DNA from: an uncultured Actinomycetes bacterium
Lineage (GTDB): Bacteria > Actinomycetota > Acidimicrobiia > Acidimicrobiales > RAAP-2
NCBI GenBank assembly: GCA_903875425.1
Contig: CAIQWC010000029.1
Coordinates: 1-44,093, forward strand
Direction: 5' to 3'
DNA: 44,093 nt
Position numbers and translations under genes: made by a program
In this document: one piece after another, positions 1 to 44,093 of the stretch
Numbering within the stretch: the first letter of the stretch is position 1
Layout: the number at the start of each line of letters is the position of its first letter
The notes under the pieces: model-generated
Told to the model about the DNA's origin: nothing
The model's input: only the letters and a program-made list of their open reading frames with translations
Databases searched by the model: none

Positions 1-708
1 ACGGGGGAAACGCTGAGCGAGCAAATCGAGCGTCTCGCTCCTCCCGCTGCCGACCACAACGTGATCTTCTCGGTCGAGCAACCTTTTAAAGCGACTGGCG
101 GCCTACGTTTGCTTCGCGGGAACTTAGCCCCCGACGGAGGCGCGATTTTAAAACTCGCCGGAGTCGAGAGCGGCATCATCGACGGTATTTTTACCGGAAA
201 GGCTCGGGTCTTTAATGGGGAACGCTCCCTGATCGACGCCCTCGATGAAGACTCAGACAGCTTCGCGGATAACGACATGGTGGTAATCCGCTACGAAGGA
301 CCCCGCGGAGCTCCAGGGATGCCTGAGATGCTTGATCCGACATCCAAGATCACCTCGCTGTGCCGAAAGCGCAACATCACGATCGCACTCATGACTGACG
401 CTCGCTTCTCGGGAGGCTCCGTGGGCCTCGTTATCGGCCACGTAGCACCCGAAGCCTTTATCGGCGGCCCTATCGCCCTCGTAGAAGACGGTGACACCAT
501 CGTCGTTGACATCAACCAGGACCGACTTGACTGCCTAGAACTGAATGACGACACCACTGTGACACAACGCCAAGCTGCCTGGGATACCAAGGTTACGTCC
601 AATGGCGGCCTTCACCCTGATGCCGCGCTAGTGACGCATCGCGTCTTAAAGCGCATGCGCGCCACCGGCCAGCCAGCGCTTCACGGTGGCGGGATGAGTG
701 CTGACTAG
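1..708 (+). CDS. ilvD: Dihydroxy-acid dehydratase, C-terminal part (5' end outside window)
   Basis: The reading frame is open from the first base and stops at 706-708. The visible 235 residues match the C-terminal half of the IlvD/Edd family: GPRGAPGMPEML near bases 301-333, and the family's RFSGGS block at 403-420 followed by GHVAPEAF and GGPIALV. IlvD is an iron-sulfur dehydratase making 2-keto acids for isoleucine, valine, leucine and, through ketoisovalerate, pantothenate; panB lies further on in this window. The Fe-S cysteines are expected in the missing N-terminal half, so IlvD versus a sugar-acid dehydratase of the same family is decided here only by the typical IlvD wording of the C-terminal blocks. 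It converges on the oxidoreductase gene after only 9 bases. Confidence 0.9.
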   Translation, partial: TGETLSEQIERLAPPAADHNVIFSVEQPFKATGGLRLLRGNLAPDGGAILKLAGVESGIIDGIFTGKARVFNGERSLIDALDEDSDSFADNDMVVIRYEGPRGAPGMPEMLDPTSKITSLCRKRNITIALMTDARFSGGSVGLVIGHVAPEAFIGGPIALVEDGDTIVVDINQDRLDCLELNDDTTVTQRQAAWDTKVTSNGGLHPDAALVTHRVLKRMRATGQPALHGGGMSAD

Positions 709-717
709 TCCGAGTAC

Positions 718-1803
718 CTAAGCGATCTCGGGCGCAACAAAGTCATCCCAAGTATCCATATAGCTAATAAAGGCTTCGCCAAGGCCCTCGTCGCGCAATA
801 CCGCTCGGCTTACCGGTAGTTCGCGCATCGCAACCAGAGGATTCGCTACCAATAATTCTGGGAAGTCATGATTAACAATGGCAGCACGACCTAAGGCCAC
901 AATGTCAGCGCCAAGGTCTAACGCACGCTGTAGCGCCGCACCGTCGTAGAGCTTGCCCGCTACCGCAACCTTGACGTCGCCCCGATCCACCGACAAAAAG
1001 AGCTCACTAAGACTTCGATCGGAAAACGCTGGATCAAGCGGTTCTTTAAAGACATCCCAAAGCGAGAGGTCAATCATGTCAACCTGACCTGAGGCAATGA
1101 GTTGCTCAAAAGTCCACACAATGTCAGCAGTATTAAGCCCGAAGCGCTCGGGCGAAAGTCTCACAGCGACTTGAAAATTTTGATTACATCGAGATCGGAT
1201 TCCATCGAGAATCTCAACAAAAATTTGGTAGCGAGCCTCGCGACTTCCTCCGAAACGATCCTCACGACGATTTAATTCAGGACTGAGGAACTCGCAGAGG
1301 AGGTAGTCATGGGCCCCATGAATCTCAACGCCATCAAAACCTGCCTCCTCACAGCGTTGCGCAGCTGCAACAAAGGATTCAATCGCTTCTTCAACCTCCT
1401 CCGTACTTAGTGCACGAGCCCCGGTTTTAGCGTCTTCGCTCGGTGCTACCGGCCTCTGCCCTATGAGTTCTGCAGAGGCCCGACGACCACCATGGTGCAG
1501 TTGCATGGACGCCATAGATCCAGAATCGTGAATAGCGCGAGCCAATCGTGTCAAGCCTTCGAGGTGCTGATCACCCCAACATCCGAGTTGGCCAGGAAAG
1601 GCCTTCCCGAGAGGATGAACATGACTTGCACAAGACATCACCATGCCAAAGCCACCCTCCGCACGCTTGGTTAGGAAGTGGAATTCGTCATCCGACAAAG
1701 TGCCGTCTTCATGACTCTGATGGTTCGTCAATGGAGCCAGCATCAGGCGGTTCTTCATTGCTGGGCCTCGCATGAAGGCAACCGATTCAAAGGGCGATGA
1801 CAT
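718..1803 (-). CDS. Old yellow enzyme family NADH:flavin oxidoreductase
   Basis: A 361-residue FMN-dependent TIM-barrel ene-reductase-like protein, probably cytosolic. Visible family blocks are APLTNHQ (23-29), QLHHGGR (101-107), GVEIHGAHDYLL (158-169, with the substrate-binding His/His/Tyr region) and NRREDRFGGS (178-187). The C-terminal GADIVALGRAAIVNHDF block resembles the phosphate-binding end of the barrel. It has no C-terminal Fe-S/FAD extension, so it is the short OYE type and not a 2,4-dienoyl-CoA reductase. The ATG at 1803 has a strong GAGGAG ribosome site 5 bases upstream. It follows the LLM oxidoreductase gene by 43 bases on the same strand, so the two flavoenzymes probably share a transcript. 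The substrate cannot be told from sequence. Confidence 0.9.
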   Translation of the reverse strand: MSSPFESVAFMRGPAMKNRLMLAPLTNHQSHEDGTLSDDEFHFLTKRAEGGFGMVMSCASHVHPLGKAFPGQLGCWGDQHLEGLTRLARAIHDSGSMASMQLHHGGRRASAELIGQRPVAPSEDAKTGARALSTEEVEEAIESFVAAAQRCEEAGFDGVEIHGAHDYLLCEFLSPELNRREDRFGGSREARYQIFVEILDGIRSRCNQNFQVAVRLSPERFGLNTADIVWTFEQLIASGQVDMIDLSLWDVFKEPLDPAFSDRSLSELFLSVDRGDVKVAVAGKLYDGAALQRALDLGADIVALGRAAIVNHDFPELLVANPLVAMRELPVSRAVLRDEGLGEAFISYMDTWDDFVAPEIA

Positions 1804-1846
1804 AGGTACTCCTCGTTGCTTACAAACCGCTCTGTAGCCTACGCCG

Positions 1847-2851
1847 TTACAAACCGTTAGAGGAGCTAAGCGAGGAAGCCTTCAGCGCCGCCCACGCCTT
1901 GGCCGTTAGCGAAATAGACGCAATGCGATCCTCAACCTTGTGTATTCGCGTTGACAACATAATTTCGTCAGCGCCCGTTCTTGCAACAAGCTCACCAATC
2001 CCCTGAGCGACCTCCTCGGGGTTACCAACAATGTGGTTAGCGCTCACGCGCTCAAGCGAGACACGATCGACTTCACGGAGTTCAAATCCTTCGGCTTTCT
2101 CTGGCGACATCAACTGAGCCGGACGACCTTGACGAATGAACAGTGATGACATCCTGGCCGGGCCTGCAAGAAAGCGAGCGTGTTCACTTTCTTGAGCGCA
2201 TACCACCGTTGCGCCAACCATCACCCGCGGCTTCTCAAGAACAGCCGATGGTCGAAACGATTCTCGATAGAGCGCTACCGCCTGATCGAGTAGCTCGGGT
2301 GCAAAGTGGTACGCAAAACTGTACGGAATACCCATAGCTCCGGCGACCTGTGCACTATAGGTACTCGAACCAAGAAGCCACAACTCAGGGAGCGAACCGA
2401 TACCGGGCATAGCGAGCACCGGGCCGGTGCCAAGAAAGTAGCTGACGAGCTCCATGAGGTCTTGGGTGAAGTTCTCCGGATTATGCCGACCTACTGCTTG
2501 CATGGTGCGGCGATCAGACCCTGGAGCGCGGCCAATGCCAAGATCAATACGACCGGGGTGGAGCGCTTCGAGGGTACCGAACTGTTCAGCCACGATGTAT
2601 GGCGGGTGGTTGGGTAACATCACGCCGCCAGATCCAACACGGATCCTTGTAGTGAGAGCAGCTAAGTGCGCAATTAAGACCGACGGAGAAGAACTTGCAA
2701 CTCCTGGCATACCGTGATGCTCGGCGAGCCAAATTCGGTGTAGGCCAGCGGCTTCCGCTGCGATAGCCACCGTCGTGACGTCCTCAAGGGCTTCTTGGGC
2801 CGTGGAACCTTCGACTACCGAGGCAACCTCATGGAGGGAAAGTACTGTCAC
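1847..2851 (-). CDS. Luciferase-like (LLM class) flavin-dependent monooxygenase
   Basis: A 334-residue protein of the bacterial-luciferase TIM-barrel superfamily, using reduced F420 or FMN. Diagnostic blocks are WLAEHHGMP (41-49), RVGSGGVMLPNHPP (71-84) and EQFGTLEALHPGRIDLGIGRAPG (89-111), typical of the MsnO8/YhbW-like single-component subgroup. The start is GTG at 2851, preceded by an AAGG element about 8 bases away; no in-frame ATG fits the conserved N-terminus better. It is the first gene of a two-gene leftward unit with the OYE-family gene. Actinobacteria often use F420 in this superfamily, but the cofactor cannot be assigned here. The substrate is unknown. Confidence 0.88.
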   Translation of the reverse strand: MTVLSLHEVASVVEGSTAQEALEDVTTVAIAAEAAGLHRIWLAEHHGMPGVASSSPSVLIAHLAALTTRIRVGSGGVMLPNHPPYIVAEQFGTLEALHPGRIDLGIGRAPGSDRRTMQAVGRHNPENFTQDLMELVSYFLGTGPVLAMPGIGSLPELWLLGSSTYSAQVAGAMGIPYSFAYHFAPELLDQAVALYRESFRPSAVLEKPRVMVGATVVCAQESEHARFLAGPARMSSLFIRQGRPAQLMSPEKAEGFELREVDRVSLERVSANHIVGNPEEVAQGIGELVARTGADEIMLSTRIHKVEDRIASISLTAKAWAALKASSLSSSNGL

Positions 2852-3131
2852 GCTCTTACCTTAGAGAATGACCAGCACTGCTAACACAGCGTCTCCTCAG
2901 GCTGCGATGATGTCGTTCGTTGGGCGTTTCATAACAAAAATTTCACACTTCTGTGTTTCTGGCTCATGGCGGAGCTTTCTTCTGAAACCGCCCTACTTTT
3001 AGGGACTTTTAGAACAAAGCCATCGCTTAGAACGCTGAGGCGCTTGAGAAAACATCCATATCGACCACCTCACTTCACTAGCCTTGGCCAACGAAATCCC
3101 ACCCCAGGGTGTTTTTACTAGGAGCTCAATA
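2852..3131. promoter_or_regulatory. Divergent intergenic region between LLM oxidoreductase and sqdB
   Basis: About 280 bases separate the leftward LLM gene from the rightward sulfoquinovose synthase gene, so both promoters should lie here. A small perfect hairpin, CCCTA-CTTT-TAGGG (2991-3004), is followed by a T-rich stretch. I could not assign -35/-10 boxes with confidence. The frame of the next gene is open back to TTG 3084, but homology and a GGAG site place the start at 3132. Confidence 0.4.
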
Positions 3132-4325
3132 ATGAATGTTCTCGTTCTCGGTGGTGACGGCTTCTGTGGTTGGCCGACCGCTCTTCATCTTTCAGCAAGC
3201 GGTCACGACGTAACGATCATCGATAATCTCTCTCGTCGAATGATTGACGTCGAACTCGAGGTTGACTCACTCACCCCCATTCGCCCCATCCACGAGCGCC
3301 TCAACGTTTGGACAGAGGTAACGGGTCGAAGCATTGGCTTCATCAACCTAGATCTAGCCAAGGAGTACGACCGTCTCGTCGACATCCTCCTCACCCAAAA
3401 GCCCGATGCCGTTGTCCACTTCGCAGAGCAGCGCGCCGCCCCGTATTCGATGCGCAACGCCAAGGCAAAGCGCTACACGGTTGACAACAACGTCAGCGGC
3501 ACTCACAACCTGCTTGCCGCGATTGTCGAAACCGGCCAAGATATTCAAGTTGTTCACCTCGGCACCATGGGCGTATACGGCTATGGCTGGTCCGGTAGCG
3601 CCCCCATCCCCGAGGGCTACCTCACCGTCAAGGTGCCGACACCCGACGGTGAAATCGACCGGGAAATCCTTCACCCAGCCAATCCTGGCTCCGTGTATCA
3701 CATGACCAAGACGCTCGATCAGTTGCTCTTTGCCTTCTATGCCAAAAACGACGGATTGCGAATTACCGATCTCCACCAAGGCATCGTGTGGGGAACCGCT
3801 ACCCCTGAGACAGCCCTTGACGAACGCCTCATTAACCGCTTCGATTATGACGGTGATTACGGAACGGTGCTCAACCGCTTCCTCATGCAAGCGGCAATCG
3901 GTCACCCCCTCACCGTGCACGGCACCGGTGGTCAGACCCGCGCTTTCATCCACATTCGCGACACCGTGCGTTGTATCGAGATTGCGCTAACAAACCCGCC
4001 AAAGAGTTTCGAGCAGGTCTCAGTATTTAATCAAGTCACCGAGACCCATCGCGTTATCGAATTGGCCGAGATGATTTCAAGCCTCACCGGCGTGGAGATC
4101 GCGCTGCTTCCTAACCCGCGTAAAGAAGCCGCCGAAAACGAGCTCAACGTCACTCGCGAGCGTTTCCTCGGCCTTGGTCTCAACCCGACCACGCTCAGCG
4201 AAGGACTCCTCGAAGAAGTGCGTGACGTCGGTAAGCGCTACGCCGACCGGGCTGACCTCACCAAGATCGTTGCGCGCTCCGTATGGAACAAAGGCATGGA
4301 AGTTGCTCCCGATTTGATGAAATAG
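3132..4325 (+). CDS. sqdB: UDP-sulfoquinovose synthase (SQD1/SqdB)
   Basis: A 397-residue short-chain dehydrogenase/epimerase-like enzyme that makes UDP-sulfoquinovose from UDP-glucose and sulfite, the head-group donor of sulfolipid SQDG. It shows the Rossmann motif GGDGFCG (7-13), the family block VVHFAEQRAAPYSM (94-107), catalytic Thr145 in HLGTMGVYGYG, and the YxxxK pair Tyr189/Lys193. The long insertion with the DREILHPANPGSVYHMTK stretch is typical of SQD1 and not of ordinary GalE-like epimerases. The start ATG 3132 has GGAG 7 bases upstream. The gene converges with the membrane protein at 4338, leaving 12 bases. No GT4-type SqdX/SQD2 glycosyltransferase is seen in the window, so the sulfolipid step must be elsewhere or use another enzyme. 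Confidence 0.93.
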   Translation: MNVLVLGGDGFCGWPTALHLSASGHDVTIIDNLSRRMIDVELEVDSLTPIRPIHERLNVWTEVTGRSIGFINLDLAKEYDRLVDILLTQKPDAVVHFAEQRAAPYSMRNAKAKRYTVDNNVSGTHNLLAAIVETGQDIQVVHLGTMGVYGYGWSGSAPIPEGYLTVKVPTPDGEIDREILHPANPGSVYHMTKTLDQLLFAFYAKNDGLRITDLHQGIVWGTATPETALDERLINRFDYDGDYGTVLNRFLMQAAIGHPLTVHGTGGQTRAFIHIRDTVRCIEIALTNPPKSFEQVSVFNQVTETHRVIELAEMISSLTGVEIALLPNPRKEAAENELNVTRERFLGLGLNPTTLSEGLLEEVRDVGKRYADRADLTKIVARSVWNKGMEVAPDLMK

Positions 4326-4337
4326 CGGTCGTCCCGA

Positions 4338-6023
4338 TTAATTCGGGGGCTTGCCATACATCCAGCGCGTCGGCGTATCGCTGCTGACGCTTGCCGGTGT
4401 TTTTGTATACACCTGTACCGAATAGGACTGTCCGCGTCCTGGCGCCCACACCCAGGTTGGTGGGTACAAGGTAACGACCCTGGTTTGGCGGGGACCAAGC
4501 ACCAGGCGCTGATGGTGAGCAGGGATCCAAAACCCCGAAGGATGAGGCGTACTGGTGTTAACCATGACGAAGGGATAGATCGTCTTGTTGGTCTCATTGT
4601 GTAAGGCCACGCGGACCGCGATAATCGATTGGCCCGCATCCCCTGGCGCTGCCCAGAGCGTACGAACCGACAGCACCGGAATTGAGAAGGCCAGAATGAT
4701 GAAGAGCGCTGCGAGCGTCGTGGGTACACCAAGGGCAATCCATGTCCAGATCCTTGGCCACCGCTTCCCCGGCCCCGCATCCACCCTCGTGACGCTTAGC
4801 CCAGCAATCAGCGCTACGGGGAGAAAATCAACGAGGTAGCTCGACAGACTTCGTCCCGGGATGAAGAACACGAGGGGAAGAACAAAGAGCCAAATGCGTT
4901 TCATGGTGGGATACCAGTACACGAAGGCTACGAGAAGTCCAATTTCCGAAACGAATCCTGCGATGGATAGGTAACTGATGCGCGCACTCGGCAAGAAGCC
5001 GTGGAGCACCAAGGTGACGAATCCCGAGCCATCGGGCACCAAGGGCTTGGTGAGGGGCAAGGTGATGCCTCGCCACCATGCGCTCGGGGACCAAATGATG
5101 AAGGGGAGATTCAGCGCAACAAAGGTACCTAGCGTGGCACTGGCGTAGCCCAAGACACTGGACCACACCCGAGATTGGTGGCGACGCGCCTCAATCCCAA
5201 TACCAATAAAAAGAAAAGGTACAACGAACCAGGGGCTTTGCTTAATCGCACACGCAATACCCAACGCCACAGGGCCTGCCCAGCGCAAGGCCAGGTTGCG
5301 AGTGTGGTCCGAAAAACGATCCCACTGCCACACCGCCACCATCAGAAAAGGAATAAAGAGGGCGTCGGTGCCTCCATTGGCAAAGCCACCTAGGTAAATA
5401 AAGGACAACAAGAGGGCGGGGGCCAACCACCGAATAGATCGCGGTAGTACGAACCACAAGAACACCAGTGCAAGCGTCCCAGCGATGAGATCCAATACGT
5501 CGGCGGGTAGGTGATTGATGCCAAGCCCGTGAAGGGGGGCTTCGAGGAGAAACGCGCCAGCAGGATACGAGACCGTTGATACGTGACCGCCACCCAAGGT
5601 GTACGTCCAGTATCCGTTGATGTCTTTCAGTAGTTGTGACGCATAGGGCAGTAGGGATGTTTGGTAAGGGTTATGACCCTTGAGCATGATGCGTGTTGCC
5701 GCCTCATTGAAGGCTGCTGAGTCGGTGGTGTAGTAGGAGCGCCCAAGGATAGAAACAAGTTGGTTGAGGAAAGCCGTGACCGTAGCGAGCGCCATGATCC
5801 CGACTTCAAGGCCTCTCGTCATGGGTTGGGTTGATCGCCAAATCAGCACTATGGCTCCGAGACCAGCGGCAATCATGAGGGGGGAGCCCACCGCCTCGAA
5901 CGGAACGGTGGCCCAACCACCCGCCGCGCCAAAGCCCCCGAGGATGACGCCAAAGGCAACCAAGCTCCAGCCGGCCTTACTCGCTAGCGATGATGCGGTT
6001 TCTGGAGAGATGTCGGTTTCCAT
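4338..6023 (-). CDS. Polytopic membrane protein, probable GT-C/GT87-like glycosyltransferase
   Basis: A 561-residue protein with about ten or more hydrophobic segments. After the first membrane segments comes an extracytoplasmic-type loop with TTDSAAFNEAA followed by KGHNPY, the pattern of GT-C mannosyltransferases and DUF2029/GT87 proteins that use polyprenyl-phosphate sugars. Later blocks (GGTDALFIPFLM, ACAIKQSPWFVVPF) also fit these families. The last ~130 residues after the final membrane segment form a non-membrane, beta-rich domain, probably outside the cell. I infer transfer of a sugar to a lipid or cell-surface polymer; substrate and donor are unknown. It ends 12 bases from the end of sqdB on the opposite strand, so a shared pathway is suggestive only. 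Confidence 0.6.
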   Translation of the reverse strand: METDISPETASSLASKAGWSLVAFGVILGGFGAAGGWATVPFEAVGSPLMIAAGLGAIVLIWRSTQPMTRGLEVGIMALATVTAFLNQLVSILGRSYYTTDSAAFNEAATRIMLKGHNPYQTSLLPYASQLLKDINGYWTYTLGGGHVSTVSYPAGAFLLEAPLHGLGINHLPADVLDLIAGTLALVFLWFVLPRSIRWLAPALLLSFIYLGGFANGGTDALFIPFLMVAVWQWDRFSDHTRNLALRWAGPVALGIACAIKQSPWFVVPFLFIGIGIEARRHQSRVWSSVLGYASATLGTFVALNLPFIIWSPSAWWRGITLPLTKPLVPDGSGFVTLVLHGFLPSARISYLSIAGFVSEIGLLVAFVYWYPTMKRIWLFVLPLVFFIPGRSLSSYLVDFLPVALIAGLSVTRVDAGPGKRWPRIWTWIALGVPTTLAALFIILAFSIPVLSVRTLWAAPGDAGQSIIAVRVALHNETNKTIYPFVMVNTSTPHPSGFWIPAHHQRLVLGPRQTRVVTLYPPTWVWAPGRGQSYSVQVYTKTPASVSSDTPTRWMYGKPPN

Positions 6024-6240
6024 GCGTTCAGCCTCCGCCCAAAAGCAAACGGACCTAGGGGGTTAAGTACGAGTTCGCCCTAGCGTTCCCACTGTTTCGA
6101 CTCTTCACCAACACTACGACGCCATCGAGACGCTAGCCACCATGATGGTGCAGCCACCACCAAACGACCTCCAGGGTTGCCTTTGCACGGGCCGCAATTT
6201 ATTCACACCGACTCTGGGCTCCTCCGAGTCGAGGCCGATC
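6024..6240. other. Intergenic region with a weak hairpin after the DUF2505 operon
   Basis: These 217 bases hold the upstream region of the leftward GT-C-like gene and the end of the leftward three-gene operon. A hairpin CGACTC (6209-6214) / GAGTCG (6226-6231) with an 11-base loop lies just after the last operon gene. On the minus strand it is followed by an A/T-rich but not T-only tail, so it is at best a weak terminator. I see no gene here. Confidence 0.35.
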
Positions 6241-6486
6241 CTACGAGGACCGCTTGGCTCTCACGACTCTCAGCACCGATACGAGCAGCATGAGCAACAC
6301 GCTCACTGGCAGCACAATGACCGTAAGCACTCGGAGGTGGCCAAGCAGACTCGTCATGGCAGCAATGCCAAGGACCAAGACCGTTCCAACAAAAAGCTCG
6401 GGTGTATCGCCGACAAGAAAATCCCACCAGAAGAAAGCGAAACCTTTGATGATCCGAATAACGAGGGCTTGCTTCGTTTCACTCAT
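6241..6486 (-). CDS. Small hypothetical membrane protein (81 aa)
   Basis: I do not recognise a named family. The protein has two or more hydrophobic stretches: residues ~12-40 (from IIKGFAFFWWDFLVG, with Trp-Trp and an acidic turn) and ~47-75 (a long aliphatic run), and ends in basic residues RVVRAKRSS, which suggests a cytoplasmic C-terminus. Its ATG overlaps the TGA of the preceding COG4280-type gene (ATGA at 6483-6486), so translation is probably coupled. The FWWDFLVGDTPELFVG stretch resembles small membrane proteins found beside COG4280-like proteins, which suggests a partner subunit; this is inference. Confidence 0.7.
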   Translation of the reverse strand: MSETKQALVIRIIKGFAFFWWDFLVGDTPELFVGTVLVLGIAAMTSLLGHLRVLTVIVLPVSVLLMLLVSVLRVVRAKRSS

Positions 6487-7238
6487 AGCGACGCCTCATG
6501 TACCTCAACCGGATCGTGCTTCAAGAGCGCAATCACGAACCACGAGACCAAGGCGTAGATGCCAACCAGAATGGGCAGCATGGCATTATTCCCTGGCCAG
6601 GCAAGCTTGAGTCCCTCGCCAGACCAGAAAGTGCCGTAGCTCACCAACATGATGCCAACCGTCATCTTCATAGCATTCTCAGGAACATTCGAGAGCTGAC
6701 GAGCAACGATGGCGCCAACCGCAGCCACTAAAACCAGCGCTACCCCTGCGGTTGCCGAGGCGAGGCCGAGTTGATGCGAAGAAGCACCCAACGTCAGTAC
6801 CGTCACGACTACTTCAAGGCCTTCTAAAAATACTCCCTTAAAACTCACGATGAAGGCGACTCGATCTCGATTACCCGCTGCATTGCTTAGTTGCGCGGCG
6901 GTGTTAGCAAAGATCACATCTTCGTCATGTTTGGCGATATAACCCGCAGAGCGCAAAATAGCCTTACGAAGCCATTGCAGACCAAAAATCAGAAGAATGC
7001 CACCAATGATCAGTCTGAGACTACCCAAGGGTATGGTGGCGAGTGCGGGACCAAAGATCGCCACCAGAAGCGTCAGCGCTGCGATCGCGACCGCTACTCC
7101 CTCCAAGGCTGAACGCCAACTCCTCGTTTTCCCAACCGCGACCACAATGGTTAGCGCTTCCACCATCTCCACGACACAGGCAAGAAATACCGCTACCACC
7201 AACACAAGGTTGCTACCCGTCGTGGCGGTGGCGATCAC
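6483..7238 (-). CDS. COG4280-type integral membrane protein, possible cation transporter
   Basis: A 251-residue protein with about six to seven hydrophobic segments. Two similar acidic membrane motifs stand out: EMVEALTIVVAVG (24-36) near the N-terminus and FLEGLEVVVTVLTLG (137-151) in the second half, giving paired glutamates (Glu24/Glu27 and Glu139/Glu142). Repeated acidic motifs in two inverted halves are the layout of the LysE/Gdt1 (UPF0016) transporter superfamily. I therefore infer a metal or small-cation transporter, with moderate confidence; the exact ion is unknown. The start is GTG, overlapping the stop of the upstream DUF2505 gene (GTGA, 7235-7238), and the end overlaps the next gene (ATGA). 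The three genes form one translationally coupled operon. Confidence 0.7.
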   Translation of the reverse strand: MIATATTGSNLVLVVAVFLACVVEMVEALTIVVAVGKTRSWRSALEGVAVAIAALTLLVAIFGPALATIPLGSLRLIIGGILLIFGLQWLRKAILRSAGYIAKHDEDVIFANTAAQLSNAAGNRDRVAFIVSFKGVFLEGLEVVVTVLTLGASSHQLGLASATAGVALVLVAAVGAIVARQLSNVPENAMKMTVGIMLVSYGTFWSGEGLKLAWPGNNAMLPILVGIYALVSWFVIALLKHDPVEVHEASL

Positions 7239-7735
7239 GGGAGCGGTAGTTGTAAAAAGGCTGCGATAGCAACGGCTTCATCCTTCAGGTGGCTACGAAG
7301 TCCCTGCACGATGGCCACCTCAGCCGTATGGCTAATCAAGGGCAGATGAACGTTGAGTTCGCCGTTTAGCGATTCAGTGCAACCAGTCGCTGTTTCCTCA
7401 AGGAGCAGGGACCCGCTACAGCTAAGCAGTCCGTTGTAGTGATCAGGCGTCATTGTTACCTGTCCGCTCCCGCTCTCGCGGTTCAGTTCGGTACGTATCA
7501 CCCACGTCAACTTTGTAGGATCCACCGCCATTCGAGCAGGTCCCGACAAGGCGCCCGCAAAGGCGTACCGTACCTCCATCGTTACTAAATTTCCCTCCTC
7601 CGTTACCACGAGCAGCTCAGGGGCATGGATATTAGATACCTGAGAACCTAAAAACTCGTAATAGGAATGGTTGATCATGGCCGCAATCACCGCTTCACGG
7701 CTAGCGCTGATTTCATGATTAATGGCGAAATTCAT
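7235..7735 (-). CDS. DUF2505 family protein (START/SRPBCC-like fold)
   Basis: A 166-residue soluble protein resembling actinobacterial DUF2505 proteins: an N-terminal strand and helix (FAINHEISASREAVIAAMINHSYYEFL), a run of beta strands, and a long C-terminal helix, the pattern of a SRPBCC ligand-binding fold. No catalytic residues are known for the family. The ATG at 7735 has a purine-rich AGAGGAAGAG site upstream. It is the first gene of the three-gene overlapping operon with two membrane proteins, which suggests a role in handling a hydrophobic ligand or in regulating the membrane partner; this is inference from context. Confidence 0.72.
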   Translation of the reverse strand: MNFAINHEISASREAVIAAMINHSYYEFLGSQVSNIHAPELLVVTEEGNLVTMEVRYAFAGALSGPARMAVDPTKLTWVIRTELNRESGSGQVTMTPDHYNGLLSCSGSLLLEETATGCTESLNGELNVHLPLISHTAEVAIVQGLRSHLKDEAVAIAAFLQLPLP

Positions 7736-8095
7736 AAGTATCTCTTCCTCTGTGCTTCTGACACTTTAGAAAAACAAACGTGACTACTGCGCTGACGCAT
7801 TAATTCACCCAGGAATCATCTGGGGATATCCAAAACGTTGCAGTCTGTTAACTTCTCATTCGTAGCCTAGAAACGTGGTGATTCGTGAGGTCCATGTTCC
7901 TTCGCTTGAGTCACCCTTCGGCCCAACGACTACCCCCCCGGTTGCTTGGGCAAGACGTCGCGTTCCTCCAACGCGACGTATTACTCCGGTTGCGCCAACT
8001 TGCTTGCAGAACATCTGCTCAAAGCCTGATAGGTGCACAGTATTTATCCAGCGTGTTTCATCGCGTGAACGCGCCACCTGGGGAACAGGGTGGTA
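7736..8095. promoter_or_regulatory. Gene-free 360-base divergent region with structured element
   Basis: This stretch separates the leftward DUF2505 operon from the rightward response regulator. ORFs crossing it have no recognisable protein pattern. The middle holds a perfect 10-base inverted repeat, ACGTCGCGTT (7955-7964) and AACGCGACGT (7970-7979), with a CCTCC loop. It is bracketed by two direct copies of CCGGTTGC (7938-7945 and 7986-7993). Promoters for both flanking units should lie here, but I could not fix their boxes. Confidence 0.55.
7955..7979. repeat. Perfect 10-bp inverted repeat with 5-base loop
   Basis: ACGTCGCGTT, loop CCTCC, AACGCGACGT. There is no T-run on either side, so it does not look like a Rho-independent terminator. 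It could be an RNA stem with a pyrimidine loop able to pair with a GGAGG ribosome site, or a DNA operator. It lies about 117 bases before the response regulator start. Confidence 0.8.
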
Positions 8096-8827
8096 ATGCT
8101 CTCTCCAAGTGCTCCTCCTCGTGGCCACTCGATAAGTGAAACCGCCCACATATTGGTTGTTGATGATGAAGCTTCGTACCGTGATGCGCTCACTGCCGGA
8201 CTTACCGCTGAAGGTTTTAGTGTCGACGCTGCTGCGGATGTAGCGGAAGCCACTACCTACTTTGAATTACGGACACCCGATCTTATTTTGCTTGACATCA
8301 CCTTACCCGATGGTAACGGTGTGGATCTCTGTCGTGAACTTCGCACTCGTTCAGCTGTGCCAATTATTTTTGTTTCAGCAAAGAGTAGCGAAATTGACAT
8401 CGTGCTCGGTCTTGAAATGGGGGGAACCGACTACGTTCCCAAGCCCTACCGACTACGCGAACTCGTTGCTCGAATCAGGGCGGTGCTGCGACGGAGCGCC
8501 GAGCAAGCAGAGCAAGCAGAGCAAGAGGAAGTCATAACCGTCAACGATATTGTCATTGACGGCTCAAAGCGTACCTGCTTATTTGATGGCTCTCCTATTG
8601 ATTTAACCCGTAAAGAATTCGAGTTACTCTGGCTACTGCTATCCAACGTCGGTGTAGTCGTTACCCGTGAACAATGTATCGATGCACTGTGGTGGGACAA
8701 AGATCTCAACGATTCAAGAACACTTGACACGCACATCAAGCGCCTCCGACAAAAATTCAAACCTGAGGTCGGTGACGATAAACAAATCGTCACGGTCCGT
8801 GGCGTGGGTTTTCGCTTCGATGCCTAG
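8096..8827 (+). CDS. OmpR/PhoB-family response regulator, no adjacent kinase
   Basis: A 243-residue two-component transcription regulator. The receiver domain (~17-133) has the acidic pair Asp23/Asp24, phospho-acceptor Asp67 in LLDITLPDGNG, Ser95 and Lys116 in VPKPY, so all switch residues are present. A short linker with repeated AEQ triplets (135-144) leads to a winged-helix DNA-binding domain (~146-243) with the typical RTLDTHIKRLRQK and VRGVGFRF ends, closest in style to RegX3/MtrA regulators. I chose ATG 8096 because an AGGG-rich stretch sits just upstream; GTG 8090 is possible. No histidine kinase gene is next to it: the neighbours are a peroxiredoxin and the DUF2505 operon, so its partner and regulon are unknown. 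Confidence 0.93.
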   Translation: MLSPSAPPRGHSISETAHILVVDDEASYRDALTAGLTAEGFSVDAAADVAEATTYFELRTPDLILLDITLPDGNGVDLCRELRTRSAVPIIFVSAKSSEIDIVLGLEMGGTDYVPKPYRLRELVARIRAVLRRSAEQAEQAEQEEVITVNDIVIDGSKRTCLFDGSPIDLTRKEFELLWLLLSNVGVVVTREQCIDALWWDKDLNDSRTLDTHIKRLRQKFKPEVGDDKQIVTVRGVGFRFDA

Positions 8828-8859
8828 ATAATACGGCTCGCTCACGTTAGGGTGAAGCT

Positions 8860-9324
8860 ATGAACAAAGGCGACCTCGTCCCCAATTTCTCAGCGCCCGA
8901 CCAGAGCGGAACCGTCAGAGATTTATCCTCGTTTCTCCACGATGGGCCCGTCGTTCTCTTCTTCTATCCCGCTGCCCTCACCAAGGGTTGCACCATGGAA
9001 AGTTGCCACTTCCGAGACCTCAAGGCTGAATTCGAAGCACTGGGCGCTCAGCGCTTGGGGATAAGCATGGACACCGTTGCCAAGCAAGCCGCCTTCGCTG
9101 ACACGCACCACCTCGACTATCCCCTGCTCAGTGATTCTGACGGTGCGATTGCGAAAACCTTTGGCGTGAAACGAGCGCTCAACCTACTGCGCACCAAGCG
9201 ATCGACCTTTGTCATTAACACCGATAGTCGCGTGGTGGCAGTGATCAATTCTGAGCTGTCTATGAATCGCCATGCCGACGATGCCTTAGCGGCGTTACGC
9301 GACCTTCAATCTTCTTCGTCGTGA
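8860..9324 (+). CDS. bcp: Bcp-type peroxiredoxin
   Basis: A 154-residue thiol peroxidase (AhpC/TSA, PrxQ-Bcp subgroup) reducing peroxides with thioredoxin as electron donor. The active site PAALTKGC has the PxxxTxxC pattern (Pro37, Thr41, peroxidatic Cys44), with a likely resolving Cys49 five residues later, the Bcp arrangement. The RTKRSTFVI block supplies the conserved arginine. ATG 8860 follows an AGGG element. It lies 32 bases after the response regulator and may be co-transcribed. Its 3' end overlaps the convergent DUF1543 gene by 19 bases. Thioredoxin and thioredoxin reductase are also encoded in this window. Confidence 0.92.
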   Translation: MNKGDLVPNFSAPDQSGTVRDLSSFLHDGPVVLFFYPAALTKGCTMESCHFRDLKAEFEALGAQRLGISMDTVAKQAAFADTHHLDYPLLSDSDGAIAKTFGVKRALNLLRTKRSTFVINTDSRVVAVINSELSMNRHADDALAALRDLQSSSS

Positions 9325-9575
9325 GGTAGGTCGTTGTAAGAGACGAATGCACCTTCGGGAACGGTCCCCCCAGGTACGACCGAGATATCAAAACCATCGA
9401 CGTGATCTAGCGACACTAAGGCGTCAACGTGAGGCCGACCATACCCGGCCCATTTTGCTTTGGCAGCCTTCTTAGCTGAGCGCTCATCCTCCGCTATCAC
9501 AAATACCGTTTCGTGGTCTTCGCTGAGGCGGCCGGGAACACCGCTACCACCTAGCAATACGGCAAAGAGTTTCAT
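9306..9575 (-). CDS. Small DUF1543-like protein (89 aa)
   Basis: The N-terminus MKLFAVLLGG, then EDHETVFVIAEDERSAKKAAKAKW, resembles the DUF1543 family of small proteins of unknown function. The second half (VDALVSLDHVDGFDISVVP) fits the family's short alpha/beta fold with a 'conserved hypothetical' character. It has no signal peptide or membrane segment. Its ATG at 9575 has GAGGAGAAGG upstream, a strong ribosome site. The gene stands alone on the minus strand, and its last 19 bases overlap the end of bcp. Confidence 0.72.
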   Translation of the reverse strand: MKLFAVLLGGSGVPGRLSEDHETVFVIAEDERSAKKAAKAKWAGYGRPHVDALVSLDHVDGFDISVVPGGTVPEGAFVSYNDLPHDEED

Positions 9576-9638
9576 CCTTCTCCTCTCAAGAGACTAAGGC
9601 GTCGGCGAGTTGGCGTCTGGTTCTCTAGCCTTACATGA

Positions 9639-10895
9639 ATGGCTAGCAAACTCTTCGTCGACGTAGCACCCCTTCGCAAGAGCCCCGATTACCGCTACCT
9701 CTTTATAGGCCAGACCATAAGCGTGGTGGGCAACAGCGTCACGATCGTGGCCATTCCGTTCCAGACCTATCAATTAACACACTCATCGCTACAAGTTGGG
9801 CTCGTTTCCTTCGCACAACTCATCCCTCTCGTCCTCGGCTCACTGCTTGGTGGTGCCTACGGAGATGCTCATGATCGTCGTTCCATCATCATGGTGGCGT
9901 CATTAGCGTCCGTCATAACAGCGCTGGGCCTCACCATTAATGCCGCACAGCTTCACTCCCTCGCTGCTATCTACGTGATTAGCGCCGCAGCCGCCTTCTT
10001 CTTAGGTTTTGCCAACCCAGCTCGCGCATCAGCGATTCCTATGCTTATCGAGCCCGAGGACTTAGTCGCGGCAAACTCACTGAATCAAATGACTTTCCAA
10101 ATTGGATCCATTATTGGACCGGCACTTGCCGGTGTCATCATTGCCTCAGCGGGTCTATTTTGGACATACTCCATTGATACGGTTACCTTCTTGATCTACG
10201 TCTTCGCAACGTGGATGATGAAGCCGCTGCCTCCCACACCCGGCGCTCGTCGCCCTGGTATTGGCGCCATCGCCGAGGGCTTCCGATTCTTAAAGGGACG
10301 TCAAATTATTCAGGGTATTTACATCATGGATCTCGACGCAATGATCTTTGGAGCACCCGTTGCTCTCTTCCCGGCCTTAGCCGCAGACGTCTTCAAGGTT
10401 GGGCCCACGGGCCTTGGCTTGCTCTACGCTGCTCCCGCAATTGGTGCGTTTCTTGGTGCTGGGACAACGGGTTGGGTAGCCGCAGTCCGTCGGCGTGGCC
10501 GAGGCATAGTTATTGCCATCATCGTCTGGGGCCTCGCCATTACGGCCTTTGGTTGTACGCATTGGCTGGTGCTCGGATGCGTCTTCTTAGCCGTAGCCGG
10601 TTGGGCAGACGTTATCTCGGCAGTGCTGCGCGGCACGATGTTGCAACGACACGTACCCGATGAATTCCGAGGGAGGCTTTCTTCCTTCCAGATGGCCGTC
10701 GTCCAAGGTGGGCCTCGGCTAGGAAATGCTGAGTCTGGTGCCGTCGCCTCACTGAGCAGCCCTGGTTTCTCCGTAATCTCTGGAGGTATCGCCTGTGTGG
10801 TCGGCGCCTTGGTACTGGCACGACTGATGCCGCACTTCTGGAACGAGACGCCTGACGATGAGCCTGAGGAGGTTACCGCTCAGATCGAATCATGA
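9639..10895 (+). CDS. MFS transporter, EntS/MFS_3-like exporter
   Basis: A 418-residue major facilitator protein with about twelve hydrophobic segments. The N-terminal DYRYLFIGQTISVVGNSV and the loop LGGAYGDAHDRRSIIM (the GxxxDrxxRR motif between segments 2 and 3) are typical of the enterobactin-exporter-like MFS_3 group, as is the FRGRLSSFQMAVVQGGPRLGNAESG block in the C-terminal half. It is probably a drug or small-metabolite exporter; the substrate is unknown. ATG 9639 has no clear Shine-Dalgarno site and the mRNA may be leaderless. Its end overlaps rlmN on the other strand by 23 bases. Confidence 0.88.
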   Translation: MASKLFVDVAPLRKSPDYRYLFIGQTISVVGNSVTIVAIPFQTYQLTHSSLQVGLVSFAQLIPLVLGSLLGGAYGDAHDRRSIIMVASLASVITALGLTINAAQLHSLAAIYVISAAAAFFLGFANPARASAIPMLIEPEDLVAANSLNQMTFQIGSIIGPALAGVIIASAGLFWTYSIDTVTFLIYVFATWMMKPLPPTPGARRPGIGAIAEGFRFLKGRQIIQGIYIMDLDAMIFGAPVALFPALAADVFKVGPTGLGLLYAAPAIGAFLGAGTTGWVAAVRRRGRGIVIAIIVWGLAITAFGCTHWLVLGCVFLAVAGWADVISAVLRGTMLQRHVPDEFRGRLSSFQMAVVQGGPRLGNAESGAVASLSSPGFSVISGGIACVVGALVLARLMPHFWNETPDDEPEEVTAQIES

Positions 10896-11901
10896 CCGCT
10901 TGGCTACCGGCTAACTGACCACAGGCAGCATCGATTTCACGTCCTCGAGTATTTCGTACCGTCACCGTAACGCCTCGATCTTCAAGACCTTTGGCAAAGT
11001 CGCGAACCCGCTCAGTGCGAGATCCCTTTACTAAGTATCCCGGCGTTGGATTGAGGGGGATGAGGTTCACGTGTGCATGAAGATCAAAGGCGTAGTCAGC
11101 TAACTCGACGATATCTTGATCACGGTCATTGACCGAATCAATCAAGGCCCACTCAAAACTGATACGGCGGTGCGTTTTATCGAAGTACTCAGCACAGGCT
11201 TCTCGCAGTACCTCGAGGGGATAGCGTTTGTTAATTGGTACTAACTCGTTCCGTAATAGGTCATTAGCGGCGTGTAGCGATACTGCCAGGCTTACCGGTA
11301 GCTTCTCGTCAGCAAGTTTAAGAATCGACGGCACCATGCCAACGGTTGACACCGTCAGGTGGCGAGCTGAAATACCAATAGGTCCGGCGAGACGGCGAAG
11401 CGCTGGAATCAAATTGCTGTAATTCGCGAGTGGTTCTCCCATACCCATAAAGACCACATTGCTCAAACGCCGCGGCGCTAGCTCTCGAGCAGCCACCATG
11501 ACTTGCTCGACAATTTCTCCCGTCGTCAGGTGCCTCGAAAATCCCGCTTGGCCAGTCGCACAAAACGAACAGTTCATGGCACAGCCAGCCTGGCTCGAAA
11601 CACAGACCGTGACTCGATTTCGGTACTCCATCAACACCGTCTCAATGACTGCCCCATCGTGAAGCGCAAAGGCCCACTTCGTCGTGGCGCCTTTGTCCCC
11701 TACGAGCTTGACTCGCTCGGTCAGCGCGGGTGGAATGAGTTCATCAATTCGTCCCCTGAGCGCTTTGGGGAGATTGGTCATTTCTGAAGGAATCTTTAAA
11801 CCCTGATGAAGACCCTCAAAGACTTGCCGAGACCGGAAAGCAGGTTCGCCACTGAGTAGTTCACTCAGTTCCTCTATCTCTACTTGGTAGCGACTTTGCA
11901 C
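10873..11901 (-). CDS. rlmN: Dual-specificity rRNA/tRNA adenine-C2 methyltransferase RlmN
   Basis: A 342-residue radical-SAM enzyme that methylates A2503 of 23S rRNA (and A37 of some tRNAs in known homologues). The radical-SAM cluster motif CxxxCxxC is CAMNCSFC (Cys107, Cys111, Cys114), preceded by VSSQAGC. The VVFMGMGEPLANY and HLTVSTVG blocks follow. The C-terminal cysteine that forms the methylated intermediate is probably Cys327 in EIDAACGQL. The start is GTG 11901; an in-frame stop lies only a few codons upstream and no better start exists. The AAAGG stretch before it is very close, so initiation may be unusual. The next gene upstream, the MFS transporter, ends 61 bases away. Confidence 0.96.
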   Translation of the reverse strand: MQSRYQVEIEELSELLSGEPAFRSRQVFEGLHQGLKIPSEMTNLPKALRGRIDELIPPALTERVKLVGDKGATTKWAFALHDGAVIETVLMEYRNRVTVCVSSQAGCAMNCSFCATGQAGFSRHLTTGEIVEQVMVAARELAPRRLSNVVFMGMGEPLANYSNLIPALRRLAGPIGISARHLTVSTVGMVPSILKLADEKLPVSLAVSLHAANDLLRNELVPINKRYPLEVLREACAEYFDKTHRRISFEWALIDSVNDRDQDIVELADYAFDLHAHVNLIPLNPTPGYLVKGSRTERVRDFAKGLEDRGVTVTVRNTRGREIDAACGQLAGSQAVMIRSER

Positions 11902-11962
11902 ACCTTTACGCTAGGCGAGTCAGCCGGGACTACGTCGAGGTTCACCACATATTGTCGAGTAT

Positions 11963-13216
11963 CTAGGCCAGGACAAGTCCATCTTCCGTCGGACTGAGTT
12001 GGCGTCGTAAGTACAGCATGAGCAAACTTCCCCCCAGTGCGCCCGCGCACAGGGCGTAGGGCCATAGGCCCGCACGCGATGAACCGAGAAAGACTCCAGC
12101 AAGCAAGGGGCCGAAGACGCTTGATAGGCCCCACGTAACTCCAAAGGCTGCGTTATAGCGACCACGAAGATGCTCGGGAGCTATTTGATTCACCAAAGCG
12201 GGACCCATAGGAGACCACAGTGTTTCGCCAAGAGCGAAGATCTCCGTAGCAACGCAGAGCGAGATAATCGCGACCCAATGAGAACCGTGCGTTGCGATAC
12301 CAATGATTAACCAACACAGCGCCCAGAACACGCCAACCAGCGCCATGACGCGGGTTCGGCTCTTTCCCTCCACGCGTCGAAGAATGAAGAGCTGCGCGAA
12401 CACGATGGTTACCGTATTGAAGACCAAGGTGACCGAAACCAATCGTAAGGGGAGGTGGTATTGATCAACGACGAAGAGGGAGAACCCTGAATCGAGCGAT
12501 CCATATCCGCAGGTAAGCACCACGACAGCGCCGACAATCAGGTATAGCAATCGGCGATCTTTGACCACATCACGCCAACCTTCCCTGGCTTGCTCGTCAC
12601 TGAGCTCTTGTTCCGAGACCGGCCCCCCGAGAGAACGGAGTTGCAACATAGGAAAAATAGCCAGAAAACTAAAGGCCGCCGTGCCGAGATACAGCGCCAT
12701 AAAGGTGGAAGGGTCATGCAAGTTCACGATGGCTGCCGACACGACACCGCCTATACCAATCCCCGCGTTGAGCAACATGAAGTTGGTACCAAAACTCTGT
12801 TGGCGAAGGCCTTCCGGAACAAGTCGGGCGAGTATCACGGTACCGGGACCAAAGATCGCTCCACCAGTTGCCGACATAACCAGTGACGTAGCAATCAGCC
12901 ACGGTGCATTGTTAGCAAATGCCCAACTGACCTCGGCCAAAACCGAGATCACAACGAGGACAAGGTATATCCGAACCGGACCGAATCGGTCAGTGAATGT
13001 TCCGATTGCCGGTGAGACTAAAAGACCCATCACAGCATTGATGGCCAAAAGCGTCATAGCGAAGAATACGGAGAAATGACGAATGTCATGGATGTACACC
13101 ACGGTCAATACCAAAGAGAGGCCAAAACCAATGGATTGGATAGCCGTGACGAGATAAAACCAGCCAAGCGGACCCTTGAGAAGCACCTTGAATTCAGGGG
13201 GGAGCAACGTTGCCAC
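11963..13216 (-). CDS. MFS transporter, MdtH-like multidrug efflux type
   Basis: A 417-residue protein with about twelve hydrophobic segments, a GTFTDRFGPVRIYL loop between segments 2 and 3 (GxxxDrfG motif), and LRGRYNAAFGVTWGLSSVFGPLLAG in the C-terminal half, the pattern of the MdtH/YfcJ-type drug efflux group. ATG 13216 sits 149 bases from the end of dnaB. It is on the same strand as rlmN and may be transcribed with it. The substrate is unknown. It is unrelated in detail to the other MFS protein at 9639. Confidence 0.88.
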   Translation of the reverse strand: MATLLPPEFKVLLKGPLGWFYLVTAIQSIGFGLSLVLTVVYIHDIRHFSVFFAMTLLAINAVMGLLVSPAIGTFTDRFGPVRIYLVLVVISVLAEVSWAFANNAPWLIATSLVMSATGGAIFGPGTVILARLVPEGLRQQSFGTNFMLLNAGIGIGGVVSAAIVNLHDPSTFMALYLGTAAFSFLAIFPMLQLRSLGGPVSEQELSDEQAREGWRDVVKDRRLLYLIVGAVVVLTCGYGSLDSGFSLFVVDQYHLPLRLVSVTLVFNTVTIVFAQLFILRRVEGKSRTRVMALVGVFWALCWLIIGIATHGSHWVAIISLCVATEIFALGETLWSPMGPALVNQIAPEHLRGRYNAAFGVTWGLSSVFGPLLAGVFLGSSRAGLWPYALCAGALGGSLLMLYLRRQLSPTEDGLVLA

Positions 13217-13365
13217 GAAACCACCCTAGAGGTAGCCACCTTCATTCGCCTTGGCAGCCAATGCTGTCGGGCCGCAGCGATGGTTACGAGCCAGCCCTCG
13301 CGCAAGCGCGCGAGATAGGACTCTGACGCTTTCGGCCCTCAGGATCCAAGATTCCTCGATGAGGA

Positions 13366-14754
13366 TTAGACCCCGTAATTACCCATATTGTCGAATCGAG
13401 CGTAGTTGGCGATGAAGGCCAGATCCGCCGAGGCCGTGGGGCCATTTCGGTTCTTTGAGACAATAACCTCGGCAATACCCTTGCGGTCGGGTGGGCAATC
13501 CTGATCATACTTTTCTTCTCGGTACAAGAATATGACCACGTCAGCATCTTGCTCCAAGGAGCCCGATTCACGAAGGTCCGACAGCATCGGTCGCTTATCT
13601 TGGCGAGCTTCCAAGCCACGGGAGAGCTGACTCAGCGCAATCACGGGACATTTAAGTTCACGAGCCAAGATTTTAAGACCGCGGCTCATCTCAGCAACTT
13701 CCACCTGGCGACTTTCGGCATTGGAGCGTCCCGACATCAGCTGTAAGTAGTCAATGATGACGACACCGAGTTCACCATGCTGCTTCTTAAGACGACGGGC
13801 TCGAGCACGAATTTCCATCACGGTAAGGTGAGGATTGTCGTCGATGTAAATCGGTGCTTCTGAGAATTTGGTTACCGCATTAGAGACCCGAGCCCAGTCC
13901 GTGTCGTTCAAACGGCCAATCTTCATCCTGTTCCCATCAACCTTGGCTTCCGATGACAAGAGGCGTTGCGTGAGTTCTAAGTGGCTCATTTCTAATGAGA
14001 ACAAGAGTGCCGGTCGACGCTCCACAACGCCGACGTGACTCAGAATACCTAGGGCAAAGGCCGTCTTACCCATGGCGGGGCGAGCACCCACGATGCAGAG
14101 CGCTTCTGGTTGCAGCCCCATCAGGATCTTGTCGAGATCCTTATAGCCAGTAGGAGTTCCCGTGATGGACTGAGAACTCTCCGCCAGCTCTTGAATACGA
14201 CTTAGCGATTCGTCGAGTAGCGGCGAAATCGCTCTCAAGGTATCGGTTTTGCGTCGATCAGAAACTTCGAGCATCTTTTGTTCGGCTTCATCGACTGCTG
14301 CAACCACATCGCCAGGAGCGGAATAGGCCAAATCGGCAATTTCACCCGATACGGCAATTAAGCGACGCAGGGTTGCCATTTCTCGAACAATCTCGGCGTA
14401 GTGACTAGCGTTGGCCGACGACGGCGTAGAAGACTGCATCGACAACAACTCGACGGGATCAATTACCGATTCAGGCCCCATGGATCGTCGTAGTTCGTCG
14501 GTGACCGTGACGGCGTCGACTGCCTCACCACGTTCATAGAGCCGAGTTATCGCTTGAAAGAGATTGCCATGCGTTGGATGGTAAAAGTCGTCTGCATGGC
14601 ACTGCTCGAGCCCTACAGAAATCGCATCGGTCGATAACAGCATCGCGCCGAGCAATGATTTCTCGGCATCAGTATCGTTAGGCGGGACGCGGAGTCCCGT
14701 CACGGGGGCGGACCGAATCCGGCGGGGCTGGGTGTCGTTAAAGGCTTGAACCAT
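13366..14754 (-). CDS. dnaB: Replicative DNA helicase DnaB
   Basis: A 462-residue hexameric 5'-3' helicase. The N-terminal DnaB domain begins at VPPNDTDAEKSLLGAML (23-39). The RecA-like C-terminal domain has Walker A GARPAMGKTA (223-232), a Walker B stretch GVVIIDYLQLM, and the SQLSRGLEARQDKRP and DADVVIFLYRE blocks. The length is normal and no intein is seen. The ATG 14754 start fits the family, although the ribosome site is weak. Two perfect DnaA boxes lie 62-82 bases upstream. As in other actinobacteria it follows rplI, but the terminator at 14894 separates it from the ribosomal operon, so it should have its own promoter. Confidence 0.97.
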   Translation of the reverse strand: MVQAFNDTQPRRIRSAPVTGLRVPPNDTDAEKSLLGAMLLSTDAISVGLEQCHADDFYHPTHGNLFQAITRLYERGEAVDAVTVTDELRRSMGPESVIDPVELLSMQSSTPSSANASHYAEIVREMATLRRLIAVSGEIADLAYSAPGDVVAAVDEAEQKMLEVSDRRKTDTLRAISPLLDESLSRIQELAESSQSITGTPTGYKDLDKILMGLQPEALCIVGARPAMGKTAFALGILSHVGVVERRPALLFSLEMSHLELTQRLLSSEAKVDGNRMKIGRLNDTDWARVSNAVTKFSEAPIYIDDNPHLTVMEIRARARRLKKQHGELGVVIIDYLQLMSGRSNAESRQVEVAEMSRGLKILARELKCPVIALSQLSRGLEARQDKRPMLSDLRESGSLEQDADVVIFLYREEKYDQDCPPDRKGIAEVIVSKNRNGPTASADLAFIANYARFDNMGNYGV

Positions 14755-14815
14755 CAGGTCTCAACTGTCTGCCATAAAGGCTGTTGAATACAAGTAGATC
14801 AACCCGTGTAATTGG

Positions 14816-14836
14816 TGTGGATAAGCATGTGGATAA
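14816..14836 (+). promoter_or_regulatory. Two direct-repeat DnaA boxes upstream of dnaB
   Basis: TGTGGATAA occurs at 14816-14824 and again at 14828-14836. Both are perfect matches to the DnaA-box consensus TTATCCACA read on the minus strand. They are in the same orientation, 12 bases apart start to start (about one helical turn), in the 190-base gap between dnaB and rplI. DnaA binding could regulate dnaB transcription or act as a DnaA-titrating site. Confidence 0.75.
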
Positions 14837-14893
14837 CCACGGGTATCTCCTTCATGGATCATCCCATGCCGTTGTAACAGCAAGAAAAGTAAA

Positions 14894-14920
14894 GGACCGG
14901 GGGCGTAGCGCCCCCGGTCC
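14894..14920 (-). terminator. Rho-independent terminator of the rpsF-ssb-rpsR-rplI operon
   Basis: GGACCGGGGGCG, loop TAG, CGCCCCCGGTCC forms a perfect 12-bp GC-rich stem 24 bases after the rplI stop. Read on the minus strand it is followed by TTTACTTTT (from 14885-14893), a U-rich tail. Confidence 0.9.
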
Positions 14921-14944
14921 TCACCAATACCGCGATGTTGGGTC

Positions 14945-15394
14945 TTAGCCCTGGGCGATGACCTCGACGGTGACCGTCACGGAGACGTCATCGAAGAGCT
15001 CGACGTTGACACTGTGGCTCCCGGTCTCTTTGAGGTGCTCACCGAGGTTGACTTTGTGGGCGTCGAGTTCGATTCCCTTCTGGGCCTTGATGGCCTTGGC
15101 GACATCGATCTCGCTAACCGAACCGAAGAGTCGTCCACCTTGCGCTGCACGAGCAGTAATGCCGATAACGGCACCTGCAAGCGCTGCGGCCTGGGCTTGG
15201 GCGGCCTCGCGGTCCTGGGCGTCACGAACACCACGGGCACGCTTCATTGACTCGGACTGAAATGCCATTCCGGACGTGGCCTCAAGCGCTAGGCCTGAGG
15301 GGACGAGGAAGTTTCGGGCGTAACCAGCTGAAACGTCGACGAGGTCACCACGGCGACCTACTCCTCGAACATCTTGACGGAGTAGTACCTGCAT
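14945..15394 (-). CDS. rplI: 50S ribosomal protein L9
   Basis: A 149-residue protein that binds 23S rRNA. The N-terminal domain has QVLLRQDVRGVGRRGDLVDVSAGYARNFLVP (2-32), the L9 signature, joined by a long central helix rich in Ala/Gln to the C-terminal domain (GRLFGSVSEIDVAKAIKAQKGIELD). Its ATG shares one base with the rpsR stop (TAATG at 15394), so it is translationally coupled. It is the last gene of the operon before the terminator. Confidence 0.97.
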   Translation of the reverse strand: MQVLLRQDVRGVGRRGDLVDVSAGYARNFLVPSGLALEATSGMAFQSESMKRARGVRDAQDREAAQAQAAALAGAVIGITARAAQGGRLFGSVSEIDVAKAIKAQKGIELDAHKVNLGEHLKETGSHSVNVELFDDVSVTVTVEVIAQG

Positions 15395-15873
15395 TATGCC
15401 TGCACCTCTTCTTCCTCAACCGCCACGACGATCTCTTCGATGATTACTTCTTCGATGATTGCCTCAGTAACGGCTTCGAGTAATTCCACGTCTTTACCAG
15501 CGTTGGTCTCGGGAACAGCATCGAGGGTGCCTTCACGGTCCTCGCGGCCGCCACGGCCACCGCCACGGCCACCACGGCCTCCGGCGCGCTCGGTCGTCGT
15601 GCGCTGCGTATAGGGAAGCAACACGAGCTCGCGCGCGGTCTTGATGGCTTCGGCAATGTCGTGCTGGTGCTGCTCACAGGTACCCGTGACGCGCCGGGCA
15701 CGGATCTTGCCTCGGTCCGACATAAATTTACGAAGCGTGTTCAGATCTTTGTAATCAATCCAGGTGTTGGATTCACGGCAGAACTGACACGGCTTCTTCT
15801 TGAGGCGGCGTCCCGTTTCCTTAGGCGCACGCTTGGTACTCGTTGATGTGTTTCGGTCGTTGTTACGGGCCAT
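15394..15873 (-). CDS. rpsR: 30S ribosomal protein S18 with a long C-terminal tail
   Basis: The S18 core is residues ~25-90, with the zinc-type motif Cys29-x2-Cys32 and Cys66-x2-His69 and the conserved [19 protein letters not shown] and RRVTGTC blocks. S18 proteins are usually 70-90 residues; this one is 159. The extra ~69 residues consist of an RGG-rich run (98-110) followed by a strongly acidic, Ile/Val-Glu repeat tail (129-158) that ends in VEEEEVQA. The tail stays in frame to a stop that overlaps the rplI start, which supports it being translated. S18 binds the platform of the 30S subunit with S6, encoded by the first gene of this operon. The gene starts 2 bases after the ssb stop. Confidence 0.93.
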
Positions 15874-15875
15874 GG

Positions 15876-16319
15876 TTAGAAGGGCTCCTCGTTAAATTCA
15901 GATGGTTCGTTAGGGGTGCTACGCGTTGTCGCGGGTCGGGCTGAACCCGCGGCGTCGCCACGCTGGTTACGCGTTATCGACGCGGTGGCCCAGCGCAGGG
16001 AAGGAGCTACCTCGTCGGCAACAATTTCGATCTTGGATCGCTTGTCACCGTCTTGGGTCTCCCATGAGCGCTGCTCGAGTCGACCAGACACCACCACACG
16101 GGTGCCCTTAGTCAGTGACTCAGAAACATTCTCTGCCATTTCGCGCCAGCACACGACGTCGAAGTACGAAACCGCCTCTTCCCACTCTTGGGTCTGGCGG
16201 TTCTGCCAACGGCGGTTAACGGCAACACCAAACTGCGCCGTTGCCTGGCCGTTGTTGGTGAAGCGAAGTTCGGGGTCGCGAGTGACGTTACCCACGACGG
16301 TCACGGTGTTATCAGCCAT
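15876..16319 (-). CDS. ssb: Single-stranded DNA-binding protein
   Basis: A 147-residue SSB. The OB fold covers residues ~1-110 ([50 protein letters not shown]). A flexible Ser/Thr/Pro-rich tail follows, and the end EEPF is the acidic-aromatic tip (like DDIPF) that recruits repair and replication proteins. It lies between rpsF and rpsR, the common bacterial layout, 12 bases after the rpsF stop. Confidence 0.97.
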
Positions 16320-16331
16320 GGTTTCGTACCG

Positions 16332-16652
16332 CTATGCCACCACCGCGCTGCGCGCGGCGATGACCTTGTCTGGAATGCGAATCAACTTGTGACGGATTAC
16401 TTCATCAGCGAGGCCGAGGAAGCGATCTAACTCAGCAACGGTTGCTGGCTCTCCGGTGAACGACACGATGACGTAGTAGCCCTCACGCTTATGGTTCACC
16501 TCGTAGGCAAAGGCGCGACGACCCCAACGGTCGATGGCACCGGGGTTGCCTTCGTTCGCACGCATGGTGTCGAGTGCCTTATCGAGACTGGCTTGTATGG
16601 CCTGGGGCTCGACGGCAACGTCGTAGATAATGACGGCTTCGTAGTGCCGCAC
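16332..16652 (-). CDS. rpsF: 30S ribosomal protein S6
   Basis: A 106-residue S6 with the signature RHYEAVIIYD at the start, GNPGAIDRWGRRAFAYEVNHKREGYYVIVSF, and LDRFLGLADEVIRHKLIRI. S6 pairs with S18 in the 30S platform. The start is GTG 16652 with a strong GGGAGGT site upstream. It is the first gene of the rpsF-ssb-rpsR-rplI operon. Confidence 0.96.
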   Translation of the reverse strand: MRHYEAVIIYDVAVEPQAIQASLDKALDTMRANEGNPGAIDRWGRRAFAYEVNHKREGYYVIVSFTGEPATVAELDRFLGLADEVIRHKLIRIPDKVIAARSAVVA

Positions 16653-16670
16653 GGTTGGTACCTCCCTCTG

Positions 16671-16690
16671 GACCGGTCTATCGACCGGGC
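16671..16690 (-). promoter_or_regulatory. rpsF: Hairpin in the rpsF leader, possible S6:S18 control element
   Basis: On the minus strand CCGGTC-GATA-GACCGG (16673-16688) forms a 6-bp stem whose outer GGA/TCC bases can extend it with a small bulge. It ends about 5 bases before the ribosome site of rpsF. Leaders of rpsF operons in many bacteria bind the S6:S18 pair for autogenous control. Position fits, but I cannot confirm the conserved motif. Confidence 0.35.
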
Positions 16691-16773
16691 TCCGTGTACC
16701 TCACGAAGCAGGGTATTGATTGGCCCGACTCTCCCGAGTGGGACTTGCCAGCATAGTTGCTGGAAGTTGTTCG

Positions 16774-17616
16774 CTAGTTCTCGAGGTGTTCGCTCAAGGC
16801 CTGGCTAGCCCCGTAAGACTCGCTCTCACTGGGGAATCTACCCTCTTGAACGTCGGCGACATAGGCGCGCAGGGCCTCGATAGCGATGGCACCAAGATCG
16901 GCATACTGGCGCACAAACTTCGGAGATTGCGAGGCAGAAAGCCCTAAAAGGTCATGGAAAACGAGTACTTGACCATCCGTGTGGGGGCCCGCGCCAATAC
17001 CGATAGTCGGAATCCCGCTTATGCGGGTCAGCTCGGTACCGAGTACCTCAGGAACCCCTTCTATGACCATGGCAAAACATCCAGCAGCCTCCAAGGCTTT
17101 GGCCGAAGCCAAGAGATGTTCGGCTGCCTCCACCGACTTTCCTTGAACTTTGAAGCCGCCCATGGCTCGCACCGATTGGGGAGTGAGGCCGAGGTGGCCC
17201 ATCACGGGGATCTCGGCCCCGATGATGGCCTCGATGACAGAGACTCTCTGCACCCCGCCTTCAAGTTTCACGGCGTCTGCGCCAGCGCGAATCAGCGCCG
17301 CCGCGTTACGCACGCTGTCGTCGACACTGACGTGGTAGCTCAACCACGGCAAGTCCGCCACCACCAGCGCCGAAGGGCGCGCGGCGATTACGGCCTTGGT
17401 GTGGTGAATCATCTCGTCCATCGTGACGTCCAAGGTGTCTTCTCGACCCAGAACCACGTTGCCTACAGAATCGCCAACCAAGATCATGTCGACGCCGGCT
17501 GCATCCGCAAGGCGAGCTGACGGTTCGTCGTACGCAGTCACCATCGATAGGGCGCGATCACCATCGCTTCGTTTCATGGAACGGATCGCGGGTATAGAGA
17601 TTCGACGTTCCCTCAT
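16774..17616 (-). CDS. panB: 3-methyl-2-oxobutanoate hydroxymethyltransferase
   Basis: A 280-residue TIM-barrel enzyme making ketopantoate from ketoisovalerate and methylene-tetrahydrofolate, the first step of pantothenate (CoA) synthesis. It has MVTAYDEPSARLADAAGVD (25-43), the metal-site block VGDSVGNVVLG (47-57), KLEGG, PVMGHLGLTPQSV and the MVIEGVPE block with the catalytic glutamate. I start at ATG 17616 (MRERRISIPAIRSM), which matches the usual PanB N-terminus; the frame also allows ATG 17694, adding 26 residues. ATG 17616 overlaps the stop of a small leader ORF. The gene is in the same direction as rpsF but 121 bases away, with no other pantothenate gene adjacent. Confidence 0.94.
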   Translation of the reverse strand: MRERRISIPAIRSMKRSDGDRALSMVTAYDEPSARLADAAGVDMILVGDSVGNVVLGREDTLDVTMDEMIHHTKAVIAARPSALVVADLPWLSYHVSVDDSVRNAAALIRAGADAVKLEGGVQRVSVIEAIIGAEIPVMGHLGLTPQSVRAMGGFKVQGKSVEAAEHLLASAKALEAAGCFAMVIEGVPEVLGTELTRISGIPTIGIGAGPHTDGQVLVFHDLLGLSASQSPKFVRQYADLGAIAIEALRAYVADVQEGRFPSESESYGASQALSEHLEN

Positions 17617-17666
17617 GATGCGTAGCCGTAGCGGTGGGTCCTTACAGAACCAGCTAACAGTGTCAT
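17613..17666 (-). CDS. Possible 17-codon leader ORF upstream of panB
   Basis: On the minus strand ATG 17666 is preceded by GGAGG (in TTGGAGGCAAGACC) with 7-base spacing, by far the best ribosome site near panB. The ORF reads MTLLAGSVRTHRYGYAS and stops with a TGA that overlaps the panB ATG as ATGA. This layout suggests translational coupling. It contains no run of regulatory amino acids. It could instead be chance if panB starts at 17694. Confidence 0.4.
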   Translation of the reverse strand: MTLLAGSVRTHRYGYAS

Positions 17667-17782
17667 GGTCTTGCCTCCAACGTTCCAGCCCCATCTTCTG
17701 AGTGCCGTTCGCTTATCTGGATGACGATTCGTCTTTCGATCTTCAGCGTAGTGAAGTCTTAGCCCGAGGTCTAGTCCGAGCC

Positions 17783-18187
17783 TTATGCGCGGCTGCGACG
17801 CTTAGCCGGAGCATTTTCGCCGCCCCCGGGAAAACGCCGGATCAGGTGGTGGAACTTGCAGGCAACACAGACTTCGACGCTGTAGACCAGCACCGGCTCT
17901 TCTCGCCGAAGCAGCTTGTTTAATTCAGTTTTCGTGGCGGGACAGGTCCCACCAGGGGGAAGTTTGGCCCCAAATACATAGGTAACTTCCCTCGTCGAAG
18001 CCTCATCGCAGACTGGGCAGGGTTCATTCGTCGGCTTACCAATATTTTTGGCTGCACGAAGTAACTCAGGGTGGGCATCGCACACGTCTTCTCGTGAGCG
18101 CTTTCCAGTCCGTACCTGACGAGCGAGGCCGTCGCGGACAAGTCGGTATTCAACCGACGCTTCTGTTCCTGAACCACCTCGTGCCAT
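17783..18187 (-). CDS. DUF5318 family protein with two Cys pairs
   Basis: A 134-residue small soluble protein of the actinobacterial DUF5318 type. The N-terminal half contains VEYRLVRDGLARQVRTGKRSREDVCDAHPELLRAA. Two CxxC pairs (CPVCDEA and CVACKFHH) suggest a zinc ribbon. The basic tail KRRSRA closes it. I start at ATG 18187, preceded by AGGG; the longer frame to 18244 adds 19 unconserved residues. It lies head-to-head with padR, 67 bases apart, as near ino1 in other actinobacteria. Function unknown. Confidence 0.8.
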   Translation of the reverse strand: MARGGSGTEASVEYRLVRDGLARQVRTGKRSREDVCDAHPELLRAAKNIGKPTNEPCPVCDEASTREVTYVFGAKLPPGGTCPATKTELNKLLRREEPVLVYSVEVCVACKFHHLIRRFPGGGENAPAKRRSRA

Positions 18188-18229
18188 CGGAAGCACCCTA
18201 TCTGCCCGTTGATTCAATGAGACTGAGGC

Positions 18230-18272
18230 TAAAATATGACACAACGCTATATCGATGCGTTATATTGGACAT
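18230..18272 (+). promoter_or_regulatory. Probable padR promoter/operator
   Basis: TAAAAT (18230-18235) looks like a -10 box, with TTGATT (18209-18214) as a poor -35 at 15-base spacing. AACGC-N9-GCGTT (18243-18261) is an inverted repeat overlapping the ATG at 18255 and could be an autoregulatory PadR operator. This is a pattern reading only. Confidence 0.35.
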
Positions 18273-18902
18273 GTGCTTGACCTCGCCATATTAGGCCTCC
18301 TCGGAGACGGACCGCTACACGGTTATGAGATCCGTCGTCGGCTTCGTATTCAATTGGGATCGATCTCGAGCGTTTCCTTCGGTTCCTTGTATCCAGCCTT
18401 AGCCCGACTTGAAAAATCTGGTGACGTGGTGGTCGTTGACGCTGAGCCCCAATCGGGTCCCCCCGCTACCGGTTCGCTGAGCGGCGAGCGGGCGAGTCAG
18501 CGCTCCCTTCGTTTAGTGAGTCCTCGAGGCCGCCGTGCGCGCAAGGCCTACCAAATCACCGACCAGGGTCGCGCAAGTTTTGCTTCGCTCTTGAATGCCG
18601 GCCCCCAAGGTGATGACTCGCGCAGCTTTGGTCTTCGGTGGAGCTTTGCTCGTTACCTGACTCCCAACGCGCGCATCTCTCTCCTAGAGCGGCGTCGTGG
18701 TCAACTCGTCGCCCGCCTCGATGAGGCTGGAGATTCGAGCGAGCTCGATGACTACGCCAAGAACGTCATCGATCACGCCGTCGATTCGATACAGCGTGAT
18801 ATCGCCTGGCTCGACCAGCTCATCGCTCAAGAAACAGCTCGTAATGCCACGCACAACCAAGACCTTGCCGTACCAACGGCAACTGAAAATACTCCGGCAT
18901 AG
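18255..18902 (+). CDS. PadR family transcriptional regulator, probably of ino1
   Basis: A 215-residue protein. The PadR winged helix lies near the N-terminus: [23 protein letters not shown], then [19 protein letters not shown]. An unusual ~40-residue insertion ([34 protein letters not shown]) sits in the wing before [15 protein letters not shown]-terminal helical dimerisation domain follows. I keep ATG 18255, but GTG 18273 would start with the family's usual 'M-L-D-L-A-I-L-G' and may be the true start. It precedes ino1 by 29 bases on the same strand, the same pairing seen at ino1 in mycobacteria, so it probably regulates inositol synthesis. Confidence 0.9.
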
Positions 18903-18931
18903 AAGTCGGAAGAGGGAACAAGGAGATCACT

Positions 18932-20029
18932 ATGAGCCGCATCAAGGTGGCCATTGCCGGAGTCGGTAACTGCGCCAACTCGCTCATTCAAGGGGTTTCG
19001 TACTATCGCGACGCTGACCCCACTCAATTTGTACCAGGACTCATGCACGTTGAGCTCGGCGGCTATCACGTCCGCGACATCGACTTCGTAGCGGCCTTCG
19101 ACGTCGACGCCTCCAAGGTTGGCCAAGAGTTGACGAAGGCCATTTGGGCCGGTCAAAACAATACGATTCGCTTTGCCGATGTTGACGCCATTGGTGTTGA
19201 AGTACAGCGTGGGCCCACCTTGGATGGTCTCTCTAAGTACTACCGCGAAGCCATTGAAGAGTCGCCCGCCGCTCCGGTGGACGTTGCCCAAGCATTGCGC
19301 GACGCCGGCGCTGAGGTTCTTGTTTCCTATCTCCCCGTAGGTTCAGAAGACGCTCAGCGCTACTACGCTCAGGCCGCTATTGACGCAGGTGTGGCCTTCG
19401 TCAATGCCGTTCCCGTCTTCATCGCCTCTGATCCACAGTGGGCACGAAAGTTCCGCGATGCCGGGGTGCCAATCATCGGTGATGACATCAAGAGCCAAGT
19501 AGGCGCCACCATCGTGCACCGTATTTTGACTCGACTCTTTGAAGACCGCGGCTTGGCTCTCGATCACACCTACCAACTCAACGTCGGCGGGAACATGGAC
19601 TTCAAAAACATGTTGGACCGTGATCGCTTGGAATCGAAGAAGATCTCCAAGACTCAGGCTGTCACCTCACAGATGGACCACGGCAAGTTGCCAGACGACG
19701 ATGTTCACATCGGGCCCTCTGACCATGTGCCGTGGTTGCAAGACCGCAAGTGGGCCTTCATCCGACTTGAAGGTCGGAACTTCGGTGACGTGCCCCTCAA
19801 CATTGAACTAAAGCTTGAAGTTTGGGACTCGCCCAACTCGGCGGGTGTCATCATCGACGCGGTTCGTTGCGCCAAATTGGCTCTCGACCGCGGCATCGGC
19901 GGTCCCTTGCTGGGTCCTTCGGCCTACTTCATGAAGTCCCCACCGGTTCAATACCACGACGACGTCTGTCACCAAATGGTCGAGGCCTTCGCGAGCGGTG
20001 ACCCTGGCCCGAGGTGGCCCGAGGACTAG
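18932..20029 (+). CDS. ino1: Inositol-3-phosphate synthase
   Basis: A 365-residue NAD-dependent enzyme converting glucose-6-phosphate to inositol-3-phosphate, the source of phosphatidylinositol, and of mycothiol in actinobacteria. It has the Rossmann motif [16 protein letters not shown] (6-21), [41 protein letters not shown] with a catalytic-lysine region [14 protein letters not shown], and the C-terminal [16 protein letters not shown]. The length is that of the short actinobacterial type (about 360). ATG 18932 has AGGAG six bases upstream. It is paired with the padR gene. Confidence 0.97.
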
Positions 20030-20043
20030 ACCGCGTCAGCGCG

Positions 20044-21441
20044 CTACGAAGCCTGCGCTGACCACCAAGCCAGTAATCGACGACGGGCCTCCTCTTCACC
20101 GAGGGGGCCTTCGTCTAGGCGTAGCTCAAGGAGGAAATCAAGCGCCTGCCCGACAGCGCGACTTGGTCCAATCTCTAGAATCGCCATAACGGCCTCACCA
20201 TCGAGATCAGGACGTATCGAGTCGATCTCCTCTTGAGTACGAAGTTCCACGATGCGCTCTTCGAGTTCATCCATGCGACGACTCAGCATCTTGGCCTTCG
20301 CGGCGTTACGCGTCGTACAGTCACAACGAGTCAGTTCATTAAGGCGCTTCAGCAACGGTCCAGCGTCGCGGACGTAGCGACGAACTGCCTTATCACTCCA
20401 ACCAAGACGATAGGTGTGAAACCGTAAGTGAAGATTGACAAGTTCCGTCACGATCTCGACCTCATCGTTGGGATAGCGGAGCGCTTCCATTCGTTTTTTC
20501 GTCATACGGGCGCCCACTACTTCGTGGTGGTGAAAGGAAACGCCCGTGTCACCAAAGGCTCGGGTCCGGGGTTTACCAATGTCGTGGAATAGTGCAGCCA
20601 AGCGCAGCAGGCGATCTGGCGAGGTTTTATCAACTACCGCGAAGGTATGCGCCAGCACGTCTTTGTGTCGATGAATCGGATCTTGCTCGAGTTCCATCGC
20701 ATCGAGTTCAGGTAAGAAATGCGCTGATAATCCGGTCTGCACTACCATCCAGAGCCCCACCGAGGGGACACGGAGCATCACTAAACGGTCAAGCTCGTCA
20801 CGGATGCGCTCGGCGGAGACAATGGCAAGGCGACCCGCCATCTCACGCATGGCTTCTACTAATGCTGGTTCAGGTGTCATCGCAAAACGCGCGGCAAAAC
20901 GCGCGGCGCGAAGCATGCGTAGGGGGTCGTCGTCGAAACTGATTCGGGGATCGAGGGGGGTTCGTAATTTCTTCGCGATCAAGTCGCCAAGGCCACCGAA
21001 AGGGTCAACGAGTTCCATGCTTGGCAGCGCTAGCGCCATAGCATTAATCGTAAAATCACGACGAGACAGATCAACGTCTACCGAGTCACCAAACTCGACT
21101 TCAGGTTTACGCGAATCGGGGGCATAGGACTCAGCACGGTGCGTCGTAATTTCGTAGGTACGACCCTGGTGTTTAGCGCCAATGGTTCCAAAGCGCTTGC
21201 CTTGTGTCCAAACCGCATCGGCCCAGCCAGCAACGAGACGCTCGATTTCGTCGGGGTGCGCATTCGTCGTTAGATCCAGATCACTCGGCCCAGCCGGGTC
21301 CGCTTCAGCGTCAATCAGGGCATCACGTACCGAGCCACCGACCAAATACAGGCGGTAGCCGGCCTTCTCGAATCGCTCCGAAAGGCTTTTCGTCGCCTCA
21401 ACGAGAGGTTCAAATCGTGCGGGATAGGTGGCCTCAGGCAC
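20044..21441 (-). CDS. pcnA: CCA-adding enzyme / polynucleotide adenylyltransferase
   Basis: A 465-residue class II nucleotidyltransferase that adds or repairs CCA at tRNA 3' ends. The head domain has YLVGGSVRDALID (32-44), DLDLTT (54-59) and RRDFTINAMA (127-136), then DPLRMLRAARFAARF. A C-terminal HD domain has HDIGKP (286-291) and VVGARMTKKR. This HD-containing layout is the actinobacterial PcnA (Rv3907c) form. The start is GTG 21441. It is divergent from the DUF6049 gene across 56 bases and converges with ino1 after 14 bases. Confidence 0.95.
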   Translation of the reverse strand: MPEATYPARFEPLVEATKSLSERFEKAGYRLYLVGGSVRDALIDAEADPAGPSDLDLTTNAHPDEIERLVAGWADAVWTQGKRFGTIGAKHQGRTYEITTHRAESYAPDSRKPEVEFGDSVDVDLSRRDFTINAMALALPSMELVDPFGGLGDLIAKKLRTPLDPRISFDDDPLRMLRAARFAARFAMTPEPALVEAMREMAGRLAIVSAERIRDELDRLVMLRVPSVGLWMVVQTGLSAHFLPELDAMELEQDPIHRHKDVLAHTFAVVDKTSPDRLLRLAALFHDIGKPRTRAFGDTGVSFHHHEVVGARMTKKRMEALRYPNDEVEIVTELVNLHLRFHTYRLGWSDKAVRRYVRDAGPLLKRLNELTRCDCTTRNAAKAKMLSRRMDELEERIVELRTQEEIDSIRPDLDGEAVMAILEIGPSRAVGQALDFLLELRLDEGPLGEEEARRRLLAWWSAQAS

Positions 21442-21497
21442 GCGCTAACGCTAGTTCGCCCCGATCCCCTCGGCATCACCGTCTAGCGTCTTTATCC

Positions 21498-23453
21498 ATG
21501 AGCCGTACCGTCACATGGGTCAGCGCCGCGGTCGCCCTGCTTGCAAGCCTTGGCCTTGGAGCAGCGACCCCGGCTTCGGCTTCGGCTTCGAGTGTCTCTT
21601 CCGTAACGCTCCTCTCCCAAAGTGTCGTTGCCTCCATGAACGCTGCCGGGAGCGCACACTTCACCATCACCCTCGCCGGGCCCCGGAGTGACACCGTGGC
21701 CTTTGCTCTCTATCCTGCGCTCACTACTCGAAGTGGCTTGCTCGCGGCCGAGGCTGGCCATGGCCTGGGGGCGCCCCTCGGGCATAGCGATTCCATCGCC
21801 TTACACTGTGGCTCCCCAAGCAGCTCGGCGAATAGCTTTTCTATTTCGCTTCTGGCGAGCGGTACTTCGCGTCCACTTGGCTGTCAGCCGACCATGGCAA
21901 AGATCGCGCTGGCCTGTTCTAACGCAGCTCAAACCTGCGGTGGGGTGTACCCCCTCGCGGTGACCACCCCAACGCGACGCTTCGTCACGTTCGTTACGGT
22001 TATTGGTTCACACGTCGCCCAAGCCCTTCGCGTGGCAACCCTCGTAAGCGTGGCGCCTGGCCCAGGCGCTCCTCACACGCTCAGCAGCCTTAGTACTGCA
22101 CTGGGTGCCGAGCAAGGTGTTCCCGTAGATCTCTCCGCTTCTCCACGTGCGTTACAAACCTTGGCCGCAGAAACATCGTCGGCTGCTTCGCTACGAAGCT
22201 TGACTCACTGGGCCACAGCATCGAGCCAGCATGAGCTCCTCGACACTCCCCTCGTACCGGTTGATCCCGCCGTACTTCGTGCTTCAGGACTCGATGCCGT
22301 CTCAGCACAGGTAATCAAACGCGGTACCGATATCAGTGACGCCTCAGGCTTGACCACCGTTACTCGCAGCGGCGGCTGGGTAGCTCCCGGCTCACCCAGT
22401 CCCCAGACGCTGACTGGAATAAGCCAGTTGGGATTCTCTCGAGTTCTGGTGAGCGATACCGCTTTGAGCCAACCCACGGCGTCCGGGCTCTACTGGGGCC
22501 AGCCCTTCAAGGTCTACGGCGCGCCAGCAACGACCACTGCCCTAGCCGTAGATCCGACGATTACCGCAGAGACCCTTGCTACTTCGGACCCTCAACTCCG
22601 CGCGTATCAACTCCTTGCTGACTTAGCCTTCCACCACTTCGAGCGGCCGAGCTTAACGACACCGCAAGGCATCGTGGTGATGACACCTCCTTCGTGGACA
22701 CCTTCAGTACCCTTCCTCGAGACGTACCTCAGTGGTCTCAGCCACAATCCACTCTTGAGGCCGAGCACCCTTTCTCATTTGTTTACAACCGTTCCCGTTG
22801 GGGCTAACGGGGCAGCGGGCATTCGCCAACTCAGTAATGGAACCGCGACACCGTGGCCGCTTTGGGAAGCTTCTCGCTTTCGCTCTGAACAACTTCGTCA
22901 AGCCCACTTTGCGACCGCGACACCATCAGCGCTTGGCACCACGAACGCTCTCCATGACCTTCTCCTTGACGCCGCTGATCTCCATCTCAACGTGGCAGGA
23001 CGCTCAACCGTTATCGCTCACGCCGCTGCCGCCCTGAACGCACAACGCGATCAACTCTCTATTTCAACAGCTCAAATAACGACCACGGCACTTCGCGAAT
23101 CCATTCCCATCACGATTACCTCAACAGCTCACTACCCCATTGTTGGCATCATCACCATTAGTAGCGACCAACTCCGCTTTCCCTCCGGGCAGCGCTTCAC
23201 CGTAACGATCGCTCGTTCCACCAAGGTCATTCGAATACCGACCCGCGCTCCCACTACCGGTTCCTTTACGGCATTGGTAACCTTGCGTACTCCCAAGGGT
23301 GGGCTCATCCTTACCAACGCCAGGTTGCTGGTCGTGGCGTCTCGGACGTCCATCGTCGCCATCATCTTGACCATTGGTGCCTTAGCTGTCTTACTTGCGT
23401 GGTGGGTTCGGACTTGGACGACGGGCCGTAAGAAGAAGCGACGGAGACATTGA
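21498..23453 (+). CDS. Secreted, membrane-anchored DUF6049-like protein
   Basis: A 651-residue envelope protein. It has an N-terminal signal peptide (MSRTVTWVSAAVALLASLGLGA, likely cleaved after TPASA) and a C-terminal membrane segment (~622-642) followed by a Lys/Arg-rich tail KKKRRR. The large extracellular part contains glycoside-hydrolase/polysaccharide-deacetylase-like stretches and a late beta-rich domain. By position (between pcnA and murJ) and layout it corresponds to mycobacterial Rv3909 and its DUF6049 relatives, whose role is unknown. ATG 21498 starts the signal peptide; the frame runs open further upstream to 21204 but that part overlaps pcnA. The stop overlaps the murJ start (TTGA). 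Confidence 0.83.
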   Translation: MSRTVTWVSAAVALLASLGLGAATPASASASSVSSVTLLSQSVVASMNAAGSAHFTITLAGPRSDTVAFALYPALTTRSGLLAAEAGHGLGAPLGHSDSIALHCGSPSSSANSFSISLLASGTSRPLGCQPTMAKIALACSNAAQTCGGVYPLAVTTPTRRFVTFVTVIGSHVAQALRVATLVSVAPGPGAPHTLSSLSTALGAEQGVPVDLSASPRALQTLAAETSSAASLRSLTHWATASSQHELLDTPLVPVDPAVLRASGLDAVSAQVIKRGTDISDASGLTTVTRSGGWVAPGSPSPQTLTGISQLGFSRVLVSDTALSQPTASGLYWGQPFKVYGAPATTTALAVDPTITAETLATSDPQLRAYQLLADLAFHHFERPSLTTPQGIVVMTPPSWTPSVPFLETYLSGLSHNPLLRPSTLSHLFTTVPVGANGAAGIRQLSNGTATPWPLWEASRFRSEQLRQAHFATATPSALGTTNALHDLLLDAADLHLNVAGRSTVIAHAAAALNAQRDQLSISTAQITTTALRESIPITITSTAHYPIVGIITISSDQLRFPSGQRFTVTIARSTKVIRIPTRAPTTGSFTALVTLRTPKGGLILTNARLLVVASRTSIVAIILTIGALAVLLAWWVRTWTTGRKKKRRRH

Positions 23454-25045
23454 GTACCACAAAGGGCAGCAGCCGAGCAATTAGTTCCATGGCTATGGGT
23501 ACGGTGGTCTCTCGTGGCACCGGCGTCCTTCGCGTCCTGGTCCTTACCTATGTGCTTGGCATTTCCCCTCTCGCCGACGCCTTTAACCTTGCCAACACCA
23601 TTCCCAACATGCTCTACGACATCGTTATCGGCGGTGTTGTGGGTGCGACCTTCATTCCCGTATTCATTGAACGGCTTGCACACGCCAAAAACGAAGATGA
23701 GGCATGGGAATCAATCTCCTCGGTCGTAACCGTGGCCGTCGTCATCCTCGCCAGTGCCACCGTGATCTTCCTCGCCGCAGCACCGTGGCTCATTAATGCC
23801 TTTACCGCTTTTGATCACGTTCAACTCACCAAGGATCCACAATCGCTCGCTCAGCAACGCCACATCGCGACCGTCTTACTGCGCTGGTTCGTACCCCAAC
23901 TGTTCTTCTATGGCTTACTCAGCATTGGTGGCGCACTCCTCAATGTTCGACGCCGCTTCGGCGCCCCCATGTGGGTTCCTATCGCTAACAATCTGGTCTG
24001 TATCGCCGTCTTGATTGCCTTTGCGTCCGTAGCGCCTTCGCCAAGCCTCGCGTCGGTCTCGATGCACCCAAGCCAACTTGTCTTGTTAGGAGCAGGAACC
24101 ACCGCGGGAGTCGCGATCCAGTTCTTGTTACTCACACCTAGCTTGCTGCGAGCCAAGTTGGGCCGCCTGCGCTGGAACTTCAACCTCCGCGACCGTGCCG
24201 TTCGATCGGTCGTCCAACTCGGTTCATGGACCTTCGGTTTTGTTATTGCTAACCAGATCGCCCTCTTCGTCGTTATCGCCCTTGCCTTTGGAACGGGTGG
24301 CAGCGGCCCGGTCTCGTCATATACCTACGCCTACGCCTTCATGCAGATGCCCTATGCCGTGGTGGCGATTTCGGTCATGAACGCCGTCACGCCTGATCTC
24401 GCCACCCATCACGCCCAAAAGGATATTGACGCCTTTATTAAACGCTTTGGGAAGGGACTGCGATCCACCTTGGCCATCATGATCCCCGCTTCAATTGCTA
24501 TGTTCCTCTTGGCCAAACCCATTATTGAACTGCTCTTGGGTCATGGCAACGCCAGTGCCGAGCAAACTCGCCTCACGGGCGTCGCGCTCGCCGAGTTGTC
24601 CCTGGGTCTCGTCGGTTTCACCGCGTTTCAATACGTCATCCGAGCGCTGCAATCGATGCGTTCAGTCAAGGTTGCCTTCGTGCTCTACCTCATTGAAAAC
24701 GCCATCAATATCGGCTTGGCGGTGTTGCTCATGCATCCTCTTGGTCTTGCCGGCATCACCTTGTCGGTATCCATCGCTTATTCCGTCGCGGCGGTTCTTG
24801 GCCTCGCCTACCTCCACGCACACCTCGGGCACCTCGGCCCACCCCGCTGCTACCGCGCACTCTTACGGGTAGTGACGGCATCGGTGGCCATGGGTATCGT
24901 CATTGTGGTGTTTTCAAACCTCTCGGCGAGCACCTCACTATCGAGCTTGATGGAACGGGTCTTTGGATCATTGATCGTGGGTGGCCTCGCCTACTTGGGC
25001 GTCATCAGCCTGCTGGGACGTCGGCGGCGTACCCCCTTGCGCTAA
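23450..25045 (+). CDS. murJ: Lipid II flippase MurJ
   Basis: A 531-residue protein of the MOP/MATE-like superfamily with about fourteen membrane segments, flipping lipid II for peptidoglycan synthesis. It has SSRAISSMAMGTVVSRGTGVLRVLVL (7-32) with the conserved SRxxGxxR-type motif, then DAFNLANTIPNMLYDIVIGGVVGATFIPV (43-71), both diagnostic. The start is TTG 23450 overlapping the upstream TGA (TTGA), with GGAG close by. It lacks the pseudokinase and extracellular extensions seen in mycobacterial MviN. A CwlM-like protein, a known regulator of wall synthesis, is encoded 2.6 kb downstream. Confidence 0.95.
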   Translation: MSTTKGSSRAISSMAMGTVVSRGTGVLRVLVLTYVLGISPLADAFNLANTIPNMLYDIVIGGVVGATFIPVFIERLAHAKNEDEAWESISSVVTVAVVILASATVIFLAAAPWLINAFTAFDHVQLTKDPQSLAQQRHIATVLLRWFVPQLFFYGLLSIGGALLNVRRRFGAPMWVPIANNLVCIAVLIAFASVAPSPSLASVSMHPSQLVLLGAGTTAGVAIQFLLLTPSLLRAKLGRLRWNFNLRDRAVRSVVQLGSWTFGFVIANQIALFVVIALAFGTGGSGPVSSYTYAYAFMQMPYAVVAISVMNAVTPDLATHHAQKDIDAFIKRFGKGLRSTLAIMIPASIAMFLLAKPIIELLLGHGNASAEQTRLTGVALAELSLGLVGFTAFQYVIRALQSMRSVKVAFVLYLIENAINIGLAVLLMHPLGLAGITLSVSIAYSVAAVLGLAYLHAHLGHLGPPRCYRALLRVVTASVAMGIVIVVFSNLSASTSLSSLMERVFGSLIVGGLAYLGVISLLGRRRRTPLR

Positions 25046-25083
25046 GGATGTAAGACTGTTGCTCAACGCCCTTGGGAGGAATT

Positions 25084-25923
25084 GTGGCCAGAATTAAAAT
25101 CATCACTGACAGCGCGTCTGACCTGCCGGTCGACGAAGCAACGCGGCTCAACGTCGACGTCATTCCCTTGAGTATTCGCTTTGGCGATGAAGAATTCGTT
25201 GATCGTCGTGACATTACCCCCACCGCATTCTGGGAACGCTGTGCTTCAAGCGACGCGTTGCCCGAGACCGCGGCACCGTCACCTGGCGCCTTCCAAGACG
25301 CCTTCACGCAGGCTCAGGCTGATGGTTTCGACGGTGTGGTCGTCATCGCTATCTCATCGAAACTCTCCGCGACCTACCAATCAGCCCTCGCCGCCAAAGA
25401 AGCCATGGGTGACTACCCCGTCGAAGTTATCGACTCCCAAGCCGTCACGATGGCTGAAGGGCTCTTAGTCATTACCGTCGCCGAAGCGGCCTCGAAGGGA
25501 GCGAGCTTCGATGAATGTGTGACCCTAACCAAGAGTCTTATTCCTCGCCTTGGCGTGGTTGGTGCGCTCGATACCCTTGAGCATCTCAAGCGTGGGGGAC
25601 GTATTGGTTCTGCTGCGGCCTTGCTCGGTTCCATGCTCTCGATTAAGCCACTCCTCACCTTGCGAGATGGTGAAGTCGTCGAAGACGGTCGTCAACGTAC
25701 TCGCGCCAAAGCGCTCGATCACCTCGCGCGTGACGCCGCCGAAGCGTCACCCTTCGAGCGACTCGCCGTTGTTCACGGTGCTGCTGACGATGCAGTTCGC
25801 CTCATCACCATGCTCGCTCATATCGAGTGTGACACGCCGCTTGTCGTCACCGATATCGGTCCCGTGGTGGGAACCCACGCCGGTCCGGGCATTATCGGTG
25901 TTTGCTGGATTGAAAAGGTCTAG
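25084..25923 (+). CDS. DegV family fatty-acid-binding protein
   Basis: A 279-residue soluble protein of the DegV/FakB fold, which holds a fatty acid for phosphorylation or transport. It has IKIITDSASDLP (4-15), the FDGVVVIAISSKLSATYQSA block (serine that contacts the carboxylate), ALDTLEHLKRGGRIG and the C-terminal THAGPGIIGVCW. I start at GTG 25084, with GGGAGGA ahead; the longer frame (25072) would include this site. A separate FakA kinase is not seen here. It begins 38 bases after murJ. Confidence 0.93.
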   Translation: MARIKIITDSASDLPVDEATRLNVDVIPLSIRFGDEEFVDRRDITPTAFWERCASSDALPETAAPSPGAFQDAFTQAQADGFDGVVVIAISSKLSATYQSALAAKEAMGDYPVEVIDSQAVTMAEGLLVITVAEAASKGASFDECVTLTKSLIPRLGVVGALDTLEHLKRGGRIGSAAALLGSMLSIKPLLTLRDGEVVEDGRQRTRAKALDHLARDAAEASPFERLAVVHGAADDAVRLITMLAHIECDTPLVVTDIGPVVGTHAGPGIIGVCWIEKV

Positions 25924-25954
25924 TCACTCGCCCTGGCGAGTAAGTTAGGTACTG

Positions 25955-26272
25955 ATGGGTGAGCAATTCACGCGCAAACTCGCGGCCGACCTGCCTGACA
26001 AGGCTCTGGGTCTCATTGATACCGTTGTCGATACGATCAATGACCGCGTCGTCCGCCCCGTCATTCTGGTTGCGAGGGGCATCGTCTTTGGCATCTTGAT
26101 CGCCACCTTCTTGGTGGTCGCTGCGGTGGGCACTGCGATCATGACCTTACGAATTCTTGATGTGTACGCTTTCCCCACTGCTATCTGGGCCTCATACTTG
26201 GTTCTCGCTGGCATCTTCAGCCTCATTGGCCTGATTCTTTGGGCTAAGCGTGGCGCAACTACTACCGAATAG
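25955..26272 (+). CDS. Small membrane protein (105 aa), hypothetical
   Basis: I do not recognise a named family. An amphipathic N-terminal helix (FTRKLAADLPDKALGLIDTVVDTINDRVVRP) precedes two hydrophobic segments (~36-65 and ~72-97) and a short KRGATTTE tail. It sits between the degV gene and trxB in the same direction, with 31 and 7 bases to its neighbours, so it is probably part of the operon. The layout resembles small phage-holin-like or 'DUF' proteins near trxB in actinobacteria; no function is assigned. Confidence 0.7.
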   Translation: MGEQFTRKLAADLPDKALGLIDTVVDTINDRVVRPVILVARGIVFGILIATFLVVAAVGTAIMTLRILDVYAFPTAIWASYLVLAGIFSLIGLILWAKRGATTTE

Positions 26273-26279
26273 GAACCCC

Positions 26280-27236
26280 ATGACCACCAAGACCGACGTC
26301 CTTATCGTCGGCTCAGGCCCTGCAGGCTTGACCGCCGCGATTTACACCTCCCGAGCTCAGCTCTCCCCCATCATGGTTGAGGGAGAGCCATCGTCTACCT
26401 CTGATCAGCCTGGTGGACAGTTAATGCTGACCACCGAGGTAGAAAACTTTCCTGGATTTCCTGATGGCATCATGGGTCCAGAACTCATGGTGCATATGCG
26501 CGCACAGGCCCAACGCTTCGGTACTGAAATCGTGACCGCTAAAGTTTCCAAACTCGATCTACGCCAGCGTCCCTTCAGGGCGTGGGTGGGTGAGCCCGCG
26601 GGTGAACCTACGTACGAAGCCACCTCGGTCATCATCGCGACGGGTGCGCGTTCCCTGATGTTGGGTGTTCCTGGTGAAGACCGCTTACTCGGTCACGGCG
26701 TTTCGACCTGCGCGACCTGTGACGGCTTCTTCTTCCGCGACCTTCCCATCGTGATGGTTGGTGGTGGCGACTCGGCCTTGGAAGAAGCTATTTTCCTAAC
26801 GCGCTTTGCAAGCTCAGTAACCTTGGTACACCGCCGCGACACGCTTCGTGCGTCCAAGATCATGCAAGAGCGCGCCTTTGCGAATCCCAAGATCCACGTT
26901 CGCTGGAACGCACAAGTGACCGAGATTATGGGTGACACCAAGGTCGAGTCAGTTCGAATCGTCGATACGCTCAGCGGAGCCGAAAGCGTCGAAGCAGTCT
27001 CAGGTGTCTTCGTCGCTATTGGCCACCAGCCCAACACTGATCTTTTCGCCGACCAACTTGAGCTACTCGATAATGGCTACTTGAAAGTTCACGACGGTTC
27101 ACTGACCTCCATCGAAGGGGTGTTTGCCTGCGGTGATGTTGCTGATCACACCTATCGACAAGCCATTACCGCTGCGGGCTCTGGTTGCATGGCGGCCATC
27201 GATACCGAGCGGTGGCTCGAGACGCAGGGTCACTAG
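26280..27236 (+). CDS. trxB: Thioredoxin-disulfide reductase
   Basis: A 318-residue FAD/NADPH enzyme that reduces thioredoxin. It has the FAD motif GSGPAG (11-16), GGQLMLTTEVENFPGF (45-60), the redox CATC (144-147), the NADPH motif GGGDSA, RRDTLRASKIMQ, and the C-terminal FACGDVADHTYRQAITAAGSGCMAA. The start ATG 26280 follows AGGA by 5 bases. It is 79 bases before trxA in the standard actinobacterial order trxB-trxA-cwlM. Confidence 0.97.
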   Translation: MTTKTDVLIVGSGPAGLTAAIYTSRAQLSPIMVEGEPSSTSDQPGGQLMLTTEVENFPGFPDGIMGPELMVHMRAQAQRFGTEIVTAKVSKLDLRQRPFRAWVGEPAGEPTYEATSVIIATGARSLMLGVPGEDRLLGHGVSTCATCDGFFFRDLPIVMVGGGDSALEEAIFLTRFASSVTLVHRRDTLRASKIMQERAFANPKIHVRWNAQVTEIMGDTKVESVRIVDTLSGAESVEAVSGVFVAIGHQPNTDLFADQLELLDNGYLKVHDGSLTSIEGVFACGDVADHTYRQAITAAGSGCMAAIDTERWLETQGH

Positions 27237-27315
27237 CGCATTCTTTACCAAAAGGGGCACATTCATAGCGCGTGGCGTGTTGAATAGAGTCCTAGCAACA
27301 AGACAGGAGTCCACC

Positions 27316-27642
27316 ATGGCCGACATCATCACCCTTTCCGATGCCACCTTCAATGAGACCATTCAAAGCTCAGATGTCCCCGTATTGGTGGACTTTTGGG
27401 CCGAGTGGTGCGGTCCTTGCAAGATGATTGCCCCCATTCTCGAAGAGATTGCCGCTGAGCACGACGGCAAAATCCAGATCGCCAAACTCAATATTGACGA
27501 GAACCTCAACGTCACCCGAGACTTCGGCGTGATGAGTATCCCGACGCTCTTGCTCTTCAAGAACGGTGACGTCGCGACTCGCATGGTTGGTGCTAAGCCC
27601 AAGGGCGCCCTTGTTCAGGAGCTCAGCCCATACCTGGACTGA
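27316..27642 (+). CDS. trxA: Thioredoxin
   Basis: A 108-residue thioredoxin. The active site WCGPC (31-35) sits in VLVDFWAEWCGPCK, with the cis-proline MSIPTLLLFKNG block later. It donates electrons to the Bcp-type peroxiredoxin and other targets. The start ATG 27316 follows AGGAG by 6 bases; the open frame further upstream has no similarity. The stop TGA at 27640-27642 shares bases with the codon I take as the start of the cwlM-like gene. Confidence 0.97.
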   Translation: MADIITLSDATFNETIQSSDVPVLVDFWAEWCGPCKMIAPILEEIAAEHDGKIQIAKLNIDENLNVTRDFGVMSIPTLLLFKNGDVATRMVGAKPKGALVQELSPYLD

Positions 27643-28610
27643 ACCACCTCCCCCTCTCCGAAGGTGCCACGGGGCCAGACGTCAGTGATCTCCAGGATCG
27701 CCTGACGCGTATTGTCACGTCTCCACTCAGCGATACTCCCGGTACCTTTGGGGCCTCCACGAGAGCAGCGGTCGAGGCCTTTCAGCGCCAACGCGGACTT
27801 CGTATTGACGGCATTGTTGGTCGCCATACCTGGTTAACGCTGGTCGAAGCTGGACTCTCACTTGGTGACAGACAGTTGTATCGTGCTCACCCCTTACTCC
27901 GTGGTGATGATGTGGCCGATCTACAGACGCGGCTGTGCTCACTCGGTTTTGATACCGGTCGAGTTGATGGAATCTATGGCGATAATACGGCTACGGCCGT
28001 GGCTGAGTTCCAACGCAATCTCAAGTTGGCGGTAGACGGCATCGCTGGGCGAAATACGCTTGAGGAACTAACTCGTATCACGACTCAAAAAGAAAATCCC
28101 TGGCTGGTAACGACCGTGAGGGAACAAGCCAATCGATACCAATCCTCAGTTGGTTTAGAAGGATTTCGTATAGGTATTATTTCTACAAACACCTTATCGG
28201 CGGTTTCCTCGGCGATGGCCACATACCTTGGCGATGCTGGCGCGATCGTGATTCCCGTGGCTGGCCACGCTGAGTCCGAACAAGCCAGCGAGGCGAATCA
28301 ATCCAATATTGACCTACTCCTGGCGCTCCACAGTAGCGAGCAGACTCGCGTGGCCCACTATCGGAGTTATTCCTACGAGTCCGTAGCCGGCCGCGAGCTC
28401 TCCGCTTTAGTAGCGACCGCAATCAGCACGGTAGATGGCATCCATGCTGTTGCTGAGGGTATGTACCTCTCGCTACTGCGCGAAACAAGCATGGTGGCCA
28501 TTGTGGTTGAGCTCGTTGCGCTTGACCTTGGCTTAGAGTTGGCCGAGGCCATCGCTAGCGCCATCACCTCAGCGATGATTGCTTGGGCCGCTGGCTCGTC
28601 ACGGTCATAG
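27639..28610 (+). CDS. cwlM: CwlM-like peptidoglycan-binding protein, apparently inactive amidase
   Basis: The frame has two PG_binding_1 repeats (about 7-62, with AAVEAFQRQRGLRIDGIVG; and 84-145, with GDDVADLQTRLCSLGF and DGIYGDNT), then an amidase_3-like region (158-323). This order, and its place just after trxA, matches actinobacterial CwlM, which in mycobacteria regulates MurA rather than cutting peptidoglycan. The DPGHGG-type zinc motif is absent: the equivalent stretch reads GIISTNT, leaving only LALHSS and VVEL as remnants. There is no ATG, GTG or TTG in frame before TTG 27876, which would delete the first repeat. I start at CTG 27639, which overlaps the trxA stop (CTGA). ATA 27630, 8 bases after AGGAG, is another choice. 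Confidence 0.75.
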   Translation: MNHLPLSEGATGPDVSDLQDRLTRIVTSPLSDTPGTFGASTRAAVEAFQRQRGLRIDGIVGRHTWLTLVEAGLSLGDRQLYRAHPLLRGDDVADLQTRLCSLGFDTGRVDGIYGDNTATAVAEFQRNLKLAVDGIAGRNTLEELTRITTQKENPWLVTTVREQANRYQSSVGLEGFRIGIISTNTLSAVSSAMATYLGDAGAIVIPVAGHAESEQASEANQSNIDLLLALHSSEQTRVAHYRSYSYESVAGRELSALVATAISTVDGIHAVAEGMYLSLLRETSMVAIVVELVALDLGLELAEAIASAITSAMIAWAAGSSRS

Positions 28611-28641
28611 GCTTCCTTTACGGAGCATCGCTGAGGTCCAA

Positions 28642-28670
28642 CCCCAAAAGCCCTTACCTTGGGGCGTTTT
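28642..28670 (+). terminator. Probable terminator after the cwlM-like gene
   Basis: CCCCAA (28642-28647) pairs with TTGGGG (28659-28664) across an 11-base loop, followed by CGTTTTG. It lies 31 bases after the stop of the operon's last gene and before the convergent parB gene. The U-tail is short, so strength is uncertain. Confidence 0.55.
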
Positions 28671-28784
28671 GAGGTCGTGAATAACAATAAGTATTTCGTT
28701 ACCCTCAAGCCACGGTGGAGATATCCACAAGGTAACCCACAGCGTGGGGAAAACATAAACCTATGGTCTAGGTAAGTCTTAGCC

Positions 28785-29717
28785 TCAGCTTGGGATTATT
28801 TGTCGATAGATCCGCTCAAGGTCTGCGATGTCCGAGAAATCAACCACGAGCCGGCCCTTACGGCCCGTGATATCGACCTTGCATCGCGTATTCAAGTAGT
28901 TCGAGAGCAGCTCTTCGAGTTCTGTAAAACCGGCGGGTGGCAGAGGGCGCGGAGCCGTGCGCCGTGGTGTAGATCGGGTACCAGCGCCAGCGCCAGGCAA
29001 GGGTGGGGTCTGCCCATCGTCTCCGTCCACGCTTGATTCGAGACTCTCTCCCCTGACAAGCGCTTCGGTTTGTCGCACCGATAAACCCTGAGACTCGATG
29101 ATCTCCACTAGGGATTCTTGAAGAATCCGGTCCGGCGTAGCGAGCAAACTCCGTCCATGGCCCGCGCTGATTCGCCCTTCTTTAATGGCCAATTTCACAC
29201 TCTCAGGAAGTTGCAAGAGGCGCAGGGTGTTGGTAACGGTGGTACGAGATTTACCCACTCTGGTTGAGACTTCATCATGAGTGAGGCCGAACTCATCAAT
29301 AAGCTGTTGATATCCTGCGGCTTCTTCAAGGGCGCTGAGATCGGCTCGGTGAATATTCTCCACCAGTGCCTGCTCGAGACTTTCTTGGTCGTTAATGGCA
29401 GTTCTCACCAAGACTGGAATTGTGGCTAGTCCAGCTCGCTTTGAGGCACGAAGCCGGCGCTCTCCCGCAATCAACTCGAAGGTTCCCGGCTCGTCATCAA
29501 TCTCACGGACCAAGATGGGCTGTAATACGCCCAACTCTCGAATCGAGTCTGCTAGTTGGGCAATTCGATCTTCGTCGAAGTAGTCCCGTGGTTGGTAGGC
29601 GTTAGCCCGTACCGATCCGATCGCTACCTCTCGAAGTGCTCCTTCTTGAGCAGCTTCGGCATTATCTGTGGGGATGAGAGCCCCGAGGCCCTTACCCAGC
29701 CCGCTTCGGCGCGCCAT
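28785..29717 (-). CDS. parB: Chromosome partitioning protein ParB
   Basis: A 310-residue CTPase and parS-binding protein. It has the N-terminal RSGLGKGLGALIP (4-16), the CTP-binding blocks GERRLRA (85-91) and ENIHRADLS (120-128), a helix-turn-helix (~145-167) with VGKSRTTVTNTLRLL, and the C-terminal dimerisation part after a Gly/Pro/Thr linker (~222-260). Its ATG lies inside the end of parA (26-base overlap) and has AAAGGAGGTGA upstream, a near-perfect match to the 16S anti-SD sequence, so it should be efficiently made. Three parS sites lie upstream of parA. Confidence 0.97.
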   Translation of the reverse strand: MARRSGLGKGLGALIPTDNAEAAQEGALREVAIGSVRANAYQPRDYFDEDRIAQLADSIRELGVLQPILVREIDDEPGTFELIAGERRLRASKRAGLATIPVLVRTAINDQESLEQALVENIHRADLSALEEAAGYQQLIDEFGLTHDEVSTRVGKSRTTVTNTLRLLQLPESVKLAIKEGRISAGHGRSLLATPDRILQESLVEIIESQGLSVRQTEALVRGESLESSVDGDDGQTPPLPGAGAGTRSTPRRTAPRPLPPAGFTELEELLSNYLNTRCKVDITGRKGRLVVDFSDIADLERIYRQIIPS

Positions 29718-30708
29718 TGCTCACCTCCTTTGCCAACTTTCTATACGTCTTGGCACCCTTTGAATTGGTATCGAAGACCGTGATGGGCTGCCCGAAGGAG
29801 GGGGCCTCACTGAGTCTCACCGTCCTCGGGATGATGGTCGCACACACCTGGTCAGGAAAATGCTCCGTCACATCTGCTGCCACGTCTGCCGAAAGTCTCG
29901 TTCTCGAGTCATACATGGTCAAAACGATGGTTGAGAGTTCTAGTTCGGGATTCAGATTAGAACTCACCAACTTCAAGGTGGCCCTGAGTTGCGTTAAACC
30001 TTCAAGGGCGTAGTACTCGCACTGAATAGGAACGAGAACTTCTCTTGCGGCCGTCAGGGCGTTAATGGTGATCAACCCAAGCGAAGGCGGGCAATCGATA
30101 ATGACAAAGTCGTAGTCGTCAATGACTGACTCGATGGCTCGCTTGAGGCGAAGTTCGCGGCTGAACATGGAGACGAGCTCAATTTCCACACCCGAAAGGT
30201 CCAACGTGGCCGGAGCCACAAATAGGCCCCGAACAGAGGTGGCTTCCACCACGTCTTCAAGGGGATGATCCTTCATAATGACGTCGTACATCGAAAACTC
30301 AAAATTGCGCCGCTCAATCCCAAGTCCCGTAGTCGCATTGCCCTGAGGATCTAGGTCCACCACAAGTACCCGATAGCCAAGTTCGGCGAGGGCTGCGCCC
30401 AGGTTCACGGTCGTCGTGGTCTTGCCAACCCCACCTTTTTGGTTGGCAATAGCGATCACCCGAGGCAGGGCTCTTACCGGTTTTTCTGAAGGCGCTACCT
30501 TGGCGATGGGTACCACCACATCTGCTTCCGGATTCGATTCGACCTCGCCATCAAGCGCGGTGGGAGGCACCTCGGGGGCCAGGGGAGTAGGGGCGGACTC
30601 GATAGCCGCTTCGGGCTGGGCCAATTCAGCATCTGGCATCTGCTTCATAACTGCCTTATCTTCGGGGCGGGAGGGTCGTCGAAACAACGCCATTACGTGG
30701 CGTTCCAT
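29692..30708 (-). CDS. parA: Chromosome partitioning ATPase ParA (Soj)
   Basis: A deviant-Walker ParA ATPase, 338 residues from the chosen start. The core begins at ~82 with VIAIANQKGGVGKTTTTVNLG, and contains VLVVDLDPQGNATTGLG, DYVIIDCPPSLG-type and CEYYALEGL blocks. The core is preceded by ~80 residues that are Pro/Glu/Ala-rich and probably disordered, longer than in most Soj proteins. I start at ATG 30708; TTG 30759 and ATG 30693 are alternatives and none has a strong ribosome site. It overlaps parB by 26 bases. With three parS sites just upstream it forms the origin-segregation locus. Confidence 0.93.
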   Translation of the reverse strand: MERHVMALFRRPSRPEDKAVMKQMPDAELAQPEAAIESAPTPLAPEVPPTALDGEVESNPEADVVVPIAKVAPSEKPVRALPRVIAIANQKGGVGKTTTTVNLGAALAELGYRVLVVDLDPQGNATTGLGIERRNFEFSMYDVIMKDHPLEDVVEATSVRGLFVAPATLDLSGVEIELVSMFSRELRLKRAIESVIDDYDFVIIDCPPSLGLITINALTAAREVLVPIQCEYYALEGLTQLRATLKLVSSNLNPELELSTIVLTMYDSRTRLSADVAADVTEHFPDQVCATIIPRTVRLSEAPSFGQPITVFDTNSKGAKTYRKLAKEVSNGAPKRAG

Positions 30709-30771
30709 GGGAGGGGATTCACGCCTGCCATCCTCCCCTGTATTGGGTGTGTTCGTCAAGTACTGAAACGA

Positions 30772-30787
30772 TGTTTCACGTGAAACA
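30772..30787. promoter_or_regulatory. parS site 1
   Basis: TGTTTCACGTGAAACA is a perfect match to the 16-bp palindromic parS consensus bound by chromosomal ParB. It lies just upstream of the parA gene, 64 bases before its chosen start. Confidence 0.97.
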
Positions 30788-30818
30788 TTCGGGCTCGAGC
30801 CACACGTGGCTCACAAGG

Positions 30819-30834
30819 TGTTTCACGTGAAACA
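30819..30834. promoter_or_regulatory. parS site 2
   Basis: A second perfect TGTTTCACGTGAAACA copy, 47 bases after site 1 (start to start). Confidence 0.97.
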
Positions 30835-30837
30835 TAA

Positions 30838-31018
30838 CCTGACACTCATCCACCCGTCGGGGGCCGATTTACCCCCTCAGCGGCGGAATGTGATTGGCTT
30901 GGCATAGAGCGGCTCGTCGCATCCCCGTTTCAGCGTCGGCCCCTACCTAGGTTTACAGACGCTGCTGCGTGGTGGCGGGCTGTAACAGAGCAAGAGCCCT
31001 ATCTGGTCTAACCCCCAA
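30838..31018. other. Intergenic region between parA and rsmG, apart from parS
   Basis: The parA-rsmG gap (30709-31060) is otherwise gene-free. Beyond the three parS sites I see nothing further that I can name, although the parA promoter should lie here, near sites 1 and 2, so ParB may influence parAB transcription. Confidence 0.5.
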
Positions 31019-31021
31019 AGA

Positions 31022-31037
31022 TGTTTCACGTGAAACA
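31022..31037. promoter_or_regulatory. parS site 3
   Basis: A third perfect TGTTTCACGTGAAACA copy, directly before the stop end of rsmG (24 bases from its last base). Confidence 0.97.
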
Positions 31038-31060
31038 TCGGTGGGGGCTAGCAATAATTC

Positions 31061-31687
31061 CTAGAACAGGGGCCGCTTACTGGGCACACCCACCCTGCGA
31101 GGGAAGCGCTCCGGGCAGATCTCCACGAGTTCCATGACCGCTAACCGAGGAGCCTCGTTCAGGATCCTTGCAGGGCCGAGCCCTAGCTCAGCGAGTCCTT
31201 GAGGGTTCCAGCGATCACCTGCCAGGTCCTCAGGGGGTTCTGACACAACCAGCATGGCACCTGGTTCCATGAAGCACGCTGCACACTCAGCCGTCACGGC
31301 CGGGGCCGCAAAAGATCGGGCGACCACCAGGTCGAAACTAGCCCGAAGCATCAGCTCATGCCCGAGATCCTCGGCTCGTCCACACAGCACCGTGACTCTA
31401 TCGCTCCAACCGAGCTTCTCCACAGCCTCGAGGAGGAAGTCGCAACGCTTCAATGAGCCATCAAGAAGGGTAAACCTGGCTTCTGGCCAGTCCGCCGCCA
31501 GAACAAGCCCCGGAACACCTCCGCCACTACCTAGGTCAAGCACCCGTTGAGGGGGGCCGCTTACGTCCAGCGCCCGGGCAAAGGCCCGGGCGTGGTGGAG
31601 GTGATCTTCTACGGGTCCAGGTCCGAGGAACCCGAGGGTTCGACTGCGATCCAGAACCTCAAGCAATGCTTCCTTGAGGTCTCCCAT
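31061..31687 (-). CDS. rsmG: 16S rRNA (guanine527-N7) methyltransferase RsmG
   Basis: A 208-residue SAM-dependent methyltransferase. The SAM motif is VLDLGSGGGVPGLVLAADWPEARFTLLDGSLKR (~44-76), then GRAEDLGHE and VVARSFAAP, the RsmG (GidB) blocks. Loss in other bacteria gives low-level streptomycin resistance. It sits between jag and the parS/parA locus, 9 bases after the jag stop. Confidence 0.95.
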   Translation of the reverse strand: MGDLKEALLEVLDRSRTLGFLGPGPVEDHLHHARAFARALDVSGPPQRVLDLGSGGGVPGLVLAADWPEARFTLLDGSLKRCDFLLEAVEKLGWSDRVTVLCGRAEDLGHELMLRASFDLVVARSFAAPAVTAECAACFMEPGAMLVVSEPPEDLAGDRWNPQGLAELGLGPARILNEAPRLAVMELVEICPERFPRRVGVPSKRPLF

Positions 31688-31696
31688 GGTGGTGGT

Positions 31697-32551
31697 TTAG
31701 TTGGCGGGTGCGATCACCACATGGCGACCGGGACCCTCGCCATCTGAGCGAGTGTCAATACCCTCAATGTCCTTGGCGGCATCGTGAACAGCTTTACGAT
31801 CAGCAGGAGACATGGGTTCAAGGGCCTGTGCCTCTCCAGAGGCCACCACCTCTTGCGCGACCTGGGCCGTGAAACGACCCAGCGCGGCGACACGACGCTC
31901 GCGGTAACGAGCGACGTCCACCAAGATGCGGTCAGTCTTCGAGGGAAAGCGACCCTGAACCACGGTTCGGGTTACGTCTTGCAGGGCTGCCAAGGTAGTT
32001 CCTCGGGGGCCCACTAGAACGCCAAGTCCTTCAGCGCCGTCAAGGGCCAGCTCAACGAGGTCATCTTCTAAGGGGCGGATTTCCACAGTGGCTTCTAGGC
32101 CCAAAGCTGCGACCAAACCCTCAAGGAACTCCTTGCCCACTGCGGCCTGCTCTTCCAAGGTAATGCCGTCTGCCATGTCTTGCTCCTTCTCGTTACGGCG
32201 CTTTGGTGCCGCTTCCTCTGTCTTCGGCTTTGCCGGTCGATCGTTCTTTTTCTTGTTGCTGTTCTGCTTTGGGGACTTTTCGCCTTGCTCTTTACGACCA
32301 CCGTCTCCGCGCTCTTCGCTGCGGTTCCGGTTACGCCCGCCATTGCGGCCTCCACCTTGACGCCTGGGCCGGGGGACCGATGGGGTCACGCGTGCCCGAA
32401 GCCGTGCTTCTCCCTTAACCCGTCCAAACATGCCCGTCTTGGGCTCTTCGAGCACCTGAATTTCGGCGTCTTTCTCCGCCACGCCCAGTTGGCTCAAGGC
32501 CCGTACTTTGGCATCTTCCAGGGACTTTGCTGTTACCTCTACCCACTCCAC
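31697..32551 (-). CDS. jag: RNA-binding protein KhpB/Jag
   Basis: A 284-residue protein: a Jag_N domain (~1-52; EWVEVTAKSLEDAKVRALSQLGV, KTGMFGRVKGEARLRA), a long low-complexity Arg/Gly/Asn/Lys linker (~58-120), a KH domain (~130-205, with LGVLVGPRGTTLAALQDV) and an R3H domain (~205-275). The linker is basic and probably disordered. KhpB proteins bind RNA and influence cell elongation and wall synthesis in firmicutes and actinobacteria. It starts at GTG 32551, 3 bases after the yidC stop. Confidence 0.92.
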   Translation of the reverse strand: MEWVEVTAKSLEDAKVRALSQLGVAEKDAEIQVLEEPKTGMFGRVKGEARLRARVTPSVPRPRRQGGGRNGGRNRNRSEERGDGGRKEQGEKSPKQNSNKKKNDRPAKPKTEEAAPKRRNEKEQDMADGITLEEQAAVGKEFLEGLVAALGLEATVEIRPLEDDLVELALDGAEGLGVLVGPRGTTLAALQDVTRTVVQGRFPSKTDRILVDVARYRERRVAALGRFTAQVAQEVVASGEAQALEPMSPADRKAVHDAAKDIEGIDTRSDGEGPGRHVVIAPAN

Positions 32552-32554
32552 GGC

Positions 32555-33517
32555 TTATTGGCCCTTTCGCTTACGCTTATTTTTTGACCGGTTCGTTGCG
32601 GCCGACTTCTGATTTTTTGGCGCTTCAATTTCTACCGTCTTGGCCTTCTCGACCTTCTCGGTCGCCTTACCCTCTACCACTTTTCCAGCGCCGCCGACGG
32701 GCTGAGCGATGCCTGTTCGGAACAGCACATCTTGCGTGGCGATGCGAATGGCACTGCTGACGATCATGTATACCAACACCGCAGCTGGGATCAAAAAGTA
32801 TATATAAGCAAAGAGGATCGGCATGAATTTTTGGATCTTTGCCATCTGGGGATTTGCCTGACTAGCGGGGTTGCGCTTACTCATCTGGCTCATCTGGAAA
32901 TACTGCAAGAACACTGCTACAGCAACAAAAATGAAATATGGCGCCGCGGCCCAGATCGAGCTGTGGTGGGAGAATGGCTTGAGGGCCATGTCCATTCCAA
33001 ACGACATCATTTTGCCATTAGAAGCAACCAAATTACAGAACATTTTTGAACTATTGGGGATGTAACGGGGCGCAACATGAGTGTAGGCAATGCCGAGATG
33101 GCAAGCCGGGTTCACAGGAATTGCTGTCTTCGAAATATTGGTGAGGCCTCGAATGATGTCGTAGAGAATGATCAAGAAGGGGAACTGAATGAACATCGGT
33201 AAGCAACCACCGGCTGGGTTCACGCCCTCTTCTTTGTAGAGGCGCATGAGCTCTTCATTGAGTTGCTGGCGATTTTCGGCGCCCTTGTACTTTTGCTGAA
33301 GCTTCTTGATCTCAGGCTGCACACTTTGCATCTTGATCATGGACTTGGTGGACTTGACGGTCAAAGGGGTCAAGATGCCCATAATGAGAATCGTCAACAG
33401 GGTGATCGCGAGGGTGTAGTTCGGCACGATCGAGTAAATGAAGGCCAGCACCAGCGCAAACAGCTTGAAGACTGGCTGAAATATTGCCCCAATACTATGG
33501 GTAATGCTTGCTAGCAC
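32555..33517 (-). CDS. yidC: Membrane protein insertase YidC
   Basis: A 320-residue Oxa1-type insertase with membrane segments at ~15-35, ~36-56, ~105-125, ~190-215 and ~230-255. It shows the MGILTPLTVKSTKSMIKMQSVQPEIKKLQQKY (46-77) segment and MRLYKEEGVNPAGGCLPMFIQFP. It lacks the large periplasmic domain of proteobacterial YidC, as expected for an actinobacterium. The tail is Lys-rich (NRSKNKRKRKGQ) and may contact the ribosome. The start is GTG 33517, overlapping the yidD stop. Confidence 0.95.
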   Translation of the reverse strand: MLASITHSIGAIFQPVFKLFALVLAFIYSIVPNYTLAITLLTILIMGILTPLTVKSTKSMIKMQSVQPEIKKLQQKYKGAENRQQLNEELMRLYKEEGVNPAGGCLPMFIQFPFLIILYDIIRGLTNISKTAIPVNPACHLGIAYTHVAPRYIPNSSKMFCNLVASNGKMMSFGMDMALKPFSHHSSIWAAAPYFIFVAVAVFLQYFQMSQMSKRNPASQANPQMAKIQKFMPILFAYIYFLIPAAVLVYMIVSSAIRIATQDVLFRTGIAQPVGGAGKVVEGKATEKVEKAKTVEIEAPKNQKSAATNRSKNKRKRKGQ

Positions 33518-33768
33518 TGGTGTTCTCCTACCTTCAGGGGGACCAGGTCAACACCGTGGCCACCGATGGGATTGCAACGCATGACTCTCCACATCGCCAT
33601 GGAAGCGCCCTTAAGGGCTCCGTGTACTTCAATGGCTTCCACGGCGAAGCTTGAGCAACTTGGAATAAAGCGACACGGGGAGACGTGATTACTTCTTGCG
33701 CTCTGATACGCCCCGACAGCCTTGAGCATCAGGCGAGCAGCGAAGCCTTGTTTAGCCTGATCAGCCAT
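33511..33768 (-). CDS. yidD: Membrane protein insertion efficiency factor YidD
   Basis: An 85-residue YidD: AVGAYQSARSNHVSPCRFIPSCSSFAVEAIEVHGALKGASMAMWRVMRCNP contains the conserved C-R-F-x-P-S-C-S-x-Y-like cluster (here CRFIPSCSSFA) and the RCNP end. It assists insertion via YidC. It overlaps rnpA by 8 bases upstream and yidC by 7 bases downstream. Confidence 0.95.
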   Translation of the reverse strand: MADQAKQGFAARLMLKAVGAYQSARSNHVSPCRFIPSCSSFAVEAIEVHGALKGASMAMWRVMRCNPIGGHGVDLVPLKVGEHQC

Positions 33769-34120
33769 GATTTTCCTTCCTAGTTTGACTTGCTCGGTTC
33801 ATCGCCTGACCCAAGCTGTGGATAACTTCTTCATATGAAAGCGAGGTGGCTTCGGGTTCTACGCGTATCAGGTAGCGACCTGGGCCAACCGGAAGGCTGA
33901 GCGCCGAGACCGCTTCCCTGAGTCGGCGCCTCAGGCGGTTGCGCTCAACCGCACCCCCACACCGCTTTGAGATCGCAAAAGCCATGCGAATAGGGGGATC
34001 TTGGTCGAGTTGGGAAACGAATGACGCAGCGATAGGGCCGCTTCGCCCCTTACCATCTGGCCGGCGAAACTCCTGAAACTCAGCCCGTTTGGTCACTCGT
34101 CCCAGGGCGCGACCGCCCAT
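33761..34120 (-). CDS. rnpA: Ribonuclease P protein component
   Basis: A 119-residue RnpA. It has RVTKRAEFQEFRR (8-20), IRMAFAISKRCGGAVERNRLRRRLREAV, the signature with the basic RNR-motif helix that binds RNase P RNA, then GRYLIRVEPEATSLSYEEV. The start ATG 34120 lies 5 bases after the rpmH stop. Confidence 0.95.
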   Translation of the reverse strand: MGGRALGRVTKRAEFQEFRRPDGKGRSGPIAASFVSQLDQDPPIRMAFAISKRCGGAVERNRLRRRLREAVSALSLPVGPGRYLIRVEPEATSLSYEEVIHSLGQAMNRASQTRKENHG

Positions 34121-34125
34121 CAGCT

Positions 34126-34260
34126 CTAGACCGTGAGCTTGTGACGGCCCTTAAGGCGGCGGGACCTCAATACAGCCCGCCCGGCCTTAGTGGACATACG
34201 GACACGAAAGCCATGGGTCTTGGCTCGTTTGCGGTTATTGGGCTGATACGTGCGCTTCAC
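34126..34260 (-). CDS. rpmH: 50S ribosomal protein L34
   Basis: A 44-residue L34, read on the minus strand from GTG 34260 (AAGGA site upstream) to the stop at 34126. It has the near-universal [20 protein letters not shown] beginning, then [18 protein letters not shown] and a short end LTV. It is shorter than typical ORF cut-offs. It begins the leftward rpmH-rnpA-yidD-yidC-jag block and is back to back with dnaA. Confidence 0.97.
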
Positions 34261-34487
34261 GATGCGTTCCTTACTGTGTGACTTGGCGGCACCTGAGCGG
34301 GTTGGGGCTCTGGGGCCCAGGCGGCTGGGACCCGGTGCACGAGTTGGAGTGCCATGTTAGGCCAGATTTTAGGTTGCCACTAGTCCGCAATGAATTCTTG
34401 GGCTATGGTCACTTTCCCTATTGCGATAAATAAGGCTCCACATCTGTGGATTAGCCTGTGGGAAACAGTAGTTGTAAGGGAATCTCT
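34261..34487. promoter_or_regulatory. rpmH-dnaA divergent region with a DnaA-box-like site
   Basis: The 227 bases between the two divergent genes hold both promoters. TGTGGATTA (34445-34453) is one mismatch from the DnaA box and lies 35 bases before the dnaA start, where DnaA autoregulation is common. AAGGGAA (34476-34482) is the dnaA ribosome site. I could not place -35/-10 boxes with confidence. Confidence 0.6.
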
Positions 34488-35855
34488 GTGGAAGATATCG
34501 ACACGCTCTGGACTAAAACATCCAGTTCGTTAAAGGAAACGGTAACAACGGCCGTATGGCAGATGTGGCTATCCAAACTCGTACCTGTGGATATCTCTGG
34601 GGATAATCTCACCCTTGGTGTTCCCAACATTGTTATTCAGCGCCGCATCGTCGATCGCTTCCAAAATCTCATCTGTGACGAGATGCGAACAATCACCGGA
34701 CGCGATTACCACTTAACCATTGAAGTCATCGAGGAGCTCGAACCCAAAGACGCCGTCGGCGAAACCACGCAACTGCCCGTGCAAAGCCCCGCCACGTCGA
34801 TGGCAGATATGGCCGCCGCCGAGCGAAGTCGTGACTCGGTGAAGCTCAATCCCTCAAAGACCTTCGAGTCTTTCGTTCCGGCAAGCTCGAACCGCTTGGC
34901 CCATGCTGCGGCGCTCACCGTAGCTGAAACCCCAGGTCGGAGCTACAATCCACTATTTATTTACGGGCCGTCAGGCTTGGGCAAAACCCACCTTCTTCAC
35001 GCCATTGGCAACTGGGTCACGCAGAACTACCCCACCTACCGAGTGCTCTACGTCACCACCGAAACGTTCATGAATGACTTTGTCGAAGCAATTCGGACCA
35101 AGTCAAACCTCTCCTTCAAGACCCGCTATCGCGAGTGTGATGTGCTCTTGATTGACGACATTCAATTCATCCAGAACAAAGAACAACTTCAAGAAGAGCT
35201 CTTCCACACCTACAACGACCTTCACGCAGCCGGTAAGCAGATCGTGATTACCTCTGACCGGGCTCCTCGAAACATCGAAACCCTCGAAGATCGACTCAGG
35301 AGCCGACTTCTCTCTGGACTTTCGGCTGAAATTGACGCCCCCGAGCTCGAAACGCGGCTGGCCATTTTGCGATCGAAAGCCTCTCATGCGCGAATCGAAC
35401 TGCCTGACGACGTCGGTCACTTTATCGCAACCAATGTGAAGGACAACATCAGAGAACTCGAGGGTGCGCTCACTCGGGTCGTGGCCTTTGCGTCGCTAAA
35501 TGGCGAGGTAATTTCACTAGAATTAGCCCAGCGGGTCTTGTCTGATATTTCAGCTGAGCCCAAAATGATCACCCCTGAGATGATCCTTGAGGCTGTGGCC
35601 CGTCACTACGATCTTGATCGTGAAGAGCTCGTGGGGCCCCGTCGAGCCCGGCCGCTCGTAGCCGCCCGGCACGTGGCCATGTACCTCATTCGTAATCTCA
35701 CGGATTACTCATACCCATCGATCGGCAAGCTCTTTGGTGGCCGTGATCACTCAACGTGTATTAGTGCTGTCGAGAAAATCGAAAGCCAGATGACTGAGCG
35801 TGGGCAGATCTACGAAAACGTAAATTCTCTGATTCACCTACTCAAGGGGAACTGA
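34488..35855 (+). CDS. dnaA: Chromosomal replication initiator DnaA
   Basis: A 455-residue AAA+ initiator. Domain I covers ~1-75 (DIDTLWTKTSSSLKETVTTAVWQMWLSKL), domain II is a short linker (~85-118), and domain III has Walker A GPSGLGKTH (160-168) and Walker B LLIDDIQF (220-227). Domain IV carries the DnaA-box-binding GRDHSTCISAVEKI (418-431). I start at GTG 34488 because AAGGGAA sits 5 bases upstream; GTG 34458 would add ten residues without similarity. It is the rightward first gene of the origin block. Confidence 0.97.
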   Translation: MEDIDTLWTKTSSSLKETVTTAVWQMWLSKLVPVDISGDNLTLGVPNIVIQRRIVDRFQNLICDEMRTITGRDYHLTIEVIEELEPKDAVGETTQLPVQSPATSMADMAAAERSRDSVKLNPSKTFESFVPASSNRLAHAAALTVAETPGRSYNPLFIYGPSGLGKTHLLHAIGNWVTQNYPTYRVLYVTTETFMNDFVEAIRTKSNLSFKTRYRECDVLLIDDIQFIQNKEQLQEELFHTYNDLHAAGKQIVITSDRAPRNIETLEDRLRSRLLSGLSAEIDAPELETRLAILRSKASHARIELPDDVGHFIATNVKDNIRELEGALTRVVAFASLNGEVISLELAQRVLSDISAEPKMITPEMILEAVARHYDLDREELVGPRRARPLVAARHVAMYLIRNLTDYSYPSIGKLFGGRDHSTCISAVEKIESQMTERGQIYENVNSLIHLLKGN

Positions 35856-36012
35856 TAACTCTGTGGAAAACTTTGTGTCTCGATAGGAAATTCGTTGCTT
35901 TGGTGTGGATAACATGCTTAGTTATCCACAGTAAATTCAATTATTTTCCAAAAGGTCAAAAGTTATCCACTCCATAAGCAACAGTTGGGGATATTAAAAT
36001 TGGTTCTGACTA

Positions 36013-36041
36013 GGGGATTTGGGATTTGATCCCCAATCCCC
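36013..36041. repeat. Nested stem-loop of GGGGAT/ATCCCC motifs in oriC
   Basis: GGGGATT (36013-36019) pairs with AATCCCC (36035-36041), and the inner GGGAT (36021-36025) with ATCCC (36029-36033) around a TTG loop, with one T/C mismatch between. There is no U-run on either side. Further copies of GGGGAT/ATCCCC lie at 35987-35992 and 36076-36081. Confidence 0.85.
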
Positions 36042-36077
36042 AGCCCCTATTACTAATAACCATTCTTGTATAACTAT

Positions 36078-36094
36078 CCCCAGAAAACCTGGGG
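36078..36094 (+). repeat. Hairpin in the dnaN leader
   Basis: CCCCAG-AAAAC-CTGGGG is a perfect 6-bp stem about 7 bases before the dnaN ribosome site (AAAGGAAG). It could influence dnaN translation or mark the end of a short transcript. Confidence 0.5.
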
Positions 36095-36114
36095 TTCTGT
36101 GAAAGGAAGTCACC

Positions 36115-37215
36115 ATGAAATTTCGTGCAGAGCGTGACTCGCTCGTTGAAGCTCTTGGTGCTGCTGGCCGCGCCATCGCCTCCCGCCTGGCCATGCCGGT
36201 ACTGGCTGGACTTCTTGTTTCGGTCACCAATAACGATCTCGTCATCACCGGAACCGATGGGGACTTATCAATCCGCGTCGAGCTAGAGGTGATTGGCGTC
36301 GAGAATGGATCGGCGGTGATTCCAGCCAAGTTGGCGAACGATATTGCTCGATCGCTCGAACCAGGGGCGGTCACCATCGAAGCAACGGATGAATCGGTGT
36401 CTATTTCGGCAGCCCGGTCACAGTTCTCGTTGCGAACCTTCCCTGTTATCGAATTCCCTCAGGTCCAGATCACCTCCGATCGCCAACTCAACATTCCTTC
36501 GGCAGCCATAGCCGATGCGTTGCGCCAGGTGGTTCGGGCGTCGTCTAATGACGATGCCCGCCCCCTCCTTACGGGTGTTTTACTCACCACCCACAATGGT
36601 GCACTCCGACTCGTTGCAACCGACTCATATCGCCTTGCTCTGCGAGACCTTGACGGATCAACCGCCGCCTTAGGCGAGCAAGACATCTTGGTTCCCTCAC
36701 GAGCACTAACCGAACTACAGCGGGCTATTACCGGTGACGACGACGAAACCGTAGGCGTCACCGCCACGACATCTGAGATCACCTTCTCGGTTGGCAAGGT
36801 GTCCATCTCCACGCGCTTGATTTCTGGAACGTACCCGGACTACCGGCAGTTGATTCCCGAAAGTTATCCAAACCGGCTCCATCTAGGCAAAGAAACGCTC
36901 ATTGGCGCGCTTCGTCGAGTCCGCCTGTTAGTCAAAGACAACACAACGCCAGTTCGCTTGTCCATGCGCCAAGGCGGTGTTGATCTCAAGGTGGTATCCC
37001 AAGAAGTTGGTGAAGGGGCCGAGTCGGTAGATGGGGACTTCACGGGTGAAGACCTCGTGATTGCCTTTAATCCCTCATATCTCATCGACGGCATCGAAGC
37101 GGTCAAGGGTGATGAGGTCATCATTGAGACCTCTGACGGCACGAGACCGGCCACCATTCGTGCCGGCGAGGCCGACGGGTACCGCTACTTGCTGATGCCC
37201 GTTCGAGTTTCCTAA
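36115..37215 (+). CDS. dnaN: DNA polymerase III beta subunit (sliding clamp)
   Basis: A 366-residue ring-forming clamp with three repeated domains. It has MKFRAERDSLVEAL, LSIRVELEV, RPLLTGVLL, LVATDSYRLAL (~165) and the C-terminal YLLMPVRVS that forms part of the protein-binding pocket (the usual M-P-M/V-R ending). The start ATG 36115 follows AAAGGAAG. It follows dnaA with the oriC region between and precedes recF by 11 bases. Confidence 0.97.
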   Translation: MKFRAERDSLVEALGAAGRAIASRLAMPVLAGLLVSVTNNDLVITGTDGDLSIRVELEVIGVENGSAVIPAKLANDIARSLEPGAVTIEATDESVSISAARSQFSLRTFPVIEFPQVQITSDRQLNIPSAAIADALRQVVRASSNDDARPLLTGVLLTTHNGALRLVATDSYRLALRDLDGSTAALGEQDILVPSRALTELQRAITGDDDETVGVTATTSEITFSVGKVSISTRLISGTYPDYRQLIPESYPNRLHLGKETLIGALRRVRLLVKDNTTPVRLSMRQGGVDLKVVSQEVGEGAESVDGDFTGEDLVIAFNPSYLIDGIEAVKGDEVIIETSDGTRPATIRAGEADGYRYLLMPVRVS

Positions 37216-37226
37216 GTTACGCGGCA

Positions 37227-38303
37227 ATGGGCCTGAAACACCTAGAAATTTTGGGGTTTCGAGTATTCAAACACACCACCATTGAGGTTCCCACTGAAGG
37301 AATCACGGTATTCGTAGGACCAAACGGAACTGGTAAAACTTCTATCCTCGAAGCAGCTGGTCTACTCGGACTTGGTCGATCGTTTCGTGGAGCAAGCAAA
37401 GAAACCATGATTCGAAACGGCGACGACACTGCTGTCGTACGAGGCCAATTCATTCATCCCGAGCGCGACGTGCTTATCGAAACCAGCTTCTCTCGGGCGG
37501 GTCGAAGCCGCACCCAGATCAACCGACAAGTGAGTCGGGCGCGCAGTGAGCTCGCAGAAGCCGCACCCATCTCAACCTTTTGTCCTGGGGATCTCGATGT
37601 TATTCAGCGCTCTCCTTCAGGTCGTCGTGACATGCTCGACGATGCCCTAGCGCTCCTCGAACCTCAACTCGGTGCCAGCTTGGACGAATATCAGCGAGCA
37701 TTAAAACAGCGAAATGCGCTCCTCAAGCAACTCAGCGGTCGGCTCAGCCCAGAAGCAGAGAGCACGCTCGACATTTGGGATCAGCGCCTCGGCCAAGCAG
37801 GTGATGAAATCGTTCGGGCACGCCGCGACCTTTTGCTCCGCCTAAGCCCCGAGATCAATCACAGCTATCGCGCGTTGAGCGGCGAGACAAAAGAAACCGT
37901 AATCGAGACCGACTATGAATCGTCAACGACGACGAGTCTCCGTGAGGCCCTCTCCGAGGTGCGCCGAGATGACCTCCGCAGGGCTACGACCTCACTAGGG
38001 CCGCACCGTGACGACATCGTTTTCTTACTCAATGGAGGGGATGCCAGGACTCAAGCTTCTCAAGGTGAGCAGCGGACCCTGGCCTTGTCGCTTCGACTGG
38101 CTATCCATGTTGCGGCAGGGAAAACTCTTGGTATTGTGCCGACCTTGCTCCTTGACGATGTCTTCTCAGAATTAGATCCCGAACGCTCCCGCCGACTACT
38201 CACTGAGCTTCCCCAAGGCCAAGCCTTGCTGTCGACAGCGTCACCGCTTCCCCCTGATATCAAGCCGAGCTTGGTGGTTGATGTGGCTGCGTTACTCGCA
38301 TGA
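37227..38303 (+). CDS. recF: DNA replication and repair protein RecF
   Basis: A 358-residue SMC-like ATPase acting in gap repair. It has LEILGFRVF (6-14), Walker A GPNGTGKTS (31-39), the AGRSRTQINRQ block, and the C-terminal signature LLLDDVFSELDPERS with an ABC-type ATP site. ATG 37227 is the family start. It overlaps dciA by four bases (ATGA, 38300-38303). Confidence 0.96.
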   Translation: MGLKHLEILGFRVFKHTTIEVPTEGITVFVGPNGTGKTSILEAAGLLGLGRSFRGASKETMIRNGDDTAVVRGQFIHPERDVLIETSFSRAGRSRTQINRQVSRARSELAEAAPISTFCPGDLDVIQRSPSGRRDMLDDALALLEPQLGASLDEYQRALKQRNALLKQLSGRLSPEAESTLDIWDQRLGQAGDEIVRARRDLLLRLSPEINHSYRALSGETKETVIETDYESSTTTSLREALSEVRRDDLRRATTSLGPHRDDIVFLLNGGDARTQASQGEQRTLALSLRLAIHVAAGKTLGIVPTLLLDDVFSELDPERSRRLLTELPQGQALLSTASPLPPDIKPSLVVDVAALLA

Positions 38304-38608
38304 GTCGCCACTCCAACGAGGGGCCAACGCCGATATCGGAGCTCATTGGACGAGCAGCCCGGTCTATCCCTAAGAACAACATCGTGGAGTTGGCGGCGAT
38401 AAGGAGTCAATGGCATGAGCTGATTGAGGCCCCGTTGCGCGACCACTGTGAGGCCGTGGCACTACAGGGGGGAGAACTCACCATCGCCGCTGATCCGGGG
38501 CCCTGGCTCTCGGGAGTGACGCTAGCGACTCCAGCCATCGTGAAGGCATTGAGCACGCTCGGTGACGGTGCGCCAAGCACGCTCCGGGTGGTTCGTCGCA
38601 GCATCTGA
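38300..38608 (+). CDS. dciA: DciA-like DUF721 protein (helicase operator)
   Basis: A 102-residue DUF721 protein: ISELIGRAARSIPKNNIVELAAIRSQWHELI, then the KH-like region with LTIAADPGPWLSGVTLATPAIVKAL. DUF721 proteins between recF and gyrB are DciA relatives, which load or operate the replicative helicase in bacteria that lack DnaC/DnaI. Neither DnaC nor DnaI is seen here, while dnaB is in the same window. Its ATG overlaps the recF stop, so it is co-translated. Confidence 0.85.
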   Translation: MSRHSNEGPTPISELIGRAARSIPKNNIVELAAIRSQWHELIEAPLRDHCEAVALQGGELTIAADPGPWLSGVTLATPAIVKALSTLGDGAPSTLRVVRRSI

Positions 38609-40641
<2,033 letters not shown>

Positions 40642-40659
40642 GGCGGACGAGAGAGAACG

Positions 40660-43143
40660 ATGACACCACCACGTAAACCCACTAACGAGACGCCTGATGA
40701 GGAGCCCATGGAGGTTGAAGCCTCTATTGAGCCGGTTCAGATTCAAGAGGAAATGGAGCGCTCCTTCCTTGAGTACTCCATGTCGGTCATTGTTTCGCGA
40801 GCCTTACCCGATGTGCGAGATGGTCTAAAACCCGTTCACCGCCGTATTCTCTACTCGATGTTCGATCAGGGTCTTCGCCCTGACCGCCCGCACACCAAGT
40901 GCGCCAAGGTCGTCGGTGAAGTCATGGGTACCTATCACCCCCACGGTGACTCGGCGATCTACGACGCCTTAGTCCGCATGGTTCAAGACTTCTCCATGCG
41001 CCACCCGCTCATCGATGGTCACGGAAACTTTGGTGGAACGGGCCCCGATGAAGGCGCCGCAGCAATGCGCTACACCGAATCTCGACTTGCTCCCCTGGCG
41101 CTTGAACTCATGGCTGGCATTGACGAAGATACCGTCGACTTCACGCCGAACTATGACAACACCGACGAAGAGCCCACGGTGTTGCCAGCTAAATATCCGA
41201 ACTTGCTGGTTAATGGCTCTCAAGGCATCGCCGTTGGTATGGCTACCAATATCCCGCCTCATAACCTGGGCGAAGTTATTGATGCCACCTTGCATCTGCT
41301 TGCTAATCCTGAGGCAACACCCGATGATCTGATGGCCTTCGTTAAGGGTCCCGACTTTCCAACGGGTGCACAAATTCTTGGTCGACAAGGAATCTTGGAT
41401 GCGTATCGCACCGGTCGCGGTTCTATCAAGATGCGCGCGGTCGCCGAGATCGAAGAGGATAAGAACGGCACGCGCATTGTCGTTACCGAATTCCCCTACC
41501 AGGTAAGTGTCGAAGTTATTGAAGAAAAGATCACCGATCTCGTTAAGGCCGGCGATATCGACGGAATCTCGGCGCTTCAAAATGACTCGGCTGGCCGCAA
41601 GCCCCGCCTCGTTATTCGTCTGAAGCGCGACGCCAACGCCAATGTGGTGCTCAACAAGCTCTTTAAGCACACGGCGTTACAAACCAGTTTTGGCGTGAAT
41701 ATGCTCGCCCTCGTCGACGGCGTACCCCGCACACTCAACTTGGCGCAAGTGCTTACGCACTACATTGCTCACCAGGTCGAAGTCATCACGCGGCGCACCC
41801 AATTCCGCCTTGATAAGGCCGAGCGCCGCGCGCACATTGTCGAAGGTCTCTTACGAGCCATTGACATGCTCGACGCAGTAATCGCGACGATTAGAAATTC
41901 GGACGACCGACCATCGGCAACGATCTCGTTGATGGCTGAGCCCTTTAGTTTCTCCGAGGAGCAGACGAAGCACATCTTGGATATGACCTTGGGTCGTTTG
42001 ACGCGTCTTGGCCGAACTGACCTTGAAGATGAGATGACCAAGTTGGCTGAGGAGATTAAGGGCTACCTCTTAGTGCTCAACGATGAGGTCGTACTTCGTA
42101 AGGTCATCTCAGATGAGCTGATCCATGTTCGAGACAGCTTCGCCAACGAGCGTCGCAGCATCGTGACGCACGACCCAGGCGAGCTCGGTGTCGAAGATCT
42201 GATCGATGACGAGGAGATTGTCGTTACGATGACGACGGGCGGCTACATCAAGTCCGTGTCTGCTGCATCCTTTAGGACCCAAGGCCGAGGTGGTCGAGGC
42301 GTAGCGGGTGCAAAGTTGAAGGATGAAGATCTGGTGAACCAAGTCATCAGCTCTTCAAGTCACGCCTACCTACTCTTGTTCTCAAACCGCGGCAAGGTAT
42401 ATCGCTTACGCGGCCACGAGATCCCGATGAAGGAGCGCACCGCCAAGGGCACCGCCGTCGTTAACTTGCTCAACCTCGCTCCCGATGAACGTATTGAAGC
42501 GATTATCTCCACGCGTGATTTCCCCACTGACTCATGGCTGATGTTCGTGACGAAGCAAGGGCAAGTCAAAAAAACCGCCTTTAGTGAATATGACAAGACG
42601 CGTCGAGATGGCTTCATCGCTATCAACTTGCGTGACGGTGACGAACTAATTCGCGTCGTCGAGACCCACGCCGGAGAAGACTGCTTTATCGTGACCGAAA
42701 AAGGCATGACCATTCGCTTTACTGAGGAAGATGTCCGAGAAATGGGACGGGCGGCTGCTGGTGTTCGAGGCATCAAACTTCGCGCCGACGACAGCGTGAA
42801 GTCTCTTGACGTGGCGCGTGACGAGGCCGACATTCTTATTGTTACCGATGCTGGTTTTGGTAAGCGCACCAAGCTGGACCGGTTTAACCGCCAGGCTCGG
42901 GGAGGCCAGGGCGTTCGAGGCATTCGCCTGCCTGAGTCTCGAGGTCGCGTGGTGGCTGCCTTTATGGTGAGTCTCGAAGAAGAGATCTTGTTGGTTTCCT
43001 CGGGGGGCATCGTGATCCGCACAGCAGTGCGAGAAATCTCGTCGCAGAACCGTGACGCGACTGGTGTTCGGGTGATGAACCTCGATGATGGACAAGCGGT
43101 AGCCGCCGTTGCTCGGGTGGCTGACGAAGAACCTGAAGCGTAG
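40660..43143 (+). CDS. gyrA: DNA gyrase subunit A
   Basis: An 827-residue subunit that cuts and rejoins DNA. It has DVRDGLKPVHRRILYSM (51-67), catalytic Tyr138 in AAMRYTE, and the quinolone-resistance-determining region HPHGDSAIYD, with Ser98 and Asp102 at the usual drug-contact positions (the sensitive-type residues). The C-terminal beta-pinwheel contains the GyrA box QGRGGRG, which marks true gyrase and not topoisomerase IV. The N-terminal ~25 residues are acidic and unlike others. It closes the rightward origin block. Confidence 0.97.
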   Translation: MTPPRKPTNETPDEEPMEVEASIEPVQIQEEMERSFLEYSMSVIVSRALPDVRDGLKPVHRRILYSMFDQGLRPDRPHTKCAKVVGEVMGTYHPHGDSAIYDALVRMVQDFSMRHPLIDGHGNFGGTGPDEGAAAMRYTESRLAPLALELMAGIDEDTVDFTPNYDNTDEEPTVLPAKYPNLLVNGSQGIAVGMATNIPPHNLGEVIDATLHLLANPEATPDDLMAFVKGPDFPTGAQILGRQGILDAYRTGRGSIKMRAVAEIEEDKNGTRIVVTEFPYQVSVEVIEEKITDLVKAGDIDGISALQNDSAGRKPRLVIRLKRDANANVVLNKLFKHTALQTSFGVNMLALVDGVPRTLNLAQVLTHYIAHQVEVITRRTQFRLDKAERRAHIVEGLLRAIDMLDAVIATIRNSDDRPSATISLMAEPFSFSEEQTKHILDMTLGRLTRLGRTDLEDEMTKLAEEIKGYLLVLNDEVVLRKVISDELIHVRDSFANERRSIVTHDPGELGVEDLIDDEEIVVTMTTGGYIKSVSAASFRTQGRGGRGVAGAKLKDEDLVNQVISSSSHAYLLLFSNRGKVYRLRGHEIPMKERTAKGTAVVNLLNLAPDERIEAIISTRDFPTDSWLMFVTKQGQVKKTAFSEYDKTRRDGFIAINLRDGDELIRVVETHAGEDCFIVTEKGMTIRFTEEDVREMGRAAAGVRGIKLRADDSVKSLDVARDEADILIVTDAGFGKRTKLDRFNRQARGGQGVRGIRLPESRGRVVAAFMVSLEEEILLVSSGGIVIRTAVREISSQNRDATGVRVMNLDDGQAVAAVARVADEEPEA

Positions 43144-43240
43144 CGACCTTCATCGGTAAGAACATGACGAGCAGTGTGCCACGGTCTCACCATATCGGTA
43201 GCACCTAGCCGTACGCTGAACCTGGTTACGGTAGCGGCGC
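43144..43240. other. Short gap after gyrA
   Basis: These 97 bases separate the convergent gyrA and ppdK genes. In many bacteria tRNA genes follow gyrA; none is visible here. A small GGCGC-TCA-GCGCC stem straddles the ppdK stop, but it is too short for a confident terminator. Confidence 0.4.
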
Positions 43241-44093
43241 TCAGCGCCTTCGTCTCATCACACTTTGGGCGGCAGCGATTCGAGCAACGGGAACTCTAAA
43301 GGGTGAGCAACTCACGTAGTCAACGCCTGCTTCTAAGAATGACTCGATGGACTCAGGATTCCCACCGTGCTCACCACAGACACCAACTTTAAGGTTTGGG
43401 TTAACGCTACGCCCAAGTGTTACGGCCATACGAACCAGAGAACCGACACCTTCGTGATCAAAAATTTCGAAGGGATTGTGCTTGAGAAGTCCCTTATCAA
43501 GGTAGGTGTTCATGATTCGACCTTCGATATCGTCTCTGCTGAAGCCAAAGGTCATTTGGGTCAAATCGTTAGTACCAAAACTGAAAAAGTCTGCATGTTG
43601 AGCGATTTGATCAGCCAGCAGTGCGGCTCGTGGTGTCTCAATCATCGTGCCCACCGAGAGCTTCATTGAGCGCCCAAGGCCTCCGGGAAGCGAGGCGATT
43701 GCTTCGTCTACCCATTGACGAGCAAGGATGAGCTCTCCTTTGGTGACGGTCAGGGGAACCATGATTTCAACGATGGGCTTTCCGCCTTCGGCGGCTAGCC
43801 GCTTAGCAGCGCGAATGACCGATCTCACCTGCATGGTGTAGAGACCAGGCTTCATAACACCGAGTCGGATACCGCGGGTTCCGAGCATAGGGTTTACCTC
43901 TTCCCAAGCACGTGCGGCCTCGAAGAGTCGGCGCTCCGATCTCGTCAGTCCTTTCGTGGCGTCTTTGATACTGAGTTCTTGGGTCGACGGTAAGAATTCA
44001 TGCATGGGTGGATCAAGCAGACGGACCGTTACGGGCAGAGCATTCATGACGCTGAAGATCTCATAGAAGTCCAGCTCTTGTACCGCTCCCAAG
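43241..44093 (-). CDS. ppdK: Pyruvate, phosphate dikinase, C-terminal part (5' end outside window)
   Basis: The frame runs leftward from the window end to a stop at 43241. The 284 visible residues form the PEP/pyruvate-binding TIM-barrel: LPVTVRLLDPPMHEFLP, MLGTRGIRLG, IMVPLT, VGTMIETPRAALLAD, FFSFGTNDLTQMTFGFSRDD and the catalytic-cysteine block GVCGEHGGNPES. The DPPMHEFLP and GFSRDD wording separates PPDK from PEP synthase and PTS enzyme I. PPDK interconverts pyruvate and PEP using ATP and phosphate. It converges on gyrA. Confidence 0.93.
   Translation of the reverse strand, partial: LGAVQELDFYEIFSVMNALPVTVRLLDPPMHEFLPSTQELSIKDATKGLTRSERRLFEAARAWEEVNPMLGTRGIRLGVMKPGLYTMQVRSVIRAAKRLAAEGGKPIVEIMVPLTVTKGELILARQWVDEAIASLPGGLGRSMKLSVGTMIETPRAALLADQIAQHADFFSFGTNDLTQMTFGFSRDDIEGRIMNTYLDKGLLKHNPFEIFDHEGVGSLVRMAVTLGRSVNPNLKVGVCGEHGGNPESIESFLEAGVDYVSCSPFRVPVARIAAAQSVMRRRR

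Follow-up and report, generated by a model that had tools for sequence, protein, structure and literature searches.

A cwlM-like gene that appears to start at a CTG codon overlapping the trxA stop in an uncultured Acidimicrobiales genome

Genes and features of the locus

The window analysed here is a stretch of 44,093 nucleotides (contig CAIQWC010000029.1 of assembly GCA_903875425.1) from an uncultured bacterium of the order Acidimicrobiales, whose draft genome amounts to 1.61 Mb in 46 contigs and is 97.7% complete. The genes were recognised by eye from their translations and follow the order trxB-trxA-cwlM, with parB and parA next on the opposite strand and dnaA beyond. The features of the trxA-cwlM junction and of the cwlM-like gene are collected in Table 1.

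Table 1. Features at the trxA-cwlM junction and in the cwlM-like gene (positions in the window)
Feature	Position	Strand	Basis or remark
trxA, thioredoxin, C-terminus ...SPYLD, TGA stop	27316..27642	+	Pfam Thioredoxin, E 1.9e-33; sequence
AGGAG, Shine-Dalgarno-like, within Gln-Glu codons of trxA	27617..27621	+	Sequence
ATA, second-choice start, 8 nt after AGGAG; equals the ATT site of other lineages	27630..27632	+	Sequence, comparison
CTG, favoured cwlM start; LPL motif (opening repeat 1) 9 nt downstream	27639..27641	+	Comparison
CTGA, overlap of putative cwlM start and trxA stop	27639..27642	+	Also in L002, L057, L058 and L059; ATGA in L060
cwlM-like gene, 323 aa from the CTG start	27639..28610	+	Pfam, alignment
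Peptidoglycan-binding repeat 1	27654..27857	+	Profile residues 3-70 match 5nm7; Pfam, two stretches
TTG, first canonical start of the cwlM frame, downstream of repeat 1	27876..27878	+	ORF list
Peptidoglycan-binding repeat 2 (PG_binding_1)	27900..28070	+	Residues 85-141, numbered from 27648
Amidase_3-like domain without first zinc motif	28167..28589	+	AlphaFold model matches Amidase_3-type folds in PDB
GIISTNT in place of the presumed DPGHGG-type zinc loop	28173..28193	+	Sequence, alignment

The cwlM frame follows a TAA at 27594-27596, is open over 27597-28610 (337 codons) and closes with a TAG at 28608-28610. An earlier note on this DNA had described it as one open frame with two peptidoglycan-binding repeats, the first of them lying ahead of any ATG, GTG or TTG, and both points hold: Pfam reports PG_binding_1 in two stretches (E 8.2e-35), and the first such codon is the TTG at 27876. 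ORF calling with ATG, GTG and TTG only therefore gives a gene of 244 aa at 27876-28610, from which repeat 1 is missing. The trxA stop occupies 27640-27642 and is overlapped by two bases by the CTG, and the AGGAG lies 8 nt from the ATA and 17 nt from the CTG. In the interval between a DegV-like gene (by eye) and trxB, a small ORF at 25955-26272 gives a weak match to Phage_holin_3_6 (E 0.0038).

Survey of related loci

The loci surveyed were the best matches and not a random draw, and only part of the matches listed was fetched; the named relatives are mostly Acidimicrobiaceae, Acidimicrobiales or uncultured actinobacterial MAGs. Junction positions were counted from the LPL-type motif which opens repeat 1 (27648 in the window). 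Among the 145 loci of the first set, all with both genes, cwlM is in frame -1 relative to trxA in 101 and in a different frame in 44; trxA ends in TAG or TAA in 80 of these 101 and in 13 of these 44, where TGA prevails. The enlarged set of 229 loci, less 6 without trxA, 1 with N and 58 duplicates, left 164 junctions, distributed over the frames as -1 (110), 0 (18) and +1 (36). No ATG, GTG or TTG was found from 14 nt upstream of the trxA stop to the motif in 69 of the -1 loci. These 69 no-start loci comprise 25 with ATT 8 nt after AGGAG, 8 with CTG overlapping TGA (the window included), 3 with ATA 8 nt after AGGAG, 9 with another near-cognate codon in the linker only, and 24 with none. Two loci, L083 and L084, have very similar junctions, one of them a base longer than the other, so that they fall in different frames, by either a recent indel or a draft error.

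In the merged set, 247 non-redundant junctions gave 103 canonical starts, 75 CTG (scored if it lay no earlier than the trxA stop and preceded the motif by two codons or more), 29 ATT after AGGA(G), 2 ATA and 38 with neither, two of the last (L102 and L264) having an ATT without an exact AGGA. A draw from the phylum gave a match in 207 of 246 genomes, and the best 30 loci were examined, L268 being left out for a misplaced motif; 18 of these 30 lie outside the order and have trxA upstream, and each of the 18 shows a canonical start at the motif or ahead of it. Among the matches listed, the literature search returned no paper dealing with the start codon of cwlM in this group of bacteria.

The CTG codon in three genera

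The cwlM gene appears to start at the CTG at 27639, a very rare start codon, which the earlier note had offered as one plausible start and which the comparison of relatives now favours. In the same genus, for which one other genome (G001) was available, locus L002 of that genome (CwlM 71% identical) has the same open frame, the same CTGA overlap and the same ATA, and its last nine trxA codons and stop are identical to those of the window. A base error confined to the window is unlikely for this reason; a further locus, L150, comes from the same genome as G001 and is hence no third witness. The CTG stands at -9 in both the window and L002, which by itself proves little, because a TGA stop before a gene in the -1 frame yields NTG free. 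As far as sequence comparison goes, the weight for the CTG start rests on two other genera, g10 and g7.

Genus g10 belongs to the same family as the window and is the largest genus of that family among the matches listed; 71 of its loci were fetched and one duplicate dropped. CTG stands exactly at -9, the window position, in 55 of the 70 non-redundant loci, at -12 in five more and at -6 in one. The only other Leu codon seen at -9 is one TTG (in L373), itself a canonical start, and in the body of the g10 genes CTG makes up 566 of 2036 Leu codons. A variable residue follows the CTG (N 16, D 12, I 8, others), and since the flanking residues vary it is the codon and not the peptide that is kept. 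In relation to trxA, the 59 g10 loci scored as CTG starts have cwlM in frame -1 (43), 0 (14) and +1 (2); their CTG lies from -1 to +15 relative to the trxA stop and overlaps it as CTGA (offset -1) in six. The 14 frame-0 loci have an in-frame trxA stop just upstream; therefore translation begins between that stop and the repeat, barring read-through. A canonical start is present in 5 of the 70 loci, two of which keep the CTG as well, and 6 of the 70 have neither. Without a canonical start, L320 and L371, and L322 and L372, carry ACG at -9 or ATT at -12, which are possible start-codon swaps.

Genus g7 is the next nearest by identity among the matches listed. In its four loci with a TGA stop the overlapping codon is CTG in three and ATG in one, and its two loci with a TAA stop have ATG or GTG at +11 instead.

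The ATA codon and the ATT lineages

Translation may alternatively begin at the ATA at 27630, which would add three residues; we consider this unlikely. The earlier note had named this codon for its position 8 bases after the AGGAG, and that position stands: it is a good Shine-Dalgarno spacing, the A is also retained in L002, infC of the window genome likely starts at ATA (see below), and the site coincides with the ATT of those no-start lineages whose trxA ends in Phe. The candidacy of the codon itself is weakened by the relatives, as the site is unconstrained in the no-start loci with a Tyr-ending trxA (15 changes, rank 38 of 41), genus g7 has GCA, CTA, CCA or TCA there, and g10 uses CTG.

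In the ATT lineages trxA ends in Phe-Leu, and an A before the Phe codon, which makes ATT, is present in 25 of 29 no-start loci against 0 of 12 loci with a canonical start in the -1 frame and 0 of 14 in other frames; a looser ATT rule gave 25/29 against 0/13 and 0/17. With five loci of one more family added, ATT is found in 30 of 34 Phe-ending no-start loci (3 GTT and 1 TTT being the rest) against 0 of 16 others. A conserved start other than ATG, GTG or TTG, as expected of a rare-start gene, is thus seen in this ATT and in the CTG of g10. The ATT sits 8 nt after an AGGAG inside trxA, and the five added loci as well as L216, L220, L227 and L228 have a trxA stop further downstream and still retain the ATT, after Glu, Gly or Ser codons. 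In genus g11 a GTG overlaps the stop in three loci whose trxA ends in TGA, and two whose trxA ends in TAG have ATT. The Fisher p for ATT is 1e-11, which, like all counts here, ignores relatedness; in a tree test of ATT against a missing canonical start, seven independent pairs gave 3.2 the same way, 0 opposite and 3.8 equal, a number of pairs too small for significance at 0.05.

The third bases of the Shine-Dalgarno codons show 1 and 2 changes in the no-start Phe set (median 9), against 5 and 8 in the other Phe loci and 3 and 5 in the no-start Tyr set. An AGGAG 8 nt before the site occurs in 52 of the 69 no-start loci and also in 24/41 and 23/54 controls, because AGGAG encodes Gln-Glu.

Frameshift, TTG and assembly error

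A -1 frameshift towards the trxA end would give a TrxA-CwlM fusion, a route that the earlier note had allowed and that we now regard as very improbable for the window. It would account for the -1 frame in 101 of the 145 first-set loci, and in 61 of the 62 where the stop and the motif are no more than 20 nt apart; constraint on the last trxA codons is also stronger in the -1 loci, and an AGGAG lies upstream. A strong argument against it is that g10 keeps the CTG in all three frame relations, which a -1 frameshift cannot explain. In L080 and L081, moreover, a -1-frame stop immediately precedes the ATT, the RNA folds spanning the junction are unremarkable (z -0.01 and 0.31), and synonymous divergence further upstream in trxA is not reduced. 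The earlier note had seen no slippery site at the end of trxA, and inspection by eye agrees, with no slippery codon pair in the last 14 trxA codons. The combination of a fixed -1 frame and a slippery site that marks a programmed -1 frameshift was not found, the slippery site in the window being judged by eye.

A separate candidate, a coding overlap in the -1 frame of trxA, is not claimed. That frame runs without a stop through the last 77 codons in all 28 loci of the Tyr no-start set, against 6.1 expected by shuffles; openness is also high in the other-frame control (25/42 against 12.0) and lower in the ATT set (10/20 against 7.0), and synonymous divergence is 0.29 there and 0.31 outside.

We give scarcely any credence to a start at the TTG at 27876, the first canonical start and the likely choice of a gene caller, which would leave repeat 1 untranslated: this repeat is conserved as protein in the 23 aligned proteins, with invariant residues such as G6, G9, V12, R18, L19, D54 and G55. 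That an assembly error hides a canonical start is practically negligible as an explanation, for although the window comes from a draft genome in 46 contigs, the junction is the same in the other genome of the genus and a canonical start is missing in 65 of the 70 g10 loci as well.

Loci without a recognised start

The lineages with a Tyr-ending trxA have no recognised cwlM start. Here trxA ends in TAC CTG TAR, with a GTA overlapping the stop in most, and no near-cognate codon was found at any constrained place of this junction. The 38 loci of the merged set without a recognised start lie in the -1 frame in 34 cases despite varied linker lengths, which suggests, without proving it, that translation is entered at or before the trxA stop. 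Our tentative suggestion for the Tyr lineages is that ribosomes enter from the trxA stop, either by initiating at the GUA over UAG or UAA or by shifting to -1 or making a short hop at CUG-UAR, the latter giving a TrxA-CwlM fusion; GUA initiation would be a first guess by analogy with the GTC and GTT starts of sigR. The -1 frame may also persist in these lineages by descent, being the commonest frame where it is unneeded too.

Two other starts were considered and set aside. A GUA or AUA start 8 nt after the AGGAG in the Tyr lineages was suggested by a purine as first base in 21 of 34 loci against 13.7 expected (p 0.009) and was rejected, as this does not differ from the other groups (p 0.32) and the site is fast-changing. 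An internal start at NTG-GTG in the WCGPC motif is unproven; no Shine-Dalgarno was seen there by eye, and the Trp-Cys codons force the GTG.

The encoded protein

The product belongs to the CwlM type: it has the peptidoglycan-binding repeats, an amidase fold with a degenerate zinc site and no secretion signal, only CTG AAC CAC being read from the sequence ahead of the repeat 1 motif. PG_binding_1 is found in all 23 aligned proteins. The Amidase_3 score of the window protein in Pfam is below threshold (13.2 bits, cut-off 27), and 21 of the 23 proteins, the window not among them, match Amidase_3 at E 0.01. The AlphaFold model of the window protein (mean pLDDT 79.6, pTM 0.51) matches amidase structures in the PDB with E from 2e-06 to 9e-05, Rv3717 (4m6h) included, and also the peptidoglycan-binding domain of SleB (6tci, E 1e-03).

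The zinc-motif region does read GIISTNT, as the earlier note had it, in place of a motif that we take to be of the DPGHGG type, and this is nearly general in the aligned set and not special to the window: the first zinc loop is without His in 22 of the 23 proteins, the exception being L030 with GHPGG. The third zinc-ligand His is kept in three of the 23 (the window, as ALH, with L002 and L043), none of the 23 has the first-loop and third-place His together, and Glu 288 is invariant among them. The low-scoring amidase domain of the window is thus one that keeps the third-place His, which most others have replaced, often by Arg.

The mycobacterial CwlM (Rv3915), in the available portion of PMC4946905, likewise has peptidoglycan-binding repeats and an amidase-type domain with lost zinc ligands, and carries in addition a C-terminal tail that is phosphorylated by PknB and acts as a phospho-switch on MurA. 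The 23 aligned proteins end 319-333 residues past the start of repeat 1, and the window protein stops shortly past the last amidase helix. Judged by length alone the tail appears to be missing here, unlike in mycobacteria, and therefore the mycobacterial phospho-switch on MurA cannot be assumed, although the genome encodes MurA and two ORFs with PASTA domains. Of the regulatory role as in mycobacteria proposed in the earlier note, the degenerate zinc site is in agreement and the PknB-switched tail is not; the protein is CwlM-type without being a PknB-switched CwlM, and is probably a cytoplasmic, non-enzymatic regulator.

The gene neighbourhood is also alike, since the mycobacterial cwlM follows trxB and trxC. 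The start codon in M. tuberculosis is ATG, unlike the CTG favoured here, and excerpts of the same source (PMC7527780) describe post-transcriptional control, aconitase binding an element in the 5′ coding part of cwlM; translational control of CwlM dosage would therefore not be out of character.

Proposed translation of cwlM and its meaning

We put at about three in four the probability that cwlM is a full-length gene starting at the CTG at 27639, where ribosomes terminating on trxA re-initiate, with low output under IF3 control, and that its product is a non-enzymatic regulator. The start codon in this reading is supported by comparison, and from it we infer the re-initiation, the low dosage, the IF3 control and the regulatory role. 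Ribosomes finishing trxA would re-initiate at the CUG with fMet-tRNA, and weakly; the AGGAG inside trxA would at best keep the ribosome nearby. Re-initiation is the simplest route because this AGGAG, at 17 nt, lies beyond the normal distance and the CTG overlaps the trxA stop. According to excerpts of PMC6728339, overlapping genes can be translationally coupled by termination-reinitiation, and a 4-nt stop/start overlap is shared with the window; the overlaps described there are ATGA and TGATG, and here it is CTGA.

The poor codon would make CwlM a small fraction of the TrxA output and subject it to start-codon discrimination by IF3. As quoted in PMC11497404, the output from a CUG start in E. 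coli is 0.86% of that from AUG, and CUG makes up 0.024% of bacterial start codons. That a weak start is kept throughout a genus speaks for low output being under selection, and rare starts kept at nearly the same place in many relatives suggest that the cells deliberately make little CwlM.

The closest parallel is sigR of Streptomyces, another actinobacterial gene with a conserved rare start and a regulator whose dosage matters. In the accessible part of PMC5472188, the sigR start is GTC in 32 of 34 species and GTT in two, is repressed by IF3, and leads to overproduction when made canonical. The sites differ, as sigR has an extended AGGAGGTG site and the CTG of cwlM overlaps an upstream stop.

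A second parallel is infC, which likewise has a conserved rare start codon, ATT in E. coli and ATC in Streptomyces (same source). ATA or ATC was read by eye at the expected start in 28 of the 28 infC loci found (30 genomes searched), more upstream starts being possible: it is ATA in all eight genomes of the window's genus (g1) and g7, and ATC or ATA in the other families viewed (L230-L258). In L250 an ATG stands two codons further upstream, and in the window genome the frame is open for 75 codons upstream of the ATA. Because infC reads ATA or ATC at the expected start, near-cognate starts are likely in use in these genomes, and IF3, which polices them, is present. Whereas infC is autoregulated, cwlM would be a target that does not belong to the translation machinery.

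If IF3 does limit CwlM, translation fidelity and cell-wall synthesis would be linked, and two products in unequal ratio would come from the thioredoxin operon. The same gene, with CTG, ATT, TTG, GTG or ATG near the trxA end depending on the relative, also offers a natural series of start strength against dosage, and the CTG-started genes would be cut short by gene callers that accept only ATG, GTG and TTG.

Two minor observations were made on RNA and leader features. In infC of the window genome (L230, 1240), a short leader ORF ends in a TAG that overlaps the ATA as ATAG. In the 5′ coding part of the window's cwlM, a hairpin lies at about 27680-27707, some 40 nt downstream of the junction (fold of 27639-27758, z -2.27), in the one fold computed here that was better than ordinary.
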